A stretch of DNA of 64,000 nucleotides from Salinisphaera sp. LB1 (GTDB taxonomy: Bacteria; Pseudomonadota; Gammaproteobacteria; Nevskiales; Salinisphaeraceae): positions 2,542,001 through 2,606,000 of the forward strand of contig NZ_CP029488.1 in the NCBI RefSeq assembly GCF_003177035.1, given 5' to 3'. The first letter of the stretch is position 1; every line of letters begins with the position of its first letter. Below, piece by piece: positions 1-64,000 of this stretch. The translations under genes and the position numbers were made by a program. The notes beneath the pieces are model-generated. The model ran no database searches, was not told the DNA's origin, and saw only the letters and a program-made list of their open reading frames with translations.

Positions 1-1
1 C

Positions 2-841
2 ACCATTGTGCTTGCGCGCATGCTGACGCGTTTGAGCAAGGTGCAGCAGGAATACCAGAAGATGGCATCGCGTGAGGCGTTTTACTGGGCCATGTACGAG
101 CAGATCGAAAATGCCCAGGCGGCTCGGGAGATGCCGTTCGGCAGCCGTCAGCCGAGCCTGGAGCAGGGCGTCACGCTGGAGGACGTGGGTTTCGGCTACC
201 AGGGCAAGCAGGTTCTCAGCGATATCAATCTGCGGATCCCGGCCGGCGAGTTCACCACCCTGATCGGGTTTTCCGGTGCCGGCAAGACCACGCTGGTCGA
301 TTTGATCATCGGGCTGTTGCGTTCCGACGAGGGCCGGATTCTGATCGATGGCGTGCCGATCGACGAGATCGACATCCAGGCCTGGCGTTCGATGATCGGG
401 TATGTGCCGCAGGACACGATCCTGTTGCACGACACGATTTACAACAATGTAGTGGTCGGCGACGAGAGCCTGTCCGAGGAGGCCGCCATCGAAGCACTCA
501 AGCGCGCCGGTGCCTGGCGCTTCATCAGCGCTCTTGCCGACGGTATTCACACCAATGTCGGCGAGCACGGCGGGCGGTTGTCGGGCGGTCAGCGTCAACG
601 CGTGGTCATTGCCCGTGCGCTGGTGCATCAGCCCCGCCTGCTCATACTCGACGAGGCAACCAGCGCGCTCGATCCGGAAACCGAGGCGGCGGTGAGCGCC
701 ACGCTGGCGGATTTGGGCAAGGATTACACGATCCTGGCGGTGTCCCACCGCGCCGCTTTGACCGAACGTTCGAACCGGGTGTATCGCCTGGATCAGGGGA
801 CGGCGCGTCTGGATACGGTGCCGACTCGCGCCAGCGCCTGA
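2..841 (+). CDS. ABC transporter ATP-binding protein, C-terminal part
   Basis: The gene is cut by the left edge; the frame is open from base 2 and ends in TGA at 839-841. What remains is the end of a membrane-domain linker followed by a full exporter-type nucleotide-binding domain. Visible motifs are Walker A GFSGAGKTT, the Q-loop VPQDTILLHDTI, the signature LSGGQRQR, Walker B LLILDEATSALD and the switch His in AVSHR. This arrangement fits an ABC exporter with fused permease and ATPase. The substrate cannot be told because the membrane domain is outside the window. The tail after the ATPase is short, with no extra domain. Confidence 0.9.
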   Translation, partial: TIVLARMLTRLSKVQQEYQKMASREAFYWAMYEQIENAQAAREMPFGSRQPSLEQGVTLEDVGFGYQGKQVLSDINLRIPAGEFTTLIGFSGAGKTTLVDLIIGLLRSDEGRILIDGVPIDEIDIQAWRSMIGYVPQDTILLHDTIYNNVVVGDESLSEEAAIEALKRAGAWRFISALADGIHTNVGEHGGRLSGGQRQRVVIARALVHQPRLLILDEATSALDPETEAAVSATLADLGKDYTILAVSHRAALTERSNRVYRLDQGTARLDTVPTRASA

Positions 842-857
842 CGGCGCGCGGGCGGTT

Positions 858-1313
858 TCAGTCCGGCGGTTCGCTGCGCCCGGCGGCCGCCAGTCGCCGC
901 AAGGCCTCGGCCAGCGCGGCGTCGTCGATATAGGCGGCAGTCTGTTTCAGGTGTTTCTGCGTATCGGTCGACAGATAACGCGCGCGTTGTACGGGCCGGA
1001 AGGGCCCGAGATTGACCGGACGCACCTTGATGCGAATCCCGTTCACCTGCAGCTGCATGCGCTGGGCGAGCGCGCGCGCGAGCTGTTGTTCCATGTAGCG
1101 AAGACGCGTTGCCCAGGCGGCGCTGGCGACATGTAGCCGCAGGTGGTGGCTCTCGTAGGCCGCCACTTGTATGTGCGGCGCGGCTGCTTCGGGCAGGATC
1201 TCGAGCAGCGCGGCGCGAATGCGCGCCAGAAAACGTGCCCGCCCGAGGATATCGGCTACATCCGGGGCGGCGATGTGCAGCAGGGACTGGATTGATTGCG
1301 GAGCCGACCCCAT
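858..1313 (-). CDS. dciA: DUF721 / DciA-like protein
   Basis: A small basic protein of the DUF721 family; members called DciA act as loaders or recruiters of the replicative helicase DnaB in bacteria lacking DnaC. The sequence shows the family's core: HIQVAAYESHHLRLHVASAAWATRLRYM, in which short beta strands lead into the W-A-x-x-L helix, followed by a basic strand (IRIKVRP). It is divergent from secA, as in Pseudomonas, which supports the call. I place the start at the ATG at 1313 (151 aa, the usual size); the frame stays open to an ATG at 1400, giving 180 aa with a proline-rich leader that looks non-coding. Confidence 0.72.
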   Translation of the reverse strand: MGSAPQSIQSLLHIAAPDVADILGRARFLARIRAALLEILPEAAAPHIQVAAYESHHLRLHVASAAWATRLRYMEQQLARALAQRMQLQVNGIRIKVRPVNLGPFRPVQRARYLSTDTQKHLKQTAAYIDDAALAEALRRLAAAGRSEPPD

Positions 1314-1510
1314 GTCCTGATGTTGTAATGAGCGTTGGGCATCAATCGTAGCAGTTCGGATCGGCGGAGGCGGGCGGTGTGGCATCGTCCGGCGCAGCAC
1401 GACCGTGCGGCGAGTACGGTCGGTGTCTTAAAGCGATGCACCGGCTGCGTTATCATCCGTCTTTTGCCGACAATCCGTCGGCCGCCGGCCGGGCCAGACC
1501 ACGAGGGTTC

Positions 1511-4321
1511 ATGAGCAATTTTCTGACCAAACTGATCGGCAGTCGCAACCAGCGCGTCGTCAAGCGCATGCGCAAGGTCGTCGATGCCATCAATGCCCGT
1601 GAGGCCGACTTCGAGGGGGTGTCAGACGAGCAGCTGGCGGCCAAGACCGAGGCGTTCCGCCAGCGGCTGGCAGACGGGGCGAGCCTCGACGACCTCCTGG
1701 AGGACGCCTTCGCCGTGGTGCGCGAGGCCGCCAAGCGTGTGCTCGGCATGCGTCATTTCGACGTGCAATTGGTCGGTGGTCAAGTATTGCACCAGGGCAA
1801 GATCGCCGAGATGAAGACCGGCGAGGGCAAGACGCTGGTCGCCACGCTGACCACGTACCTGAACGCGCTCGAGGGCAAGGGCGTGCACATCATCACGGTC
1901 AACGACTATCTGGCCTCGCGCGACGCCGAGTGGATGGGCCGGCTATATCGTTTCCTCGGCTTGAGCGTCGGCGTGATCTATTCGGGCCAGGACACCGAAT
2001 CCAAGCGGGCCGCCTACGCCTGCGACATCACCTACGGCACGAATAACGAATTCGGCTTCGATTACCTGCGCGACAACATGGCCTTCACGCCGGAGGACCG
2101 GGTTCAGCGCAAGCTCAATTATTGCATCATCGACGAGGTCGACTCGATTCTCATCGACGAAGCGCGCACGCCGTTGATCATTTCCGGCCCGACCGACGAC
2201 GACCCGGAGACCTCCCAGCGCGTCGACAAACTGGTCAAGCATCTCACCGAGCAGGAAGAAGAGGATGGCCCCGGTGACTATGCCAAGGAAGAGAAGAACA
2301 AGCAGGTTCATCTCACCGAGGAGGGTCACCAGAAGGTCGAAAACCTGATGCGCGAAGCCGGCCTGCTGGCCGAGGACGAGTCACTCTACGACGCCAACAA
2401 CGTCGCCCTCATGCATCACATGAATGCGGCCCTGCGGGCGCACGCGCTGTATACCAAGAACATCGAATACATCATCGCCGACGATGAAGTGGTCATCGTC
2501 GATGAATTCACCGGGCGGACCATGCCCGGACGGCGCTGGTCGGACGGCCTGCACCAGGCGATCGAGGCCAAGGAAGGCGTGCCGATCCAGAAAGAGAACC
2601 AGACCCTCGCTTCGATCACCTTCCAGAATTTCTTCCGGTTGTACGACAAGCTCGCCGGCATGACCGGCACGGCCGATACCGAAGCCTTCGAGTTCCAGTC
2701 CATCTACGACCTGGAAGTGGTGGTCATTCCCACCAACCGCCCCCTGCAGCGCAAGGATCTGCCGGACCAGATCTACATGACCGGGCGCGAGAAGTTCGAA
2801 GCGATCGCCGACGAGGCCCAGCGTGCCAGCCAGGGCGGCCAGCCGGTGCTGATGGGCACCGCGTCGATCGATGCCTCGGAAGTGCTCTCGCAATTGCTCA
2901 AGCAGCGCGGCATTCGGCACGAGGTATTGAACGCCAAACAGCACGAGCGCGAGGCCGAGATCATTGCCCAGGCGGGGCGTCCGGGCGCGGTGACCATTGC
3001 CACCAACATGGCCGGCCGGGGTACCGATATCGTGCTCGGCGGCAATATCGAGGAAGCCATCGAAGCGCTGGATGAGGACGACGAAGCCGGCCGCCAGCAT
3101 CTGCGCGACGAATGGCAGAAAACGCACGAAGCGGTAATCGAGGCCGGCGGCCTGTATGTCATCGGCTCCGAACGGCACGAATCGCGGCGCGTCGACAACC
3201 AGCTGCGCGGCCGCTCCGGCCGTCAGGGCGATCCGGGTGCGTCGCGCTTCTATCTGTCGCTGGAAGACAGCCTGATGCGCATCTTCACGCCGCCGCGACT
3301 GCGCTCCATGCTGCAGAACCTCGGGCTCGAAGAGGGCGAGGCGATCGAGCACAAGTGGGTGACGCGGGCGATCGAGAATGCGCAGCAGAAAGTCGAGCGT
3401 CATCACTTCGATATCCGCAAGCAGCTGCTGGAATACGACAACGTCGCCAACGACCAGCGCCAGGTCGTCTACGAGCAGCGCAACGAGATCATGGATGCCG
3501 AGGACATCTCGGATCTGGTCGAGAATATCTGGGCGGATGTGGTCGACGAGGCGATCTCGGAATACATCCCGCCGGCCAGCCTCGAGGAACAGTGGGATGT
3601 CGAAGGCCTGGAACAGGCCATCGAGCGTGATTTCGGCGCGGAACTGCCGGTCCAGAAATGGCTCGACGAGGAGGATCATCTCGACGAAGAGGGCCTGCGT
3701 GAGCGCATCAGCGAGCGCCTCAAGGCGGCCTACGAAGAAAAGCGCGAGGCCGCGGGCGCGGAGAATATGGCCCAGATCGAAAAGGCTGTGGTGCTCCAGG
3801 TGCTCGATTCGCTCTGGCGCGAACATCTGGCCGCGATGGACTACCTGCGCAAGGGCATCCATCTGCGCGGCTATGCCCAGAAGGACCCGAAGAACGAGTA
3901 CAAGCGCGAAGCGTTCGAGATGTTCAACAACATGCTCACGCGCTTGAAGCACGAGGTCGTGACGGTGCTTGCGCGCGGTCGCGTCGACAGCCAGATTACC
4001 GAGGAAGCGCGCGAGGACCGGCGGCGTCAGATGGCGGATCTGCAGTTCCAGCACGAAGAGGCCGCGTCGGCCGCCGAACAGGCCGTCGCCCAGGCGCAGG
4101 CCGCTGCCGGCGCTGCCCCGCCCGACATCGAGCTCGAGTCCGCAGCCCAGGCCAACCTGCCGGGTTCCGGCCAACCGGCTGGCGCCGGTCCGGCGGCGGG
4201 CGAAGACGAGCCATTGCGGCCGGATACCTTCGTTCGCGACGGTCGTAAGATCGGCCGTAACGAAACCTGCCCGTGTGGCTCCGGAAAGAAATACAAGCAC
4301 TGTCATGGCCGCGATGCATGA
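1511..4321 (+). CDS. secA: Preprotein translocase ATPase SecA
   Basis: SecA is the motor ATPase that pushes unfolded preproteins through SecYEG at the inner membrane. The protein is 936 aa, normal for the family. It begins [15 protein letters not shown], has Walker A in MKTGEGKTL (about residues 102-109), the [19 protein letters not shown] Walker B/DEAD region, [10 protein letters not shown] of motor domain 2, and a C-terminal zinc-binding SecB/lipid-binding tail [14 protein letters not shown]. The frame is open upstream to 1379, but the ATG at 1511 gives the conserved N-terminus and has GAGG just upstream. A Glu/Ala-rich linker precedes the zinc tail. Confidence 0.98.
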
Positions 4322-4369
4322 CGCCACGCCCTGTTTTTTCGCGCCACTGTTGACCCGCGAGCGCTGACC

Positions 4370-5581
4370 ATGGCTGTCAATCTTTCCGAGCCCGGGGCGC
4401 TGGTCCCGATCACCGGCGTGCGTTGGGCGACTGCGGACGCTGCCATTAAAAAGCCGGGCGGGGACGACCTGGCGCTGCTCGTGCTCGACGAGGGCGCGAC
4501 CGTGGCCGGCGTGTTCACGCGGAATGTGTTCGCGGCCGCCCCCGTGGTGCTGGCCCGCCGGCACATGGCCGCGACAGCGCCGCGCGCGCTACTGATCAAC
4601 AGCGGTAACGCCAATGCCGGCACCGGGCGTCCCGGCGAGGCCGACGCGCTGGCCTGCTGCCAGCGCGTGGCGGATTCGCTGGGCGTAGCGGCCGAGCAGG
4701 TGTTGCCGTTCTCGACCGGCGTGATCGGGCAGAGACTGCCGATGTCCCGCATCGAGCCGGTGATTACGGGCCTAGCCGAGGCGTCGACCGAAGATGGCTG
4801 GCGCTCAGCCGCGCGCGCGATCATGACCACGGACACCGTGTCCAAGGGGGCGAGCCGGCAGCTGGCGCTCGACGGTGGCATCGTGACCCTGACCGGCATC
4901 GCCAAGGGTTCCGGCATGATCCGGCCGGACATGGCCACCATGCTGGCGTTTGTCGCCACCGATGCGGCCGTCCCGGGGCCGGATCTCGACGCCGCACTGC
5001 GCGAAGCCGTGGGGGTATCGTTCAACAGCATTACGGTCGACGGCGATACCTCGACCAACGACGCAGCCATGCTGTGCGCGACGGGCGCCGGGGTCGCGCT
5101 CGATCGTCGTCGACCGGGCTGGACCGCCTTCGTCGACGCGCTGCGCGATCTCATGACCGAACTGGCCTGTGCCATCGTGCGCGATGCCGAGGGCGCCACG
5201 CGCTTCATCACGCTCGCAGTCGATGGGGCGAACAGCGTGGACGAAGCGCGCGCCGTGGCGTTCACCGTCGCGCATTCGCCGTTGTTCAAGACGGCGGCGT
5301 TCGCCGGTGATCCCAATTGGGGCCGTATTCTGGCGGCTGTGGGGCGGGCGCCGGTCGCGGATCTGGCCATCGACGGTGTGGCGATCGCGCTGGACGACGT
5401 GGCCATCGTGGCCGGCGGCCAGCCGCGGCCCGACTATCGCGAAGCCGATGCCGCCGAGGTGATGAGCCGGGCCGAGTTCACGGTACACATCGGGCTCGGG
5501 CGGGGCGATGCCGCGGCCACGGTCTGGACGTCCGATCTGTCCTACGATTACGTTCGCATCAACGCCGAGTATCGAAGCTGA
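4370..5581 (+). CDS. argJ: Glutamate N-acetyltransferase / amino-acid acetyltransferase ArgJ
   Basis: ArgJ transfers acetyl from N-acetylornithine to glutamate and so recycles acetyl groups in arginine biosynthesis. It is made as one chain of 403 aa that cleaves itself before a nucleophilic Thr; the cleavage motif KGSGMIRPDMATML is present, with the Thr at about residue 190. Other family landmarks are LLINSGNANAGTG and STGVIGQRLP. It lies 48 bp after secA and 1 bp before the Nudix-ThiE gene, so it probably shares a transcript with that gene. Whether it is mono- or bifunctional (also using acetyl-CoA) cannot be read from the motifs. Confidence 0.96.
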   Translation: MAVNLSEPGALVPITGVRWATADAAIKKPGGDDLALLVLDEGATVAGVFTRNVFAAAPVVLARRHMAATAPRALLINSGNANAGTGRPGEADALACCQRVADSLGVAAEQVLPFSTGVIGQRLPMSRIEPVITGLAEASTEDGWRSAARAIMTTDTVSKGASRQLALDGGIVTLTGIAKGSGMIRPDMATMLAFVATDAAVPGPDLDAALREAVGVSFNSITVDGDTSTNDAAMLCATGAGVALDRRRPGWTAFVDALRDLMTELACAIVRDAEGATRFITLAVDGANSVDEARAVAFTVAHSPLFKTAAFAGDPNWGRILAAVGRAPVADLAIDGVAIALDDVAIVAGGQPRPDYREADAAEVMSRAEFTVHIGLGRGDAAATVWTSDLSYDYVRINAEYRS

Positions 5582-5582
5582 G

Positions 5583-6554
5583 ATGACATCCGAAGCGAGC
5601 GATGTACTGGATATCGCGGTCGGTGTGCTGGTCGATGCGCAGGGCCGGGTCCTGATCGCACAACGCCGGCCCGATACCCCCGGTGCCGGCTACTGGGAAT
5701 TCCCCGGCGGCAAGCGCGAGGCCGGGGAGACGCTATTCGATTGTCTGACCCGCGAGCTGGCCGAAGAGATCGGGGTGACCGATCTGCGCGGTGAGCCGCT
5801 GATCCGTTTCGCCCACGATCGCGGCCCACGCCCGGTCCGCCTGCATGTGTGGCGGATCCATGCCTGGACCGGCGAGCCGGGCGGGCGCGAGGGGCAGATC
5901 GTGCGCTGGGTCGCGCGCGACGCGCTCGACGAGATCCGGCTTTTGCCGGCGACGGATGTCATCCTGGCCGCGCTGGCGCTGCCGCGGCATTATCTGATCA
6001 CGCCGCGTCTGACCGGTGCCGATCGCGATGCCTGGTTCGCCGCGCTCGACGAAGCGCTGCGGCGAGGAACGCGGCTGTTGCGCCTGCGCGATCCGGATCT
6101 GTCGGATACGCGCTATGCGCGGCTGGCTGGCGCGGTGATTGCGCGTGCGCATCGCCACGGCGCGCTGGTATTGCTCGATCGCGATGCGGATATGGTGGAT
6201 ACGCTCGGCGCCGATGGTCTGCACTGGAGCGCGGCGCGCATCGCCGCCGCCCGGCGACGGCCCGTGGCACGCGAGCTCTGGTTCGCGGCCTCGGCCCATG
6301 AGGCCTCGGAACTCGATGCCGCGATCGCGGCGGGTGCGGATTTCGCCAGCCTCTCACCGGTCGCGGTAACCACGACGCATCGCCAGGCCGAGCCGCTGGG
6401 CTGGCCCGGGTTCGAAAACCAGCGCGAGGACCGCGCCTTGCCCGTGTATGCGCTCGGCGGCCTCGAGATCGCCGACGAGGGCGATGCGCTGGCACACAAC
6501 GCGCAGGGCATTGCCGCCATCCGCGGGCTGTGGCCGGGGGCGGCGGACGCCTGA
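5583..6554 (+). CDS. mutT: Nudix hydrolase (MutT) fused to thiamine-phosphate-synthase-like domain
   Basis: A two-domain protein of 323 aa. The first half is a MutT-type Nudix domain with a full Nudix box starting GGKREAGETLFDCLTREL and ending in AEEIGV; such enzymes hydrolyse 8-oxo-dGTP. The second half (from about residue 140, HYLITPRL) is a ThiE/TenI-like TIM barrel with LRLRDPDL, GADGLHWS and PVYALGGL. This fusion is common in gammaproteobacteria, and the barrel half usually has no proven thiamine role. The ATG at 5583 lies one base after the argJ stop; the open frame reaches back to 5508 within argJ, but that extension is shadow coding. Confidence 0.93.
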   Translation: MTSEASDVLDIAVGVLVDAQGRVLIAQRRPDTPGAGYWEFPGGKREAGETLFDCLTRELAEEIGVTDLRGEPLIRFAHDRGPRPVRLHVWRIHAWTGEPGGREGQIVRWVARDALDEIRLLPATDVILAALALPRHYLITPRLTGADRDAWFAALDEALRRGTRLLRLRDPDLSDTRYARLAGAVIARAHRHGALVLLDRDADMVDTLGADGLHWSAARIAAARRRPVARELWFAASAHEASELDAAIAAGADFASLSPVAVTTTHRQAEPLGWPGFENQREDRALPVYALGGLEIADEGDALAHNAQGIAAIRGLWPGAADA

Positions 6555-6613
6555 ACGCCGCGCGACCGGCTATTTGTTGTGCCCGGCCTCGCCGCCGCGG
6601 TTTCTGCATGCCT

Positions 6614-6829
6614 TCAATGCGTGGGTTCGTCCTGGCCGTAACCGGCGAGCGGCAGCGATGTCGTATCGGCCGAGCCGTCCCGCCCGGGAATCCGGTTGGA
6701 TTCGTCGAGCCAGTCCCCCAGGTCGATGAGCTTGCAGCGACGCGAACAGAACGGCCGGTAGGCATTCTGCGGCGTCATGTCGACCGGTTCGCCGCACTGG
6801 GGGCAGGGAACGTGTTGTTTCGTATTCAT
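6614..6829 (-). CDS. yacG: DNA gyrase inhibitor YacG
   Basis: A 71-aa zinc protein. It carries the four zinc ligands as CPQCGEPVD and CSRRC plus the family motif LIDLGDWLDES. YacG of E. coli binds GyrB and inhibits gyrase. The ATG at 6829 gives the standard N-terminus; the frame is open upstream but without family similarity. It lies convergent to the Nudix-ThiE gene, and downstream of zapD on the same strand, the usual coaE-zapD-yacG neighbourhood of gammaproteobacteria. The C-terminus is a short disordered tail. Confidence 0.95.
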   Translation of the reverse strand: MNTKQHVPCPQCGEPVDMTPQNAYRPFCSRRCKLIDLGDWLDESNRIPGRDGSADTTSLPLAGYGQDEPTH

Positions 6830-6994
6830 GGCGGAAAGCGTAGCGAACAAAACCCGGCCATGGGAACCCGGCGTTGCCCAGGGCTGGGCGAGCACCGGCC
6901 CGGCAAGGCGTGCCGAGCGCCGCGTCAGCGCGCCATCGGCGATTGGCGGTGCGGCGGCATAGAGGCGTCGACACGGCGCGCGCGTATGCAACCC

Positions 6995-7765
6995 TTAGAA
7001 CCGGCAGCACGCCATGCGGAAGGTGACGCTGTGTTCGGTCTGTCGCAAGTGCAGTTGGCTGTCCTGGTAGCGCATGAAACGCACGGTGGCCCGGTGCCGC
7101 CCGCCGCTGATCTCGGGAAATACGCCCGGGTCGTCCAGTAATACGCGGATCATCTGCGTGCCGGTGGCCGTGTTGTGCACGAGTACGCCGCGCTCGGCGA
7201 CCTCGACGGTCGGCTCGGCGCTGTCGCGCAACAGTCGCAAGAGCAATTGCACGCCGCGCTCGACCGGTTCCACACGCTGGAACCAGCGCGCAATATCGGC
7301 ATCGATGGCCTCGTCGTCCTGGGCCAGCCAGTGATGGTAGGCCGGTAGATCGAAGCTGCAGGTGCCGCCCGGGATGGCATGGCGGTTGTTGAGGCTGTTG
7401 AGCAGTTCGTTGTCGCGCAGTTGATAGGAGGCGAACTGCGGTGGAATCTGCGCCATCTCGCGCGCGATCGTGTCCAATTTCGTCAGAATACCGGTGAGCG
7501 CGCTCTGATCGATATCCTCTCGCTCGCTCAGCTGGGACAGATTCGTGCGGCGCAGTTCGAGTTCCTTGCTCACCTGGCCGCGGATATCGTGACGCGACAT
7601 GACGTTCAGGATATCGAGCAGTGCATCCAGCGTGGCACGGCGGCCCCAGGCGCTCGTGTCGGCGCAGTGGTGGCGCAGGCGGGCGGTCAGGTGCTCGACG
7701 CGCAGGAAGGTGCGTATCCGTTCATTGAGCGGTTGTTCGTAACAGAGCACGCCGTCATCGGTCAC
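6995..7765 (-). CDS. zapD: Cell division protein ZapD
   Basis: ZapD crosslinks FtsZ filaments and helps Z-ring assembly. The protein (256 aa) has the family signature near its N-terminus, YEQPLNERIRTFLRVEHL, then a helical N-terminal region and a beta-rich C-terminal domain ending in the cysteine-containing tail FRMACCRF. I chose the GTG at 7763-7765 because GGGAGG sits 5 bases upstream and it gives the family length; the frame stays open to 7945 but that stretch is Arg/Cys-rich shadow. It is 97 bp downstream of coaE on the same strand, separated by a strong hairpin. Confidence 0.93.
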   Translation of the reverse strand: MTDDGVLCYEQPLNERIRTFLRVEHLTARLRHHCADTSAWGRRATLDALLDILNVMSRHDIRGQVSKELELRRTNLSQLSEREDIDQSALTGILTKLDTIAREMAQIPPQFASYQLRDNELLNSLNNRHAIPGGTCSFDLPAYHHWLAQDDEAIDADIARWFQRVEPVERGVQLLLRLLRDSAEPTVEVAERGVLVHNTATGTQMIRVLLDDPGVFPEISGGRHRATVRFMRYQDSQLHLRQTEHSVTFRMACCRF

Positions 7766-7811
7766 GCGGGCCTCCCGTGTCCAAATGTCGACGACAAGTC
7801 TATGCTGCCGG

Positions 7812-7834
7812 GGCCGCGGCGCAAAGCCGCGGCC
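7812..7834. other. Perfect hairpin between coaE and zapD
   Basis: GGCCGCGGC and GCCGCGGCC form a perfect 9-bp stem with a 5-base loop in the 97-bp space between coaE and zapD. There is no T-run on either side, so it is not a standard terminator. It could stabilise or partly attenuate the coaE-zapD transcript. Confidence 0.5.
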
Positions 7835-7862
7835 GGGATCGCACCGGCGACAGCAGGCTTGC

Positions 7863-8504
7863 TTACCCCGGCAGGTGCAGCGGCGGCAGGTCGGTGATCT
7901 CGCCGCGGGCCAGACGTTGGTAGCCGGCATGCAGGGCGGCGGCAAGGTCGGCGATGTCCTTGCGCGGCCCGGTGTTGATGAGCACGTCGTCGGCGTATTC
8001 CAGCCGCTCCGCGCGCGATTCCTGCGCCGCGATCATCTTGCGCGCCAGGCTGTCGTCGATTTCGTCGCGCCCCTTCAGGCGTTCCAGTTGAACCGGCTCC
8101 GGGGCATCGATGACGAGCACACGGTCGACCAGGTTCAGCATGCGCGATTTGACCAGCAGGGGCACCACGAGGATGCAATACCCGGAATCCACGGCATCGC
8201 TCTGGCGCGCCAATTCGCTGCGAATGCGCGGATGGGTGATGGCTTCGAGATCGCTGCGGGCGGCGGCGTCGTCGAACACGATACGGCGCAGGGTGTGACG
8301 CTTGAGCCGGCCCGCCTCGTCCACGATGTCCGCGCCGAATCGCGACACAATCTCGTCCAGCGCGGGTTGCCCGGGCGCCACGATTTCGCGGGCGACGGTA
8401 TCGGCGTCGATGATGGTCACGCCGAGGCGTTCGAAGGCCGATGCCACCACGGATTTGCCGCTGGCAATGCCGCCGGTCAGGCCGACACGAAGTTTACGAC
8501 TCAT
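7863..8504 (-). CDS. coaE: Dephospho-CoA kinase
   Basis: CoaE phosphorylates the ribose 3'-OH of dephospho-CoA, the last step of coenzyme A synthesis. The 213-aa protein starts MSRKLRVGLTGGIASGKSVV, with the P-loop GGIASGKS, followed by the acceptor motif IDADTVAREIV and the lid-region RRIVFDD and HPRIRSEL. Length and motifs are typical. It follows pilD on the same strand with a 94-bp gap, the usual pilC-pilD-coaE order. Confidence 0.97.
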   Translation of the reverse strand: MSRKLRVGLTGGIASGKSVVASAFERLGVTIIDADTVAREIVAPGQPALDEIVSRFGADIVDEAGRLKRHTLRRIVFDDAAARSDLEAITHPRIRSELARQSDAVDSGYCILVVPLLVKSRMLNLVDRVLVIDAPEPVQLERLKGRDEIDDSLARKMIAAQESRAERLEYADDVLINTGPRKDIADLAAALHAGYQRLARGEITDLPPLHLPG

Positions 8505-8598
8505 ACCCGGTCTCCACGAGCGGTTCGAACGAAGTTGCGGCCGGCGGCCGTTTTGTCATCAATCTGTCGCCGATGACCGTTAGCGTCGAGCACAGGCA

Positions 8599-9474
8599 CT
8601 AGCGCAATCCCGAAAGCGTCAAATAGGCGTGCAGGATTGTATCGCCTGCGACCAGTGCCAGCCAGCCGCCGAATGCCAACCACGGGCCGAACGGCATGGC
8701 GCTGCCCCGCGATAGCCGCCCCGAGGCGATCAGCGCGCCGCCGACCAGCGCGCCACCCAGCGACGCGGCCAGCAGGGCGAGCGGTAGTTGCGCCCAGCCC
8801 AGCCATGCGCCGAGCGCGGCCGCGAGCTTGAAGTCGCCGTGGCCCATGCCGATCTTGCCCGTAGCCAGACGAAACCCCTGGAACACCGTCCACAGCACCC
8901 CGTAGCCGGCTGCCGCGCCGACGATGGCATCAGCCGGCCCGGGTGCGGTCGGCGCCAGCTGCGCCACGCTGACCAGCAAGCCCGCCCAGAGCAGCGGCAG
9001 GGTCAGCGCATCCGGCAGCAGTTGGGTACGGAAATCGATCGCGGCCAGGGTCAGCAGTGTCCAGGACACGGCGACCATGCAGCCGCCCCAGGCGGTCGCG
9101 CCGAAGCGTGCGACCGCGAGCACGGCCAGCAGCGCTGCAGCCGTCTCGATGGCCGGATACTGCAACGAAATCCGCGCACCACAGGCCGCACAACGCCCGC
9201 GCAGCATGAGATAGCCGACGACCGGCAAGTTATGCCTGGCCCTGATCGGCGTTTGGCAGTGCGGGCAATGCGAGCGCGGCACCGCCAGATCGAAGCGCGC
9301 CGGCTGCGGCTCGGGCCCGGGCAGTTCGAGGATGTCCGCGGCATCGCGGCGCCAGTGTGCTTCCATCATGGTCGGCAGGCGCCGAATCACCACGTTGAGG
9401 AAGCTGCCGACGACCAGTCCGATAACGGCGACCGCAATATAGACGAATGCGGGCGGCAAGCCAGCCGGCCCCAT
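8599..9474 (-). CDS. pilD: Type IV prepilin peptidase / N-methyltransferase PilD
   Basis: An inner-membrane aspartic peptidase that cleaves and N-methylates type IV prepilins and type II secretion pseudopilins. It starts MGPAGLPPAFVYIAVAVIGL; the N-terminal cytoplasmic domain has two CxxC pairs (CPHCQTPIRA and CAACG), and the peptidase core has the catalytic Asp residues in AAIDFRTQLLPD and GMGHGDFKL. About eight membrane segments follow. The ATG at 9474 overlaps the pilC stop by one base (TGATG), pointing to translational coupling. Confidence 0.96.
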   Translation of the reverse strand: MGPAGLPPAFVYIAVAVIGLVVGSFLNVVIRRLPTMMEAHWRRDAADILELPGPEPQPARFDLAVPRSHCPHCQTPIRARHNLPVVGYLMLRGRCAACGARISLQYPAIETAAALLAVLAVARFGATAWGGCMVAVSWTLLTLAAIDFRTQLLPDALTLPLLWAGLLVSVAQLAPTAPGPADAIVGAAAGYGVLWTVFQGFRLATGKIGMGHGDFKLAAALGAWLGWAQLPLALLAASLGGALVGGALIASGRLSRGSAMPFGPWLAFGGWLALVAGDTILHAYLTLSGLR

Positions 9475-10700
9475 CAGACCACCGACCCGAGCTTGAAGAT
9501 GGGCAGATACATGGCAATCACGAGCCCGCCCACCAGCACGCCGATGACCGCCATGATCATCGGCTCGAGCAGGGAAGACAGGCCGTCCACCTGGGCATCC
9601 ACCTCCGACTCGTAGAAATCGGCCACGCGGCCGCACATGGCATCCAGGGCGCCGGCTTCTTCGCCGATCTTGATCATTTGATGCGCCATGCTCGGGAACC
9701 GGCCGGTGTTGGCCATGGCGAGCTCCAGGCGCTGGCCGGATTCCACCTGCCCGCGCATCTGGTGGATCGCTTCCTCGAAGGCCACGTTGCCCGCGGCACG
9801 GGCGACCGAATCCAGTGCCTCAACCAGTGGCACGCCCGCCGCGAACATCGTGGCCAGTGTGCGGGAAAAGCGGGCGACGGCGGCGTTGTCGACGATCGAG
9901 CCGACCACGGGCGCACGCAGCAGCACGCGATCGAGTGCGCGCCGGAATCGTCGCGATCGTCGGCGCGCGATCACGAAACCGTAGCCGGCGCCGAACACGA
10001 CGGCGAGAATCAGCCACCACCAATGCTGCACGGTTTCCGACAATCCGATCACCATCAGCGTAAATGCCGGCAGATCCGCGCCGAAGCCGCGAAACAGCGA
10101 CTGGAACTGCGGTACCACGAAATACAGCAGAATGCCCATGACGATGATGGCCACGATGATCACCGCGGTCGGATAGAACAGGGCCTTGCGTACCTTGGTC
10201 TTGATCGCCTCGGTCTTTTCCTTGTAGGTGGCGATCTTGTCGAGTAGATCCTCAAGCGTGCCGGAGCGCTCGCCGGCCGCGACCAGGTTCACGAACAGTT
10301 CGTCGAAATAACGCGGATGACGGGATAACGCCTCGGCCAGCGGCAGCCCCGATTCGATGTCCTCGCCGATGGCGTTGACCAACTCGGCCAGACTCGGATT
10401 CGAGGCGCCCTTGGCCACGATGTCCAGCGACTGCACCAGCGGCACCCCGGCGCCCAGCATGGTGGCGAGCTGGCGCGAGAGAATCGCGATATCGCCGGCC
10501 TTGATCTTCTTCTTGCGCTTGCCGCCGATGCCGAACAGTTTTGTCTGCTTGCGTACGCGCAACGGGTTGATGTTCTGGCGGCGCAGCGTGGCGCGCACCA
10601 TGGCCTCGTTCGGGCCCTCGGTCTGGCCCTTGACCCGGGTGCCGTTGCGGTCGGTGCCGATCCAGAAGAACGTATGGTTTTCGGTGCGTGTTTCTGCCAT
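9474..10700 (-). CDS. pilC: Type IV pilus inner-membrane platform protein PilC
   Basis: PilC is the polytopic platform on which the PilB and PilT ATPases act during pilus extension and retraction. The 408-aa protein has two T2SF (GspF) repeats: LSRQLATMLGAGVPLVQSLD in the first and FSRTLATMFAAGVPLVEALD in the second, each with the linked EAL/E-rich helices and three membrane segments in total. It precedes pilD. pilB, normally just upstream, is not in this window; pilR lies there instead. Confidence 0.96.
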   Translation of the reverse strand: MAETRTENHTFFWIGTDRNGTRVKGQTEGPNEAMVRATLRRQNINPLRVRKQTKLFGIGGKRKKKIKAGDIAILSRQLATMLGAGVPLVQSLDIVAKGASNPSLAELVNAIGEDIESGLPLAEALSRHPRYFDELFVNLVAAGERSGTLEDLLDKIATYKEKTEAIKTKVRKALFYPTAVIIVAIIVMGILLYFVVPQFQSLFRGFGADLPAFTLMVIGLSETVQHWWWLILAVVFGAGYGFVIARRRSRRFRRALDRVLLRAPVVGSIVDNAAVARFSRTLATMFAAGVPLVEALDSVARAAGNVAFEEAIHQMRGQVESGQRLELAMANTGRFPSMAHQMIKIGEEAGALDAMCGRVADFYESEVDAQVDGLSSLLEPMIMAVIGVLVGGLVIAMYLPIFKLGSVV

Positions 10701-10730
10701 GAGGCCTCTTCGCTGCCGGATGTGGCCCGG

Positions 10731-12110
10731 CTATTCCATGCCCAGTTTGGCCAGGCGATAGCGCAGTGCCCGGAACGTGATACCCAGCCGCTGCGCGGCC
10801 TTGGTCTTGTTGTAACGGCAGGCCTCCAGCGCGCTTTGAATGCGCTCGCGCTCCAGGGCCTCGAGCTGGCTTTCCAGATCGACGGATTCGTCGAGCACTA
10901 TGTCGGCCGGATTCGAGGCCACGGCATCGGCCAGTGGTGAGTGCAGCCGCAGGTACTCGCGCTCGATCAGTGGCGATTCGGCCAGGGTCACGGCGCGTTC
11001 CAGAATGTTTTCCAGCTCCCGGATATTGCCGGGAAAGTTGTAGCGCAGCAGCGCAGCGAGTGCCTCGTCGGTCAGCCGGGGCGTGCGCTCGAGCCGCATC
11101 TTGCGTGCCAGGCCGGCGAGGATACGGTCGGAAAGCGCTGGAATGTCGTCCGTACGCTCGCGTAGCGGCGGCACCTTTACCTCGATGACATTCAGCCGGT
11201 AGTAAAGATCCTCGCGAAAACGGCCCCGCGCCACTTCGATCGACAGATCGCGATGGCTGGCACTCACGACACGAACGTCGACCGCTGTTTCCATGGTTGC
11301 GCCCACCGGCCGGATCGAGCGCTCCTGGATCGCGCGCAGCAGCTTGACCTGCATCGCCAGCGGGAGATCGGCGATCTCGTCGAGAAACAGCGTGCCGCCG
11401 TCCGCGCGCGCGAACAGCCCCGGTGTGTCGCGTGTCGCGCCCGTGAACGCGCCGCGCAGGTAGCCGAAGAATTCCGATTCCATCAGTGCCGCCGGAATCG
11501 CGCCGCAGTTCACCGGCACGAACGCACCGTTCACGCGCGGACCCTCGGCATGGATCATGCGCGCCACCAGTTCCTTGCCGGTACCGGATTCGCCCGTGAT
11601 ATAGACTGGCGCCTGGCTGCGCGCCAGCTTGGCGATGGTCTCGCGCAGGCGCGCCATCGTCTCGGTCTGACCGACCAGCCGGGGCGAGACATCCAGCGAG
11701 GGGTGGGGCGGGGCGTCGTGATCGAGCCCGGCCAGCTTGAGCGCCTGGGCGACCAGGGCCCGCAGCCCGGCGACATCGATCGGCTTGGAGACGAAATCGA
11801 AGGCGCCCGCCTTGAGGCTGGCTACGGCCGCCTCGGCGCTGCCGTAGGCGGTGATCACGGCCACCGGGCAGCTCTTGGCCCGGTCATTGATGTGTCGGAC
11901 CAGTTCGATGCCTTCGCCGTCGGGCAGGCGCATGTCGGTCAGACACAGATCGAAGTGTTGGTCGTCGAATCGGCGCCGGGCCGTGGTGAGATCGGCGACC
12001 GCCACGGTTTCGATGCCCATCCGGCCGAGCGTGATTTCCAGAAGCTCGCGGATGTCGGCCTCGTCGTCGACGATCAGAGCGCGTGCGGCGTTCTGGGCTG
12101 CGGCGTTCAT
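10731..12110 (-). CDS. pilR: Sigma-54-dependent response regulator PilR
   Basis: PilR activates pilin (pilA) transcription with RpoN. The 459-aa protein has a receiver domain ([13 protein letters not shown], with the acceptor Asp in [13 protein letters not shown]), an AAA+ domain with Walker [16 protein letters not shown] and the sigma-54 contact loop (here [12 protein letters not shown]), and a C-terminal Fis-type helix-turn-helix ([20 protein letters not shown]). Its ATG overlaps the pilS stop by 4 bp. The target gene pilA is not in the window. Confidence 0.95.
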
Positions 12111-13708
12111 GAATTCGGGTCCTCATCAATCGTGCGGGGCAACAATATACGAAAGCAGGCCCCGCGCGCGTGGTTCATTGGGATGAGGCGGGCGCCGTTG
12201 GCCTCGCAGAGCTCACGCGCGATGTGCAGCCCGAGGCCGGTGCCGTCGGCCGCGGTGGTGAAGAACGGTTCGAGGATGCGATCCAGCAGATCGGGGGCGA
12301 TCCCGGGCCCGTCATCGACGATATCCAGCACCAGATTGCGGTTGGCGTCGATGTGCGCGCGGAGCTCGATCCGAGGCGCGCGATCACGCCGCGCATGCCG
12401 GTTGCTGTTGTCCCAGAGACTGAACAGAACCTGGCGCAACTGACTCGGATCGAAACGTACGCGGTGGAATGGCCAGTCGCCCATTTGCGAGAACTGCGGC
12501 GGGTCGTCGCGGGTCTCGCGATAATCGGCGACCATCTCGGGTACCCAGGCGGCCAGTTCCAGGATGCGCGGTTGTTGCGCGGAGCGCCGGGCCAGACCCA
12601 GCACGTCCGAGATGATGCGATCGATGCGCTGACAATGGCGATGGATCATGGCCAGCAGCCGGCGGTCGTCCGCGCCCAGTCGCGGTGACTCGGCCAGCAG
12701 CTGCTCGGCGTGACTGATTGCGCCGAGTGGATTGCGGATCTCATGGGCGATGCTCGCGGTCAGCCGTCCGAGCGACATCAGCTTCATCTGCTGCGCCTGC
12801 TCGCTGGCGCGCCGCGCGTCGTCGAGAAAGATCAGGGTCGGCGTCTCGTCGCCACCCAGCGCCGAGAACTGCGGCTGCAACGGACGCCCGGCCACCTCGA
12901 TCAGCGGCGGGATGGCATGCCGACTGCGCCAGGTGGCGAGTGTTTCGGTCAAGGTCGGCGGCAGGTCGGTGAGCGTTGCCGGGGGCGATTCGGCGTCGGA
13001 GTAGTCGAGCAGTTCCAACGCGGCGTGGTTGAGAATCTGAATCCGGTCGTTCGCGTCGACGACGATGGCGCCGGTCTGCATGCGATCGATGATGCGCCGG
13101 TTCAATTCGGCCATGTCGCGCGCCTGGCTGGCATGGCTGGCCGCCGATGCATCGCTGACCCGGATACGGCGGGCCAGGCCGTAGGCCACGAAGACGGTGG
13201 CGAAGTACAACGCCCCGAGAATGCCGGCTTGAACGAAATCGGTATGGGCGTCGGCGAGCTGCCAGTGCCGCAGAATCTCCTGGCCGATCAAGCCCAGCGC
13301 CGCGAGCGCGGCGAGCAGTCCGGACAGGCGCGACGGCAGCAGAATGCCGGCGGCGGCCAAGGGTGCCAGCAGCAGCATCGCCAGCCCGCCCGAGGCGCCG
13401 TTGCCGCTGAAGCTCGCCAGCACGATCATCACCACATCCACCAGGATCTGGACGAACAGGTGCACCGCCAGCCCGGGCCAGTGCACCAGCGCGGCCCCGG
13501 CCAGACATGCCGCCAGTGCCAGATAGGTCAGGCAGACAGCGCGGAACAGGCTGGGAAAGTCGGGCGCGAACAGGCCATGGCCATCGGCGGCGCTGAGAGT
13601 GGCGACCAGGCCGAAGGCGATCGCACTGCGATAGAACGACAAGGTGACCGCGGACCGCCAGGTCGTGCCCGTATGCACGACGTGCGCGCGCCGAGCGTCC
13701 CGATTCAT
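12107..13708 (-). CDS. pilS: Sensor histidine kinase PilS
   Basis: PilS is the membrane kinase partner of PilR and monitors pilin in the inner membrane. From the ATG at 13708 ([10 protein letters not shown]) the protein has about six membrane segments in the first 170 residues, a PAS domain (INHAALELLDYSDAE), a HisKA box with the phosphoacceptor His in ASIAHEIRNPLGAISHAE, and an ATPase domain with a variant N-box (WDNSNRHAR) and G-boxes DDGPGI and GTGLGLHI. The start overlaps the preceding small gene by 4 bp (ATGA), making a three-gene coupled unit. Confidence 0.94.
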   Translation of the reverse strand: MNRDARRAHVVHTGTTWRSAVTLSFYRSAIAFGLVATLSAADGHGLFAPDFPSLFRAVCLTYLALAACLAGAALVHWPGLAVHLFVQILVDVVMIVLASFSGNGASGGLAMLLLAPLAAAGILLPSRLSGLLAALAALGLIGQEILRHWQLADAHTDFVQAGILGALYFATVFVAYGLARRIRVSDASAASHASQARDMAELNRRIIDRMQTGAIVVDANDRIQILNHAALELLDYSDAESPPATLTDLPPTLTETLATWRSRHAIPPLIEVAGRPLQPQFSALGGDETPTLIFLDDARRASEQAQQMKLMSLGRLTASIAHEIRNPLGAISHAEQLLAESPRLGADDRRLLAMIHRHCQRIDRIISDVLGLARRSAQQPRILELAAWVPEMVADYRETRDDPPQFSQMGDWPFHRVRFDPSQLRQVLFSLWDNSNRHARRDRAPRIELRAHIDANRNLVLDIVDDGPGIAPDLLDRILEPFFTTAADGTGLGLHIARELCEANGARLIPMNHARGACFRILLPRTIDEDPNS

Positions 13709-13920
13709 GCGCTTTCGTCGTGGCTCTGGCAGCAATAGCCCCGGGTATCGTGACGGGCCAGGCGCCGATCCAGGTAAGCGCCGCAAACATGGCAACGCAC
13801 GGTCGGCGTGAACGCGGCGCGCTTGTCGGCCTTATCATCCACCGGACGGCGCGGCAGCGCGCGACGCAGCACGAGCCAGACGGCGCCGATGGCGCATAAA
13901 ATCAGAATCAGGCGGGCCAT
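13705..13920 (-). CDS. PP0621-like small membrane zinc-ribbon protein
   Basis: A 71-aa protein with one N-terminal membrane segment ([15 protein letters not shown]) and a short metal-binding motif CHVCGAYLD followed by a CC near the C-terminus. Proteins of this size and pattern (PP0621 family) commonly sit just upstream of pilS in pseudomonads and relatives; no biochemical function is established. The stop overlaps the pilS start by 4 bp. Confidence 0.8.
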
Positions 13921-14036
13921 GACCTTGGCGTTGTTGTCGTCCCCACCCCTGCAGCATACCCAAGCCGTGCGCCGGTCACGAGCGATTCATGGTCGGGGTG
14001 GGCGGCGATGCGCCCGTGCCGTATGCCGGGACCAAG

Positions 14037-14065
14037 TTGTGATCGGTGCCGCAAGACGCGACAAT
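14037..14065 (+). promoter_or_regulatory. Candidate sigma-70 promoter for sucCD
   Basis: TTGTGA, 17 bases, GACAAT: each hexamer matches consensus at 4 of 6 positions with ideal spacing. It lies about 50 bp upstream of the sucC ATG. Confidence 0.35.
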
Positions 14066-14115
14066 GCGCGCCGCTTTCTTACGTTTTTCAGTTTGTTTGC
14101 AATCGAGGCGATCCC

Positions 14116-15279
<1,164 letters not shown>

Positions 15280-15331
15280 GCCCCGGCCCGTCATCGATCG
15301 TCCCAGGATTTACCGAGCAGGATTTTAAGAC

Positions 15332-16201
15332 ATGAGCATTCTCGTCAATTCCGACACCAAGCTGATCGTCCAGGGCTTCACCGGCAGCCAGGGCACCTTT
15401 CACTCCAAGCAGTGCATCGAGTACGGCACGAACATCGTGGGCGGCGTCACGCCCGGCCGCGGCGGGGAGACCCATCTCGATCTGCCGGTGTTCAACACCT
15501 GCGCCGACGCGGTTCGTGAAACCGGCGCCAACGCCACGATGATCTACGTCCCGGCCCCGTTCGCCGCCGACGCGATCCTCGAGGCCGCCGATGCCGGCAT
15601 CAAGACCATTATCTGCATCACCGAGCACATCCCGGTGCTCGACATGCTGCGCGTGCGCGCCGCACTCGATGACTCCGACTCGGTGCTGATCGGCCCGAAC
15701 TGCCCCGGCGTGATCACCCCGGGCGAGTGCAAGATCGGCATCATGCCGGCGCATATTCACCAGAAGGGCAAGATCGGCATTGTCTCCAGGTCCGGCACGC
15801 TCACCTATGAAGCCGTGTTCCAGACCACCCACAACGGTCTCGGTCAGTCGACCTGTGTCGGCATCGGCGGCGACCCGATCCACGGCCTGGACTTCACCGA
15901 CGTGCTCGAAATGTTCGAGAACGACCCGCAGACCGAAGGCGTGGTCATGGTCGGCGAAATCGGCGGCACTGCCGAGGAAGAGGCGGCCGAGTTCATCAAG
16001 CACCACATGAAAAAGCCGGTCGTGGCTTACATCGCAGGTGTGACCGCGCCCCCCGGCAAGCGCATGGGCCATGCCGGTGCCATCATCTCCGGTGGCAAGG
16101 GCACAGCGGACGACAAGTTCGCCGCACTCGAAGCCGCCGGTGTCGCCACGGTGCGCTCCACCGCCGAAATCGGCACCAAGATGGAAGAAGTTCTGGGCTG
16201 A
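15332..16201 (+). CDS. sucD: Succinyl-CoA ligase (ADP-forming) alpha subunit
   Basis: The CoA-binding subunit, 289 aa, which carries the phosphohistidine intermediate. Seen: [24 protein letters not shown], the CoA-binding [33 protein letters not shown], and [17 protein letters not shown] with the active His in it. It is the second gene of sucCD and is followed by a strong terminator. Confidence 0.98.
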
Positions 16202-16225
16202 TCGCCCGGGCGCTTCCGCCTATCG

Positions 16226-16259
16226 AGCCGGCATCGCATGCTGCGGTGCCGGCTTTTTT
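16226..16259 (+). terminator. Rho-independent terminator after sucD
   Basis: AGCCGGCATCGCA and TGCGGTGCCGGCT pair along 13 bp (one G-T wobble) around a 3-base loop, followed directly by six T. It begins 25 bp after the sucD stop. Confidence 0.9.
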
Positions 16260-17067
16260 GTGTCCCCGATCTGTTTTCGTGGCGCGCTCAGACAGGCCAG
16301 CCCGCAAATGAACGCGAATGAGGCCAATGGCGGGCCGGTGTTGCGCGCGGCTGGCGCCGGGCGCTGTTGCTTTTTCCGGGCTTCGTTGCGCGAAGCAAGG
16401 GTCCACAGATTCACACCGATGTACGCAGATGGCGGTTAGTCGTCAGTGGCGCTGATTCGATCGTGGCGCGAACGACTGTATGCGCTTGGTTCCCAACCGA
16501 ATCATTCGAGTTACGAGTTTAGTTCTGCTCCGTAGCCGATTAGCAGACGTAGGTCGGCTTAGGCCGCAGGCCGTAAGCCGACATGGCCGACCGCACCCCA
16601 CTCGCGGATAGGCGTCCATGTCGGATTACGCTGCGCTAATCCGACCTGCACGACTTTTTCCGGGCTTCGTTCCGCGAAGAAAACGGTCCGCAGATCGACG
16701 CAGATACACGCAGATACGGTTTTATTTCCGTGGCATAGATGATTCAAGGCGCTAATCGGCGACCGAGTCGGCCGGAACCGATAGATTGAGAATTCATCAA
16801 CGATCGAAGCTCGGGCGGTTTGTCGCGCCCGCGACCGATCCGGCGCTCTCAATGATCAACCGCGATCTGCGTGTATCTGCGTCGATCTGCGGACAAATGT
16901 CTTAAAAACTAAGCGATCGACGGGTAACGCCCCGACTTGCTGTTGCAGCCACGGCACGCAGTGATCGGTAGAATAAGCGGCCTGTTATTTCGGTACGGAT
17001 CGGTGGGGCGGCGCCGGGCCGGTGGCCCCAGACCTGCACGGTCCGATGCCCATACGGAGCTTTTTCC
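16260..17067. repeat. Gene-free stretch with interspersed repeats
   Basis: I see no credible gene in these 0.8 kb. It holds (a) a 26-base element starting CTTTTTCCGGGCTTCGTT at 16370-16395 and again at 16654-16679 with one mismatch; (b) CGCAGAT-rich units at 16403-16437, 16685-16714 and, inverted, at 16865-16894, the last two a perfect 30-bp inverted repeat 150 bp apart; (c) two REP-like palindromes at 16553-16582 and 16620-16645, the second with arms GTCGGATTA and TAATCCGAC. Palindromes of this kind and CGCAGAT repeats are widely scattered in high-GC proteobacteria and are probably non-autonomous repeats. Confidence 0.8.
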
Positions 17068-17514
17068 TTGGCGACCGTCTACGAATTATCCTGCGACTGC
17101 GGCGCGACCCGCCTGGTCGCGCGCGGCGAACCGAGCCGCAGCACGTTCTGCCACTGTGAGAGCTGTCGCAAGCTCTACGGCGTGGAAGTACTGTCGGCCA
17201 GTGCCTGGCCCAATGAATCGGTCAAACGCACGGTCTCGGACGATGCGACGCTGATCGGGCATCGGTTGGCCGGCCGGCGCATGTGGCGCTACCACTGCTC
17301 ACACTGCGGCCGGTTGATGCATGGGCGCAACCGGCGCGGGGAGATCGTGATTCCCAACGAACGCTTTCGCGACGCCGCCGGCGGGCGCCTGCCGGATGCG
17401 GTGAAACCGGTCGCGCATCTGTTCTACAACCAGCGCGTGCTTGATATCGCGGACAATCTGCCCAAACATGCCGGCGACAGCGGGGATGCGGTCCCCGAGC
17501 CCACCGAGGGATAG
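17068..17514 (+). CDS. GFA (CENP-V) domain zinc protein
   Basis: A 148-aa protein of the glutathione-dependent formaldehyde-activating (GFA) fold. The zinc cysteines are all present: C9 and C11 (SCDCGATRL), C28, C30 and C33 (FCHCESCRK) and C77 and C80 (CSHCGR). Members of this family are widely annotated but few have a proven substrate, so no reaction is assigned. The start is a TTG at 17068 with CGGAG about 9 bases upstream; no ATG fits. It ends 10 bp before nadE and is probably co-transcribed with it. Confidence 0.85.
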   Translation: MATVYELSCDCGATRLVARGEPSRSTFCHCESCRKLYGVEVLSASAWPNESVKRTVSDDATLIGHRLAGRRMWRYHCSHCGRLMHGRNRRGEIVIPNERFRDAAGGRLPDAVKPVAHLFYNQRVLDIADNLPKHAGDSGDAVPEPTEG

Positions 17515-17524
17515 AGGACTGACA

Positions 17525-19141
17525 ATGAGCGATTCTTCGCTACGCGTGGCCATGGCCCAGCTCAACGTATGGGTCGGGGACATCGACGGCAATGCCCGCC
17601 AGATCATTCAGGCTGCCGAGGCCGCGCGCGATCGCGACGGGGCGGATATCTTGGTCACGCCCGAGCTGGCGCTGCTGGGTTACCCGCCGGACGATCTGCT
17701 GCTGCGCCGCGGGTTGCCGTCGGCGATCGATGCGGCGATCGAGCGGCTGACGCGTGAGCTTTCGGGCATCACCGTCGTAATCGGTTATCCCGAGTATGTG
17801 GACGATGCGATCTATAACGCCGCCGTCGTCGTTCGCGATGGCCAGCGCATCGGCAATTATCGTAAGCAGTGCCTGCCCAATTACGGTGTGTTCGACGATC
17901 GCCGTCACTACGAGCCGGGTGACACGGCCTGTGTGTTCGAGCTGGCCGGCCATCGGGTCGGCGTGACCATCTGCGAGGATCTCTGGGAAGAAGGTCCGAC
18001 GGCACAAGCCGCAGCGGCCGGCGCCGACATTCTGGTCAATCTCAACGCCTCGCCATTTCATGTCGACAAACAGAGCGAACGCGAGGCGTTGCTGGCCCGA
18101 CGGGCGCAGACCAACGGTCTGGCGATCTGCTATATCAACAGCGTGGGCGGTCAGGATGAACTGGTCTTCGACGGACGCTCCTGCGCGGTCGATGCCCAGG
18201 GGGGGATCATCGCGCGCGCGCCGGCCTTCGAGGCCGGCGTGTTCGGCGTCGATTGGTCGCCGGCCAACGCCAGCGGGGAGATCGCCGAGCTGCCGAGCCC
18301 GGAAGCCTTGATCTACGACGCGCTGGTGCGCGCGACGCGCGATTATGTCGATCGCAACGGTTTTCCCGGCGCATTGATCGGCTCCTCCGGCGGCATCGAT
18401 TCGGCACTCGCGCTGGCCGTGGCCGCCGATGCGCTCGGTGGCGACCGGGTCTGGGCCGTGTCCATGCCGTCGCGCTATACCGCCGACATCAGCAATGTGG
18501 ACGCCGCCGACCAGGCCGAGCGCATGGGCGCCCGCTACGACGAAGTGCCGATCGAGAAGGGGTTTGCCGCGCTGCTGGAAACGCTCGGCCCCATCTTCGG
18601 CGATCGCGCGGCCGATACCGCGGAGGAGAATCTGCAATCACGCATTCGCGGCGCCCTGTTGATGTCGATGTCGAACAAGTTCGGGCATGTCGTGCTCGCC
18701 ACCGGCAACAAGTCGGAGATGGCGGTGGGCTATGCCACGCTATACGGCGACATGTGCGGCGGGTTCGCGCCGCTCAAGGATGTCTACAAGACCTGGGTCT
18801 ATCGTCTGGCGAAATTCCGCAACACCCGCGGCGAAGTCATCCCGGCCCGCGTGATCACCCGTCCGCCCTCGGCCGAGCTGCGCGACGATCAGGCCGATAC
18901 CGACACCCTGCCGGAATATGATGTGCTCGATCCGATCATCGAGGCCTACGTCGAGGACGGCGCCTCGATCGAGGATATCGTCGCGCGCGGCTTTGCCGAA
19001 GACGACGTGCGCCAGGCCGCCGGGTTGATCCGGCGTAATGAATACAAGCGCCGGCAGGCAGCCCCCGGGCCGAAGGTGACCCATCGCGCCTTCGGCCGTG
19101 ACCGCCGCTATCCGATTACCGCGGTCTACGGCGACCTGTAG
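17525..19141 (+). CDS. nadE: Glutamine-dependent NAD+ synthetase
   Basis: NadE amidates nicotinate adenine dinucleotide to NAD+ using ammonia from glutamine. The 538-aa protein has an N-terminal nitrilase-type glutaminase (catalytic Glu in VTPELALLGYPP, Lys in YRKQCLPNYGVFDD, Cys in VTICEDLWEEG) and a C-terminal synthetase with the P-loop-like SSGGIDSALALAVA and TGNKSEMAVGY. The ATG at 17525 follows GAGGAC; the open frame upstream lies in the GFA gene and is ignored. A bidirectional terminator follows. Confidence 0.97.
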   Translation: MSDSSLRVAMAQLNVWVGDIDGNARQIIQAAEAARDRDGADILVTPELALLGYPPDDLLLRRGLPSAIDAAIERLTRELSGITVVIGYPEYVDDAIYNAAVVVRDGQRIGNYRKQCLPNYGVFDDRRHYEPGDTACVFELAGHRVGVTICEDLWEEGPTAQAAAAGADILVNLNASPFHVDKQSEREALLARRAQTNGLAICYINSVGGQDELVFDGRSCAVDAQGGIIARAPAFEAGVFGVDWSPANASGEIAELPSPEALIYDALVRATRDYVDRNGFPGALIGSSGGIDSALALAVAADALGGDRVWAVSMPSRYTADISNVDAADQAERMGARYDEVPIEKGFAALLETLGPIFGDRAADTAEENLQSRIRGALLMSMSNKFGHVVLATGNKSEMAVGYATLYGDMCGGFAPLKDVYKTWVYRLAKFRNTRGEVIPARVITRPPSAELRDDQADTDTLPEYDVLDPIIEAYVEDGASIEDIVARGFAEDDVRQAAGLIRRNEYKRRQAAPGPKVTHRAFGRDRRYPITAVYGDL

Positions 19142-19161
19142 ACGCGAGCGGTAATCAGGCC

Positions 19162-19198
19162 AAAAAAAGCCGCGCCGGTTATCCCGCGCGGCTTTTTT
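19162..19198. terminator. Bidirectional terminator between nadE and bamD
   Basis: A-run, then GCCGCGC and GCGCGGC arms with a 9-base loop, then a T-run. The A-run on one side and T-run on the other let it stop transcription of both convergent genes. Confidence 0.9.
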
Positions 19199-19216
19199 CG
19201 TGCCGGGCTGAACGTG

Positions 19217-20137
19217 TCAGCCGTTATCGCTATCCTGCTGGCTAGAGGAGCCGCCGCCATTGGCCGATTTCTTGCCGACGGTCGGCGGGGCGCCCATGTC
19301 CGGCAGTTTATAGTCCGGCTTGTCGCCGGCCTGCTGGCGATAGAATTCCTTGCGATGGAGCAGGTAGTTCGGATAAGAGACCTGCAGAACGGCGCGGGTG
19401 TCCTCGGCCAGATCGGGCAGGTTCAGCTTGGCGTAGGATTGCTCCATGATCTCCAGTGCGCGCGGCACCGAGTCCGAGCCCTGATAGTGCTTGACGATGC
19501 CCGCGGCGCGGCGGCTGGAGGCCACGTAGGCGCGGCGTTTGTAGTAGTACTCCGCGATATGCAGGTCGTGCGCTGCGACACGATTGCGGATATTGATCAT
19601 GTGTAGCTGCGCATCCTTGGCGTAATCGCTGTTCGGATAGTTCTTCAGCAGCAGGCTGAAATCGTTGAATGCCTGCTTGAGATACTGCACGTTGCGCTTG
19701 TCCGGATTCGAGCCCAGCAGGCCCGGATTGTTGCGCGCATAGTTCGACAGTCCGCGCATGTAGTAGACATAGTCGATATGCGGATTGCGCGGATGCTGCT
19801 TGATAAAGCGATCGGCGGCATCCACGGCCTGCTCGTAGTCATGCGCGTCGTAGTGCGCGGTAACCGTTTCCAGCTCCGATTGCGGCGCATATTTGGAAAA
19901 CGGGAACCGGGCGCTTACCTCCGCGTACAATGGCAGCGCCTGGCTGGGCTGCCCGTGCATGAGAAAATCGCGCGCCGACTTGTAGAGCCGCTTCGCGTCC
20001 GCCGATTTGAGCTTGTGCCCCTGGCGGTCGGTCAGTGGTTTCTTGCTGTAACCGGTTTCGTCGATCCCCTTGTCGGAGGCGCAGCCGGCCATCACCAAGG
20101 TGACGATCACGCCCAGCGCGAGAACGATTTTTCGCAT
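19217..20137 (-). CDS. bamD: Outer-membrane assembly lipoprotein BamD
   Basis: BamD is an essential lipoprotein of the BAM complex that folds outer-membrane proteins. The 306-aa precursor has a lipoprotein signal MRKIVLALGVIVTLVMAGC (lipid-modified Cys19) and about five TPR repeats: AKRLYKSARDFLMHGQPSQA, ALPLYAEVSARFPFS, YEQAVDAADRFIKQHP, KQAFNDFSLLLKNYP and the region around HIAEYYYKRRAY. A Gly/Ser/Gln tail ends it. It is divergent from rluD, the standard arrangement in gammaproteobacteria. Confidence 0.97.
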   Translation of the reverse strand: MRKIVLALGVIVTLVMAGCASDKGIDETGYSKKPLTDRQGHKLKSADAKRLYKSARDFLMHGQPSQALPLYAEVSARFPFSKYAPQSELETVTAHYDAHDYEQAVDAADRFIKQHPRNPHIDYVYYMRGLSNYARNNPGLLGSNPDKRNVQYLKQAFNDFSLLLKNYPNSDYAKDAQLHMINIRNRVAAHDLHIAEYYYKRRAYVASSRRAAGIVKHYQGSDSVPRALEIMEQSYAKLNLPDLAEDTRAVLQVSYPNYLLHRKEFYRQQAGDKPDYKLPDMGAPPTVGKKSANGGGSSSQQDSDNG

Positions 20138-20267
20138 GCGAGCCCCGAAGCGCGTGACAACCGCGCGTTTTTGATATGCAAAACAAGGCCGAAGTATACC
20201 TATGAACCCGCGAATGAGTCATACGAATGCGAACCGCGGCCCCGCGCCGGCGGCCGCTTGAACCGGC

Positions 20268-21257
20268 ATGACGGGGCTGACCATGAATAACCACGCGGCC
20301 GATGCGCGCATCGAGCTGACCATTCCCGCCGAATATGCCGGCACGCGCCTGGACAAGACGCTCGCCGACCTGTTGCCCGACTATTCGCGTTCGCGGCTCA
20401 AGCAGTGGCTGACCGGCGGTGACCTCACGGTCGACGGCGCCTCGCCCGCGCCCAAGACCGCCGTGGCCGGCGGCGAGATCGTGCGCCTCGCCGTGCCGGA
20501 CGAGCCGCACGACGCCGAGGTGGCGCCGGAGCGCATTGCGCTCGACATCATCCACGAGGACGACGCGATCCTGGTGCTCAACAAGCCGGCCGGGCTGGTC
20601 ATGCATCCGGGCGCCGGCAATCGCGACGGCACGCTGCAGAATGCCCTGGTCGCCCACGACGCGTCGTTAGCGGCGCTGCCGCGCGCCGGCATCGTGCACC
20701 GGCTGGATAAGGACACCTCCGGCATCCTCGTGGTGGCCAAGACCTTTGCCGCGCACAAGCAGCTGGTCGACGATCTGGCCGAGCGCACGGTCAAGCGTGA
20801 GTACGAAGCCGTGGCGGTGGGCGTGATGACGGCCGGCGGACATGTCGATGCGCCCATCGATCGCCACCCGGTGGATCGCAAGAAGATGGCCGTGCGCGAG
20901 GCCGGGCGGGAGGCGGTGACCCACTACCGCGTGATCACGCGCTACCGTGCACATACCCATATTCGTTGCCAGCTCGAGACCGGGCGCACGCACCAGATCC
21001 GCGTGCATCTGGCGTACGCTCGTTATCCGCTGCTGGGCGACCCGGTCTATGGCCGCCGGCTCAGCGTGCCCAAGGAATCCAGTGACGGGTTCGCCGAGGC
21101 GCTGCGCGGGTTCCGGCGTCAGGCCCTGCATGCGGCGACCCTGGGGCTGACCCACCCGGCAACCGGGGAGGCCATGCAATGGAGCGCGCCGCGGCCGGCC
21201 GATTTCGAGCGTCTGCTCGCCGCCCTGGCTGCGGACGCGGCGGAGCACGGCCAGTGA
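20268..21257 (+). CDS. rluD: 23S rRNA pseudouridine synthase RluD
   Basis: RluD makes pseudouridines 1911, 1915 and 1917 in helix 69 of 23S rRNA. The protein has an N-terminal S4 RNA-binding domain (RLDKTLADLLPDYSRSRLKQWL) and the RluA-family core with the catalytic Asp in HRLDKDTSGILVVAKT and the motif LETGRTHQIRVHLAY. Two starts are possible: 20268 (329 aa) and the ATG at 20283 (MNNHAADAR, 324 aa), the second with GGGG 6 bases upstream. Its stop overlaps the GTG of the next gene. Confidence 0.96.
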   Translation: MTGLTMNNHAADARIELTIPAEYAGTRLDKTLADLLPDYSRSRLKQWLTGGDLTVDGASPAPKTAVAGGEIVRLAVPDEPHDAEVAPERIALDIIHEDDAILVLNKPAGLVMHPGAGNRDGTLQNALVAHDASLAALPRAGIVHRLDKDTSGILVVAKTFAAHKQLVDDLAERTVKREYEAVAVGVMTAGGHVDAPIDRHPVDRKKMAVREAGREAVTHYRVITRYRAHTHIRCQLETGRTHQIRVHLAYARYPLLGDPVYGRRLSVPKESSDGFAEALRGFRRQALHAATLGLTHPATGEAMQWSAPRPADFERLLAALAADAAEHGQ

Positions 21258-21997
21258 ACCCGATGCGCGATTTCCTGGCTGCGGACTGGCCTGCCCCCGG
21301 CCATATCCGTGCCGGAACCACCTTGCGCACGGGCGGGGCGAGTGCCCCGCCATTCGCCAGCCTCAACCTCGGCGCGCATACCGACGATACCGCGCGCGCC
21401 GTGAATGACAATCGTGCGCGCCTGGCCACCGCACTTGCACTGCCGGCCGAGCCGTCCTGGCTGACACAGGTCCACGGCACGACGGTGGCCGACCTGGATG
21501 CCGGTCATGCCGGTCCGGCGGACGCCGCCGTAACGTCCCGCGCCAACCGCGTGCCGGCCGTGCTCACCGCCGACTGTCTGCCGGTGGTGCTATGTGATAC
21601 ATGCGGCACCTGTTGGGCCGCGGCGCATGCGGGGTGGCGTGGGTTGGCGGCGGGCGTGCTGGAAGCGACCGTTGCCGCGATGGCGGCTGAGCCGGGCGAT
21701 CTGCTGGCCTGGATGGGCCCGGCGATTGGCCCGGAACACTTCGAAGTCGGTGCCGATGTCCGCGAGGCTTTTGTCTCGCGGCATGCCGAATCCGCGCGCA
21801 TGTTTACGCCGAAGGCGAAAGAGGGTAAATATCAAGCTGATATTTATGGGCTGGCGCGATTGCGGCTTGCATGCGCGGGCGTCACACGCGTGTTCGGGGG
21901 CGGGCTGTGCACGGTGGCGGCGCCGGAGCGTTTCTATTCCTTCCGACGCGACGGCGCGACCGGTCGGATGGCGACGCTGATCTGGTCGGCCCGCTGA
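21254..21997 (+). CDS. pgeF: Multicopper-oxidase-like / purine nucleoside phosphorylase YfiH family
   Basis: A 247-aa protein of the YfiH/LACC1 family. Members are metal-dependent purine nucleoside phosphorylases and adenosine deaminases, and PgeF also edits peptidoglycan precursors; older annotation as laccase is doubtful. Seen are VPAVLTADCLPVVL, AAAHAGWRGLAAG and MGPAIGPEHFEVG, which hold the zinc Cys and His ligands, and FYSFRRDGATGRMATLIW at the end. I chose the GTG at 21254, which overlaps the rluD stop (GTGA) with CGGAG 8 bases upstream; the ATG at 21263 is too far from it. Confidence 0.9.
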   Translation: MNPMRDFLAADWPAPGHIRAGTTLRTGGASAPPFASLNLGAHTDDTARAVNDNRARLATALALPAEPSWLTQVHGTTVADLDAGHAGPADAAVTSRANRVPAVLTADCLPVVLCDTCGTCWAAAHAGWRGLAAGVLEATVAAMAAEPGDLLAWMGPAIGPEHFEVGADVREAFVSRHAESARMFTPKAKEGKYQADIYGLARLRLACAGVTRVFGGGLCTVAAPERFYSFRRDGATGRMATLIWSAR

Positions 21998-22105
21998 GAT
22001 TGGGCGGGGGCCTGCGAGGGGCAGGTCGAACGACAATCGGCATCGTCGAGCGGGCGAGCCGGATCGAGCGCCGATCATCTCGACGGCGCGATTGGGGGAA
22101 TGGCG

Positions 22106-24052
22106 ATGGCATTGAATCGAATCGTGTGCTTCGCGGCATGCCTGGGTCTGACGTTTGCGCTCGCCGGTTGCGGCGGCGGGGGCAATAGCAGTAGCGGCAA
22201 TAATAACAACAGCGGCGGCGGGGGCAGCACGGCCTGCACCACACCCGCCGGATTCAGCGACAACGCGGGCGCCGATCAGAACGTCAAGACGGGGGCCCGG
22301 GTTCAGCTCGACGGCACGGCCAGCCACGGCGCGGGCGGTGCGGCGCCGGCCAGCTATCAATGGTCGTTCACCGCGCGCCCGAACGGCAGCAGCGCGACGC
22401 TCAGCAGCGCGCGCAGCGCGGCGCCGCAGTTCACGGCCGACCAGCCGGGACAATACGTCGTGAAACTCGTGATCGACGGCAAGAATCAATGTGCGGCACA
22501 GACCGATAGTGTGACCGTGACCGCGACCCCGCCGGGGTCGAACGCGGTGCCGACCGCGAACGCGGGCTCCGGCCAGAGCGTCATCGTCGGCGCGAGCGTG
22601 GTACTCAGTGGCGCGCGCAGTTTTGATCCGGACGGCAATACGCTGACCTATGCCTGGCAGTTCGTCTCGCGGCCGGATGGCAGTAGTGCCAGTCTGGCGG
22701 ATGCCAATACGGTCTCGCCGTCATTCACGGCCGACAAGGCGGGCACCTACGTCGTGGGGCTGCGGGTCAACGACGGCAGTGCAACCAGCGCGCAGGATAC
22801 CGTCACGGTTGTGGCCGCGGCCAGCGGCAACGCCAGGCCGGTGGCCGACGCCGGGCCGGATCAGGCCGTGGCCGTGAACTCGATTGTGCGACTCAACGGC
22901 AGCGCGAGCCGGGATCCGGAGAATCGGCTGCTGACGTACCACTGGCATTTCGTGTCCAAGCCCAGCGGCAGCAGTGCCGCGCTCACCGGTGCCGATACCG
23001 CCGAGCCGGTGTTCCAGCCGGATATCGCGGGGAACTATGTGGCCTCGCTCACCGTGACAGCCGGTTCGGATACGAGCCTGCCCGACACCGTGATCGTGAG
23101 TGCATCGAAGCCCAATGCGCCGCCGACCGCCGATGCCGGGCCCGATCAGAATGTGATCGCCGGTGTGCTGGTGCATCTGGACGGCACTGCCAGCAGCGAT
23201 CCCAATGGCGACACTCTGAACTATCACTGGACGTTCGTATCGATGCCGGCCGGCAGCCAGACGGCACTGACCGGTGCTGCCAGCGCGACGCCTGCCTTTA
23301 CCCCGGACCAGTCGGGCCAGTACGTGGTGGAGCTTGTCGTCGACGACGGCCAGGCGCAAAGCACGCCGGATACTGTCGTGATCACCGCGTCTGCGGGCAA
23401 CAGCGCGCCAGTGGCGGATGCCGGTAGCGATCGCAATGTGGCCGTGGGTAGCCAGGTTCAACTGGATGGCAGCAACAGCTCGGATGCCAACAACGATGCC
23501 CTGACCTATCAGTGGATCTTGATTTCGCGACCGGCGGGCAGCACCGCCGCGTTGAGCTCTGCCGATACGGCGACGCCGAGCTTCACTGCCGATGTCGTGG
23601 GGTTTTACGTTCTGGCGCTGCAGGTCAACGACGGCCAGGCCGACAGCGCGCTCGATCTGGTCGTCATTACGGCTAGCCCAACGCTGGCACTCTACGTGAA
23701 TCAAAACGGGGGCTATCAGAGTGCCGGTGGCAGCGGCCAAACCGCCACGATCCAGGTTCCGGTCGGCGGTCAGGATGTATTGCTCGACAACTTTCGGGTG
23801 AAAGCGCTCAGTAGCGATTTCACCATCACCAATGTGCAGACGACTTCCGCGACCACGCCCAAGGGTCCCATCGTGCCGTACTTCCACGGGCTGTCCCAGG
23901 GCGACCAGATTGCGGCCGGCGATCAGCTCGACTTCGCCACGCAGCTGTATTCGGTGCCGAATGCGCCGGGCCAGTATCAGGTGAAGCTACAGTTCACGGC
24001 CAGCCCGAGCGGCAAGACGTATCGGTTCACCTACAACGTGACCATCCCGTAA
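22106..24052 (+). CDS. PKD-repeat lipoprotein
   Basis: A surface or periplasmic lipoprotein of 648 aa. The signal MALNRIVCFAACLGLTFALAGC has a lipobox LAGC, followed by a low-complexity Gly/Ser/Asn linker. Five tandem PKD/Ig-like repeats of about 95 aa follow, each opening like PVADAGPDQAVAVNS and closing like YVVGLRVNDG; a C-terminal domain of about 120 aa (from ALYVNQNGGYQ) differs from the repeats. The ATG at 22106 is preferred over 22100 because GGGGGA is about 6 bases upstream of it but touches the earlier ATG. Repeat proteins of this kind usually mediate adhesion or polysaccharide contact; that role is inferred. It is convergent with uvrA. Confidence 0.85.
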   Translation: MALNRIVCFAACLGLTFALAGCGGGGNSSSGNNNNSGGGGSTACTTPAGFSDNAGADQNVKTGARVQLDGTASHGAGGAAPASYQWSFTARPNGSSATLSSARSAAPQFTADQPGQYVVKLVIDGKNQCAAQTDSVTVTATPPGSNAVPTANAGSGQSVIVGASVVLSGARSFDPDGNTLTYAWQFVSRPDGSSASLADANTVSPSFTADKAGTYVVGLRVNDGSATSAQDTVTVVAAASGNARPVADAGPDQAVAVNSIVRLNGSASRDPENRLLTYHWHFVSKPSGSSAALTGADTAEPVFQPDIAGNYVASLTVTAGSDTSLPDTVIVSASKPNAPPTADAGPDQNVIAGVLVHLDGTASSDPNGDTLNYHWTFVSMPAGSQTALTGAASATPAFTPDQSGQYVVELVVDDGQAQSTPDTVVITASAGNSAPVADAGSDRNVAVGSQVQLDGSNSSDANNDALTYQWILISRPAGSTAALSSADTATPSFTADVVGFYVLALQVNDGQADSALDLVVITASPTLALYVNQNGGYQSAGGSGQTATIQVPVGGQDVLLDNFRVKALSSDFTITNVQTTSATTPKGPIVPYFHGLSQGDQIAAGDQLDFATQLYSVPNAPGQYQVKLQFTASPSGKTYRFTYNVTIP

Positions 24053-24123
24053 CGAGCCGCTCGCCGGCCAGACGCCGCCCGCCGCCGGCGCTTGCGACCG
24101 GCGGCAGCGGGTGACGGTCGGCG

Positions 24124-27072
<2,949 letters not shown>

Positions 27073-27281
27073 TAATGGCTGCATCGGACAAGGTCAACCG
27101 CTGAGTATACCCAGTGCGGCAAGCGCGTCGTAATCCGGGGAACCCGGACGCTGTGATAATCTTTCGCGCCTTGTCGCCGGACGCGTTGGGCACGACGCGC
27201 CACGGTCCGAATGCCAACCGTGCCGCGAGGCCTCCCGAGGGGGATCGGGAATCGGCGACGCGGCCAAACCACGGGCGACGT

Positions 27282-28652
27282 ATGAACCAGTTCGAAAAAC
27301 GCGCGGCCATGGCGCTGGCGAGCATCTTTTCCTTGCGGATGCTCGGCCTGTTCATGATCTATCCGGTGTTCACCTTCTACTCGAAGCAGCTCACCGGCTC
27401 GACGCCGATCCTGGTGGGTCTGGCGCTGGGCGCCTACGGGCTGACCCAGGCCTTGCTGCAGATTCCGCTCGGCTTTGCCTCCGATCGTTTCGGCCGCAAG
27501 CACATCATCGCCGGCGGCCTGGTGATTCTGGCCATCGGCAGCGTGGTGGCGGCGTTGTCGACCTCGATCTACGGCGTCATTTTCGGCCGCATCCTGCAGG
27601 GATCGGGCGCGGTCGGCTCGACCATTCTGGCGCTCAATGCCGATCTGACGCGCGAGGAAACCCGCACCAAGGCCATGGCCATGATCGGCATCAGCATCGG
27701 CCTGGCTTTCGCCGTGGCGATGGTGCTCGGCCCGCTGATCAGCGGCTGGGTCGGCGTGCCGGGTATTTTCTGGTTCACCGCGCTGCTGTCGCTGCTGGGT
27801 CTGTTCGTGCTTTACGGTGCGACGCCCGAGCCCAAGGCCGCGCGCTCGCATCGCGACGCCGAGGCCGTGCCGGCGCTGTTCAAGCGTGTGCTCACCAACG
27901 GCGAACTGCTGCGGCTGGATTTCGCGATCTTCATCCTGCACACCATCCTCACGGCCAGCTTCATCGTGCTGCCGCGCCTGCTGCACAATGTCGGCGGCGT
28001 GCACGAGGACTACCAGTGGGTGGTCTATCTGCCGGTACTGGCGGTGTCGGTGGCGCTGATGCTGCCGGTGATCATCGTCGCCGAGGCCAAGCGTCAGATG
28101 AAGCCGGTGTTCGTGGGCTCGATCGCCGCGTTGCTGGTCAGTCAGGTCATCCTGACGTTCTACCACGCCAGCCTGGCCGAACTGATCGTGATGATGGTGG
28201 TGTTCTTCACCGCCTTCAACGTCATGGAGGCGACGCTGCCGTCGCTGATTTCCAAGGTCGCACCGGCCGATGCCAAGGGCACCGCACTGGGCGTGTATTC
28301 CAGTGCGCAGTTCTTCGGCATTTTCGTGGGCGGTGCGATCGGGGGCTGGACCTACAGTGTCGGCGGTTATGCCGGCGTGTTCGGTTTCTGCGCGCTGGCC
28401 GCGCTGGTCTGGCTGTTCGTGGCTGCGACCATGCCCAAACCGCGTTTCGCGCGGACGTTCATGGTGCATGTCGGCGACGTGGACGACGACGCGGCGCGCC
28501 GGCTGGCGGGCGAGATCGAAGCCATCGACGGCGTGTTCGAGGCCGTGGTGGTGCCCGAGGACGGCGTGGCCTATATCAAGTACGACGGCAAGGTCGTGGG
28601 CACCGAAGCCTTCGAACCCTTCAGCACGCACGCCGCGGCGACCGCGTCCTGA
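27282..28652 (+). CDS. MFS transporter with C-terminal ferredoxin-like domain (YajR-like)
   Basis: A 456-aa inner-membrane transporter with 12 predicted membrane segments in two halves, and the MFS motif A in GFASDRFGRKHIIAGG. After the last segment a soluble domain of about 70 aa (MVHVGDVDDDAARRLAGEIE to YDGKVVGTE) resembles the YAM ferredoxin-like domain of E. coli YajR. Substrate unknown. The ATG at 27282 follows the pattern MNQFEKRAAMALASIFSLRM of this family; the frame upstream to 27114 is non-coding. The uvrA/MFS/ssb order is the same as in Pseudomonas. Confidence 0.88.
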   Translation: MNQFEKRAAMALASIFSLRMLGLFMIYPVFTFYSKQLTGSTPILVGLALGAYGLTQALLQIPLGFASDRFGRKHIIAGGLVILAIGSVVAALSTSIYGVIFGRILQGSGAVGSTILALNADLTREETRTKAMAMIGISIGLAFAVAMVLGPLISGWVGVPGIFWFTALLSLLGLFVLYGATPEPKAARSHRDAEAVPALFKRVLTNGELLRLDFAIFILHTILTASFIVLPRLLHNVGGVHEDYQWVVYLPVLAVSVALMLPVIIVAEAKRQMKPVFVGSIAALLVSQVILTFYHASLAELIVMMVVFFTAFNVMEATLPSLISKVAPADAKGTALGVYSSAQFFGIFVGGAIGGWTYSVGGYAGVFGFCALAALVWLFVAATMPKPRFARTFMVHVGDVDDDAARRLAGEIEAIDGVFEAVVVPEDGVAYIKYDGKVVGTEAFEPFSTHAAATAS

Positions 28653-28873
28653 GCAATCGGCCGTCCGCGGTGGCGGCGCGCCTCGCGCCATGCGGGCCCG
28701 GCTCGACCGGACGCTGTCCGTCCCTGGCGCAGCGCATGGCCTGGGTCGGGTCGTGAATGACGCGGTGGCGCGTGTTGCGCCCAGTCGGGCATCACGAATT
28801 GTCGGCGCCATGTAGAATCGACGCCGATCGAATCTTTGCATCGCGTAATACGGCACACGTACGGAGTCCTGTC

Positions 28874-29419
28874 ATGGCAAGTCGAGGCGTCAACAAGGCC
28901 ATCATTATCGGTAACCTCGGGGCCGATCCGGAAACGCGCTATACCGCGGGCGGTACGGCGGTCACCAACGTCAATGTCGCGACCTCGGAAAGCTGGCGCG
29001 ACAAGTCGTCGGGTGAAATGCAGGAACGCACCGAATGGCATCGGGTGGTGTTCTTCGCCCGCCTGGCGGAAGTGGCCGGCGAGTATCTGCGCAAGGGGTC
29101 CAAGGTCTACGTCGAGGGCCGGATCCAGACGCGCAAGTGGCAGAACAAGGACGGTGTCGATCAGTACACCACCGAAATCGTGGCCAACGAGATGCAGATG
29201 CTCGATTCCCGCGGCGCCGGCCAGGGCGGCAGCGCGCCGTTCGGCGGCGGGGGGCAGCGCAGCCAGGGCGGAGCCCAGGGTGGCGGCCAAAATTACGGCG
29301 GCAGCCAGGGTGGTGGCCAGAGCAGTAACCAGGGCGGCGCGCCGCAGTACCAGCGCCCGCAGCCGGCCGGCGGCGATCCCGGCTTCGATGACGACCTGGA
29401 CGACGATATTCCGTTCTAG
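28874..29419 (+). CDS. ssb: Single-stranded DNA-binding protein
   Basis: SSB coats single-stranded DNA in replication and repair. The protein is 181 aa with an OB fold ([50 protein letters not shown]), a long Gly/Gln-rich linker and the acidic tip [10 protein letters not shown] that binds partner proteins. The ATG at 28874 follows GGAG about 9 bases upstream; the open frame to 28757 is not coding. Confidence 0.97.
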
Positions 29420-29478
29420 GGCCGGGTCCGGCGCGGGCCCTGCGCCGGCACGCGAACCGTTAAACGTCGGAGCTTGCA

Positions 29479-29778
29479 ATGGCCGATCTGGCAGATACTG
29501 CAAACGATCCGGAGTGGGAATCCAACAAGGCGGCGCTCGTGCGCCGGCTCAAGCGGATCGAGGGCCAGGTGCGTGGTCTGCAGGCGATGATCGAGCGCGA
29601 TGCCGAATGCGAGGATATTGCCGTGCAGATGTCGGCGGCCCGCAAGGCGCTGGATCGGACGTTCTACAACATGCTGTCCTGCGTGATCGAGCATGAGTTG
29701 AACTGTCACGGGCTGGACGCCGAGGATGCCCGCGAGCGGCTCAAGTACGCCACCGAACTGCTCGCGCGCTACGGCTGA
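29479..29778 (+). CDS. CsoR/RcnR-family sulfur- or metal-sensing repressor (CstR-like)
   Basis: A 99-aa all-helical DNA-binding repressor of the DUF156 family; core RRLKRIEGQVRGLQAMIERD. The conserved first Cys is kept (C44 in AECEDI). By alignment with E. coli FrmR, the position that holds the metal-ligand His in CsoR, RcnR and FrmR is Val69 here, and other thiols or imidazoles sit nearby (C68, H72, C76). That makes a copper sensor unlikely and fits a persulfide sensor like CstR, which uses two cysteines. Its neighbours are sulfide-oxidation genes, and a matching operator lies at 31923-31938. It ends 12 bp from the convergent yedE-like gene. Confidence 0.85.
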   Translation: MADLADTANDPEWESNKAALVRRLKRIEGQVRGLQAMIERDAECEDIAVQMSAARKALDRTFYNMLSCVIEHELNCHGLDAEDARERLKYATELLARYG

Positions 29779-29790
29779 GCACGGTTGGTC

Positions 29791-30201
29791 TCAACGTGCC
29801 CGCCAACCGGCGACACGGCCGCCGATAACCAGCGCGGCCACGAAGATCAATGCTTCGTGCGGGTTGAAGGTCAGTGCCGCCAATGCCGGGCCGGGGCAAT
29901 AACCGGCCAGGCCCCAGCCGATGCCGAACAGCGCTGCGCCCAGCGCCAGCCGGTGGTCGATATCGGTCGCGGTCGGCCAGTGCATGGCCGTGTCCGCCCA
30001 GGGGCGGCGCCAGCCGCGCAAGACGGCAAACGCCGGGACGGTCACCAGCAGTGCGCCCCCCATCACCAGCGCCAGGCTCGGATCCCAGCCGCCGACCAGA
30101 TCCAGGAATGCCAGGACCTTGTCCGGATCCGCCATATGCGACAGGCAGAGTCCGAAGCCGAAGACCAGGCCCGCCGCGATCGCGATCAGGTGCTGTTTCA
30201 T
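29791..30201 (-). CDS. YedE/YeeE-family sulfur transport protein, C-terminal half type
   Basis: A 136-aa membrane protein with about four membrane segments and the family motif GYCPGPALAAL. The start ATG at 30201 overlaps the stop of the preceding YeeE protein by 4 bp (ATGA), so the two are coupled and probably make one transporter, as in the PmpA/PmpB pairs. Family members move thiosulfate or other reduced sulfur; the exact substrate is not known here. The frame is open upstream past 30700 but only because the genes overlap; it is two genes, not a frameshift. Confidence 0.85.
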   Translation of the reverse strand: MKQHLIAIAAGLVFGFGLCLSHMADPDKVLAFLDLVGGWDPSLALVMGGALLVTVPAFAVLRGWRRPWADTAMHWPTATDIDHRLALGAALFGIGWGLAGYCPGPALAALTFNPHEALIFVAALVIGGRVAGWRAR

Positions 30202-30638
30202 GACGATACGCCCAGGCCGTGACGCAGGATGATGGCGGTGATGATGCCGCAGGCCATGAACACGGCCGTGGCCGTGAGCGAACGCTTCGACCGGCGGGCG
30301 ATGCCGCAGACGCCGTGGCCGCTGGTGCAGCCCGAGCCGAGTCGGGTGCCGGCGCCCACCAATAGCCCGGCGAGTATCAGCAGCCATGGCGGGAACCCAT
30401 GGCGAACCGGGATATCGCCGGGCCAGAGCGCCACATAGACCCCGGCTCCGGCGACCAGTCCGATGAGGAAGCTGGCCCGCCAGCCACGGCCCGACTCGGC
30501 TGAAAACAGGCCGTGGACCATGCCTGAGATGCCGGCGATGCGGCCCAGCCCGGCCATGAGCAGGACGGCACCGGCGCCGATGAGCAACCCGCCGCCGAGC
30601 GCGATGCCGGGGGTGAAGTTCGTGATGGGGGTCAACAC
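30198..30638 (-). CDS. YeeE/YedE-family sulfur transport protein, N-terminal half type
   Basis: A 146-aa membrane protein, paired with the downstream YedE-like gene. It has about four membrane segments and the motif [20 protein letters not shown], whose Cys residues are those implicated in sulfur passage in TsuA-type proteins. The start is a GTG at 30638 with AGAGGA about 5 bases upstream. It is 21 bp after the SQR stop, so SQR-YeeE-YedE form one operon. YeeE/YedE pairs are part of the bigR/blh sulfide operon in Xylella and Agrobacterium, which supports the functional reading. Confidence 0.88.
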
Positions 30639-30659
30639 GGCGATCCTCTTGCGTGATGG

Positions 30660-31898
30660 TCAGACGGTCAGGTCGGCCCGTGGCTTGGGTTTCGGCAGAG
30701 ACCACGGCTTGCCCTGGAGCATTACGTGCCAATACAGCCACGGGAAGAAGCGCGTCTTGAGGGGCCAGTAAATCCGGCGCGGCTGGGTCGGATCGAGCGG
30801 AAAGCTCGATACGACTTCGCCGCCGTAGCGGAACTCGGCCAGCAACATCCGGCCGTGGGCGACCGTCAGCGGACAGGCGCCGTAGCCGTCGTATTCCTGG
30901 GCGGTGGCGGCGGCACCCATGGCCTTGCGCAGCGCCGAGACCACCACCGGAAACTGCCGGCGTACGGCGGCCATGGTCTTGGCATTGGGCGTGTCGGTAC
31001 AGTCGCCCAACGCGAAGACGTTGTCGTAGCGCGTATGCGTGAGCCGGTTCCTGTCGACCGTCACCCAGCCGGCCTCCCCGGCCAGCGGGCTGTTCTTGAT
31101 GACATCGGGCGCAGACTGCGGCGGTACCACGTGCAGCATGTCGAAATCGGCGGTGACCGTACCGCCCTCGGTATCGAACGTCGCCTGCTGTGCGGGGCCG
31201 TCCACGGCCACCAGATTATGGCCGAACCGAGGCGTGGCGCCGTAGCTGGCGATGATCTTGTCCAGTTCGCGCGCGTAGGCGGGGACGCCGAACATGGCGC
31301 CGCCCTGGTTGTAGAAGTCGATGCTCGCCTTCACGCCGCGCCGGCGCAGGGTGTCGGCGGTCAGATACAGCGCCTTCTGGGGCGCGCCGGCGCATTTGAT
31401 CGGCATCGCGGGCTGGGTGAACAGGGCGTGGGCGCCTTCGCCCAGGCTTGTCGCCAGCTCGTGCGTATAGGGCGCCAGGTCATAGCGATAGTTCGAGGTC
31501 ACGCCGTTGGCGCCCAGGGTGTCGGTCAGCCCCTCGATGGCGTCCCAGTCGATCTGCAGGCCCATGGCGACCACGAGGTAGTCGTATGCCAGCGTCGTCC
31601 CGGAAGCCAGCGTCAGGCGATTGTGATCCGGATCGAAGCCGGCCACCGAGTCCTTGATCCAGGTGGCGCGATTCGGCATGACATCCGCGGTGCGCGCGCG
31701 CGTGTCCTCGGCGCGCATGTCGCCGCCGCCGACCAGTGTCCAGCCGGGCTGGTAATAGTGGGTTTCGCTCGGTTCGACGATGGCCACGTCGAGATCGGCA
31801 TCGGCTCGCAGCAGGGCCGCGGCCACTGGAATGCCTGCCGTGCCGCCCCCGGCGACCACCACGCGGTGTTTTTTCTGGTGTTCATCGTGGTCGCTCAT
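30660..31898 (-). CDS. sqr: Sulfide:quinone oxidoreductase, type II
   Basis: A membrane-associated FAD enzyme that oxidises sulfide to persulfide or sulfane sulfur and passes electrons to quinone. The 412-aa protein has an FAD-binding VVVAGGGTAGIPVA, HYYQPGWTLVGGG, and two catalytic cysteines, C169 in MPIKCAGAPQKALYL and C342 in YGACPLTVAHGR, which line up with those of human SQOR. The C-terminal KTRFFPWLYWHVMLQGKPW is the likely membrane anchor. The ATG at 31898 has AGGAG 7 bases upstream. It is first in a three-gene operon controlled from the divergent operator. Confidence 0.93.
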   Translation of the reverse strand: MSDHDEHQKKHRVVVAGGGTAGIPVAAALLRADADLDVAIVEPSETHYYQPGWTLVGGGDMRAEDTRARTADVMPNRATWIKDSVAGFDPDHNRLTLASGTTLAYDYLVVAMGLQIDWDAIEGLTDTLGANGVTSNYRYDLAPYTHELATSLGEGAHALFTQPAMPIKCAGAPQKALYLTADTLRRRGVKASIDFYNQGGAMFGVPAYARELDKIIASYGATPRFGHNLVAVDGPAQQATFDTEGGTVTADFDMLHVVPPQSAPDVIKNSPLAGEAGWVTVDRNRLTHTRYDNVFALGDCTDTPNAKTMAAVRRQFPVVVSALRKAMGAAATAQEYDGYGACPLTVAHGRMLLAEFRYGGEVVSSFPLDPTQPRRIYWPLKTRFFPWLYWHVMLQGKPWSLPKPKPRADLTV

Positions 31899-31914
31899 GC
31901 TCCGCTCCTGATGG

Positions 31915-31941
31915 TTGAAAGCATACCCCCGAGGGTATAAA
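31915..31941 (+). promoter_or_regulatory. Candidate promoter for the persulfide dioxygenase gene
   Basis: TTGAAA at 31915-31920 and TATAAA at 31936-31941 on the plus strand, spacing 15 (an ATAAAT one base later would give 16). The CsoR-type operator fills the spacer, as in known CsoR-controlled promoters. Confidence 0.5.
31923..31938. promoter_or_regulatory. CsoR/CstR-type operator
   Basis: ATACCCCCGAGGGTAT is a perfect inverted repeat (ATACCC, 4-base centre, GGGTAT). It is the operator type known for the CsoR family, in which C-tract and G-tract half-sites are flanked by AT. It lies between the divergent SQR and dioxygenase genes and overlaps candidate promoters on both strands. The repressor at 29479 is the obvious candidate to bind it. 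Confidence 0.75.
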
Positions 31942-31962
31942 TTAAATAAAAAGTATATGCAA
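31934..31962 (-). promoter_or_regulatory. Candidate promoter for the SQR operon
   Basis: On the minus strand TTGCAT (complement of 31957-31962) and TATACC (complement of 31934-31939) are separated by 17 bases. The -10 element overlaps the operator half-site, so repressor binding would block it. The surrounding DNA is unusually AT-rich for this genome. Confidence 0.5.
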
Positions 31963-31985
31963 ATAAGCAAAAGGCATATGTAGCT

Positions 31986-32003
31986 CACGACCCGTGGGTC
32001 GTG
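31986..32003. promoter_or_regulatory. Palindrome upstream of persulfide dioxygenase
   Basis: CACGACCC-GT-GGGTCGTG, two perfect 8-bp arms with a 2-base centre, ends 34 bp before the dioxygenase ATG. It lies downstream of the candidate promoter. It may be a second operator for another regulator or a hairpin in the mRNA leader. Confidence 0.5.
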
Positions 32004-32037
32004 CGACATCATATTCTCCGTGATCGAGGAACGTTCG

Positions 32038-32907
32038 ATGGCCAAGGCCAGCCCGGAAGTCGCAGGCTTCCACGATGACAAGACAGGTAGCGTGCAATAC
32101 GTCGTGATCGACCCTCAGACCGACCGGTGCGCGATCATCGATCCGGTCTGGAACTACGACGAGGCGTCGGCGCGAACATCCACAGTCTCGATCGACGAGA
32201 TCAGTGCCTTCATCGCCAGACGTAGACTCACGGTGGACTGGATTCTGGACACCCACCCCCATGCCGATCATTTCTCGGCCGGCGTGCTCCTGGGTGAGCG
32301 CTATGGTGCACCGCGCGCGATCGGCGAGAAGGTCGTCGAAGTGCAGAAACTGTGGCAGACGATCTACAACTTCGGTGCCGACTACGCGACTGACGGCCGG
32401 CAGTGGGACCGGCTGTTCGCCGATGGCGATGCGTTCAATGTGGGTGCGCTGGAAGGGCGTGTCATGTTCTCGCCCGGCCACACGCTGGCTTCGATCACCT
32501 ATGTGATCGGCGACGCGGCGTTCGTGCACGACACCCTGTTCATGCCCGACAGCGGCACCGCGCGGGCGGATTTCCCCGGCGGCGACGCGCGCACGCTGTA
32601 CCGCTCGATACAGCGTATTCTCGAGCTGCCGGATGCCACGCGCCTGTTCGTGGGCCACGATTACCGGCCGGGCGGGCGCGAGGCGCGCTGGGAGTCGACC
32701 GTGGCCGAGCAGCGGGCGCGCAACAGCCATCTGCGTGACGCGCCCGGCGAGGACGCGTACGTCGCCATGCGCGAGGCGCGCGACGCTACGCTGCCGCTGC
32801 CGGCTTTGATGCTGGCCGCGTTGCAGGTCAACACGCGCGGCGGGCGTTTGCCCGAATCCGAGGATGATGGCCACTCGTATCTGAAGATCCCGCTCAACCG
32901 GTTCTGA
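32038..32907 (+). CDS. pdo: Persulfide dioxygenase (ETHE1-like, metallo-beta-lactamase fold)
   Basis: An iron-dependent enzyme that oxidises glutathione persulfide to sulfite and glutathione. The 289-aa protein shows the metal motif DTHPHADHFSAG (H73, H75, D77, H78), H148 in FSPGHTLASI, D165 and H207 in LFVGHDYRPGG, in the order typical of ETHE1 and bacterial PDO. The ATG at 32038 has CGAGGA 7 bases upstream. It is divergent from the SQR operon, with a shared control region. It would take the persulfide made by SQR. A second copy lies at 39888. Confidence 0.9.
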   Translation: MAKASPEVAGFHDDKTGSVQYVVIDPQTDRCAIIDPVWNYDEASARTSTVSIDEISAFIARRRLTVDWILDTHPHADHFSAGVLLGERYGAPRAIGEKVVEVQKLWQTIYNFGADYATDGRQWDRLFADGDAFNVGALEGRVMFSPGHTLASITYVIGDAAFVHDTLFMPDSGTARADFPGGDARTLYRSIQRILELPDATRLFVGHDYRPGGREARWESTVAEQRARNSHLRDAPGEDAYVAMREARDATLPLPALMLAALQVNTRGGRLPESEDDGHSYLKIPLNRF

Positions 32908-33020
32908 GCCCGGTTGCCGCGGCCATGGTCGGCGCCTGCGACAATGCGTCGCGACCGGCCGGATCTACGACCATGGTATTATCTTGCATTGGCGAAACCT
33001 TTAGAAAGGGTTGATGCGAT

Positions 33021-34457
33021 ATGGAAAGTGCAACCGCGATCATGCTGTCCCGTCTGGATTTTGCGTGGGTGGCGAGCATGCACTTTCTCTACCCACCGCT
33101 GACCATCGGCCTGGCGCTGCTGTTGTTTTTGGCCGAATGGCGGTGGCTGCGTACCGACGACGACACGTGGTACCGGCTGACCCGGTTCTTCGAGAAGCTG
33201 TTCATCATCAATTTCGGCGCCGGGGTTGCGACCGGCGTCACCATGGAGATGGCGTTCGGCATTCTGTACGGTCCGTTCTCCCAGGCCGCCGGGCCGTACT
33301 TCGGCAACGTGCTCGGCTACGAGACGATCACCGCCTTCATGTACGAGGCCGGCTTCATCGGCCTGATGATCTTCGGCTGGGGCAAGATCAGCCGCCGCAT
33401 GCATCTGTTCTCGACCTTCAACGTGATGCTGTCGTCGACCCTGTCGGCCTTCTGGATCATGAACGCCAATTCGTGGATGCAGACGCCGACCGGCGTGGAA
33501 CTGCGCGACGGCATCTTCCACGTGACCGACTGGGGCGCGGCGATTTTCAACCCCAATTTTCTGCCGTCGTTCGCCCATATGTGGGTGGCTGCGGTCGAAC
33601 TGGCGCTGTTCGTGGTGATCGGCGTCAGTGCCTGGTACTTGCTCAAGAAACGGCATGAAGACATGTTCAGCCGCCCGCTGGCCTATGCGTTGGTGGCGGC
33701 GGCCCTGGTCGCCCCGCTGCAGGTATATCTGGGCGACGATCTCGGCCAGGTGGTCGCCGAGCACCAGCCCGCGGCGCTGGCCGCGATGGAAGGCCATTAC
33801 CACACCTACGCGCCGGACGGCAGCGTGAACACCGGTTGGCACATCGTGGCCTGGCCGGACGACGCGGCCGGCGAAAACCGCTGGGCGCTCACCATCCCGC
33901 ACGCGCTCAGCCTGATCGAGACACATACCTGGAACGGCAAGGTGCCGGGCCTGGACCAGACCCCCAAGGCCAACCGGCCGCCGGTATGGATCCCGTTCTA
34001 CGGCTTTCGTGTGATGCTGGCAATCGGTTTCTTCCTCGTGCTGGTGGCGTTCTGGGGCGTCTGGATGGTTTATACCCGACGCCTGTTCTCGGCCGGTGGT
34101 CGCGCGCGCCGGTGGTTCCTGCGAACGGCCGTGTTCAGCGCGTTCCTGCCGTTTCTGGCGATATGGACCGGCTGGTGGACGCGCGAGGTCGCGCGCCAGC
34201 CCTGGCTGGTCGACGGCATGATGCGCATCGAACAGGGCGTGAGCCGCATGACCGTGGCCGAGGCCGCCATCTGGCTGGTCGGCTTCATTATCTTTGAACT
34301 CGTGGTGTGGTTTTTCACCTGGTACTTCATGGCCAAGGTGATCCGCCAGGGCCCCGACCTCGAAGCGCCGGTGCTACGCGGCGGGGACGATGCGATCGGG
34401 CATCTCGAATCCCAGCCGGGCGCTGACGACGCGCGCCCGGCCTACGAACGGCCGTAG
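33021..34457 (+). CDS. cydA: Cytochrome bd ubiquinol oxidase subunit I
   Basis: Subunit I of a bd-type quinol oxidase, 478 aa, with about nine membrane segments. Haem ligands are visible: H21 in MHFLYPP (b595/d region), H186 in SFAHMW and M332 in YGFRVML (b558 pair), and Glu residues in GYETITAFMYEAGF. The Q-loop is short, as in the cyanide-insensitive CIO type. The usual GRQPW motif reads ARQPW at 391-395. cydB follows after 12 bp. bd oxidases conserve energy modestly but resist sulfide and cyanide. Confidence 0.95.
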   Translation: MESATAIMLSRLDFAWVASMHFLYPPLTIGLALLLFLAEWRWLRTDDDTWYRLTRFFEKLFIINFGAGVATGVTMEMAFGILYGPFSQAAGPYFGNVLGYETITAFMYEAGFIGLMIFGWGKISRRMHLFSTFNVMLSSTLSAFWIMNANSWMQTPTGVELRDGIFHVTDWGAAIFNPNFLPSFAHMWVAAVELALFVVIGVSAWYLLKKRHEDMFSRPLAYALVAAALVAPLQVYLGDDLGQVVAEHQPAALAAMEGHYHTYAPDGSVNTGWHIVAWPDDAAGENRWALTIPHALSLIETHTWNGKVPGLDQTPKANRPPVWIPFYGFRVMLAIGFFLVLVAFWGVWMVYTRRLFSAGGRARRWFLRTAVFSAFLPFLAIWTGWWTREVARQPWLVDGMMRIEQGVSRMTVAEAAIWLVGFIIFELVVWFFTWYFMAKVIRQGPDLEAPVLRGGDDAIGHLESQPGADDARPAYERP

Positions 34458-34469
34458 AGGAAAGACGTC

Positions 34470-35513
34470 ATGCCTGCGGATATCGGAGAACTGCACCTGT
34501 TCGTGATCTATGCGTGGTGGTTCGCGCTGGGTTTCAGCCTGCTGCTCTACATCATGCTCGACGGGGCGGATCTGGGTGCCGGGGTGTTCTCGCTGTTCGT
34601 GCGGGACCCGGATGAGCGCGGCGGCATCATGGCCGCCATGGCCGGCACCTGGGATGCCAACGAAACCTGGCTGGTGGTGGCCGGCGGCGTGTTGTTCGGT
34701 ACGTTTCCGCTGGTTTACGGCTCCGCCTTCCACTATCTGATGCTGCCGCTGATCATCGTGCTGTGGAGCATCATGATGCGCGCCATCGCGCTCGAGTTCC
34801 GGCATCATTCCGAGCGCAGTGCGCATCTCTGGGATGGCCTGTTCGGTGTCGCCAGCCTCACCACGCTGTTCTTCGCCGGCATGGCGATGGGCGCGGTGCT
34901 CGAAGGCTATCCGCTCACCGAGGGCAACGTGCCCACCTATGCCGGCGGCATGTTTCGTTTCATCAGCCCGTTCAGCCTGTGGACCGGCGTCGGCGCCGTG
35001 GTGGCGGCATCCCTGGCCGGCAGCCTGTTCATCCGGGCCCGGTTCGAGCGTACCGAGGCCATCCGCCGGCATGCCGCGCGCTGGGTCGATCGTTCGTTCT
35101 ATGCCTCGCTTGTGGCGGTGGTGGTGACCGTGGTCTGGAGCCTGCTGAAATTCCCCTGGGCGGCGGACAAATGGCTGGGGCCCTATTTCTGGGTCTGGGG
35201 CCTGGTGGCGCTGGCCGTGGTCTATGCCGTGGTCCGCATGCGGCGTTCGTCGCGTCACGGTCGTGATCTGTTCGCCATTCTGTGGCTGAACGCGGCCATC
35301 GCCATCATGTGGCTGGCGATGATGTTCACCATGCTGCCGTGGCTGGTGCCCAACACCTGGACGATCTACGACGCGGCCAGCCCGTCGGTGTCGCTGGTGA
35401 CGTTCACCATGGCCATGGGCGGCTTCCTGCCGGTGATGCTGATCTACAACTGGTATCAGATCTGGGTGTTCCGGGCCCGCATATCCAAGCTGACCGGCTA
35501 CGGTCACCACTGA
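34470..35513 (+). CDS. cydB: Cytochrome bd ubiquinol oxidase subunit II
   Basis: The partner subunit of CydA, 347 aa, with about eight membrane segments and the family landmarks LLYIMLDGADLGAGVFSLF, GTWDANETWLV, the segment FPLVYGSAFHYLMLPLII and FTMAMGGFLPVMLIYNWYQ. A GAGGAAAG ribosome binding site precedes the ATG. The stop overlaps the next ATG by one base (TGATG). Confidence 0.96.
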   Translation: MPADIGELHLFVIYAWWFALGFSLLLYIMLDGADLGAGVFSLFVRDPDERGGIMAAMAGTWDANETWLVVAGGVLFGTFPLVYGSAFHYLMLPLIIVLWSIMMRAIALEFRHHSERSAHLWDGLFGVASLTTLFFAGMAMGAVLEGYPLTEGNVPTYAGGMFRFISPFSLWTGVGAVVAASLAGSLFIRARFERTEAIRRHAARWVDRSFYASLVAVVVTVVWSLLKFPWAADKWLGPYFWVWGLVALAVVYAVVRMRRSSRHGRDLFAILWLNAAIAIMWLAMMFTMLPWLVPNTWTIYDAASPSVSLVTFTMAMGGFLPVMLIYNWYQIWVFRARISKLTGYGHH

Positions 35514-35746
35514 TGGGCCGGGCGCGTCCCGAATCGCAGGGCCGCCGCGGCTGGGCCTGGTGGCCGGTGGCGCTGGCCGCTGCATTTCTCGTGCCACCGG
35601 TGGCAGGGCTGGTTCTTATCGCACGGTTCTTCGGCGGCCTGGGCCCCGGTCTGTGGCTGATGGCGGGCGTGGTGTTTCTGTTCGCGGTCACGCTCGTGGT
35701 GGGCCTGGCGCGCGCCGAGCGGGCGGCGCCGAAGTCGCGCCGCTGA
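35513..35746 (+). CDS. Small two-helix membrane protein in the cyd operon
   Basis: A 77-aa protein with two hydrophobic segments (about 17-40, WPVALAAAFLVPPVAGLVLI, and 46-66, LWLMAGVVFLFAVTLVVGLA) and basic ends. Its ATG overlaps the cydB stop by one base, so it is translated with cydB. It is longer than CydX (about 37 aa, one helix) and I do not recognise the family. By position it may be a bd-oxidase accessory or assembly subunit; that is inference. Confidence 0.7.
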   Translation: MGRARPESQGRRGWAWWPVALAAAFLVPPVAGLVLIARFFGGLGPGLWLMAGVVFLFAVTLVVGLARAERAAPKSRR

Positions 35747-35772
35747 GCCGCGGAGCGCGGCGTCAGTTGCCG

Positions 35773-37554
35773 ATGTCGGCCAAGACTTCGAACAGCACGC
35801 GGCGTGGCCCGGAAGGATGGCTGCGCGCGCACCTGGCCGGCCATCGGGCGTTGTTGTTCGGCGCGGTCGCGGTTGGGTTGATCGATGCGCCGCTATTGAT
35901 CGCCCAGGCCTGGCTGCTGGCGCTGATCATCAATGCCGTGGCCATAGACGGGCAGGGACTGGACGCCGTCATGCCCTGGTTGTGGTGCCTGCTCGGTGTG
36001 TTCGCGGCCCGCGTGTTGACGGGCATACTGCGCGACGGGCTGGCATTCGAAGGCGCGGCCCGGATCAAGCATCGCCTGCGCGAGGCCCTGTTCGAGCACT
36101 GCATCGCACTCGGGCCCGACTGGGCGCGCGGCGCCCGCAGCGGCACGGTCTCGCATCTGCTGGCCGATGCGATCGAGGCCATGGACCGCTACTACCGCGA
36201 TTATCTGCCGCAGACGATGCTGGCGGCGGTGCTGCCGATCGTATTGTTGTTGGTGATCTTTCCGAACGACTGGGTTTCGGGGTTGATCCTGTTGATCACG
36301 GCCCCGCTGGTGCCGTTTTTCATGGTCCTGATCGGCAAGGGAACGGAAGCGCTCAACCAGCGCCAGTGGCGCCGGCTCGCACGCCTGAGCGCGCATTTCT
36401 TCGATGCCATCGAAGGCCTGACCACGCTCAAGCTGTTCGGCGCCAGCCGGCGCGAACTGGATGCCGTGGCCGCCATGTCGGAAGGGTATCGGCGCGAGAC
36501 GCTGGCGGTGCTGCGGCTGGCCTTCGTGTCGTCGCTCATCCTCGAATTCCTGACCACGCTCGGCATCGCCATGGTCGCGGTGTATATCGGGTTCCGGCTG
36601 TACTACGGTGAGATGGCGTTCTGGCCCGGGCTGTTCGTGCTGCTGCTCGCGCCCGAGTTCTATCGCCCGCTGCGCGACATGGGCGCGCAATACCATGCGC
36701 GCATGGAGGCGATCGGTGCTGCCGAGGGGCTGATCGAGGTCTTCGCGCGTCAGCGCCCCGAAGACACGGCCAGCCGCGCGGCGGGTGAGGCGATCTCTCG
36801 CCCCGAACGTATCGAATGCCGCGATCTGGCGTTCGCTTATGCCGACGGCGCGCCGGTGTTCAGCGGCGTGGATCTCGCGCTGCGCCGCGGTCGCCGCATT
36901 GCCCTGGTCGGCCCCAGCGGGGCAGGCAAGACCACGCTGGCGCATCTGCTGCTGGGATTTCTGCGGCCGCAGGCCGGCGCTATTCGGGTCGACGGCGTCG
37001 ATCTCGCAAGCCTGCCACGCAGCGTCTGGCTGCAGCAGGTCGCCTGGGTGCCCCAGCGCCCGACGCTGTTCCACGGCACCCTCGCCGACAATATCCGGCT
37101 CGGCTGTGCCGACGTCGATGACGCCGCGGTGGCCCGGGCCGCGCGCCAGGCCAACGCTGACGCCTTCATCGAGGCACTGCCCGACGGCTACGAGACCGTG
37201 ATCGGCGATCGTGGCCAGGGCCTGTCGGGTGGGCAGATCCAGCGCATCGCGCTGGCGCGGGCTTTTCTCAAGGACGCGGCGCTGGTGGTGCTGGACGAGC
37301 CGAGCGCCAGTCTCGATCCGGCCAGCGAAGCGGCGATCACCGACGCCGTGGCGCGGCTGGCCGCGGATCGCATGCTGCTGATCATCGCCCATCGGCTGGA
37401 TACGGTGCGCGAGGCCGACGAGATCCTGCTGCTGGCCGACGGCGCGATCGCGGAGCGCGGCCGGCACGACGCGCTGATGGCCGCCGATGGCCGCTATGCG
37501 CGGCTCTGGTCGCTTTACCGTGCCGACGATGCCTTCAGCGGGGTTCGGTCGTGA
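35773..37554 (+). CDS. cydD: Heterodimeric ABC exporter subunit CydD
   Basis: CydDC exports cysteine and glutathione, or in recent work moves haem for cytochrome bd assembly. This 593-aa half has six membrane segments and an ATPase domain with Walker A GPSGAGKTTLA, signature LSGGQIQRIALARAF, Walker B ALVVLDEPSASLD and the switch IIAHRLDTV. The ATG at 35773 (MSAKTSNSTRRG) is preferred; a TTG two codons earlier is possible. It follows the small membrane gene and its stop overlaps the cydC start. Confidence 0.93.
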   Translation: MSAKTSNSTRRGPEGWLRAHLAGHRALLFGAVAVGLIDAPLLIAQAWLLALIINAVAIDGQGLDAVMPWLWCLLGVFAARVLTGILRDGLAFEGAARIKHRLREALFEHCIALGPDWARGARSGTVSHLLADAIEAMDRYYRDYLPQTMLAAVLPIVLLLVIFPNDWVSGLILLITAPLVPFFMVLIGKGTEALNQRQWRRLARLSAHFFDAIEGLTTLKLFGASRRELDAVAAMSEGYRRETLAVLRLAFVSSLILEFLTTLGIAMVAVYIGFRLYYGEMAFWPGLFVLLLAPEFYRPLRDMGAQYHARMEAIGAAEGLIEVFARQRPEDTASRAAGEAISRPERIECRDLAFAYADGAPVFSGVDLALRRGRRIALVGPSGAGKTTLAHLLLGFLRPQAGAIRVDGVDLASLPRSVWLQQVAWVPQRPTLFHGTLADNIRLGCADVDDAAVARAARQANADAFIEALPDGYETVIGDRGQGLSGGQIQRIALARAFLKDAALVVLDEPSASLDPASEAAITDAVARLAADRMLLIIAHRLDTVREADEILLLADGAIAERGRHDALMAADGRYARLWSLYRADDAFSGVRS

Positions 37555-39272
37555 ACGACTGGCGCCGTCTGCTGGCGCTCGCGCGGCCCTATCGCGGCAT
37601 GCTGTGGCTCGGTATCGGGCTGACCACGGCCGTGGTGCTGGCCAACGTCGCGCTCATGGCGCTCGCCGGATGGTTCATCACCGGCATGGCGCTGGCCGGT
37701 CTCGGGCTCGGCACGATCAATTATTTCGCGCCGGCGGCCGGCATCCGCGGGCTGGCGATCGTGCGGGCGATGGGGCGATACCTTGAACGCCTAGTCACGC
37801 ACGATGCCACGCTGCGACTGCTGGCGCGGCTGCGCGTGACCTTCTATGCCGGGCTCGAACCGCTGGCGCCGGCCGGCCTGCAACGCTATCGCGGCGGCGA
37901 CCTGCTCAGTCGCATGCGCGCGGACATCGACACGCTCGACAACTTCTACCTGCGCGTGATCGCGCCGAGCCTGGCGGCGGCAGCGAGCATCGTGCTCGTC
38001 AATGGCTTCGCCGCCTGGTTCAGCCCGGCGGTGGCACTGGTCAATGCGATCGGCCTGCTCGCGGCCGGATTCGTGCTGCCCTGGGCCGCCTATCGGCTGA
38101 GTCGCTCGGGCGGGGCCGAGCGCCGCCGCGTGCTGGCGGACCTGCGCGCGACCGGGGCCGACAGCATTCGTGGCCTGGGCGAACTCTGGGTGTATCAGGC
38201 CACCGCACGCCAGGCCGGGCGCATCCGTGGCCTGTCGCGCCGGCTGCTGGCGGTGCAGCGACGCGACGCCTGGCGCGAGGCGATCGCCGACGCGGCATCG
38301 GCGGCCATCGCCCGCGCGACGCTCTGGGTGGTCCTGGTCGCGGCAATACCGCTGGTCGGGCAGGCCGCGATCGACGGCCCGGCACTGGCCATGCTCGTGT
38401 TTCTGGTCATGGCGAGCTTCGAAGCCGTGGCCCCCTTGCCGGCGGCGTTTCGTGCGCTGGCCGAGACACGCGCCGCGGCCCGGCGGATCTTCGAGATCAT
38501 GGACGCCGAGCCGGCCGTGTCGGACCCGCCGGCCGATGCCGCGCCGCCGCAGCGTTTCGATGTCGTGCTGCGCGGGGTATCGCTGCGCTACGAGGAGGCC
38601 GCGTCATGGGCGCTGGACGGCGCGAATCTCACGCTTGCGCCCGGCCGCACGCTGGGGCTGGTCGGCGCCAGCGGTGCCGGCAAGACCAGCGTCGTGAACG
38701 CGATCCTGCGGTTCTGGCCGTATCAGGCCGGGCGGGTGGACATCGGCGGTACGGCGATCGAGCGCTATGCGGCCGGGACGGTGCGCGGCTGGTGTGCGGT
38801 GGTCAGCCAGCACACGCATCTGTTCAATGCCAGCGTGGCCGATAACCTGCGTATCGCCCGGCCTGAGGCGGGCACGGACCAAATGCAGGCGGCCCTGGCG
38901 CAGGTCGGCCTGTCACCGCGGGTGGCCGCCATGCCGCAGGGGCTGGATACATTCATCGGCGAGGCCGGCGCGCGCCTGTCCGGCGGCGAGGCGCGCCGGC
39001 TGGCGATTGCCCGCGCCGTGCTCAAGGACGTGCCGATCCTGATCCTGGACGAGCCCACCGAGGGGCTCGACGCGCGATCCGAGGCCGATGTGCTGGCGGC
39101 GTTGTCACCATTGATGGCAGCGCGGACGACGCTGGTGATCACGCATCGGCCGTCGGTGCTGCGTTATGTGGACGAGATCGCCGTGATCGAAGCCGGCCGG
39201 ATCGTGGAGCAGGTCGATCCGCGCGCAGCCACCGCCGAGGCGCGGTTCTGGCGCCATCTGCGCCTCGCCTGA
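37551..39272 (+). CDS. cydC: Heterodimeric ABC exporter subunit CydC
   Basis: The second half of the CydDC exporter, 573 aa. It has six membrane segments (LALARPYRGMLWLGIGLTTA onward), Walker A GASGAGKTSVVN, signature LSGGEARRLAIARAV and Walker B ILILDEPTEGLDA. The start is a GTG at 37551 overlapping the cydD stop (GTGA). The order cydA-cydB-orf77-cydD-cydC keeps oxidase and assembly factor in one operon. Confidence 0.93.
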   Translation: MNDWRRLLALARPYRGMLWLGIGLTTAVVLANVALMALAGWFITGMALAGLGLGTINYFAPAAGIRGLAIVRAMGRYLERLVTHDATLRLLARLRVTFYAGLEPLAPAGLQRYRGGDLLSRMRADIDTLDNFYLRVIAPSLAAAASIVLVNGFAAWFSPAVALVNAIGLLAAGFVLPWAAYRLSRSGGAERRRVLADLRATGADSIRGLGELWVYQATARQAGRIRGLSRRLLAVQRRDAWREAIADAASAAIARATLWVVLVAAIPLVGQAAIDGPALAMLVFLVMASFEAVAPLPAAFRALAETRAAARRIFEIMDAEPAVSDPPADAAPPQRFDVVLRGVSLRYEEAASWALDGANLTLAPGRTLGLVGASGAGKTSVVNAILRFWPYQAGRVDIGGTAIERYAAGTVRGWCAVVSQHTHLFNASVADNLRIARPEAGTDQMQAALAQVGLSPRVAAMPQGLDTFIGEAGARLSGGEARRLAIARAVLKDVPILILDEPTEGLDARSEADVLAALSPLMAARTTLVITHRPSVLRYVDEIAVIEAGRIVEQVDPRAATAEARFWRHLRLA

Positions 39273-39351
39273 GGCGAGTGCGGCGGCGGATCGAGGCCGC
39301 ACGCGCTGGCCCCGCGACGCCCCCAATGTTTATAAGTGCCGCCCGGCGCTG

Positions 39352-39801
39352 TCACCGGAGCTTGTTTCGCGTGGCCTCGTACAACGGCGATTGTGGGTCA
39401 AGGCCGGTGCTCAGGCCGATGTCGAGTGCGCGCTCGGCGCTTTCACCGTGCAGGTGGCAGGCACGGTAGGCCATGAGCGCGCCGACGCGATTGCTGCTGG
39501 CACAGTGCACGAGCGCCGGCGTGCCGCCGGCCGCGGCGAGGGCGTCGTCGAGGTCGCGGGCTTGGCGATCGTCGATGTCATTCGCCCCCGCAACCGGGAT
39601 ATTGACGTAACGCATGCCGGCGTCGGCCACTACGCGGGCTTCGTCGAATTCGTCGAATTCGCCGGCCGGGCGCAGGTTGACCACGGTCTTGACCCCGGCT
39701 TGGCCCGCGGCGACGAGTTGTGCCCGGTTCGGTTGCCCCGCGGTCACGATATCGGCGCCGAAGTGGCGGGCGTTCTTCAGATCATTCGGGTAATCGGACA
39801 T
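39352..39801 (-). CDS. DUF442 (Blh-type) sulfurtransferase / phosphatase-like protein
   Basis: A 149-aa protein of the TIGR01244 / DUF442 family with a protein-tyrosine-phosphatase loop H99-C100-A-S-S-N-R105. In Xylella and Agrobacterium the same domain is fused to a persulfide dioxygenase in Blh, where it acts as a sulfurtransferase in sulfide detoxification. Here the dioxygenase is a separate gene just upstream, 86 bp away on the same strand. The ATG at 39801 has AGGA about 8 bases upstream; an in-frame ATG at 39831 is less likely. Confidence 0.85.
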   Translation of the reverse strand: MSDYPNDLKNARHFGADIVTAGQPNRAQLVAAGQAGVKTVVNLRPAGEFDEFDEARVVADAGMRYVNIPVAGANDIDDRQARDLDDALAAAGGTPALVHCASSNRVGALMAYRACHLHGESAERALDIGLSTGLDPQSPLYEATRNKLR

Positions 39802-39887
39802 GGCGCGATCCTGGTGCTCTGTCGGTTGCAACGATAGAGGGCTGCCGGCGGTTTCGGCCGACAGCGCGAAGCCTGCGGCGCCCCAGA

Positions 39888-40772
39888 TTACAAGGTATCC
39901 AGTGGAATTTTCAGGTAGTGCACGCCGTTGGATTCTTCCGGCGGCAGATGGCCGGCCCGCATGTTGACCTGAACCGAGGGCAGAATCAGCCGCGGCATGC
40001 CGAGCGTGGCGTCGCGCGCCTCGCGCATGGCGACGAATGCGTCTTCGGTCACGCCTTCATGCACATGGATATTGTGGCGCCGCTGTTCGCCCACGGTCGT
40101 TTGCCAGCGATATTCGCGCCGTCCCTCGGGCAGATAGTCGTGGCACAGGAATACACGGGTTTCGTCGGGCAGGGCCATCAGCTTCTGGATCGAGCGATAC
40201 AGCGTGCGTGCATCGCCGCCGGGGAAATCGCAGCGCGCCGTGCCATAGTCGGGCATGAACAGGGTGTCGCCCACGAACACCGCGTCGCCGATGATATGGC
40301 TCATGCAGGCCGGGGTATGGCCGGGCGTATGGATGGCCCGGGCCGTTATCGAGCCGATCGTGTATTCGACGCCGTCCGCGAACAGCTGATCGAACTGGCT
40401 GCCATCGCGTTCGAACTCGGTGCCGGCGTTGAAGATCTTGCCGAATACATCCTGCACGGTCCGGATATGTTCGCCGATGGCGAGTTTGCCGCCCACCTGC
40501 TGCTGGATCCATGGCGCGGCCGACAGATGATCGGCGTGGGCGTGGGTTTCCAGCAGCCAGTCCACGGCGAGGCCCCGTTCGCGTACGGCGTCGACGATGC
40601 GCTGGGCGTTGTCATGACTGATGCGCGCGGCATTGGGCTCGTAATCGAGCACGGAATCGATGATCGCGCAGTGGTCGGTGGCGGGATCGTTGACGATATA
40701 GCTCACGGTATTCGTGGCCGAATCGAAGAAGGCCTCGACCTGGACCTCTTCGGTGAGTGCCGACGTCGTCAT
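39888..40772 (-). CDS. Persulfide dioxygenase-like metallo-hydrolase (second copy)
   Basis: A 294-aa ETHE1/Blh-type protein, paralogous to the one at 32038. The metal motif is ETHAHADHLSAA (H77, H79, D81, H82); IHTPGHTPACMSH, GDTLFMPDYGTARCDFPGGD and FLCHDYLPEG follow. GGAG is placed about 8 bases before the ATG. It lies upstream of the DUF442 gene, so the two probably form an operon equal to a split Blh. The extra length at the start (TTSALTEEVQVEAFF) matches the Blh group rather than the first copy. Confidence 0.87.
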   Translation of the reverse strand: MTTSALTEEVQVEAFFDSATNTVSYIVNDPATDHCAIIDSVLDYEPNAARISHDNAQRIVDAVRERGLAVDWLLETHAHADHLSAAPWIQQQVGGKLAIGEHIRTVQDVFGKIFNAGTEFERDGSQFDQLFADGVEYTIGSITARAIHTPGHTPACMSHIIGDAVFVGDTLFMPDYGTARCDFPGGDARTLYRSIQKLMALPDETRVFLCHDYLPEGRREYRWQTTVGEQRRHNIHVHEGVTEDAFVAMREARDATLGMPRLILPSVQVNMRAGHLPPEESNGVHYLKIPLDTL

Positions 40773-40906
40773 GACGCATCTCCTCTCATAAGCGGGTGAA
40801 CCGCAATGGCTCCACGATAGGTCGCCGTCGAGACCCGCGCTTGATCTGAATCAATCCGGCGCCACGGCGGCGTTGCCGTATTGCGAGAGGCCGGTGGCGC
40901 GAAAAC

Positions 40907-41776
40907 TCAGAGTCCGCTGGCGGGTTGCCGGCGCGGCGACGTGCTGCGCTCGACCGGTTGTTCGGCGGCAGCGGGCGCCTGCTGCTGCGGTCGCTTGACG
41001 GTCGGGGAGATCTGCGGACGATCGCCGGCCTGGTCGTTGGTCTGGTCATTGGCCTGGGCATTGCTGCCGGGGTGTGCCGCGATCTCGGCCAGCTCGTTGA
41101 GCGTGGCGGGTGGCAGATTGCCGGTCAGCGCATAGTCGCGCCCCTGCGCCTGCCAGCGGGCCAGGGCAACGCCCGAGGGCGAGATCATGTCGGGTGCGCC
41201 CTGTGTGGTGCCGGACTCCGCACGTGTATAGATCGTCACCCGTTTGCCGGCTGCATTACGATATTCATAGGCGGTGAGCGACTCGCCGCCCGCCGTGGTG
41301 ACGACGTGTCGATCGTTAAAGCGATAGCCCGCGCGCGACAGATCGGGATGCGCCGGCCGGCTGGGGCTGCGCGCGGCCGTGTCGACCGCGGGCTGGCGAT
41401 CGGCGAGACGCGCGACCTGCTGGCCGAACGTGTTCGGCACGACGCCCGGCGGCGTGGATGTCGACGCCAGCCCGCGCAGCCACCAGCCGCCGGCGGCCGA
41501 CAGGCCGATCACCGCGACCAGACCGGCGCCCGCCAGCCAGCTTGCGGGTGACGCATTGTGGCCATGCAACAAGCGCGGCGGAATGGGTTCGTCGAGCACT
41601 GGATCGTAGCGCTGCGCGAGCGCCAGGTCGTGCTCGGCGTCGCGCGCGGCGCGCTCGGCGATGCGCGGGTTGGCGGCCAGATAGCGTTCGATCGCCGCGG
41701 TGCCGGTGATGCGGTGGCCGGCGCGGTAGTAAGTCACGCACTGTTCGTAGTCGATCGCCACGGCGGTTGCTCTCAT
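40907..41776 (-). CDS. Probable membrane anti-sigma factor
   Basis: A 289-aa protein with an N-terminal cytoplasmic region of about 75 aa, one membrane segment (ASWLAGAGLVAVIGLSAAGGW) and a periplasmic domain with a beta-rich stretch (VVTTAGGESLTAYEYRNAAG) and a Gln/Pro-rich tail. Its ATG overlaps the sigma-factor stop by 4 bp. That layout is typical of ECF sigma/anti-sigma pairs. It does not carry an obvious zinc motif (HxxxCxxC), so it is not a ZAS-type protein as far as I can see. The signal is unknown. Confidence 0.7.
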   Translation of the reverse strand: MRATAVAIDYEQCVTYYRAGHRITGTAAIERYLAANPRIAERAARDAEHDLALAQRYDPVLDEPIPPRLLHGHNASPASWLAGAGLVAVIGLSAAGGWWLRGLASTSTPPGVVPNTFGQQVARLADRQPAVDTAARSPSRPAHPDLSRAGYRFNDRHVVTTAGGESLTAYEYRNAAGKRVTIYTRAESGTTQGAPDMISPSGVALARWQAQGRDYALTGNLPPATLNELAEIAAHPGSNAQANDQTNDQAGDRPQISPTVKRPQQQAPAAAEQPVERSTSPRRQPASGL

Positions 41777-42291
41777 CTTCGCGCCGCGGCCAGCGGCGGC
41801 GTGTCTGGCTCGGCCTGCATCAGCTCGTTGAGCTGCTGACGTGCCCGCGACAGGCGCGAGCGGAAGGTGCCGACGCGAATACCGAGCATGCGCGCACCAT
41901 CGCGATAGCTGGGCTGTTCGAGCGCGGCCAGCATCAGGATGGCGCGATGCTCGGGCGACAGACGGTCCATCGCGGCCAGCACGTCGCGACAGTGCAGCCT
42001 CAGGCCGTTCGACGCGCTGCGGTCGCGCGGGTCGAGCGCGACCGTATCGAGCGCTATCAGTTTCTCGCGGTCGCGCGTGGGCGCGGGGTGGCCGTCCAGA
42101 TACAGCCGATACAGCACACGGAACAGCCAGCCGCGCAGCCGGCCGTGCGGGCGCCAGAGATGACGCTTGCGCCAGGCGCGTTCCAGCGTGTCCTGCACCA
42201 GGTCGTCGGCGGCTTCCCTATCCCGCAGCAATGCGCGCGCATAGCGCCGCAGATGGGGGACTTCGGCTTCGATCATGCCGGGTTCGATCAC
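41773..42291 (-). CDS. ECF-family RNA polymerase sigma factor
   Basis: A 172-aa group 4 sigma factor. Region 2 reads LRRYARALLRDREAADDLVQDTLERAW with GRLRGWLFRVLYRLYLD, and region 4 reads LSPEHRAILMLAALEQPSYRDGARML followed by GIRVGTFRSRLSRARQQL. The start could be the ATG at 42291 or the one at 42276 (MIEAEVPHL). It is coupled to the anti-sigma gene downstream. The subgroup is not clear. Confidence 0.92.
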   Translation of the reverse strand: MIEPGMIEAEVPHLRRYARALLRDREAADDLVQDTLERAWRKRHLWRPHGRLRGWLFRVLYRLYLDGHPAPTRDREKLIALDTVALDPRDRSASNGLRLHCRDVLAAMDRLSPEHRAILMLAALEQPSYRDGARMLGIRVGTFRSRLSRARQQLNELMQAEPDTPPLAAARR

Positions 42292-42776
42292 ATGCCCTCG
42301 CTCATGGCGCGCTCGGTCGCCGGTCCTCGGTTCAGCGCCTGTTCCAATGGCGCCTCAGCCTACCAACGATCGAAAACGCGATGGGTTCCCTCACCGCGCA
42401 GTATGGAACCCGGCGCCCCGGCGCCCTGTTACATCGGAAACAGATATCGAACAGGCCGCGCGGCGGCCAAGCGAGATTCGTCCATGGGCGGTTCTGCATC
42501 GCGTATTCATGCATTCGACTCGCTGCGCGGGCTGTCTTTTACTGGCGACGTTGGGGCTGTGCTTCGGGGTCAGCGATCTGGCGTATCGCAGGATCGAGCA
42601 ATCGGCCGTGCAGCTGTCGCGCGTGGCCGCCGATCGGGTCGGGCGCGCCTGCGAGTATGCGTCGTCTGCACTGGCGCGGTGTTGGAGACGACCGTTCCAG
42701 GCCGTGCCGCTACGGTGCGGGCGGCAGAATGGGTTAAACTGTGCGGTCATTTACCGATCCCAACGGTTCGATCGCA
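42292..42776. other. Intergenic region upstream of sigma factor and miaB
   Basis: About 485 bp with no convincing gene. A plus-strand frame with a hydrophobic start (around 42508, MHSTRCAGCLLLATLGL) runs some 380 bp into miaB, so it is probably chance. A candidate ECF promoter for the sigma gene lies at 42365-42389. Confidence 0.5.
42365..42389 (-). promoter_or_regulatory. Candidate ECF-type promoter of the sigma gene
   Basis: On the minus strand GGAAC (complement of 42385-42389) is followed after 16 bases by CGTT (complement of 42365-42368), the pattern of ECF autoregulated promoters. It is about 74 bp upstream of the sigma start. Confidence 0.35.
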
Positions 42777-44180
42777 ATGTCGGAAACGGTGGAAAACAGC
42801 AGCGCGCCGAAGGTGTTCGTGGCCACCTGGGGCTGCCAGATGAACGAGTACGACTCGGCCAAGATGGTCGACGTGCTGGCCAAGAACCGCGGCGCAACCC
42901 GCGTGGGCACGCCCGAAGAGGCCGACATCATCCTGCTCAACACCTGCTCGATCCGCGAGAAGGCGCAGGAGAAGGTGTTTTCGCAGCTCGGCCGCTGGAA
43001 GCCGTTGAAAGACGCGAATCCGGATCTCGTAATCGGCGTGGGCGGCTGTGTCGCCTCGCAGGAAGGTCACGCCATTCGCGAGCGCGCGCCGTTCGTGGAT
43101 ATGGTTTTCGGCCCGCAGACACTGCACCGGTTGCCGCAGTTGCTGGACGATATTGCGGATAACGGTGCCGGTATCGTCGATATCGCCTTCCCCGAAATCG
43201 ACAAGTTCGATCACCTGCCGCCGGCGCGCGCCGAAGGTGCAACCGCGTTCGTGTCGATCATGGAAGGCTGCTCCAAGTATTGCAGCTTCTGTGTCGTGCC
43301 CTACACGCGCGGCGAGGAAATCTCGCGGCCGTTCGACGACGTGATTCTGGAAGTCGCCGAGCTGGCGGAGCAGGGCGTGAAGGAAATCACGCTGCTGGGC
43401 CAGAACGTGAACGGCTATCGCGGGCCGATGGAAGACGGCTCGATCTGCGATCTGGCGATGCTGGTCGAGTTCGTGGCCGAAATCGACGGCATCGAGCGCA
43501 TCCGCTATACCACCAGCCATCCGCTGGAATTCTCGGATGCGCTGATCGAGGCCTATGCCCGCGTGCCGAAGCTCGCCAATTATCTGCATCTGCCGGTGCA
43601 GTCCGGCTCCAACGCAGTGCTGGAGGCGATGAATCGCGGCTATACGGTCGAGCACTTCATCGAGCGCATCGAGAAACTACGCGCGGTGCGGCCCGACATC
43701 AGCCTGTCGACCGATATCATCGTCGGTCATCCGGGCGAGGGCGCGGCCGAATTCGAGGCGACCATGGATCTGGTCGAACAGATCGGTTTCGACGCAGCGT
43801 TTTCCTTCGTCTACAGCCCGCGCCCGGGCACGCCGGCGGTCGACATGGCGGACGACGAACCACGCGATGTCAAGAAAGCCCGGCTCAAGCGTCTGCAGGA
43901 TCGCATTGCCGACTTCAATCGCCAGTACATGGTGAACATGGTGGGTACCACCCAGCGTGTGCTGGTCGAGCGCGAATCCAAGCGCGGCGGTGGCCAGATG
44001 GCCGGGCGCACCGACTCCAATCGCTGGGTGAATTTCGAGGGCCATCCACGCATGGCCGGTCATTTCGTCGAAATCGAGATCACCGAGGCCTTGGATAATT
44101 CGCTGCGTGGCCGCATAAAGACGACAGAGTCGGCGGTCGAGGCCAGGGATCCGGCTGTGGATCTGGCCGCGATCGAATAA
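42777..44180 (+). CDS. miaB: tRNA-2-methylthio-N6-dimethylallyladenosine synthase
   Basis: MiaB is a radical-SAM methylthiotransferase acting on A37 of tRNAs that read UNN codons. The 467-aa protein has the UPF0004 domain ([17 protein letters not shown]), the radical-SAM motif [16 protein letters not shown] (CxxxCxxC) and a C-terminal TRAM domain ([19 protein letters not shown]). The ATG at 42777 gives the family start; the frame reaches 42741. It opens the conserved block miaB-phoH-ybeY-corC-lnt-leuS-lptE. Confidence 0.97.
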
Positions 44181-44223
44181 TCCTGCGATCGTCACGTATG
44201 CGCAGCAACCACGCCGAGGCAAT

Positions 44224-45222
44224 TTGGCCGATAACACCGTAAGAAAGACACTGGAGCTCGAGCCGCTCGACATGGAACGGCTTGCGCATTTGTGTGGACC
44301 GCAGGACGAGCATCTGCGCCTGATCGAAAAGACCCTGAACGTGGCCGTGCACAACCGCGGCCATCTGTTCCAGGTCGACGGGGCGAACGGCGCCGCCGAG
44401 GCGGCGATCGATACGCTCAACGAGCTTTATGCCGCCACCGCCAGTGGGCCGATCGCGACCGATCGCGTCCATGTGGTTGCGCGTACTGCGGAACAGGAGC
44501 GCGAAGATGCGGCCGCGACCGCCTCGGGCGATGACGAATCGCCGCGCGAGGTGATGATCAAGACGCGCACCGGGCTCGTGCGCGGGCGCGGTCCGAACCA
44601 GCGCCGCTATATGGCGCGCATGGCCGACAACGATCTCAACTTCGGCATTGGCCCGGCCGGCACCGGCAAGACCTATCTGGCTGTGGCCGCCGCGGTCGAT
44701 GCCCTGGAATCCGAACGGGTACGCCGGCTGATGCTGGTGCGCCCCGCGGTCGAGGCCGGCGAGAATCTCGGTTTCCTGCCGGGCGATCTGGCGCAGAAGA
44801 TCGACCCCTACCTGCGCCCGCTTTACGATGCGCTCTACGAAATGCTCGGCTTCGATCGGGTCAGCCGGCTGATCGAGCGCCAGGTGATCGAGGTCGCGCC
44901 GCTGGCCTATATGCGCGGGCGCACGCTCAACGAGGCCTTCATCATTCTCGACGAGGCCCAGAACACCACCGTCGCGCAGATGAAAATGTTTCTCACCCGC
45001 ATCGGTTTCGGCTCGACTGCGGTGGTCACCGGCGACATGACCCAGATCGACCTGCCGCCGTCGAAGCAGTCGGGGCTGTCGCATGCGGTCAAGTTGCTCT
45101 CGGGTATCGACAACATCAGCGTGACCCGGTTCGTTGGCCGCGATGTGGTGCGCCACCCACTGGTCCAGCGCATCGTGGCGGCCTACGAACGGGATGCCGA
45201 GAACGACGGCGGGGCCGGCTGA
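44224..45222 (+). CDS. ybeZ: PhoH-family ATPase YbeZ
   Basis: A 332-aa PhoH-like P-loop ATPase; YbeZ interacts with the endonuclease YbeY. Walker A is [13 protein letters not shown], with [18 protein letters not shown], Walker [12 protein letters not shown] and [12 protein letters not shown]. The start is a TTG at 44224 with GAGG about 5 bases upstream. It ends 2 bp before the GTG of ybeY, so the two are coupled. Confidence 0.93.
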
Positions 45223-45224
45223 CG

Positions 45225-45686
45225 GTGATCGATTTCAATCTCGTCGCCGCGCCCGGTGTACGGGCCGAGTACGACGAGCGGGCATTGATCGACGCCGTGG
45301 CGGCCGTGCTGGACGAGGCGGGCCTCAAGCGCGAGCACGATGAGGTCAGCGTGGATGTGCGCCTGGTCGACGAGGCCGAGTCCGCCGAGTTGAACGGCCG
45401 CTTTCGCGACAAGCCGTATGCCACCAACGTGCTATCGTTTCCAGCGGATGCCCGGCTGCCCGGTTTCGTCGCGCTCGGCGATCTGGTGATCTGCATGCCG
45501 GTGGTGGCCCGGGAAGCCGCCGCGCAGGGCAAGACCATGGATGCGCATCTGCTGCACATGGTCGTTCATGGGAGCTTGCACTTGCTGGGCTTTGACCATA
45601 TCGGCGACGATGAGGCCGATATCATGGAAGCGGCCGAGCGTCGCGTCATGGCGCGGCTGGGCCATAACGACCCATACGCAGCCTAG
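45225..45686 (+). CDS. ybeY: Endoribonuclease YbeY
   Basis: A zinc endoribonuclease for 16S rRNA maturation and ribosome quality control, 153 aa. The zinc motif HGSLHLLGFDH is present, with NVLSFP before it. The start is a GTG at 45225, 2 bp after the ybeZ stop. Order and size are standard for the block. Confidence 0.96.
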   Translation: MIDFNLVAAPGVRAEYDERALIDAVAAVLDEAGLKREHDEVSVDVRLVDEAESAELNGRFRDKPYATNVLSFPADARLPGFVALGDLVICMPVVAREAAAQGKTMDAHLLHMVVHGSLHLLGFDHIGDDEADIMEAAERRVMARLGHNDPYAA

Positions 45687-45760
45687 CCATCGCCAGGCGC
45701 GTATAGCGGCCGGCGATCACACAACACGGATTTGAGGAGGCGGCTCGGGCCGCGTTTACC

Positions 45761-46615
45761 ATGAGCGACGACGACGACAGCGATCAGTCCAGTCGGGGCT
45801 GGCTGCGCCAGATCGGCATGAGCCTGGCGGGCCCGCCACGCGATCGCGATGAGCTGATCGAGGTGCTGCGCGAAGCCCAGGAGAATGCGCTGCTCGACGT
45901 CGATGCCCTGTGGATGATGCAGGGCGTGCTCAAGGTTTCCGAGCTCCAGGTGCGCGACATCATGGTGCCGCGCTCCCAGATGGTGGTGATCGATTCGGAT
46001 GCGGACGCCGCCGAGATCCTGTCGGTGGCCACCGAATCCGGCCATTCGCGGTTTCCGGTGATCGGCGAATCGCGCGACGAGGTCGTGGGTATTCTGCTGG
46101 CCAAGGACATGCTGAGCCTGACCGAGTCGGACGGCGCGGATAAAGCCTTCGATCTCACCACTGTGCTGCGCCGGGCGGTCTATGTGCCCGAAGCCAAGCG
46201 GGTGAATGTGCTGCTCAAGGAATTCAAGGCTTCGCGCAACCACATGGCGGTGGTGGTGGATGAATACGGTGGCGTGGCCGGGCTGGTCACCATCGAGGAT
46301 GCGCTCGAGCAGATTGTCGGCGAGATCGACGACGAATACGACCAGACCGAGGGCGCGAACATTCTTCGCCAGGAGAAGAATCGATATCAGGTCAACGCGC
46401 TGACGCCGATCGACGAATTCAATCGCTACTTCGGCACCGCGTTTTCGGACGACGAGTTCGATACCCTCGGCGGCCTGGTCATGCACGAGTTCGGCCATAT
46501 GCCCAAGCGCGGTGAAACCACCATCATCGACCGTTTCCAGTTCAACGTGCAGCGCGCCGATTCGCGCCGGATTCATCTGTTCCAGATGACGGTGTTGCCC
46601 GAGGCCCCCGAGTAG
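45761..46615 (+). CDS. corC: CBS-domain protein CorC (Mg/Co efflux-associated)
   Basis: A 284-aa soluble protein with a CBS pair (LQVRDIMVPRSQMVVID, ATESGHSRFPVIGESRDEV, and VVVDEYGGVAGLVTIEDALE) and a C-terminal CorC_HlyC domain (YQVNALTPIDEFNRYFG). It lacks the membrane DUF21 domain found in larger relatives. CorC has been linked to magnesium and cobalt efflux in Salmonella; the direct role is unsure. It lies 74 bp after ybeY. Confidence 0.92.
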   Translation: MSDDDDSDQSSRGWLRQIGMSLAGPPRDRDELIEVLREAQENALLDVDALWMMQGVLKVSELQVRDIMVPRSQMVVIDSDADAAEILSVATESGHSRFPVIGESRDEVVGILLAKDMLSLTESDGADKAFDLTTVLRRAVYVPEAKRVNVLLKEFKASRNHMAVVVDEYGGVAGLVTIEDALEQIVGEIDDEYDQTEGANILRQEKNRYQVNALTPIDEFNRYFGTAFSDDEFDTLGGLVMHEFGHMPKRGETTIIDRFQFNVQRADSRRIHLFQMTVLPEAPE

Positions 46616-46780
46616 GCGGCGGGCCGGGGCGGGCATGGCAATGATGTCTGTTGCCGTTCCATACAAGACCGCGCCGTTCGGTGTGACCCGCCTTGACCGG
46701 GGCCCGCCGCGGCCGGCGGTCGCTGTTTTGCGTGGCGCGGGCCCCGGACCGGGTATGCGTGGCGTGCGCGCTGGCCCGCC

Positions 46781-50861
<4,081 letters not shown>

Positions 50862-50896
50862 GCCGCGATGGATCGCCCAAGCAGAGAGCACGAATA

Positions 50897-51454
50897 ATGG
50901 GTCATGTTTGCTTATCCGCCACCATTCGCGCTCGCGCCGCCCGGGCGAGCGTCATGCTGGCGCTGCTTTCGCTTGCGGGCTGCGGGTTCCACATGCAGGG
51001 CGCCTCGCCGTTGCCCAAAGGCATTTCGTCGATGCACGTGTCGTACAGCAATGCCTATCAGGTGGGGGATCCGCCGGTCGTGACCGCGCTCAAACAGCGT
51101 TTGCGCCGTCAGCATCTGCTCGGCGATGCCGATGCCCCGGCTCAGCTCGACATTGTGAGCGTCGGCAGCAGCCAGCGTATCGTCGCGGTGAGCCCGGTAG
51201 ACGGCTATGCGGCGGAGTACGCGCTCACGACCCGGGTGGTCTTCAATTACAGCGTCCATGGCGCCAAGCAGCTGTCGGGCGAAACGCTATCGGCCACGCG
51301 CGACTACAGCGTGTCGGACACCCAGCGGCTGTCGTCCGAGGGCGAGCGCCGCCAATTGCTGAACGAAATGCAGAAGAATCTCGCGAACCGCATCCTCGAG
51401 CGCATCGCCCAGGCCAACGACAAGCTTGGCTCAAGCCGTGCCAAGGGTAACTGA
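50897..51454 (+). CDS. lptE: LPS-assembly lipoprotein LptE
   Basis: LptE plugs the LptD barrel at the outer membrane during lipopolysaccharide export. The 185-aa precursor has a signal peptide ending in LSLAGC and the family start GCGFHMQG. It follows leuS by 35 bp, as is usual. The gene normally next, holA (DNA polymerase III delta), is not here; a nitroreductase gene takes its place. Confidence 0.9.
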   Translation: MGHVCLSATIRARAARASVMLALLSLAGCGFHMQGASPLPKGISSMHVSYSNAYQVGDPPVVTALKQRLRRQHLLGDADAPAQLDIVSVGSSQRIVAVSPVDGYAAEYALTTRVVFNYSVHGAKQLSGETLSATRDYSVSDTQRLSSEGERRQLLNEMQKNLANRILERIAQANDKLGSSRAKGN

Positions 51455-51458
51455 GGCC

Positions 51459-52046
51459 ATGACAGATCGCGCCACACTGACAGACAGCCCGGTTTCGCCG
51501 GCGGATGCCGCCGCGCTTATCCGCGGCCGGCGCACGATCGACCGTTTCAAGCCGGGCCAGGTGCCCGAGGCCGCACTGATTTACGAGGCGATCGAGCTGG
51601 CACGCTGGGCGCCGAATCATCACCGCACCGAACCCTGGCGCTTTTATCTCATCGGCGAGCGCACCAAGGCCGGTATCATCGAGCTCAATAGCCGTCTGCT
51701 GGCGGCCAGCCGCGGTCCCGACGTGGCCGAAGCCAAACGCGAGCGATGGCAGAGCATGCCCGGCTGGCTGGCGGTCAACTGTTGTCCCAGTGACGACCCG
51801 ATCACCGCGCGCGAGGACTACGCCGCCTGTGCCTGCGCGGTCGAGAATCTCATGCTCTACCTGCACAGTGCGGGCGTCGGCACCAAGTGGGCGAGCGGGG
51901 CGGTCACGCGTGAACCCGAATTTCTCGAACTGCTTGGCGCGCAATCGGGGGAATACTGTGTCGGGCTGATCTGGTATGGTTACGCCCAGCGGCGCCCCAG
52001 GTCCCAGCGCCAGTCGGTCGATCAGATCGTCCGCGCGCTGGACTGA
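51459..52046 (+). CDS. Nitroreductase-family protein
   Basis: A 195-aa flavoprotein-type protein with the family pattern AALIRGRRTIDRFKPG, RWAPNHHRTEPWRFYLIG and LYLHSAGVGTKWASG. Members reduce nitro- or quinone compounds with FMN; no substrate is assigned. It resembles short YdjA-like forms. The ATG at 51459 follows GAGG closely; the frame from 51426 is in lptE. Confidence 0.85.
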   Translation: MTDRATLTDSPVSPADAAALIRGRRTIDRFKPGQVPEAALIYEAIELARWAPNHHRTEPWRFYLIGERTKAGIIELNSRLLAASRGPDVAEAKRERWQSMPGWLAVNCCPSDDPITAREDYAACACAVENLMLYLHSAGVGTKWASGAVTREPEFLELLGAQSGEYCVGLIWYGYAQRRPRSQRQSVDQIVRALD

Positions 52047-52084
52047 AGCCAACGGCGGCGATTCCAGTTCCGCGTCAAAGGGCA

Positions 52085-52113
52085 TTGCAAAAACCCCGAG
52101 ACGGATATAGAAT
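52085..52113 (+). promoter_or_regulatory. Candidate sigma-70 promoter of rplM-rpsI
   Basis: TTGCAA at 52085-52090, 17 bases, TAGAAT at 52108-52113. It sits in an A-rich patch after the nitroreductase gene and 72 bp before the rplM ATG. Confidence 0.6.
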
Positions 52114-52132
52114 TGCGCGCTTTCGCAGCCCG

Positions 52133-52163
52133 GGTCGCTGGTCTCCCGCTACGGCTTGCGACC
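52133..52163 (+). other. Leader hairpin of rplM-rpsI
   Basis: GGTCGC and GCGACC pair across a 19-base loop in the mRNA leader before rplM. In E. coli the rplM-rpsI operon is controlled by L13 binding the leader; whether this hairpin is the equivalent site is a guess. Confidence 0.35.
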
Positions 52164-52184
52164 TCCTACGGTATAAGAGTTGCA

Positions 52185-52613
52185 ATGAAGACGTTTTCCG
52201 CGAAGAAAGATGAGGTGCCCGGCGACTGGTACGTCGTGGACGCGACCGACAAGACGCTCGGTCGACTGGCCTCCGAGATCGCTTTTCGCCTGCGCGGCAA
52301 GCACAAGCCCGAATATACGCCGCATATGGATGTCGGCGACCACATCGTGGTGATCAACGCCTCGAATGTGAAGACGACGGGCAAGAAGGCCGAGCAGAAG
52401 AAGTACTACCGGTTCACCGGGTATGTCGGCAACCTGAAGGAAATCACGCTCGGCAAGCAGATGGCCAGCCATCCCGAGCGGGTCATCGAGCACGCCGTCA
52501 AGGGCATGCTGCCGAAGGGTCCGCTCGGCCGCCAGATGTTCCGCAAGCTGCGTGTCTATCCGAGCGCCGACCACCCGCACACCGCACAGCAGCCGCAGAC
52601 GCTGGAGATTTAA
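52185..52613 (+). CDS. rplM: 50S ribosomal protein L13
   Basis: A 142-aa early-assembly protein of the large subunit. It starts [20 protein letters not shown] and holds [38 protein letters not shown] and [16 protein letters not shown]. The ATG at 52185 gives the exact family length; the frame to 52113 is non-coding leader. rpsI follows after 3 bp. Confidence 0.98.
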
Positions 52614-52616
52614 AGC

Positions 52617-53009
52617 ATGGCAACCGAACAGTCGTACGGCACTGGCCGCCGCAAGACCGCTTCCGCCCGCGTGTTCATCAAGCCGGGCTCCGGGCAGATC
52701 ACGGTCAACAAGAAGACGCTGGACCAGTACTTCGGTCGTCCGACCTCGCGCATGATCGTGCGCCAGGCGCTGGAAGCCACCGAGTCGACCGATCGCTTCG
52801 ACATCACCGTCACCGTCAACGGCGGCGGCCCGAACGGTCAGGCCGGCGCGATCCGCCACGGTCTGGCGCGCGCCCTGGTCGACTACGACGAAGGCATGCG
52901 CCCCGCGCTGCGCGCCGCCGGCTACCTGACCCGCGACGCCCGCAAGGTCGAGCGTAAGAAGATCGGCCTGCACAAGGCCCGCAAGTCGCCGCAGTACTCC
53001 AAGCGCTAG
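52617..53009 (+). CDS. rpsI: 30S ribosomal protein S9
   Basis: A 130-aa small-subunit protein whose C-terminal tail reaches the P site. It shows [39 protein letters not shown] and the Lys/Arg end [17 protein letters not shown]. It is the second gene of rplM-rpsI. The tRNA-Gln gene begins 52 bp later. Confidence 0.98.
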
Positions 53010-53061
53010 CGACTTGTCGATGGACGGATCTGGTCCTATCCGTCCATCGATCCAAAGGTTT

Positions 53062-53135
53062 TGGGGAATCGTCTAATGGTAGGACTACGGACTCTGACTC
53101 CGTCAGTGGGGGTTCGAATCCCTCTTCCCCAGCCA
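53062..53135 (+). tRNA. tRNA-Gln (CTG anticodon)
   Basis: A 74-base tRNA with encoded CCA. The acceptor TGGGGAA pairs with TTCCCCA; the anticodon arm is ACGGA-CTCTGAC-TCCGT, giving CTG; the T arm is GGGGG-TTCGAAT-CCCTC with standard TTCGAAT. It reads CAG codons. The 3' end of the gene is copied at 55732-55750. Confidence 0.97.
53117..53135 (+). repeat. att-like site, tRNA copy
   Basis: The last 19 bases of tRNA-Gln (AATCCCTCTTCCCCAGCCA) recur 2.6 kb downstream with one mismatch. Such tRNA 3'-end duplications mark integration of islands or phages. Confidence 0.7.
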
Positions 53136-53138
53136 AAC

Positions 53139-53168
53139 AAAAGCCCGCCTCGCGCGGGCTTTTTTTTT
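53139..53168 (+). terminator. Terminator after tRNA-Gln
   Basis: AGCCCGC and GCGGGCT form a 7-bp stem with a 5-base loop, flanked by AAA before and a run of nine T after. It ends the tRNA transcript. Confidence 0.9.
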
Positions 53169-53210
53169 GGCTGGCGTAGCGGACCTGATAAGAAGCCCCA
53201 GGTTCGACGA

Positions 53211-53255
53211 GCGCGCGCAGCGCGCGAGGACAGTCGAGCTTGCTCGACTGGGCCC
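53211..53255. repeat. Hairpin chain, left part
   Basis: Two perfect hairpins side by side: GCGCGC-GCA-GCGCGC (53211-53225) and CAGTCGAGC-TT-GCTCGACTG (53231-53250), then GGCCC (53251-53255), the left arm of a third hairpin that the IS element split. The chain continues at 55700. Confidence 0.8.
53251..53255. repeat. IS target site duplication, left copy
   Basis: GGCCC directly before the IS element; the same five bases follow it at 55700-55704. Confidence 0.85.
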
Positions 53256-53315
53256 TGTCAATGGCCAACAGAACTGACCCACTTTTGGCCAACAAAAATG
53301 ACCCACCCGTGAAGG

Positions 53316-54056
53316 TCAGCTGAGCGTTTTCTGCTTCAGCCGATAGCTCTCGCCTCCGAGCATGTAGAGATGCGAGTGATGGATGATCCGGTCGATGATC
53401 GGCACCGCCACATTGTCGTCGTGGAAGAACTCGCCCCATTGGGTGAAGTCCTTGTTGGTGGTCACGATCAGCGAGCGGTACTCGTAGAACCGGTTGATCA
53501 GCTGAAACAGCGCATAGCGCGCCGCCCTGCTCATGGGCAGATAGCCGAGCTCGTCGATCACCAGGGCATCGACCTTGGCCAGTTGCGTCAGCTTTTTCTT
53601 CAGTTCGCCTTTCATCTCGGCCAGCTCCAGTTCCTCGACCAGATCCAACGCGTTCTTGAAGCGCACCTTGTAGCCCGCCTCGACCGCGTGCTGGCCGATG
53701 CCGATGGCCAGGTGCGTCTTGCCCACGCCCGGCGGGCCGATGAACACCAGATTCTCGCGGTTATCGAGGAAGGCGAAGTCGAGCAAGGCCTTGACCTGGC
53801 GCTTGGTGATCGTGGTCTGATGGCGGTAATCGAACGCCTCCAGCCGTTTATCGGCCGGGAACCGCGCCTGGCGTCGGTTAAGCTCGATGCGCCGGGCCTC
53901 GCGGCTTGCACGCTCGTGCTCGGCCAGCATGTCGGCGAACATAAGGTACGAGACCTCGTTGGCCTCGGCCTGGCGGAGCAAGTCGGTCAGATCGTCGGCG
54001 ATGGCGCCCAGACGCAGGCTGCGGTAACGCCCGGTGGTGAGCTCAAGCGTTCCCAT
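53316..54056 (-). CDS. istB: IS21-family helper ATPase IstB
   Basis: A DnaA/DnaC-like AAA+ ATPase of 246 aa that helps IstA choose the target and assemble the transposition complex. Walker A is GPPGVGKTHLAIGIG, Walker B ALVIDELGYLP, and sensor-type residues follow in SLIVTTNKDFTQWGEFF. It starts inside the end of istA (14-bp overlap), which is typical of IS21 elements. Confidence 0.95.
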   Translation of the reverse strand: MGTLELTTGRYRSLRLGAIADDLTDLLRQAEANEVSYLMFADMLAEHERASREARRIELNRRQARFPADKRLEAFDYRHQTTITKRQVKALLDFAFLDNRENLVFIGPPGVGKTHLAIGIGQHAVEAGYKVRFKNALDLVEELELAEMKGELKKKLTQLAKVDALVIDELGYLPMSRAARYALFQLINRFYEYRSLIVTTNKDFTQWGEFFHDDNVAVPIIDRIIHHSHLYMLGGESYRLKQKTLS

Positions 54057-55566
54057 GGGTCACCTCCGGCTGGCCGCTGGGGTGGCCCAGTCGGGCGTAG
54101 GCGGTCAGATCCAGGGGCGCGGCGTGAACGGCGGCCGGCGCGTTCGCCCCGGGATCTCGGCCGCGTTGTTCGGCGCAACGCGCGGCGTCCAGGCGTTGCT
54201 TGAGCCGGCCGGCGGTCAAGCCGTCGCGTTCGACCCACGTCTCGAGTTGACTGAGATCCAGATCGGGCGCGGCCTCGAGCAGGCGCGCCGCGCCGGCCAG
54301 TTGATCCCGGGTGTGCCGCGGCATGGTCGCCCGCAGGCGGTCACACAGGCGTTGACCCAGGTCGGCGCCGAGGCGCGCGCGGATCCGGGCCTCGAGATCG
54401 GCGGTCTGCGCGGCGTGATCGCGGTAATGATCGGTGTTGCGCTGGACGCGGCCCTTGCCGTGGCACACGGCATGGGTGGCCACGACGTCGCCGCTGTCGA
54501 GATCGACGATCTGCAGGTCGGCGCCGGCTTCGGTCACGCCGACCCGCCCGCGTTGGTAGGCCATGGGCACCGAGTACTTGTTGGCGCACCACGAGATCAG
54601 GCCCGTCTTGTCGACCTGGCGGTGGGCCGGCCCTGCAGCATCGCGCCCGACGCAAGCCGGCGTCAGATAGGGGCGCAAGTGCGCCTGCTCCTCGGCTTCG
54701 AACCGGGCCCGGGGCGGCTGGCCCGTGGTGCCATGAAGGCGCACGTTGGCGACGGTATCGAGCCACTGTTGCAGATGGCCGCGCAGGTCGGCTTCGTCGG
54801 CGAAGGTATCGCCATACAGGGCATCCTGCTTGACGTACTTCACTCCGGCCTCGACCTTGCCCTTGCTTTCCGGGTCATAGCCCCGACAGGCCTCGATGCG
54901 AAAACCCGCCGTCGTGGCATAGGCGTGAAACGCCGGGTTCACGTCGAGTTCCCGGAACTGCTCGTGGAGTACGACCAGCTTGGTCTGGTCGTACACGCAT
55001 TCTGCCGGGCAACCGCCGAAATAACGGAACGCTTCGTCGTGCAAGGCGATGAAGTCGGCCGTGTCCAGCGGCTGGAAGCGCACGCCGACGTAAGCCAGGC
55101 GGGAGTAGGACAGCACGAACACGACGAAGTACACAGGCCGCGGCTGGCCGCCGATCATCACCTGGCGCAGCTCGCCGGGATCGACCTGGCACTGCACGCC
55201 GGGCACCGTGTCCAGCACCGGCGCGTAGTAGCGCGTCTGCACGGTGTTGAGGGTCGTCTTCATCTGCCCGACATAGCGCCGCAGACTGCGATCGGAGACG
55301 TCCAGCTCGCCCACCTTGTCTCGTAGCTTGCGGGCGATCTTGACGCTGCTCAGCCGCGGATAGGTCCGCAACAGCCAGGCGATGTAGGGCCGGTGCGCAT
55401 CGAGCTTCTTGTGACGGCCTCGGTCCGACTGTGCCGCCTCGATCGTGGCCTCGTCGGCGCGGAGATATTTGCGCACGGTGTTGCGCGACACGCCCAGCTC
55501 CTGGCCGATGGCCCGGATCGACAGCCCTTGCCCGCCGTCGTATAGCGCCTTGATTTTATGAATCAT
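54043..55566 (-). CDS. istA: IS21-family transposase IstA
   Basis: A DDE transposase of 507 aa. The N-terminal HTH is GLSIRAIGQELGVSRNTVRKYLR. The catalytic core shows D in CQVDPGELRQ, D in AECVYDQTKLVV and E in PESKGKVEAGVKYVK. A beta-barrel C-terminal region follows. It is full length with no frameshift, and the promoter would lie in the 133 bp between the ATG and the right end. Confidence 0.95.
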   Translation of the reverse strand: MIHKIKALYDGGQGLSIRAIGQELGVSRNTVRKYLRADEATIEAAQSDRGRHKKLDAHRPYIAWLLRTYPRLSSVKIARKLRDKVGELDVSDRSLRRYVGQMKTTLNTVQTRYYAPVLDTVPGVQCQVDPGELRQVMIGGQPRPVYFVVFVLSYSRLAYVGVRFQPLDTADFIALHDEAFRYFGGCPAECVYDQTKLVVLHEQFRELDVNPAFHAYATTAGFRIEACRGYDPESKGKVEAGVKYVKQDALYGDTFADEADLRGHLQQWLDTVANVRLHGTTGQPPRARFEAEEQAHLRPYLTPACVGRDAAGPAHRQVDKTGLISWCANKYSVPMAYQRGRVGVTEAGADLQIVDLDSGDVVATHAVCHGKGRVQRNTDHYRDHAAQTADLEARIRARLGADLGQRLCDRLRATMPRHTRDQLAGAARLLEAAPDLDLSQLETWVERDGLTAGRLKQRLDAARCAEQRGRDPGANAPAAVHAAPLDLTAYARLGHPSGQPEVTHGNA

Positions 55567-55699
55567 AACCCAGTCCTTGATCAGTCCGCTCCGGCGTCTC
55601 GTTTGCCCGAACGGTAGGTGGACGGTGGCATCGCTGCCACCCCGAAGGGTGGGTCAAAAGCGTTGGCCAGCACTGGGTCAGTTTAGATGGCCATTAACA

Positions 55700-55731
55700 G
55701 GCCCGAAGGGCCGAGCGGCGGAGCCGCGAGC
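55700..55731. repeat. Hairpin chain, right part
   Basis: After the IS, GGCCC-GAA-GGGCC (55700-55712) is a full hairpin, so the copy of GGCCC left of the IS is the duplicated arm. GCGGC-GGA-GCCGC (55715-55727) follows. Together with the left part there are four hairpins; three have GNA triloops, which form very stable mini-hairpins in single-stranded DNA. Confidence 0.75.
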
Positions 55732-55750
55732 AATCCCTCATCCCCAGCCA
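55732..55750 (+). repeat. att-like site, distal copy
   Basis: AATCCCTCATCCCCAGCCA, 18 of 19 bases identical to the tRNA-Gln 3' end. No tRNA body precedes it, so it is a duplicated fragment. From 55751 to 56004 I see no gene; a weak stem CCCCTG/CAGGGG lies at 55762-55788, and TTGCACCCAC occurs twice near 55813-55833. Confidence 0.7.
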
Positions 55751-56004
55751 TAAAAAGTGAGCCCCTGTTTCCGCAATGGATTCAGGGGTTTATCTTTGTG
55801 GGGTGTAGCCTCTTGCACCCACATTTGCACCCACGCCACGTACCCTCGGTCGAGCCCATCGGCCGCTAGCTGCGCTCTTGCGCAATGCCCTCCGGTTAAG
55901 CCATCGTGCGGCCCCGACAACATGAGGGGGAGCCATGGGACGTCGCAAAACGACGCTTACGACTGTGTCTATCGCGCTCTGGAGTTGGGTGAAGCGACGC
56001 CGTC

Positions 56005-56712
56005 CTAATCCTGGCCTGTAACAGGTCGATAGTCGGATTCAAGCACTATCAATCTAGCCAAAGCAGCGCCGATGCCGGTTGGTTGAAGGCGGTCTCTGCC
56101 TTCGTCGCTTATTTCCGAAACCAACCCTAGACGGATGAGCTGGTTCTCATAGCTCGACACGAATGAGGCCCTCTCTAGGTCAACAGAGGCTGGGTCTTGC
56201 GCGGGGAATTCGGGCCGTAAGACTGCCTCATGCGCACTATAGAAATCATCTTTCGTGCGACCTGCTGCTGTTGAGAATAATGCTGCGTAAAGCAGGTGTA
56301 TAACTTCGGAGTACGTCAAGTCGATGTAGAGATTCAGCAGTTTCCGCGTCCGCTCGTACTGCAATTCCTCTTCGGTCAGCGACCGCACGACCAGCGCCGC
56401 TATTCGCTCGCGGCTTTCTGGCTCCACCGTCCGGGCCGACTGAATCATACTGTCTTCGATGATGGCGGTGCCATACTCGCTGCGCGCGTTGCGTTCAAAG
56501 ACGTCACAAGCGCCGGCCATCTCCGCCTCGACAACCTGAAGGCGGTAGTCTAAACGGCGCATATATTCGACCAATCGGTCCTTTCGCTGGCTCGGAATGA
56601 CTTCTGTCAGTAGCTCGGCCAGCACGGGGCCAGCAGCCGGAATCAACGCCCCAGCCAAGCGTATGCCCGAAGCCAAATGGTCAAAAGCGTTCGGGTCTAG
56701 GTCGTCCGCCAT
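56005..56712 (-). CDS. Unrecognised 235-aa protein
   Basis: I do not recognise this family. The N-terminus has a glycine/proline-rich stretch GIRLAGALIPAAGPVLAELL that could enter a membrane or pack as a helix, then a helical region with IPSQRKDRLVEYMRRLDYRL, and a C-terminal helical part with a DEGRDRLQPTGIGAALARLI motif like a winged-helix end. Its base use is less GC-rich than its neighbours and it lies in the accessory segment after the att copy. A TATAAT on the minus strand (56840-56845) may be its promoter. No function is assigned. Confidence 0.65.
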   Translation of the reverse strand: MADDLDPNAFDHLASGIRLAGALIPAAGPVLAELLTEVIPSQRKDRLVEYMRRLDYRLQVVEAEMAGACDVFERNARSEYGTAIIEDSMIQSARTVEPESRERIAALVVRSLTEEELQYERTRKLLNLYIDLTYSEVIHLLYAALFSTAAGRTKDDFYSAHEAVLRPEFPAQDPASVDLERASFVSSYENQLIRLGLVSEISDEGRDRLQPTGIGAALARLIVLESDYRPVTGQD

Positions 56713-57103
56713 TCAGCGGTCTCCTCATCTTTCTTGGCGTACGCCCCGAGGTTACACGCTGGCGACGGCCGTTGCCGCAATGGGCCAAGTGAGTGAAGAA
56801 GGCGAAATGTATATAGCGCATTTCCAAGCGCGTATTTTGATTATAGGAGTCCCGCGCGTTTTTCCCCCGTGCCGGGGCCGCGTGCCGTGCTGGTCGTCGC
56901 ATCAAAAGCGCGGGGGTAGCCCGGTGGGGTCAGTCTGGTCACTCTGTATCGCAGACCGTCCCGGTTCTTTCCGATACGCCTGTATCGAAAACCCCTCGCA
57001 GCTTGTCGGCCGTAAGTCCCTGATCTGGCATTGGCCTGAGTGGTCTGATTTGACCGTATCGTAAACAGGTGCCTCTCTGTCTTCGGTGGAAGGCAATGCC
57101 TCG
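56713..57103. other. Gene-free stretch, 391 bp
   Basis: No plausible gene: the frames here are broken or lack a matching start. It includes an AT-rich patch (56807-56850) with the TATAAT noted for the unrecognised gene, and may hold remains of decayed genes. Confidence 0.5.
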
Positions 57104-57390
57104 ATGGAGATCAAGCAGACCACCTAATCCGCCAGGTGGCCTCGCAAGCTCAAGGATGTTGAGGCACGGGCTCGGATTCTGCGGCGGCTTGACCGGCTGA
57201 AAGCCGGCAACCGGGCGACCACAAGGTGTTGCCGGGTGGCGTCAGCGAACTTCGGCTGACCGTCGGGCCGGACTATCGGGTTTACTACACACAGCGCGGC
57301 GATACGCTGATCATTATGCTCTGCGGCGGCGACAAGTCGACGCAGACGAAGGACGTCGAACGCGCGCGGTTGCCGGCTCAGAGTTTTTGA
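57104..57390 (+). pseudogene. Broken HigB/RelE-like toxin gene
   Basis: The reading frame begins ATG at 57104 (MEIKQTT) and meets TAA at 57125-57127. It continues in frame (ARWPRKLKDVEARARILRRL, then DRLKAGN) to about 57211, where one base is missing; from 57217 the new frame reads DHKVLPGGVSELRLTVGPDY and then RVYYTQRGDTLIIMLCGGDK, ending TGA at 57388-57390. This is the HigB-type addiction toxin (TIGR02683 group) with one stop and one frameshift. The antitoxin follows and is intact. Confidence 0.85.
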
Positions 57391-57428
57391 GCTTCGCCGC
57401 CTTTTTCCTCGTCAGCGCGGAGGCAGAC

Positions 57429-57719
57429 GTGGGCATTGAACTGACGAACTACGATCCGGCAGATTACCTGGACAGCCCGGAGATGATGGCGGCCTACCTG
57501 AATGCCGCCATTGAAGCCAGCGCGGGCGATGCGGCGGCGATGGCCGAAGCGCTCGGCGCAATCGCGCGGGCCAAGGGCATGAGCGATGTGGCCGAGAAAG
57601 CCGGGCTGGGCCGGCAAAGCCTTTACAAAGCACTGTCGAGCGATGGCAATCCATCGCTCGATACGATCGCGCGTGTTGCGGCGGTTCTCGGCTTGCGGGT
57701 ATCGGTCGCGGCAGCTTAA
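57429..57719 (+). CDS. HigA-like antitoxin
   Basis: A 96-aa antitoxin of the type paired with the HigB group, with a helix-turn-helix of the XRE class in the second half (SDVAEKAGLGRQSLYKALSSD and NPSLDTIARVAAVLGLRV). The start is a GTG at 57429 with GGAGG 5 bases upstream; a longer frame to 57387 lies in the toxin remnant. It is now without a working toxin and may survive as a free repressor. From 57720 to 57916 I see nothing beyond a GGAGG with no gene behind it. Confidence 0.87.
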   Translation: MGIELTNYDPADYLDSPEMMAAYLNAAIEASAGDAAAMAEALGAIARAKGMSDVAEKAGLGRQSLYKALSSDGNPSLDTIARVAAVLGLRVSVAAA

Positions 57720-57916
57720 AGGAGGCATCCCTAAGCCGGATCGTACAGAGCCGTGCGGCTGCGGGCGGCGCGTTGGTTGTCGATATGGCTCGAGTGCTAC
57801 GCGCCACGCTGGCCCATGGTGGCTCGATCATGGGTGGACTTTATTGCCGAGTATTGGGCGTGGCTCGCTGAAGAAGCGCGAATGCGCCTTGTTCAGAGGC
57901 AGCGCGGCGCCGTATA

Positions 57917-58483
57917 TCAGCGCGGATAATGAATCAGGTCGTGCGCCCGCGCCGGGCCGGTTCCGGGATTGTAGTAAAGATGCGGCCGGTCGGCCGCGAA
58001 TTGCAGCACGTCGCCGGGGCGGAGCACATGTGTCCCGCCGTCGACTTCCACTTCCAATTCGCCGTCCAGCATGACGACATCCTCGATGGTGCCGGCCGTG
58101 TGCGGACTGGAAACGCTGGACGCCCCGACCGCGAACTCGACCTCGAACATCTCGAAGCCGAGTGCCGCGTCGTAGGGCAGCAGCGCTCGGGTGCGCATGC
58201 CGGCGCTGTCTTCATGCCAGCCATCCGGGCTCGGCCGATGGTGCCGTTCGGTGCCGGCATCGGGAGTGCTGGACAGAAAGAAGGATAACGACACGTCGAG
58301 GCCGGTGGCGATCTTCCAGAGCGTGGCGATCGTCGGGCTGGATTCCGCGCGTTCGATCTGACCGAGCATGGCCTTGCTGATACCGGTGCGCGCGGCGACG
58401 CCGTCGAGGCTGAGGCCGGAACGGCAGCGTAATTCTCGAAGGCGGCTGCTGATCGATGGCGCGATGGGTGGGGGAGCGGTCAT
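57917..58483 (-). CDS. XRE-family regulator with cupin domain (SutR/YdcN-like)
   Basis: A 188-aa regulator with an N-terminal helix-turn-helix (LRELRCRSGLSLDGVAARTG, then ISKAMLGQIERAESSPTI) and a C-terminal cupin barrel (GTIEDVVMLDGELEVEVDGG, LRPGDVLQFAADRPHLYYN). The same pair of genes, divergent, is ydcN-ydcO (sutR-benE type) in E. coli, where SutR is linked to sulfur use. It probably controls the benE gene through the palindrome at 58552. Confidence 0.85.
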   Translation of the reverse strand: MTAPPPIAPSISSRLRELRCRSGLSLDGVAARTGISKAMLGQIERAESSPTIATLWKIATGLDVSLSFFLSSTPDAGTERHHRPSPDGWHEDSAGMRTRALLPYDAALGFEMFEVEFAVGASSVSSPHTAGTIEDVVMLDGELEVEVDGGTHVLRPGDVLQFAADRPHLYYNPGTGPARAHDLIHYPR

Positions 58484-58551
58484 GGCACGGACATCTCGGG
58501 ATCTCGCCGCATCATACTAAGTGCGATTCGTGCTGGATTCGATATGCAATT

Positions 58552-58567
58552 GTGCGTTATAACGCAC
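58552..58567. promoter_or_regulatory. Perfect palindrome, probable operator of the XRE-cupin regulator
   Basis: GTGCGTTATAACGCAC, 16 bp, perfect. It lies between the divergent regulator and benE, 26 bp before the benE ATG. A related half-site (GTGCGATTCGTGC) lies at 58531-58543. Confidence 0.65.
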
Positions 58568-58593
58568 GAAAAATCCGGCCGCGATGATCGAAC

Positions 58594-59811
58594 ATGAACA
58601 AGGGTTTCTCCATATCCGGGTTTCTGCCACCGGCGACCGCTGGCGTTGTGGCCGTACTGGTCGGCTATACCGGCGCGGCGATCATCGTGGTGCAGGCATT
58701 CGAAGCCGCCGGCGCCTCCGCGGCGGTCGTCGGCAGCTGGATGACGGTGCTGGGCTGGAGCATGGCGGCGAGCACGCTTGGGCTGTCGCTGTGGTATCGC
58801 CAGCCGATTCTCACGGCCTGGTCGACGCCCGGCGCGGCGTTGCTGGTGGTCGGGTTGCACGGCCATTCGCTCGGCGAAGCGGTCGCAGCGTTCATGTTCT
58901 GCGGGGCGCTGACGCTCATATGCGGCGTGACCGGTGTGTTCGCGCGGCTGATGGCACGCGTGCCGCGTTCACTGGCCTCCGCGATGCTGGCCGGTGTGTT
59001 GCTGGAATTCGGGCTCGGCGCGTTCAACACCGGCAGCAACGATGGCTGGATCATGGCGGCCGCGCTTTCCACCTGGCTGCTGGGCCGGCGTGTGGCGCCG
59101 CGCTATGCGGTGTTGGCGATGCTGGTGGCGGGTGTCACGGCGGCTTTTCTCGATGGCCATCTTGCGATCGCCGGGTTTCACGGTGTGATCGCGACACCCA
59201 CCGTCGTGGCCCCGGTGTTTTCGCTGTCGGCGTGGCTCGGTATCGGTGTGCCGCTGTTTGTGGTCACCATGGCATCGCAGAACGCGCCGGGCGTGGCGAT
59301 GCTCGAAAATGCCGGTTACCGGCCGCCCGTCTCGGTGATTCTGGTCGTCACTGGCGCGATGACGCTGCTGCTGGCGCCGGTGGGCGGGTTCGTGCTCTGC
59401 CTGGCCGCGATCACCGCCGGAATCTGTTTGACCGACGACGCACATGAAGACCCGGCGCGACGCTATCTGGCGACGGCGGCCGCGGGGCTGGCATATGCAC
59501 TGGCCGGCGTGTTCGGCGGCTCCATCGCCACCGGACTTCAGGCGTTACCGGCATCGTTGGTCGCGATTCTGGCGGGGCTCGCGCTGTTGCCGGCCATGGC
59601 CGGTTCGCTGGCGGCGGCGATGCAGGAGGCGCGTGACCGCGACGCGGCGACGCTGACCTTCCTGGTCACCGCCTCCGGTATCCATATCGCCGGGATCGGT
59701 GCGCCGTTCTGGGGCCTGGCAACGGGCGGGGTGGCACTGGGCGTCTGGCGCGTGCAGACACGGCGGACCTTGACCGGCGGCGTTCATGATCCAAGCCGGT
59801 CGCAACGGTAA
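58594..59811 (+). CDS. benE: BenE-family transporter
   Basis: A 405-aa secondary transporter with about twelve membrane segments; BenE of Acinetobacter is a benzoate/proton symporter. Motifs seen are PILTAWSTPGAALL, SAMLAGVLLEFGL and VVTMASQNAPGVAMLENAGY. In E. coli the equivalent YdcO has no proven substrate, and no benzoate genes are nearby, so the substrate is open. The ATG at 58594 is 30 bp or less from the palindrome. Confidence 0.9.
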   Translation: MNKGFSISGFLPPATAGVVAVLVGYTGAAIIVVQAFEAAGASAAVVGSWMTVLGWSMAASTLGLSLWYRQPILTAWSTPGAALLVVGLHGHSLGEAVAAFMFCGALTLICGVTGVFARLMARVPRSLASAMLAGVLLEFGLGAFNTGSNDGWIMAAALSTWLLGRRVAPRYAVLAMLVAGVTAAFLDGHLAIAGFHGVIATPTVVAPVFSLSAWLGIGVPLFVVTMASQNAPGVAMLENAGYRPPVSVILVVTGAMTLLLAPVGGFVLCLAAITAGICLTDDAHEDPARRYLATAAAGLAYALAGVFGGSIATGLQALPASLVAILAGLALLPAMAGSLAAAMQEARDRDAATLTFLVTASGIHIAGIGAPFWGLATGGVALGVWRVQTRRTLTGGVHDPSRSQR

Positions 59812-59839
59812 GCCCTCCTGGCATGGGCGCCGGATGCGC

Positions 59840-61162
59840 CTACCGCCCGCCGAACAGCAGCGGTACGATCAGGCTGGTGAGCAGCAGGATCAATGCGCCG
59901 CCGAGGCGCGACGAAATCTGTGCGAACGGCATCAGCTGCATGCGGTTGGCGGCCGAGAGTACGGCGACGTCGCCGGTGCCACCCATGTTGGCCATGCACA
60001 GTCCGGCGGTGATGGCCGACTCGATCGGGTAGAAACCCATCAATCGTCCGACCAGACCGGCGCCCACCGCAGCCCCGGCGACCACGGCGAATACGATCAG
60101 GACGTAGGTGATCGAGATGGCGTCGATGACCTGGCCGAGATCGGTATAGGCGATGCCGATGCCGAACAGCAGCGCGAAGGTCCAGTTGCGGGCGACGAAC
60201 TGGAACCACTGGGCTGCCCCGTCGTTGATGGGCTCGGGCATGAGTCCGCCGACCTTGACCGACGCCACCAGGATGATCATCAGGGCGTAGGGGTGCAGCG
60301 GGATGAAGTGGCCCAGAATCTGGCCGGCGACATAGAAGCTGAGTGCTGCCACCAGACCGACGCCCAGTTTATCGAGGCTGGGTTGGCTCTGGGCCGCGCT
60401 GATATGCACGCCCGGCATCATCTGGCCGCTGCCGGTGAGGCCGGGAAAGCGGTTGCCGAGCCCGTTGAGCAAGCCGGCGATGATGATCGCGAAGACGTTG
60501 CCGAGCGCCAGCGCCGGTACGAGAATCGATATGTAGTAGCTGGCCGGTTGGCCCAGCAGCTGCTCGTAGATCTGGCTCATGGGCACCGCGCCGGCTCCCA
60601 TGCCGCCGCCCATGATCGGCAGGGTGATGACGACGACGGCGTCCTGCATCGAAAAGCCCAGGCACCAGCCCGCGATCACGGCGAACAGCGCGGCGAAGAG
60701 CACGGCGCTGATCAGGGGCAGGGCGAAACGTACGCCCACCTTGACCAGAATATGCGAGTCCATGCCGAGAATGCTGCCGGTGATCAACGCGGCGATGTAG
60801 AAATTGAGAAAGCCGCCGCTTTTCATGAACGTGGTGACGTTGTCCGCCACATCCGCGGGCAGCCAGTGCAAATACACCAGCGCGGCAGCCGAGAATATCG
60901 CCAGAATCGCACCGCCGCCGAGATAGCTGCGTACGATGGGCAGCCGGTCGCCGATGTGGCCGAACAGTTCGCCGAACAGCATGATCACGATGAATGCGCC
61001 GATCATGCTCCGCGGCAGGACATCGGTGGCCATCGCCGCGATCATGATCGCGAAAAACAACACGAAGATGGGCGGCGTGAGCCCGAAGATTCGGGATTCG
61101 GCAAGGGTGCCCCGAAGGCGCGGAGCGGTTCTGGCCGCCCCAGTGACTGTGGTATCGCTCAT
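59840..61162 (-). CDS. 2-hydroxycarboxylate transporter (CitS/CitN family)
   Basis: A 440-aa secondary carrier of the 2HCT family, which takes up citrate or malate with Na+ or protons. About eleven membrane segments are seen, with the two reentrant-loop motifs GGGMGAGAVP and MGGTGDVAVLSAA. The ATG has GAGGAG 8 bases upstream. It is divergent from a CitA/DcuS-type two-component system, which probably controls it. The convergent benE gene ends 28 bp away. Confidence 0.92.
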   Translation of the reverse strand: MSDTTVTGAARTAPRLRGTLAESRIFGLTPPIFVLFFAIMIAAMATDVLPRSMIGAFIVIMLFGELFGHIGDRLPIVRSYLGGGAILAIFSAAALVYLHWLPADVADNVTTFMKSGGFLNFYIAALITGSILGMDSHILVKVGVRFALPLISAVLFAALFAVIAGWCLGFSMQDAVVVITLPIMGGGMGAGAVPMSQIYEQLLGQPASYYISILVPALALGNVFAIIIAGLLNGLGNRFPGLTGSGQMMPGVHISAAQSQPSLDKLGVGLVAALSFYVAGQILGHFIPLHPYALMIILVASVKVGGLMPEPINDGAAQWFQFVARNWTFALLFGIGIAYTDLGQVIDAISITYVLIVFAVVAGAAVGAGLVGRLMGFYPIESAITAGLCMANMGGTGDVAVLSAANRMQLMPFAQISSRLGGALILLLTSLIVPLLFGGR

Positions 61163-61270
61163 TATGGTCTCCTCGTTTAGGGTGGCCGTGCCCGGGATCG
61201 CGCCGTGTGGCGCGCCGTCTGCGGGATCGGCTGCGAAGCCAGATTAGGAGAAGACCGGCGTAGGGGGAGG

Positions 61271-61302
61271 GTTTTGCAACTTGAACAATCGTTTTGAAAC
61301 TT
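61271..61302. promoter_or_regulatory. Direct repeat upstream of transporter and kinase genes
   Basis: GTTTTGCAACTT (61271-61282) and GTTTTGAAACTT (61291-61302) differ by one base and start exactly 20 bp apart, two helical turns. They lie in the 156-bp space between the divergent 2HCT and kinase genes, in an AT-rich patch. A likely binding site pair for the response regulator. Confidence 0.5.
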
Positions 61303-61318
61303 TAGAAAGCGAGCCGGC

Positions 61319-62968
61319 GTGGGTGGGCGCAGGAAAGCGCCGGCGAAAATGACACCTTCGTCGAACGTCGCGACCCCGGCGCAGCCGGGCAGACGGCGGG
61401 GTATCAGCCTAGCGGCGCTGACGGCCTGTCTCGCATTCGCGATGATTCTGTCGTCGCTGGTGCTGGCCTGGTGTCTGTTCAGCAGCCAGCTGACGCGCAC
61501 GGTGGAGCGCGTGCAGGGCCAGCGCGTCGAGAACGTCGCGATGACGGTGGCGGACATGCCGATGGTGGTGAACGCGTTGTCGGCGCCGCATGACTACGAT
61601 CCGAACGCGGCCATTCAGCAGCGCATTGAAAGACTGCGCAGGCGGCTTGGCGTCGATTTCATCGTGGTCATGGATACCCGGGCGCACCGGTTGACGCATC
61701 CCGACCCGGCGCGCATCGGGCATCATTTTCGCGGTGGCGACGAAGGCCCGGCGCTGGCCGGGCGGCATTATGTGTCGGTGGCCGAGGGCACGCTGGGCCA
61801 GAGCGTGCGCGGATTCGCCCCGGTGCGTAGCACCGCGGGCCCGGTGGTCGGCGCGGTGTCGGTCGGCGTGACGCAATCGCGCCTGGCGCCGCTCCGCGGC
61901 GATTCGCGCTCGCGGTTGCTGGCCTGGCTCGGCTTGGTGCTCGCGCTCGGCGGTGGGGGCGCGGCCTGGCTTGCGGCGACCATCAAACGCCGGTTGATGG
62001 GCATGGAGCCCGACGATATCGCGCACCTGGTGGCCGAGCATCGCGCCGTGCTCGATGCCATGCACGAAGGCGTGATCGTGCGCGACGCAACCGGCCGGGT
62101 ACGGCTGGTCAATCCGGCGGCACGGCGGCTGCTGGAGGCCGCGGCGGCGCGTGGCCCGGCGGTGGGCGATATCATGGACGACCCGCGGCGCAACGCCGGG
62201 CGGCGGGGCCAGAACGTGGATCTCGATCTGGAGATTGGCGGCCGGCGTTTTCTGGGCAGTCTGAGGCCGATGGGCGCGACATCCCCGGCCGGCAGTGTGG
62301 TCACCTTCCGCGACAGCCGTGAATTGCAGCGTCTCGGCGAGGAGTTGACCGGGGTGCGCCGCTATGCCCGGGCGCTGCGCGCGACCACGCACGATTTCAA
62401 GAATAAGCTGCACGTGATCCTGGGGCTCACCCAGGCCGGCGATGTGGCCACGCTGTCCGGTTACGTACGCGAGTTGGTGGACTTGCGCGCGGCGGCCACC
62501 GAATCGCTGGTCGAGCGGGTGGCCGAGCCGATTCTGGCCGGTTTTCTGATCGGCAAGCAGAACGAGGCCCGCGAACAGGCGATCGATCTGCGCATCGCGG
62601 TCGACGCGGTCATTCCGCCCGCCGCGGCCGATTACGATCTGCACGGGCTGGTGACGATTATCGGCAACGTGCTCGACAATGCCTTCGAGGCGACGGCCGG
62701 GTGCGCGGCGCCGGTGGTGGCGCTCACCCTGGCGCTGGAGGCCGATATGCTGGCCGTGGTCGTGCAGGACAACGGCCACGGTATGGCCGCGGAGTTGCTC
62801 GATCGTGCCCGCGAGGCCGGGGTGTCGTCCAAGGGGGCACAACGCGGCCTCGGGCTGCATCTGGTGGAAACCCGGCTGGCGGCGGTCGGCGGCTCGCTTG
62901 CGATCTATTCCGAACCCGATCGCGGCACACTGGTCGAGATCACTTGCCCATACCGGGGGGCGGTATGA
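61319..62968 (+). CDS. CitA/DcuS-family sensor histidine kinase
   Basis: A 549-aa membrane kinase. Two membrane segments (about 28-50 and 198-218) enclose a periplasmic sCache domain (VDFIVVMDTRAHRLTHPDPA, GFAPVRSTAGPVVGAVSVGV). A cytoplasmic PAS domain (GVIVRDATGRVRLVNPAARR) and a SpoOB-type kinase with phosphoacceptor His in TTHDFKNKLHVILGL and ATPase motifs NVLDNAFEA and DNGHGM follow. The start is the GTG at 61319 or the ATG at 61349. It is coupled to the response regulator by a 4-bp overlap. It probably senses a di- or tricarboxylate. Confidence 0.9.
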   Translation: MGGRRKAPAKMTPSSNVATPAQPGRRRGISLAALTACLAFAMILSSLVLAWCLFSSQLTRTVERVQGQRVENVAMTVADMPMVVNALSAPHDYDPNAAIQQRIERLRRRLGVDFIVVMDTRAHRLTHPDPARIGHHFRGGDEGPALAGRHYVSVAEGTLGQSVRGFAPVRSTAGPVVGAVSVGVTQSRLAPLRGDSRSRLLAWLGLVLALGGGGAAWLAATIKRRLMGMEPDDIAHLVAEHRAVLDAMHEGVIVRDATGRVRLVNPAARRLLEAAAARGPAVGDIMDDPRRNAGRRGQNVDLDLEIGGRRFLGSLRPMGATSPAGSVVTFRDSRELQRLGEELTGVRRYARALRATTHDFKNKLHVILGLTQAGDVATLSGYVRELVDLRAAATESLVERVAEPILAGFLIGKQNEAREQAIDLRIAVDAVIPPAAADYDLHGLVTIIGNVLDNAFEATAGCAAPVVALTLALEADMLAVVVQDNGHGMAAELLDRAREAGVSSKGAQRGLGLHLVETRLAAVGGSLAIYSEPDRGTLVEITCPYRGAV

Positions 62969-63684
62969 ACGTGCTGATTGTCGAGGATGACCCGATGGTC
63001 GGCCAGCTCAACGCCGCCTATCTGGCACGCGTGGCGGGCATGCGCCTGATCAGCCGCTGCAGCGATGTGGTCAGCGCCCTGGCCGTGCTGGAACGGGAAA
63101 CGATCGATCTGGTGCTGCTCGATGTATACCTCGGTCGCCGCAGCGGACTGGAGGTGGCGGAATGGCTCTACGTGCACCGGCCCGAGGTGGATATCGTGCT
63201 CATCACCGCCGCCAGCGAACCGCAAACCGTACGCGCGGCCCGGCGTCTGGGCGTGACGGATTATCTCATCAAACCCTTCACCTTCGAGCGGTTCGCCGAC
63301 GCGATCGACGCCGCGCGCCGGCGCCGTCACGCGCTCAAGGATCTGGCCGGGCCGGTCGATCAGCGCGCGCTGGATGCGTTGTTCCGGACCCGTTCGCGCC
63401 CGAGCCTGCGCGCCGACGAGCTGCCCAAGGGGCTGACCGCGCGAACGCTCGCCCAGATCGCGGCCGCGCTGCTGGTGGTCGGCCCCGAGAGTTTTGCCAC
63501 CGAGGCGGTGACCGAACGCACCGGCATGTCCCGGGTATCGGTACGCAAGTATCTGCGGTATCTGGTGTCCTGCGACATCCTCGACGAGACCTTCGCCTAC
63601 GGCCAGATCGGCCGGCCGGCGTTCGCTTATCGTTGCCTGGATCGCCGCGCACTGGAACGTATGGCCGGAATCGGCGACGATTGA
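62965..63684 (+). CDS. CitB/DcuR-family response regulator
   Basis: A 239-aa regulator. Receiver domain MNVLIVEDDPMVGQLNAAYL, acceptor Asp in LVLLDVYLGRRSGLEV, Lys in DYLIKPF. A C-terminal HTH reads ATEAVTERTGMSRVSVRKYL, with RYLVSCDILDE after it. The ATG at 62965 overlaps the kinase stop (ATGA). It probably regulates the 2HCT transporter. Confidence 0.92.
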   Translation: MNVLIVEDDPMVGQLNAAYLARVAGMRLISRCSDVVSALAVLERETIDLVLLDVYLGRRSGLEVAEWLYVHRPEVDIVLITAASEPQTVRAARRLGVTDYLIKPFTFERFADAIDAARRRRHALKDLAGPVDQRALDALFRTRSRPSLRADELPKGLTARTLAQIAAALLVVGPESFATEAVTERTGMSRVSVRKYLRYLVSCDILDETFAYGQIGRPAFAYRCLDRRALERMAGIGDD

Positions 63685-63783
63685 TTGCATCCTTATGACT
63701 ATGAAACCGCGTATGTCGATAGCGGTTGCACCGCGCGCGCCTCGATTGCAATTTCGACTGTCTGCTTTTTGCCGGATCGCCTC

Positions 63784-64000
63784 TTGATCGAATTCTCTTC
63801 TGTCACCAAACGATTTCCGGATGGCACGGTCGCGGTCGATTCGCTTGACCTGACCATGGCCACTGGCGAGCTCACTGTACTGGTCGGCCCGTCGGGCTGT
63901 GGCAAGACCACCTCGCTGCGCATGATCAACCGGCTGGATGAAGCCAGCGAAGGCACCATCGCGGTCGACGGCCAGGATGTCCGCTCGCGCAGCCTCACCG
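63784..64000 (+). CDS. ABC transporter ATP-binding protein (osmoprotectant type), N-terminal part
   Basis: The gene runs off the right edge. The first 72 residues read IEFSSVTKRFPDGTVAVDSL, then LTVLVGPSGCGKTTSLRMIN with the Walker A motif and RLDEASEGTIAVDGQDVRSR. The SLRMINRL pattern is typical of OpuCA/ProV-type ATPases for glycine betaine or choline. The start is a TTG at 63784; no ATG or GTG gives the conserved start. The substrate can only be named with the downstream genes. Confidence 0.75.
   Translation, partial: MIEFSSVTKRFPDGTVAVDSLDLTMATGELTVLVGPSGCGKTTSLRMINRLDEASEGTIAVDGQDVRSRSLT

What the first reader, a model, noticed from the sequence alone, without database searches (positions are those of the whole stretch)
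29479..40772. A single locus joining sulfide oxidation, persulfide removal and a sulfide-tolerant oxidase
Seen: CsoR-family repressor, YeeE/YedE pair, type II SQR with both catalytic Cys, persulfide dioxygenase, cydA-cydB-orf77-cydD-cydC, DUF442 protein, second dioxygenase. Known: SQR gives electrons to quinone; cytochrome bd resists sulfide, which blocks haem-copper oxidases; the DUF442-dioxygenase pair and YeeE/YedE belong to the bigR/blh operon. Inference: the locus is a self-contained unit in which SQR electrons leave through the bd oxidase, and the dioxygenases and DUF442 protein handle the persulfide. I do not know of this exact gene set with cyd inside it being described.
Basis: partly seen in the sequence, partly recalled or inferred. 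Interest (0 to 1): 0.75.

Follow-up and report, generated by a model that had tools for sequence, protein, structure and literature searches.

The report
Sulfide-oxidation genes beside a bd oxidase
A salt-loving bacterium keeps its genes for breaking down toxic sulfide next to genes for a respiratory oxidase of a kind expected to keep working in sulfide, and DNA signals in its relatives suggest that one sulfur-related switch can control both.

Summary
The named genes are all there, in a Salinisphaera chromosome, but not as one operon: csoR>, <yedE-like<yeeE<SQR, PDO1>cydA>cydB>orf77>cydD>cydC>, <DUF442<PDO2. In the genus SQR and PDO1 stay divergent neighbours; cyd is the variable part. Between them lies an inverted repeat, ATACCC-N4-GGGTAT, found there in 9 of 9 genomes with this csoR and at 0 of 3 SQR/PDO1 loci that lack csoR or are a second copy. 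The same repeat (exact in two genomes, one mismatch in two) lies just upstream of a different cydAB (CydA about 40% identical) in four sister genomes. So sulfide genes and a bd oxidase were probably coupled more than once, by position or by shared operator. In this window cydA also seems to have its own promoter with a RegA/RoxR-like palindrome. A direct CsoR link to a bd oxidase was not seen in the ten literature searches made. All regulation is predicted from sequence; none was measured.

The parts
29479..29778 (+). csoR: CsoR/DUF156-family repressor; cysteines C43, C67, C75
   Evidence: Pfam PF02583 E 2e-21; C43 and C75 in 9 of 9 genus orthologs, C67 in 6 of 9
29791..30201 (-). YedE-like membrane protein (DUF6691)
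   Evidence: PF20398 E 4e-43
30198..30638 (-). YeeE-like membrane protein, overlaps the previous gene
30660..31898 (-). sulfide:quinone oxidoreductase, type II-like, Cys169 and Cys342
31923..31938 (.). predicted CsoR operator ATACCCCCGAGGGTAT, 24 bp before the SQR start and 99 bp before the PDO1 start; overlaps -10-like hexamers on both strands
   Evidence: only site with up to 1 mismatch in 64 kb, 0.08 expected; in 9 genomes; distances; hexamers read by eye
32038..32907 (+). PDO1, persulfide dioxygenase of the Blh MBL type
   Evidence: NF040641 E 1e-150, model positions 138-423 of 423; metal motif HPHADH
32937..32982 (+). predicted own promoter of cydA: palindrome TGCGAC-N5-GTCGCG (32937-32953), then 23 bp, then TATTAT (32977-32982) preceded by TGG
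   Evidence: same layout in C41B8, degraded in Q1T1-3 (spacing counted by eye); the palindrome alone is not rare in this GC-rich DNA
33021..34457 (+). cydA, short Q-loop bd oxidase subunit I
   Evidence: PF01654 E 4e-149
34470..35513 (+). cydB
   Evidence: PF02322 E 2e-68
35513..35746 (+). orf77, 77-aa membrane-like protein between cydB and cydD
   Evidence: similar frames at that place in C41B8 and Q1T1-3
35773..37554 (+). cydD
   Evidence: TIGR02857 over its cut-off
37551..39272 (+). cydC
   Evidence: TIGR02868 over its cut-off
39352..39801 (-). DUF442 (BLH phosphatase-like/sulfurtransferase) protein
   Evidence: PF04273 E 1e-7
39888..40772 (-). PDO2, second Blh-type dioxygenase, 51-52% identical to PDO1
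   Evidence: NF040641 E 2e-118
40907..42291 (-). anti-sigma-like protein (40907-41776) and ECF sigma-like protein (41773-42291) upstream of PDO2 on the same strand
   Evidence: named by eye, no family search; same order before PDO2 in C41B8

Best explanation
A sulfide-defence island in which a CsoR-family thiol repressor, through one operator overlapping both promoters, holds down the divergent units SQR-yeeE-yedE and PDO1 until persulfide oxidises its cysteines. SQR oxidises sulfide and reduces quinone; PDO1 oxidises the glutathione persulfide. cydABDC, downstream of PDO1 on the same strand, supplies a bd quinol oxidase. Here it is probably fed in two ways: read-through from the CsoR-controlled PDO1 promoter, and its own promoter driven by a RegB/RegA (RoxS/R)-type pair that reads the quinone pool which SQR loads. 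In sister species the same coupling is made by a CsoR operator placed directly before a different cydAB. Shown by sequence: gene content, operator conservation and its co-occurrence with csoR, operators before cydAB, presence of a RegB/RegA-like pair. Inferred: binding, persulfide sensing, read-through, quinone sensing, sulfide resistance of this oxidase.
For: Operator in the SQR/PDO1 gap in 9 of 9 genus genomes with csoR and absent from the 3 other SQR/PDO1 loci (G003 and G005, no csoR; G007's second copy). 20 exact sites in 14 genomes against 1 for the reversed control pattern: 9 at SQR/PDO1, 2 upstream of cydA (G011, G012), 1 upstream of yeeE and 1 upstream of an MBL gene (G002), 3 upstream of a 228-aa gene (G003, G007, G008; a response regulator where tested, beside COX1 in G003 and G008), 4 not explained. 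Site ends 65 bp before cydA in G011 and G012; a 1-mismatch site ends 31 bp before cydA in G008 and G007; a TATAAT/TATACT-like hexamer overlaps it as at PDO1, read by eye. Chance of two or more such hits near 16 cydA genes about 6e-6 (16 is my round number). PDO1-cydA gap 113 bp, 117 bp in C41B8, no terminator-like site listed in the window's gap. Palindrome and TATTAT upstream of cydA; RegB-like kinase with GGATNPF and a RegA-like regulator next to it. A. [quoted passage not shown]
Against: No expression or binding data. Cysteine spacing of this CsoR (43 to 75) is not that of CstR, so the signal may not be persulfide. The four operator-cydA cases are two near-identical pairs, hence two events; five other cydA upstream regions of the genus read locally had no site, one of them a second copy in G008. 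The palindrome upstream of cydA is not rare (6 matches with up to 1 mismatch in the window, 5.6 expected). In Q1T1-3 the gap is 970 bp and PDO1 is of a diverged lineage. In G002 one piece of this cydA type has no PDO1, csoR or site before it. No operator lies before csoR. The RegB model also finds other kinases (12 of 14 control genomes ring, 1 over the cut-off) and the hit here is below its cut-off. Co-occurrence p = 0.018 ignores relatedness.
Confidence: 0.6

Rival explanations
1. cydABDC is a redox-regulated bd oxidase that merely landed beside PDO1; it is controlled only by its own RegA/RoxR-type promoter and not by sulfide.
For: Own promoter-like layout in G000 and C41B8 and, degraded, in Q1T1-3 where csoR is missing; no CsoR site between PDO1 and cydA; 73 of 80 loci of this CydA family show no SQR or PDO in the flanks held, 25 of the 80 flanks being short.
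Against: A CsoR-type site before other cydAB genes of the genus; same strand and short gap after PDO1 without a terminator-like site; further cyd-sulfide adjacencies elsewhere.
Confidence: 0.25
2. The CsoR-family protein senses a metal (copper or nickel) or an aldehyde, and the sulfide genes respond to that stress.
For: CsoR/RcnR/FrmR family; NCBIfam matches are RicR, FrmR and RcnR, all far below cut-off; the best PDB matches bear the name copper-sensing CsoR.
Against: Its sites stand at SQR, PDO and YeeE/YedE genes; 29 residues after C43 there is Glu, and 25 residues after it Val, in the window protein (that these are the copper positions is recalled).
Confidence: 0.12
3. The repeat ATACCC-N4-GGGTAT is part of a core promoter or another regulator's site, not a CsoR operator.
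For: It overlaps -10-like hexamers; exact sites also occur in G003 and G013, which have no match to this csoR; G179 (L222) has a CsoR of the same cysteine pattern and no exact site in the stretch.
Against: Present with csoR and absent without it at SQR/PDO1; also beside SQR in G020, which has a CsoR gene in the locus, and in G077, whose 5.7-kb contig shows none; form agrees with the TAC/GTA half-sites 4 bp apart of TTHA1953 (PMC10318464, passages).
Confidence: 0.12

Closest known systems
A. baumannii FisR/BigR sulfide response with CydAB (PMC7315123)
   Same: SQR, PDO, YeeE/YedE; cydAB induced by sulfide; SQR and CydAB linked through quinone in the authors' model
   Different: by locus tags cydAB lies apart from the FisR and BigR operons; no sulfur regulator of cydAB is named in the passages seen; regulators are FisR and BigR, not CsoR
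S. aureus cst operon under CstR (PMC5480029, PMC8148161)
   Same: CsoR-family repressor of SQR and persulfide dioxygenase
   Different: CstR cysteines C31/C60; the string cyd does not occur in the main text of PMC5480029; authors think CstR directly regulates a single operon
T. thermophilus TTHA1953 (PMC10318464)
   Same: CsoR-family protein with two cysteines repressing sulfur oxidation genes, TAC/GTA inverted repeats 4 bp apart
   Different: controls Sox genes far from its own gene; no bd oxidase in the passages seen
bigR/blh operon (mostly recalled)
   Same: DUF442 and MBL dioxygenase, YeeE/YedE
   Different: here DUF442 and MBL are separate genes; the regulator in the cluster is CsoR-type, and I noticed no ArsR-type gene among the frames read
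RegB/RegA (RoxS/R) control of bd/CIO oxidases
   Same: RegB-like kinase with GGxxNPF; palindrome like SpdR's CTGCGAC-N5-GTCGCAG (PMC4830024); RegA activates cydAB in B. pseudomallei (PMC8191878)
   Different: kinship of SpdR with RegA is recalled; kinase is below the family cut-off; no test in this organism

Membership tests
CstR-type persulfide sensor | CsoR/DUF156 family | tested here: met
   PF02583 E 2e-21
CstR-type persulfide sensor | two conserved cysteines 29 residues apart (C31/C60) | tested here: not met
   C43 met; 29 residues on there is Glu; Cys instead at +24 (6 of 9) and +32 (9 of 9). Outside the genus the G020 CsoR has +24 and not +32, the G179 one has both
CstR-type persulfide sensor | persulfide reactivity and loss of DNA binding | not testable with these tools
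   needs protein
CsoR copper sensor | Cys-His-Cys copper site (recalled) | tested here: not met
   Val and Glu at the recalled second and third positions
type II SQR | two conserved redox cysteines and closest kinship to mitochondrial SQOR | tested here: met
Blh-type persulfide dioxygenase | MBL domain with HxHxDH | tested here: met
Blh-type persulfide dioxygenase | fused N-terminal DUF442 domain | tested here: not met
   PDO1 and PDO2 match only model positions 138/139-423 of NF040641
short Q-loop bd oxidase (CIO-like) | no C-terminal Q-loop insert of the E. coli type | tested here: met
   query 314-320 faces residues 310-381 of E. coli bd-II
sulfide-resistant oxidase | activity in sulfide | not testable with these tools
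   not shown for this subtype in what I read
RegB/RegA-controlled promoter | RegA-type palindrome and RegB/RegA pair in the genome | tested here: inconclusive
   both present in form, but palindrome not rare and kinase below the cut-off
single sulfide operon including cyd | one strand, one transcription unit | tested here: not met
   four blocks of alternating strand

The most novel reading that the evidence does not exclude
In Salinisphaera a CsoR-family dithiol repressor of a new cysteine layout directly controls a bd-type terminal oxidase together with SQR and persulfide dioxygenase, so that sulfane sulfur itself selects the respiratory oxidase; the link was built at least twice, once by an operator before one cydAB and once by placing a different cydABDC behind PDO1.
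Probability: 0.45. Interest if true: 0.65.

Novelty: new variant of a known kind. Interest (0 to 1): 0.48.

Why it matters
Sulfide blocks haem-copper oxidases, so a cell that lets SQR load its quinone pool needs an outlet that still works. That cydAB rises with sulfide is known, but in the passages I read no sulfur sensor was shown to act on cyd directly. Here the sequence offers a concrete candidate sensor, operator and promoter set for that step, in species where the link can be compared with and without gene linkage. It also gives a testable CsoR variant with unusual cysteine spacing.

Tried and rejected
Rejected: one operon (strands alternate). Rejected: a CsoR site between PDO1 and cydA in the window (none with up to 1 mismatch). 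Rejected as proof: the TGCGAC-N5-GTCGC palindrome alone; only its equal spacing to TATTAT in G000 and C41B8 counts, and in Q1T1-3 the second half is degraded. Led nowhere: sigma-70 scan (1 found, 1.5 expected) and terminator scan (8 found, 6.4 expected); paper searches. Weak: exact operator sites in G000:C1:2619652, G013:C20, G011:C77 and G012:C12; those in G013, G011 and G012 touch called coding sequence, and I take all four as chance. Not done: a search from the cyd side with other cyd subfamilies beyond the genus, a structure prediction of CsoR, an RNA-family search.

My note said that no site lies between csoR and cydA in L143; that held for exact sites only, and searches showed the one-mismatch site.

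Literature: all 10 searches used. Seen as passages only: PMC7315123, PMC10318464, PMC5492768, PMC8191878, PMC4109375, PMC3440390, PMC4830024, PMC5480029, PMC8528912, PMC10205796, PMC8148161. In the listings (one search found 0 papers) I saw no title or abstract opening on a cyd-SQR/PDO cluster; of the 42 papers, 20 were listed, and nearly all of those were seen as listing only. Subscription journals are largely missing from the library.
Full report
Observation. The window is part of a 4.14 Mb single-contig chromosome (G000:C1:2542001-2606000). Every gene in the finding is present, but in four blocks of alternating strand: csoR plus; yedE-like, yeeE and SQR minus; PDO1-cydA-cydB-orf77-cydD-cydC plus; DUF442-PDO2 minus. 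The flanking genes look like ssb and uvrA upstream and miaB downstream (named by eye). PDO2 lies behind what look like ECF sigma and anti-sigma genes, an order kept in C41B8.

The enzymes. SQR aligns best with mitochondrial SQOR and keeps both cysteines, 169 and 342. PDO1 and PDO2 are Blh-family dioxygenases without the fused DUF442 domain; both have HxHxDH. CydA is the short Q-loop kind; a second, longer CydA (529 aa) sits elsewhere in the genome next to its own cydDC. orf77 is a small membrane-like protein between cydB and cydD, also in C41B8 and Q1T1-3.

Conservation in the genus (14 genomes held). An SQR match of 58% or more is in 11 of 14 and a strong PDO1 match in 12 of 14; in those 11 the two are divergent neighbours, though in G002 the neighbour of PDO1 is an SQR fragment. 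This cydA type is in 4 of 14 (G000, G001, G002, G006). It follows PDO1 in G000, G006 and G001. In G002 it is in two pieces at contig ends, and the piece whose upstream is held has no PDO1 before it. In G001 the SQR, yeeE, yedE and csoR genes are missing from the place, the gap to cydA is 970 bp and PDO1 belongs to a diverged lineage, although UvrA puts G001 near G000 (92%, against 87% for G004). In G008 another cydAB, its CydA 39-41% identical to the window's, lies behind csoR: PDO1< >SQR>yeeE>yedE <csoR >cydA>cydB. In G004 a cydDCAB of the long CydA type is 13 kb from PDO1. There the neighbour of PDO1 is a DsrE, thioredoxin-like and DsbD block instead. So the sulfide core is the stable part and oxidases come and go beside it.

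The operator. Between SQR and PDO1 stands ATACCCCCGAGGGTAT (31923-31938). It is the only match with up to one mismatch in the window (0.08 expected). The form ATACCC-N4-GGGTAT occurs in that gap in 9 of 12 aligned loci. Those 9 lie in the 9 genomes with this csoR; the 3 without it are G003 and G005, which have no match to csoR, and G007:C13, a second SQR/PDO1 copy in a csoR genome. By eye it lies between a -35 and a -10 of PDO1 and overlaps a -10 of SQR. Two exact sites end 65 bp before cydA in G011 and G012, where cydA is on another contig than SQR; a one-mismatch site ends 31 bp before cydA in G008 and G007, between csoR and cydA. In all four a -10-like hexamer overlaps the site as at PDO1. 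CydA is 100% identical within each pair, so I count two events. Five other cydA upstream regions of the genus had none with up to one mismatch (L182-L185 and L187); in L144 and L186 the cydA start is at or beyond the contig end and cannot be judged. The form is also beside SQR in G020 and G077, outside the genus.

The repressor. All 9 orthologs keep C43 and C75; C67 is in 6. Best PDB matches are 7mq1 and 7mq3, whose second cysteine, 29 residues after the first, faces a Glu here; they are named copper-sensing CsoR in the file, and that they are CstR-like is recalled. So it is a CsoR-family protein with two cysteines 32 residues apart that do not vary in the genus, neither the CstR nor the recalled copper layout. 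Outside the genus the G179 protein has all three, the G020 one only the first and +24. Persulfide sensing is inferred from its targets.

The promoter of cydA in the window. The 113-bp PDO1-cydA gap (117 bp in C41B8) holds no terminator-like site in the scan. It has TGCGAC-N5-GTCGCG, 23 bp, then TGG-TATTAT. C41B8 has the palindrome intact at the same distance; Q1T1-3 has a degraded second half. I scored 79 further upstream stretches (G014 and L033-L110); two (L088, L100) were cut wrongly because cydA runs off the contig; among the other 77 none had 10 or more of the 12 palindrome letters near that place, and the two with 10 (L082, L089) had them about 250 bp up (many starts there are approximate). 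The palindrome alone is not rare. It matches the motif of SpdR, CTGCGAC-N5-GTCGCAG (PMC4830024); that SpdR is a RegA relative is recalled. The genome has a RegB-like kinase (142 bits, next best 83; cut-off 350) with GGATNPF and a RegA-like regulator next to it; the model also rings in 12 of 14 control genomes, 1 over the cut-off. GGxxNPF as the quinone motif is from PMC8191878.

Beyond the genus. The scan for this CydA gave 87 relatives, of which the best 80 were kept. In 7 of 80 an SQR or PDO was found in the flanks; 55 of the 80 have 9 kb or more on both sides. The 7 are two Salinisphaera, Acidocella aromatica (PDO-TauE-MarR-cydABDC), and four Acidithiobacillus loci, two of them cydA-cydB-SQR where the SQR of one was tested and matches the solved A. 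ferrooxidans type (E 3e-193). The class search found SQR in 31 of 321 genomes; 29 of these are outside the genus and gave 32 loci, some on short contigs; one (G295) has SQR and PDO divergent from a sigma-54 activator, then PDO-cydA-cydB. Adjacency is thus uncommon but repeated, with different SQR types, cyd types and regulators. Acidithiobacillus has many cyd and sulfur genes, so some of its cases may be chance.

How it works, and what is known. SQR to quinone to bd oxidase, with PDO clearing persulfide, is the model already drawn for A. baumannii, where sulfide induces cydAB (PMC7315123). New here, as far as the searched library shows, are the physical cluster, the conserved CsoR-type site at both SQR/PDO1 and cydAB, and the cysteine layout. 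All of it is prediction from sequence.

Noticed in passing
window 31986-32003: Second inverted repeat CACGACCC-GT-GGGTCGTG in the PDO1 leader; inverted repeats of other sequence lie at a similar place in G010, G011 and G012.
   Followed up: no
L143 1459-1474, L178 1414-1429, L179 5516-5531: Exact CsoR-type site upstream of a 228-aa gene (a response regulator in G008) near a COX1 haem-copper oxidase gene in G008 and G003; same site and gene length in G007; G003 has no match to this csoR.
   Followed up: partly
L076 and L081: Acidithiobacillus cydA-cydB-SQR gene string; the L076 SQR is of the A. ferrooxidans type.
   Followed up: partly
L046 6733-15949: Acidocella aromatica PDO-TauE-MarR-cydABDC on one strand.
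   Followed up: partly
L223 4259-14265: G295: SulP, SQR, PDO divergent from a sigma-54 activator, then PDO-cydA-cydB-OsmC.
   Followed up: partly
L155: G002: an SQR fragment beside PDO1, a full-length SQR nearby, an IS1595-type transposase, and three exact operator sites including ones upstream of yeeE and of an MBL gene.
   Followed up: partly
window 40907-42291: ECF sigma-like and anti-sigma-like genes upstream of PDO2 on the same strand, also in C41B8; may control PDO2.
   Followed up: no
L156: Q1T1-3: the PDO upstream of cydABDC belongs to a diverged lineage although the position is the same, which suggests replacement.
   Followed up: partly
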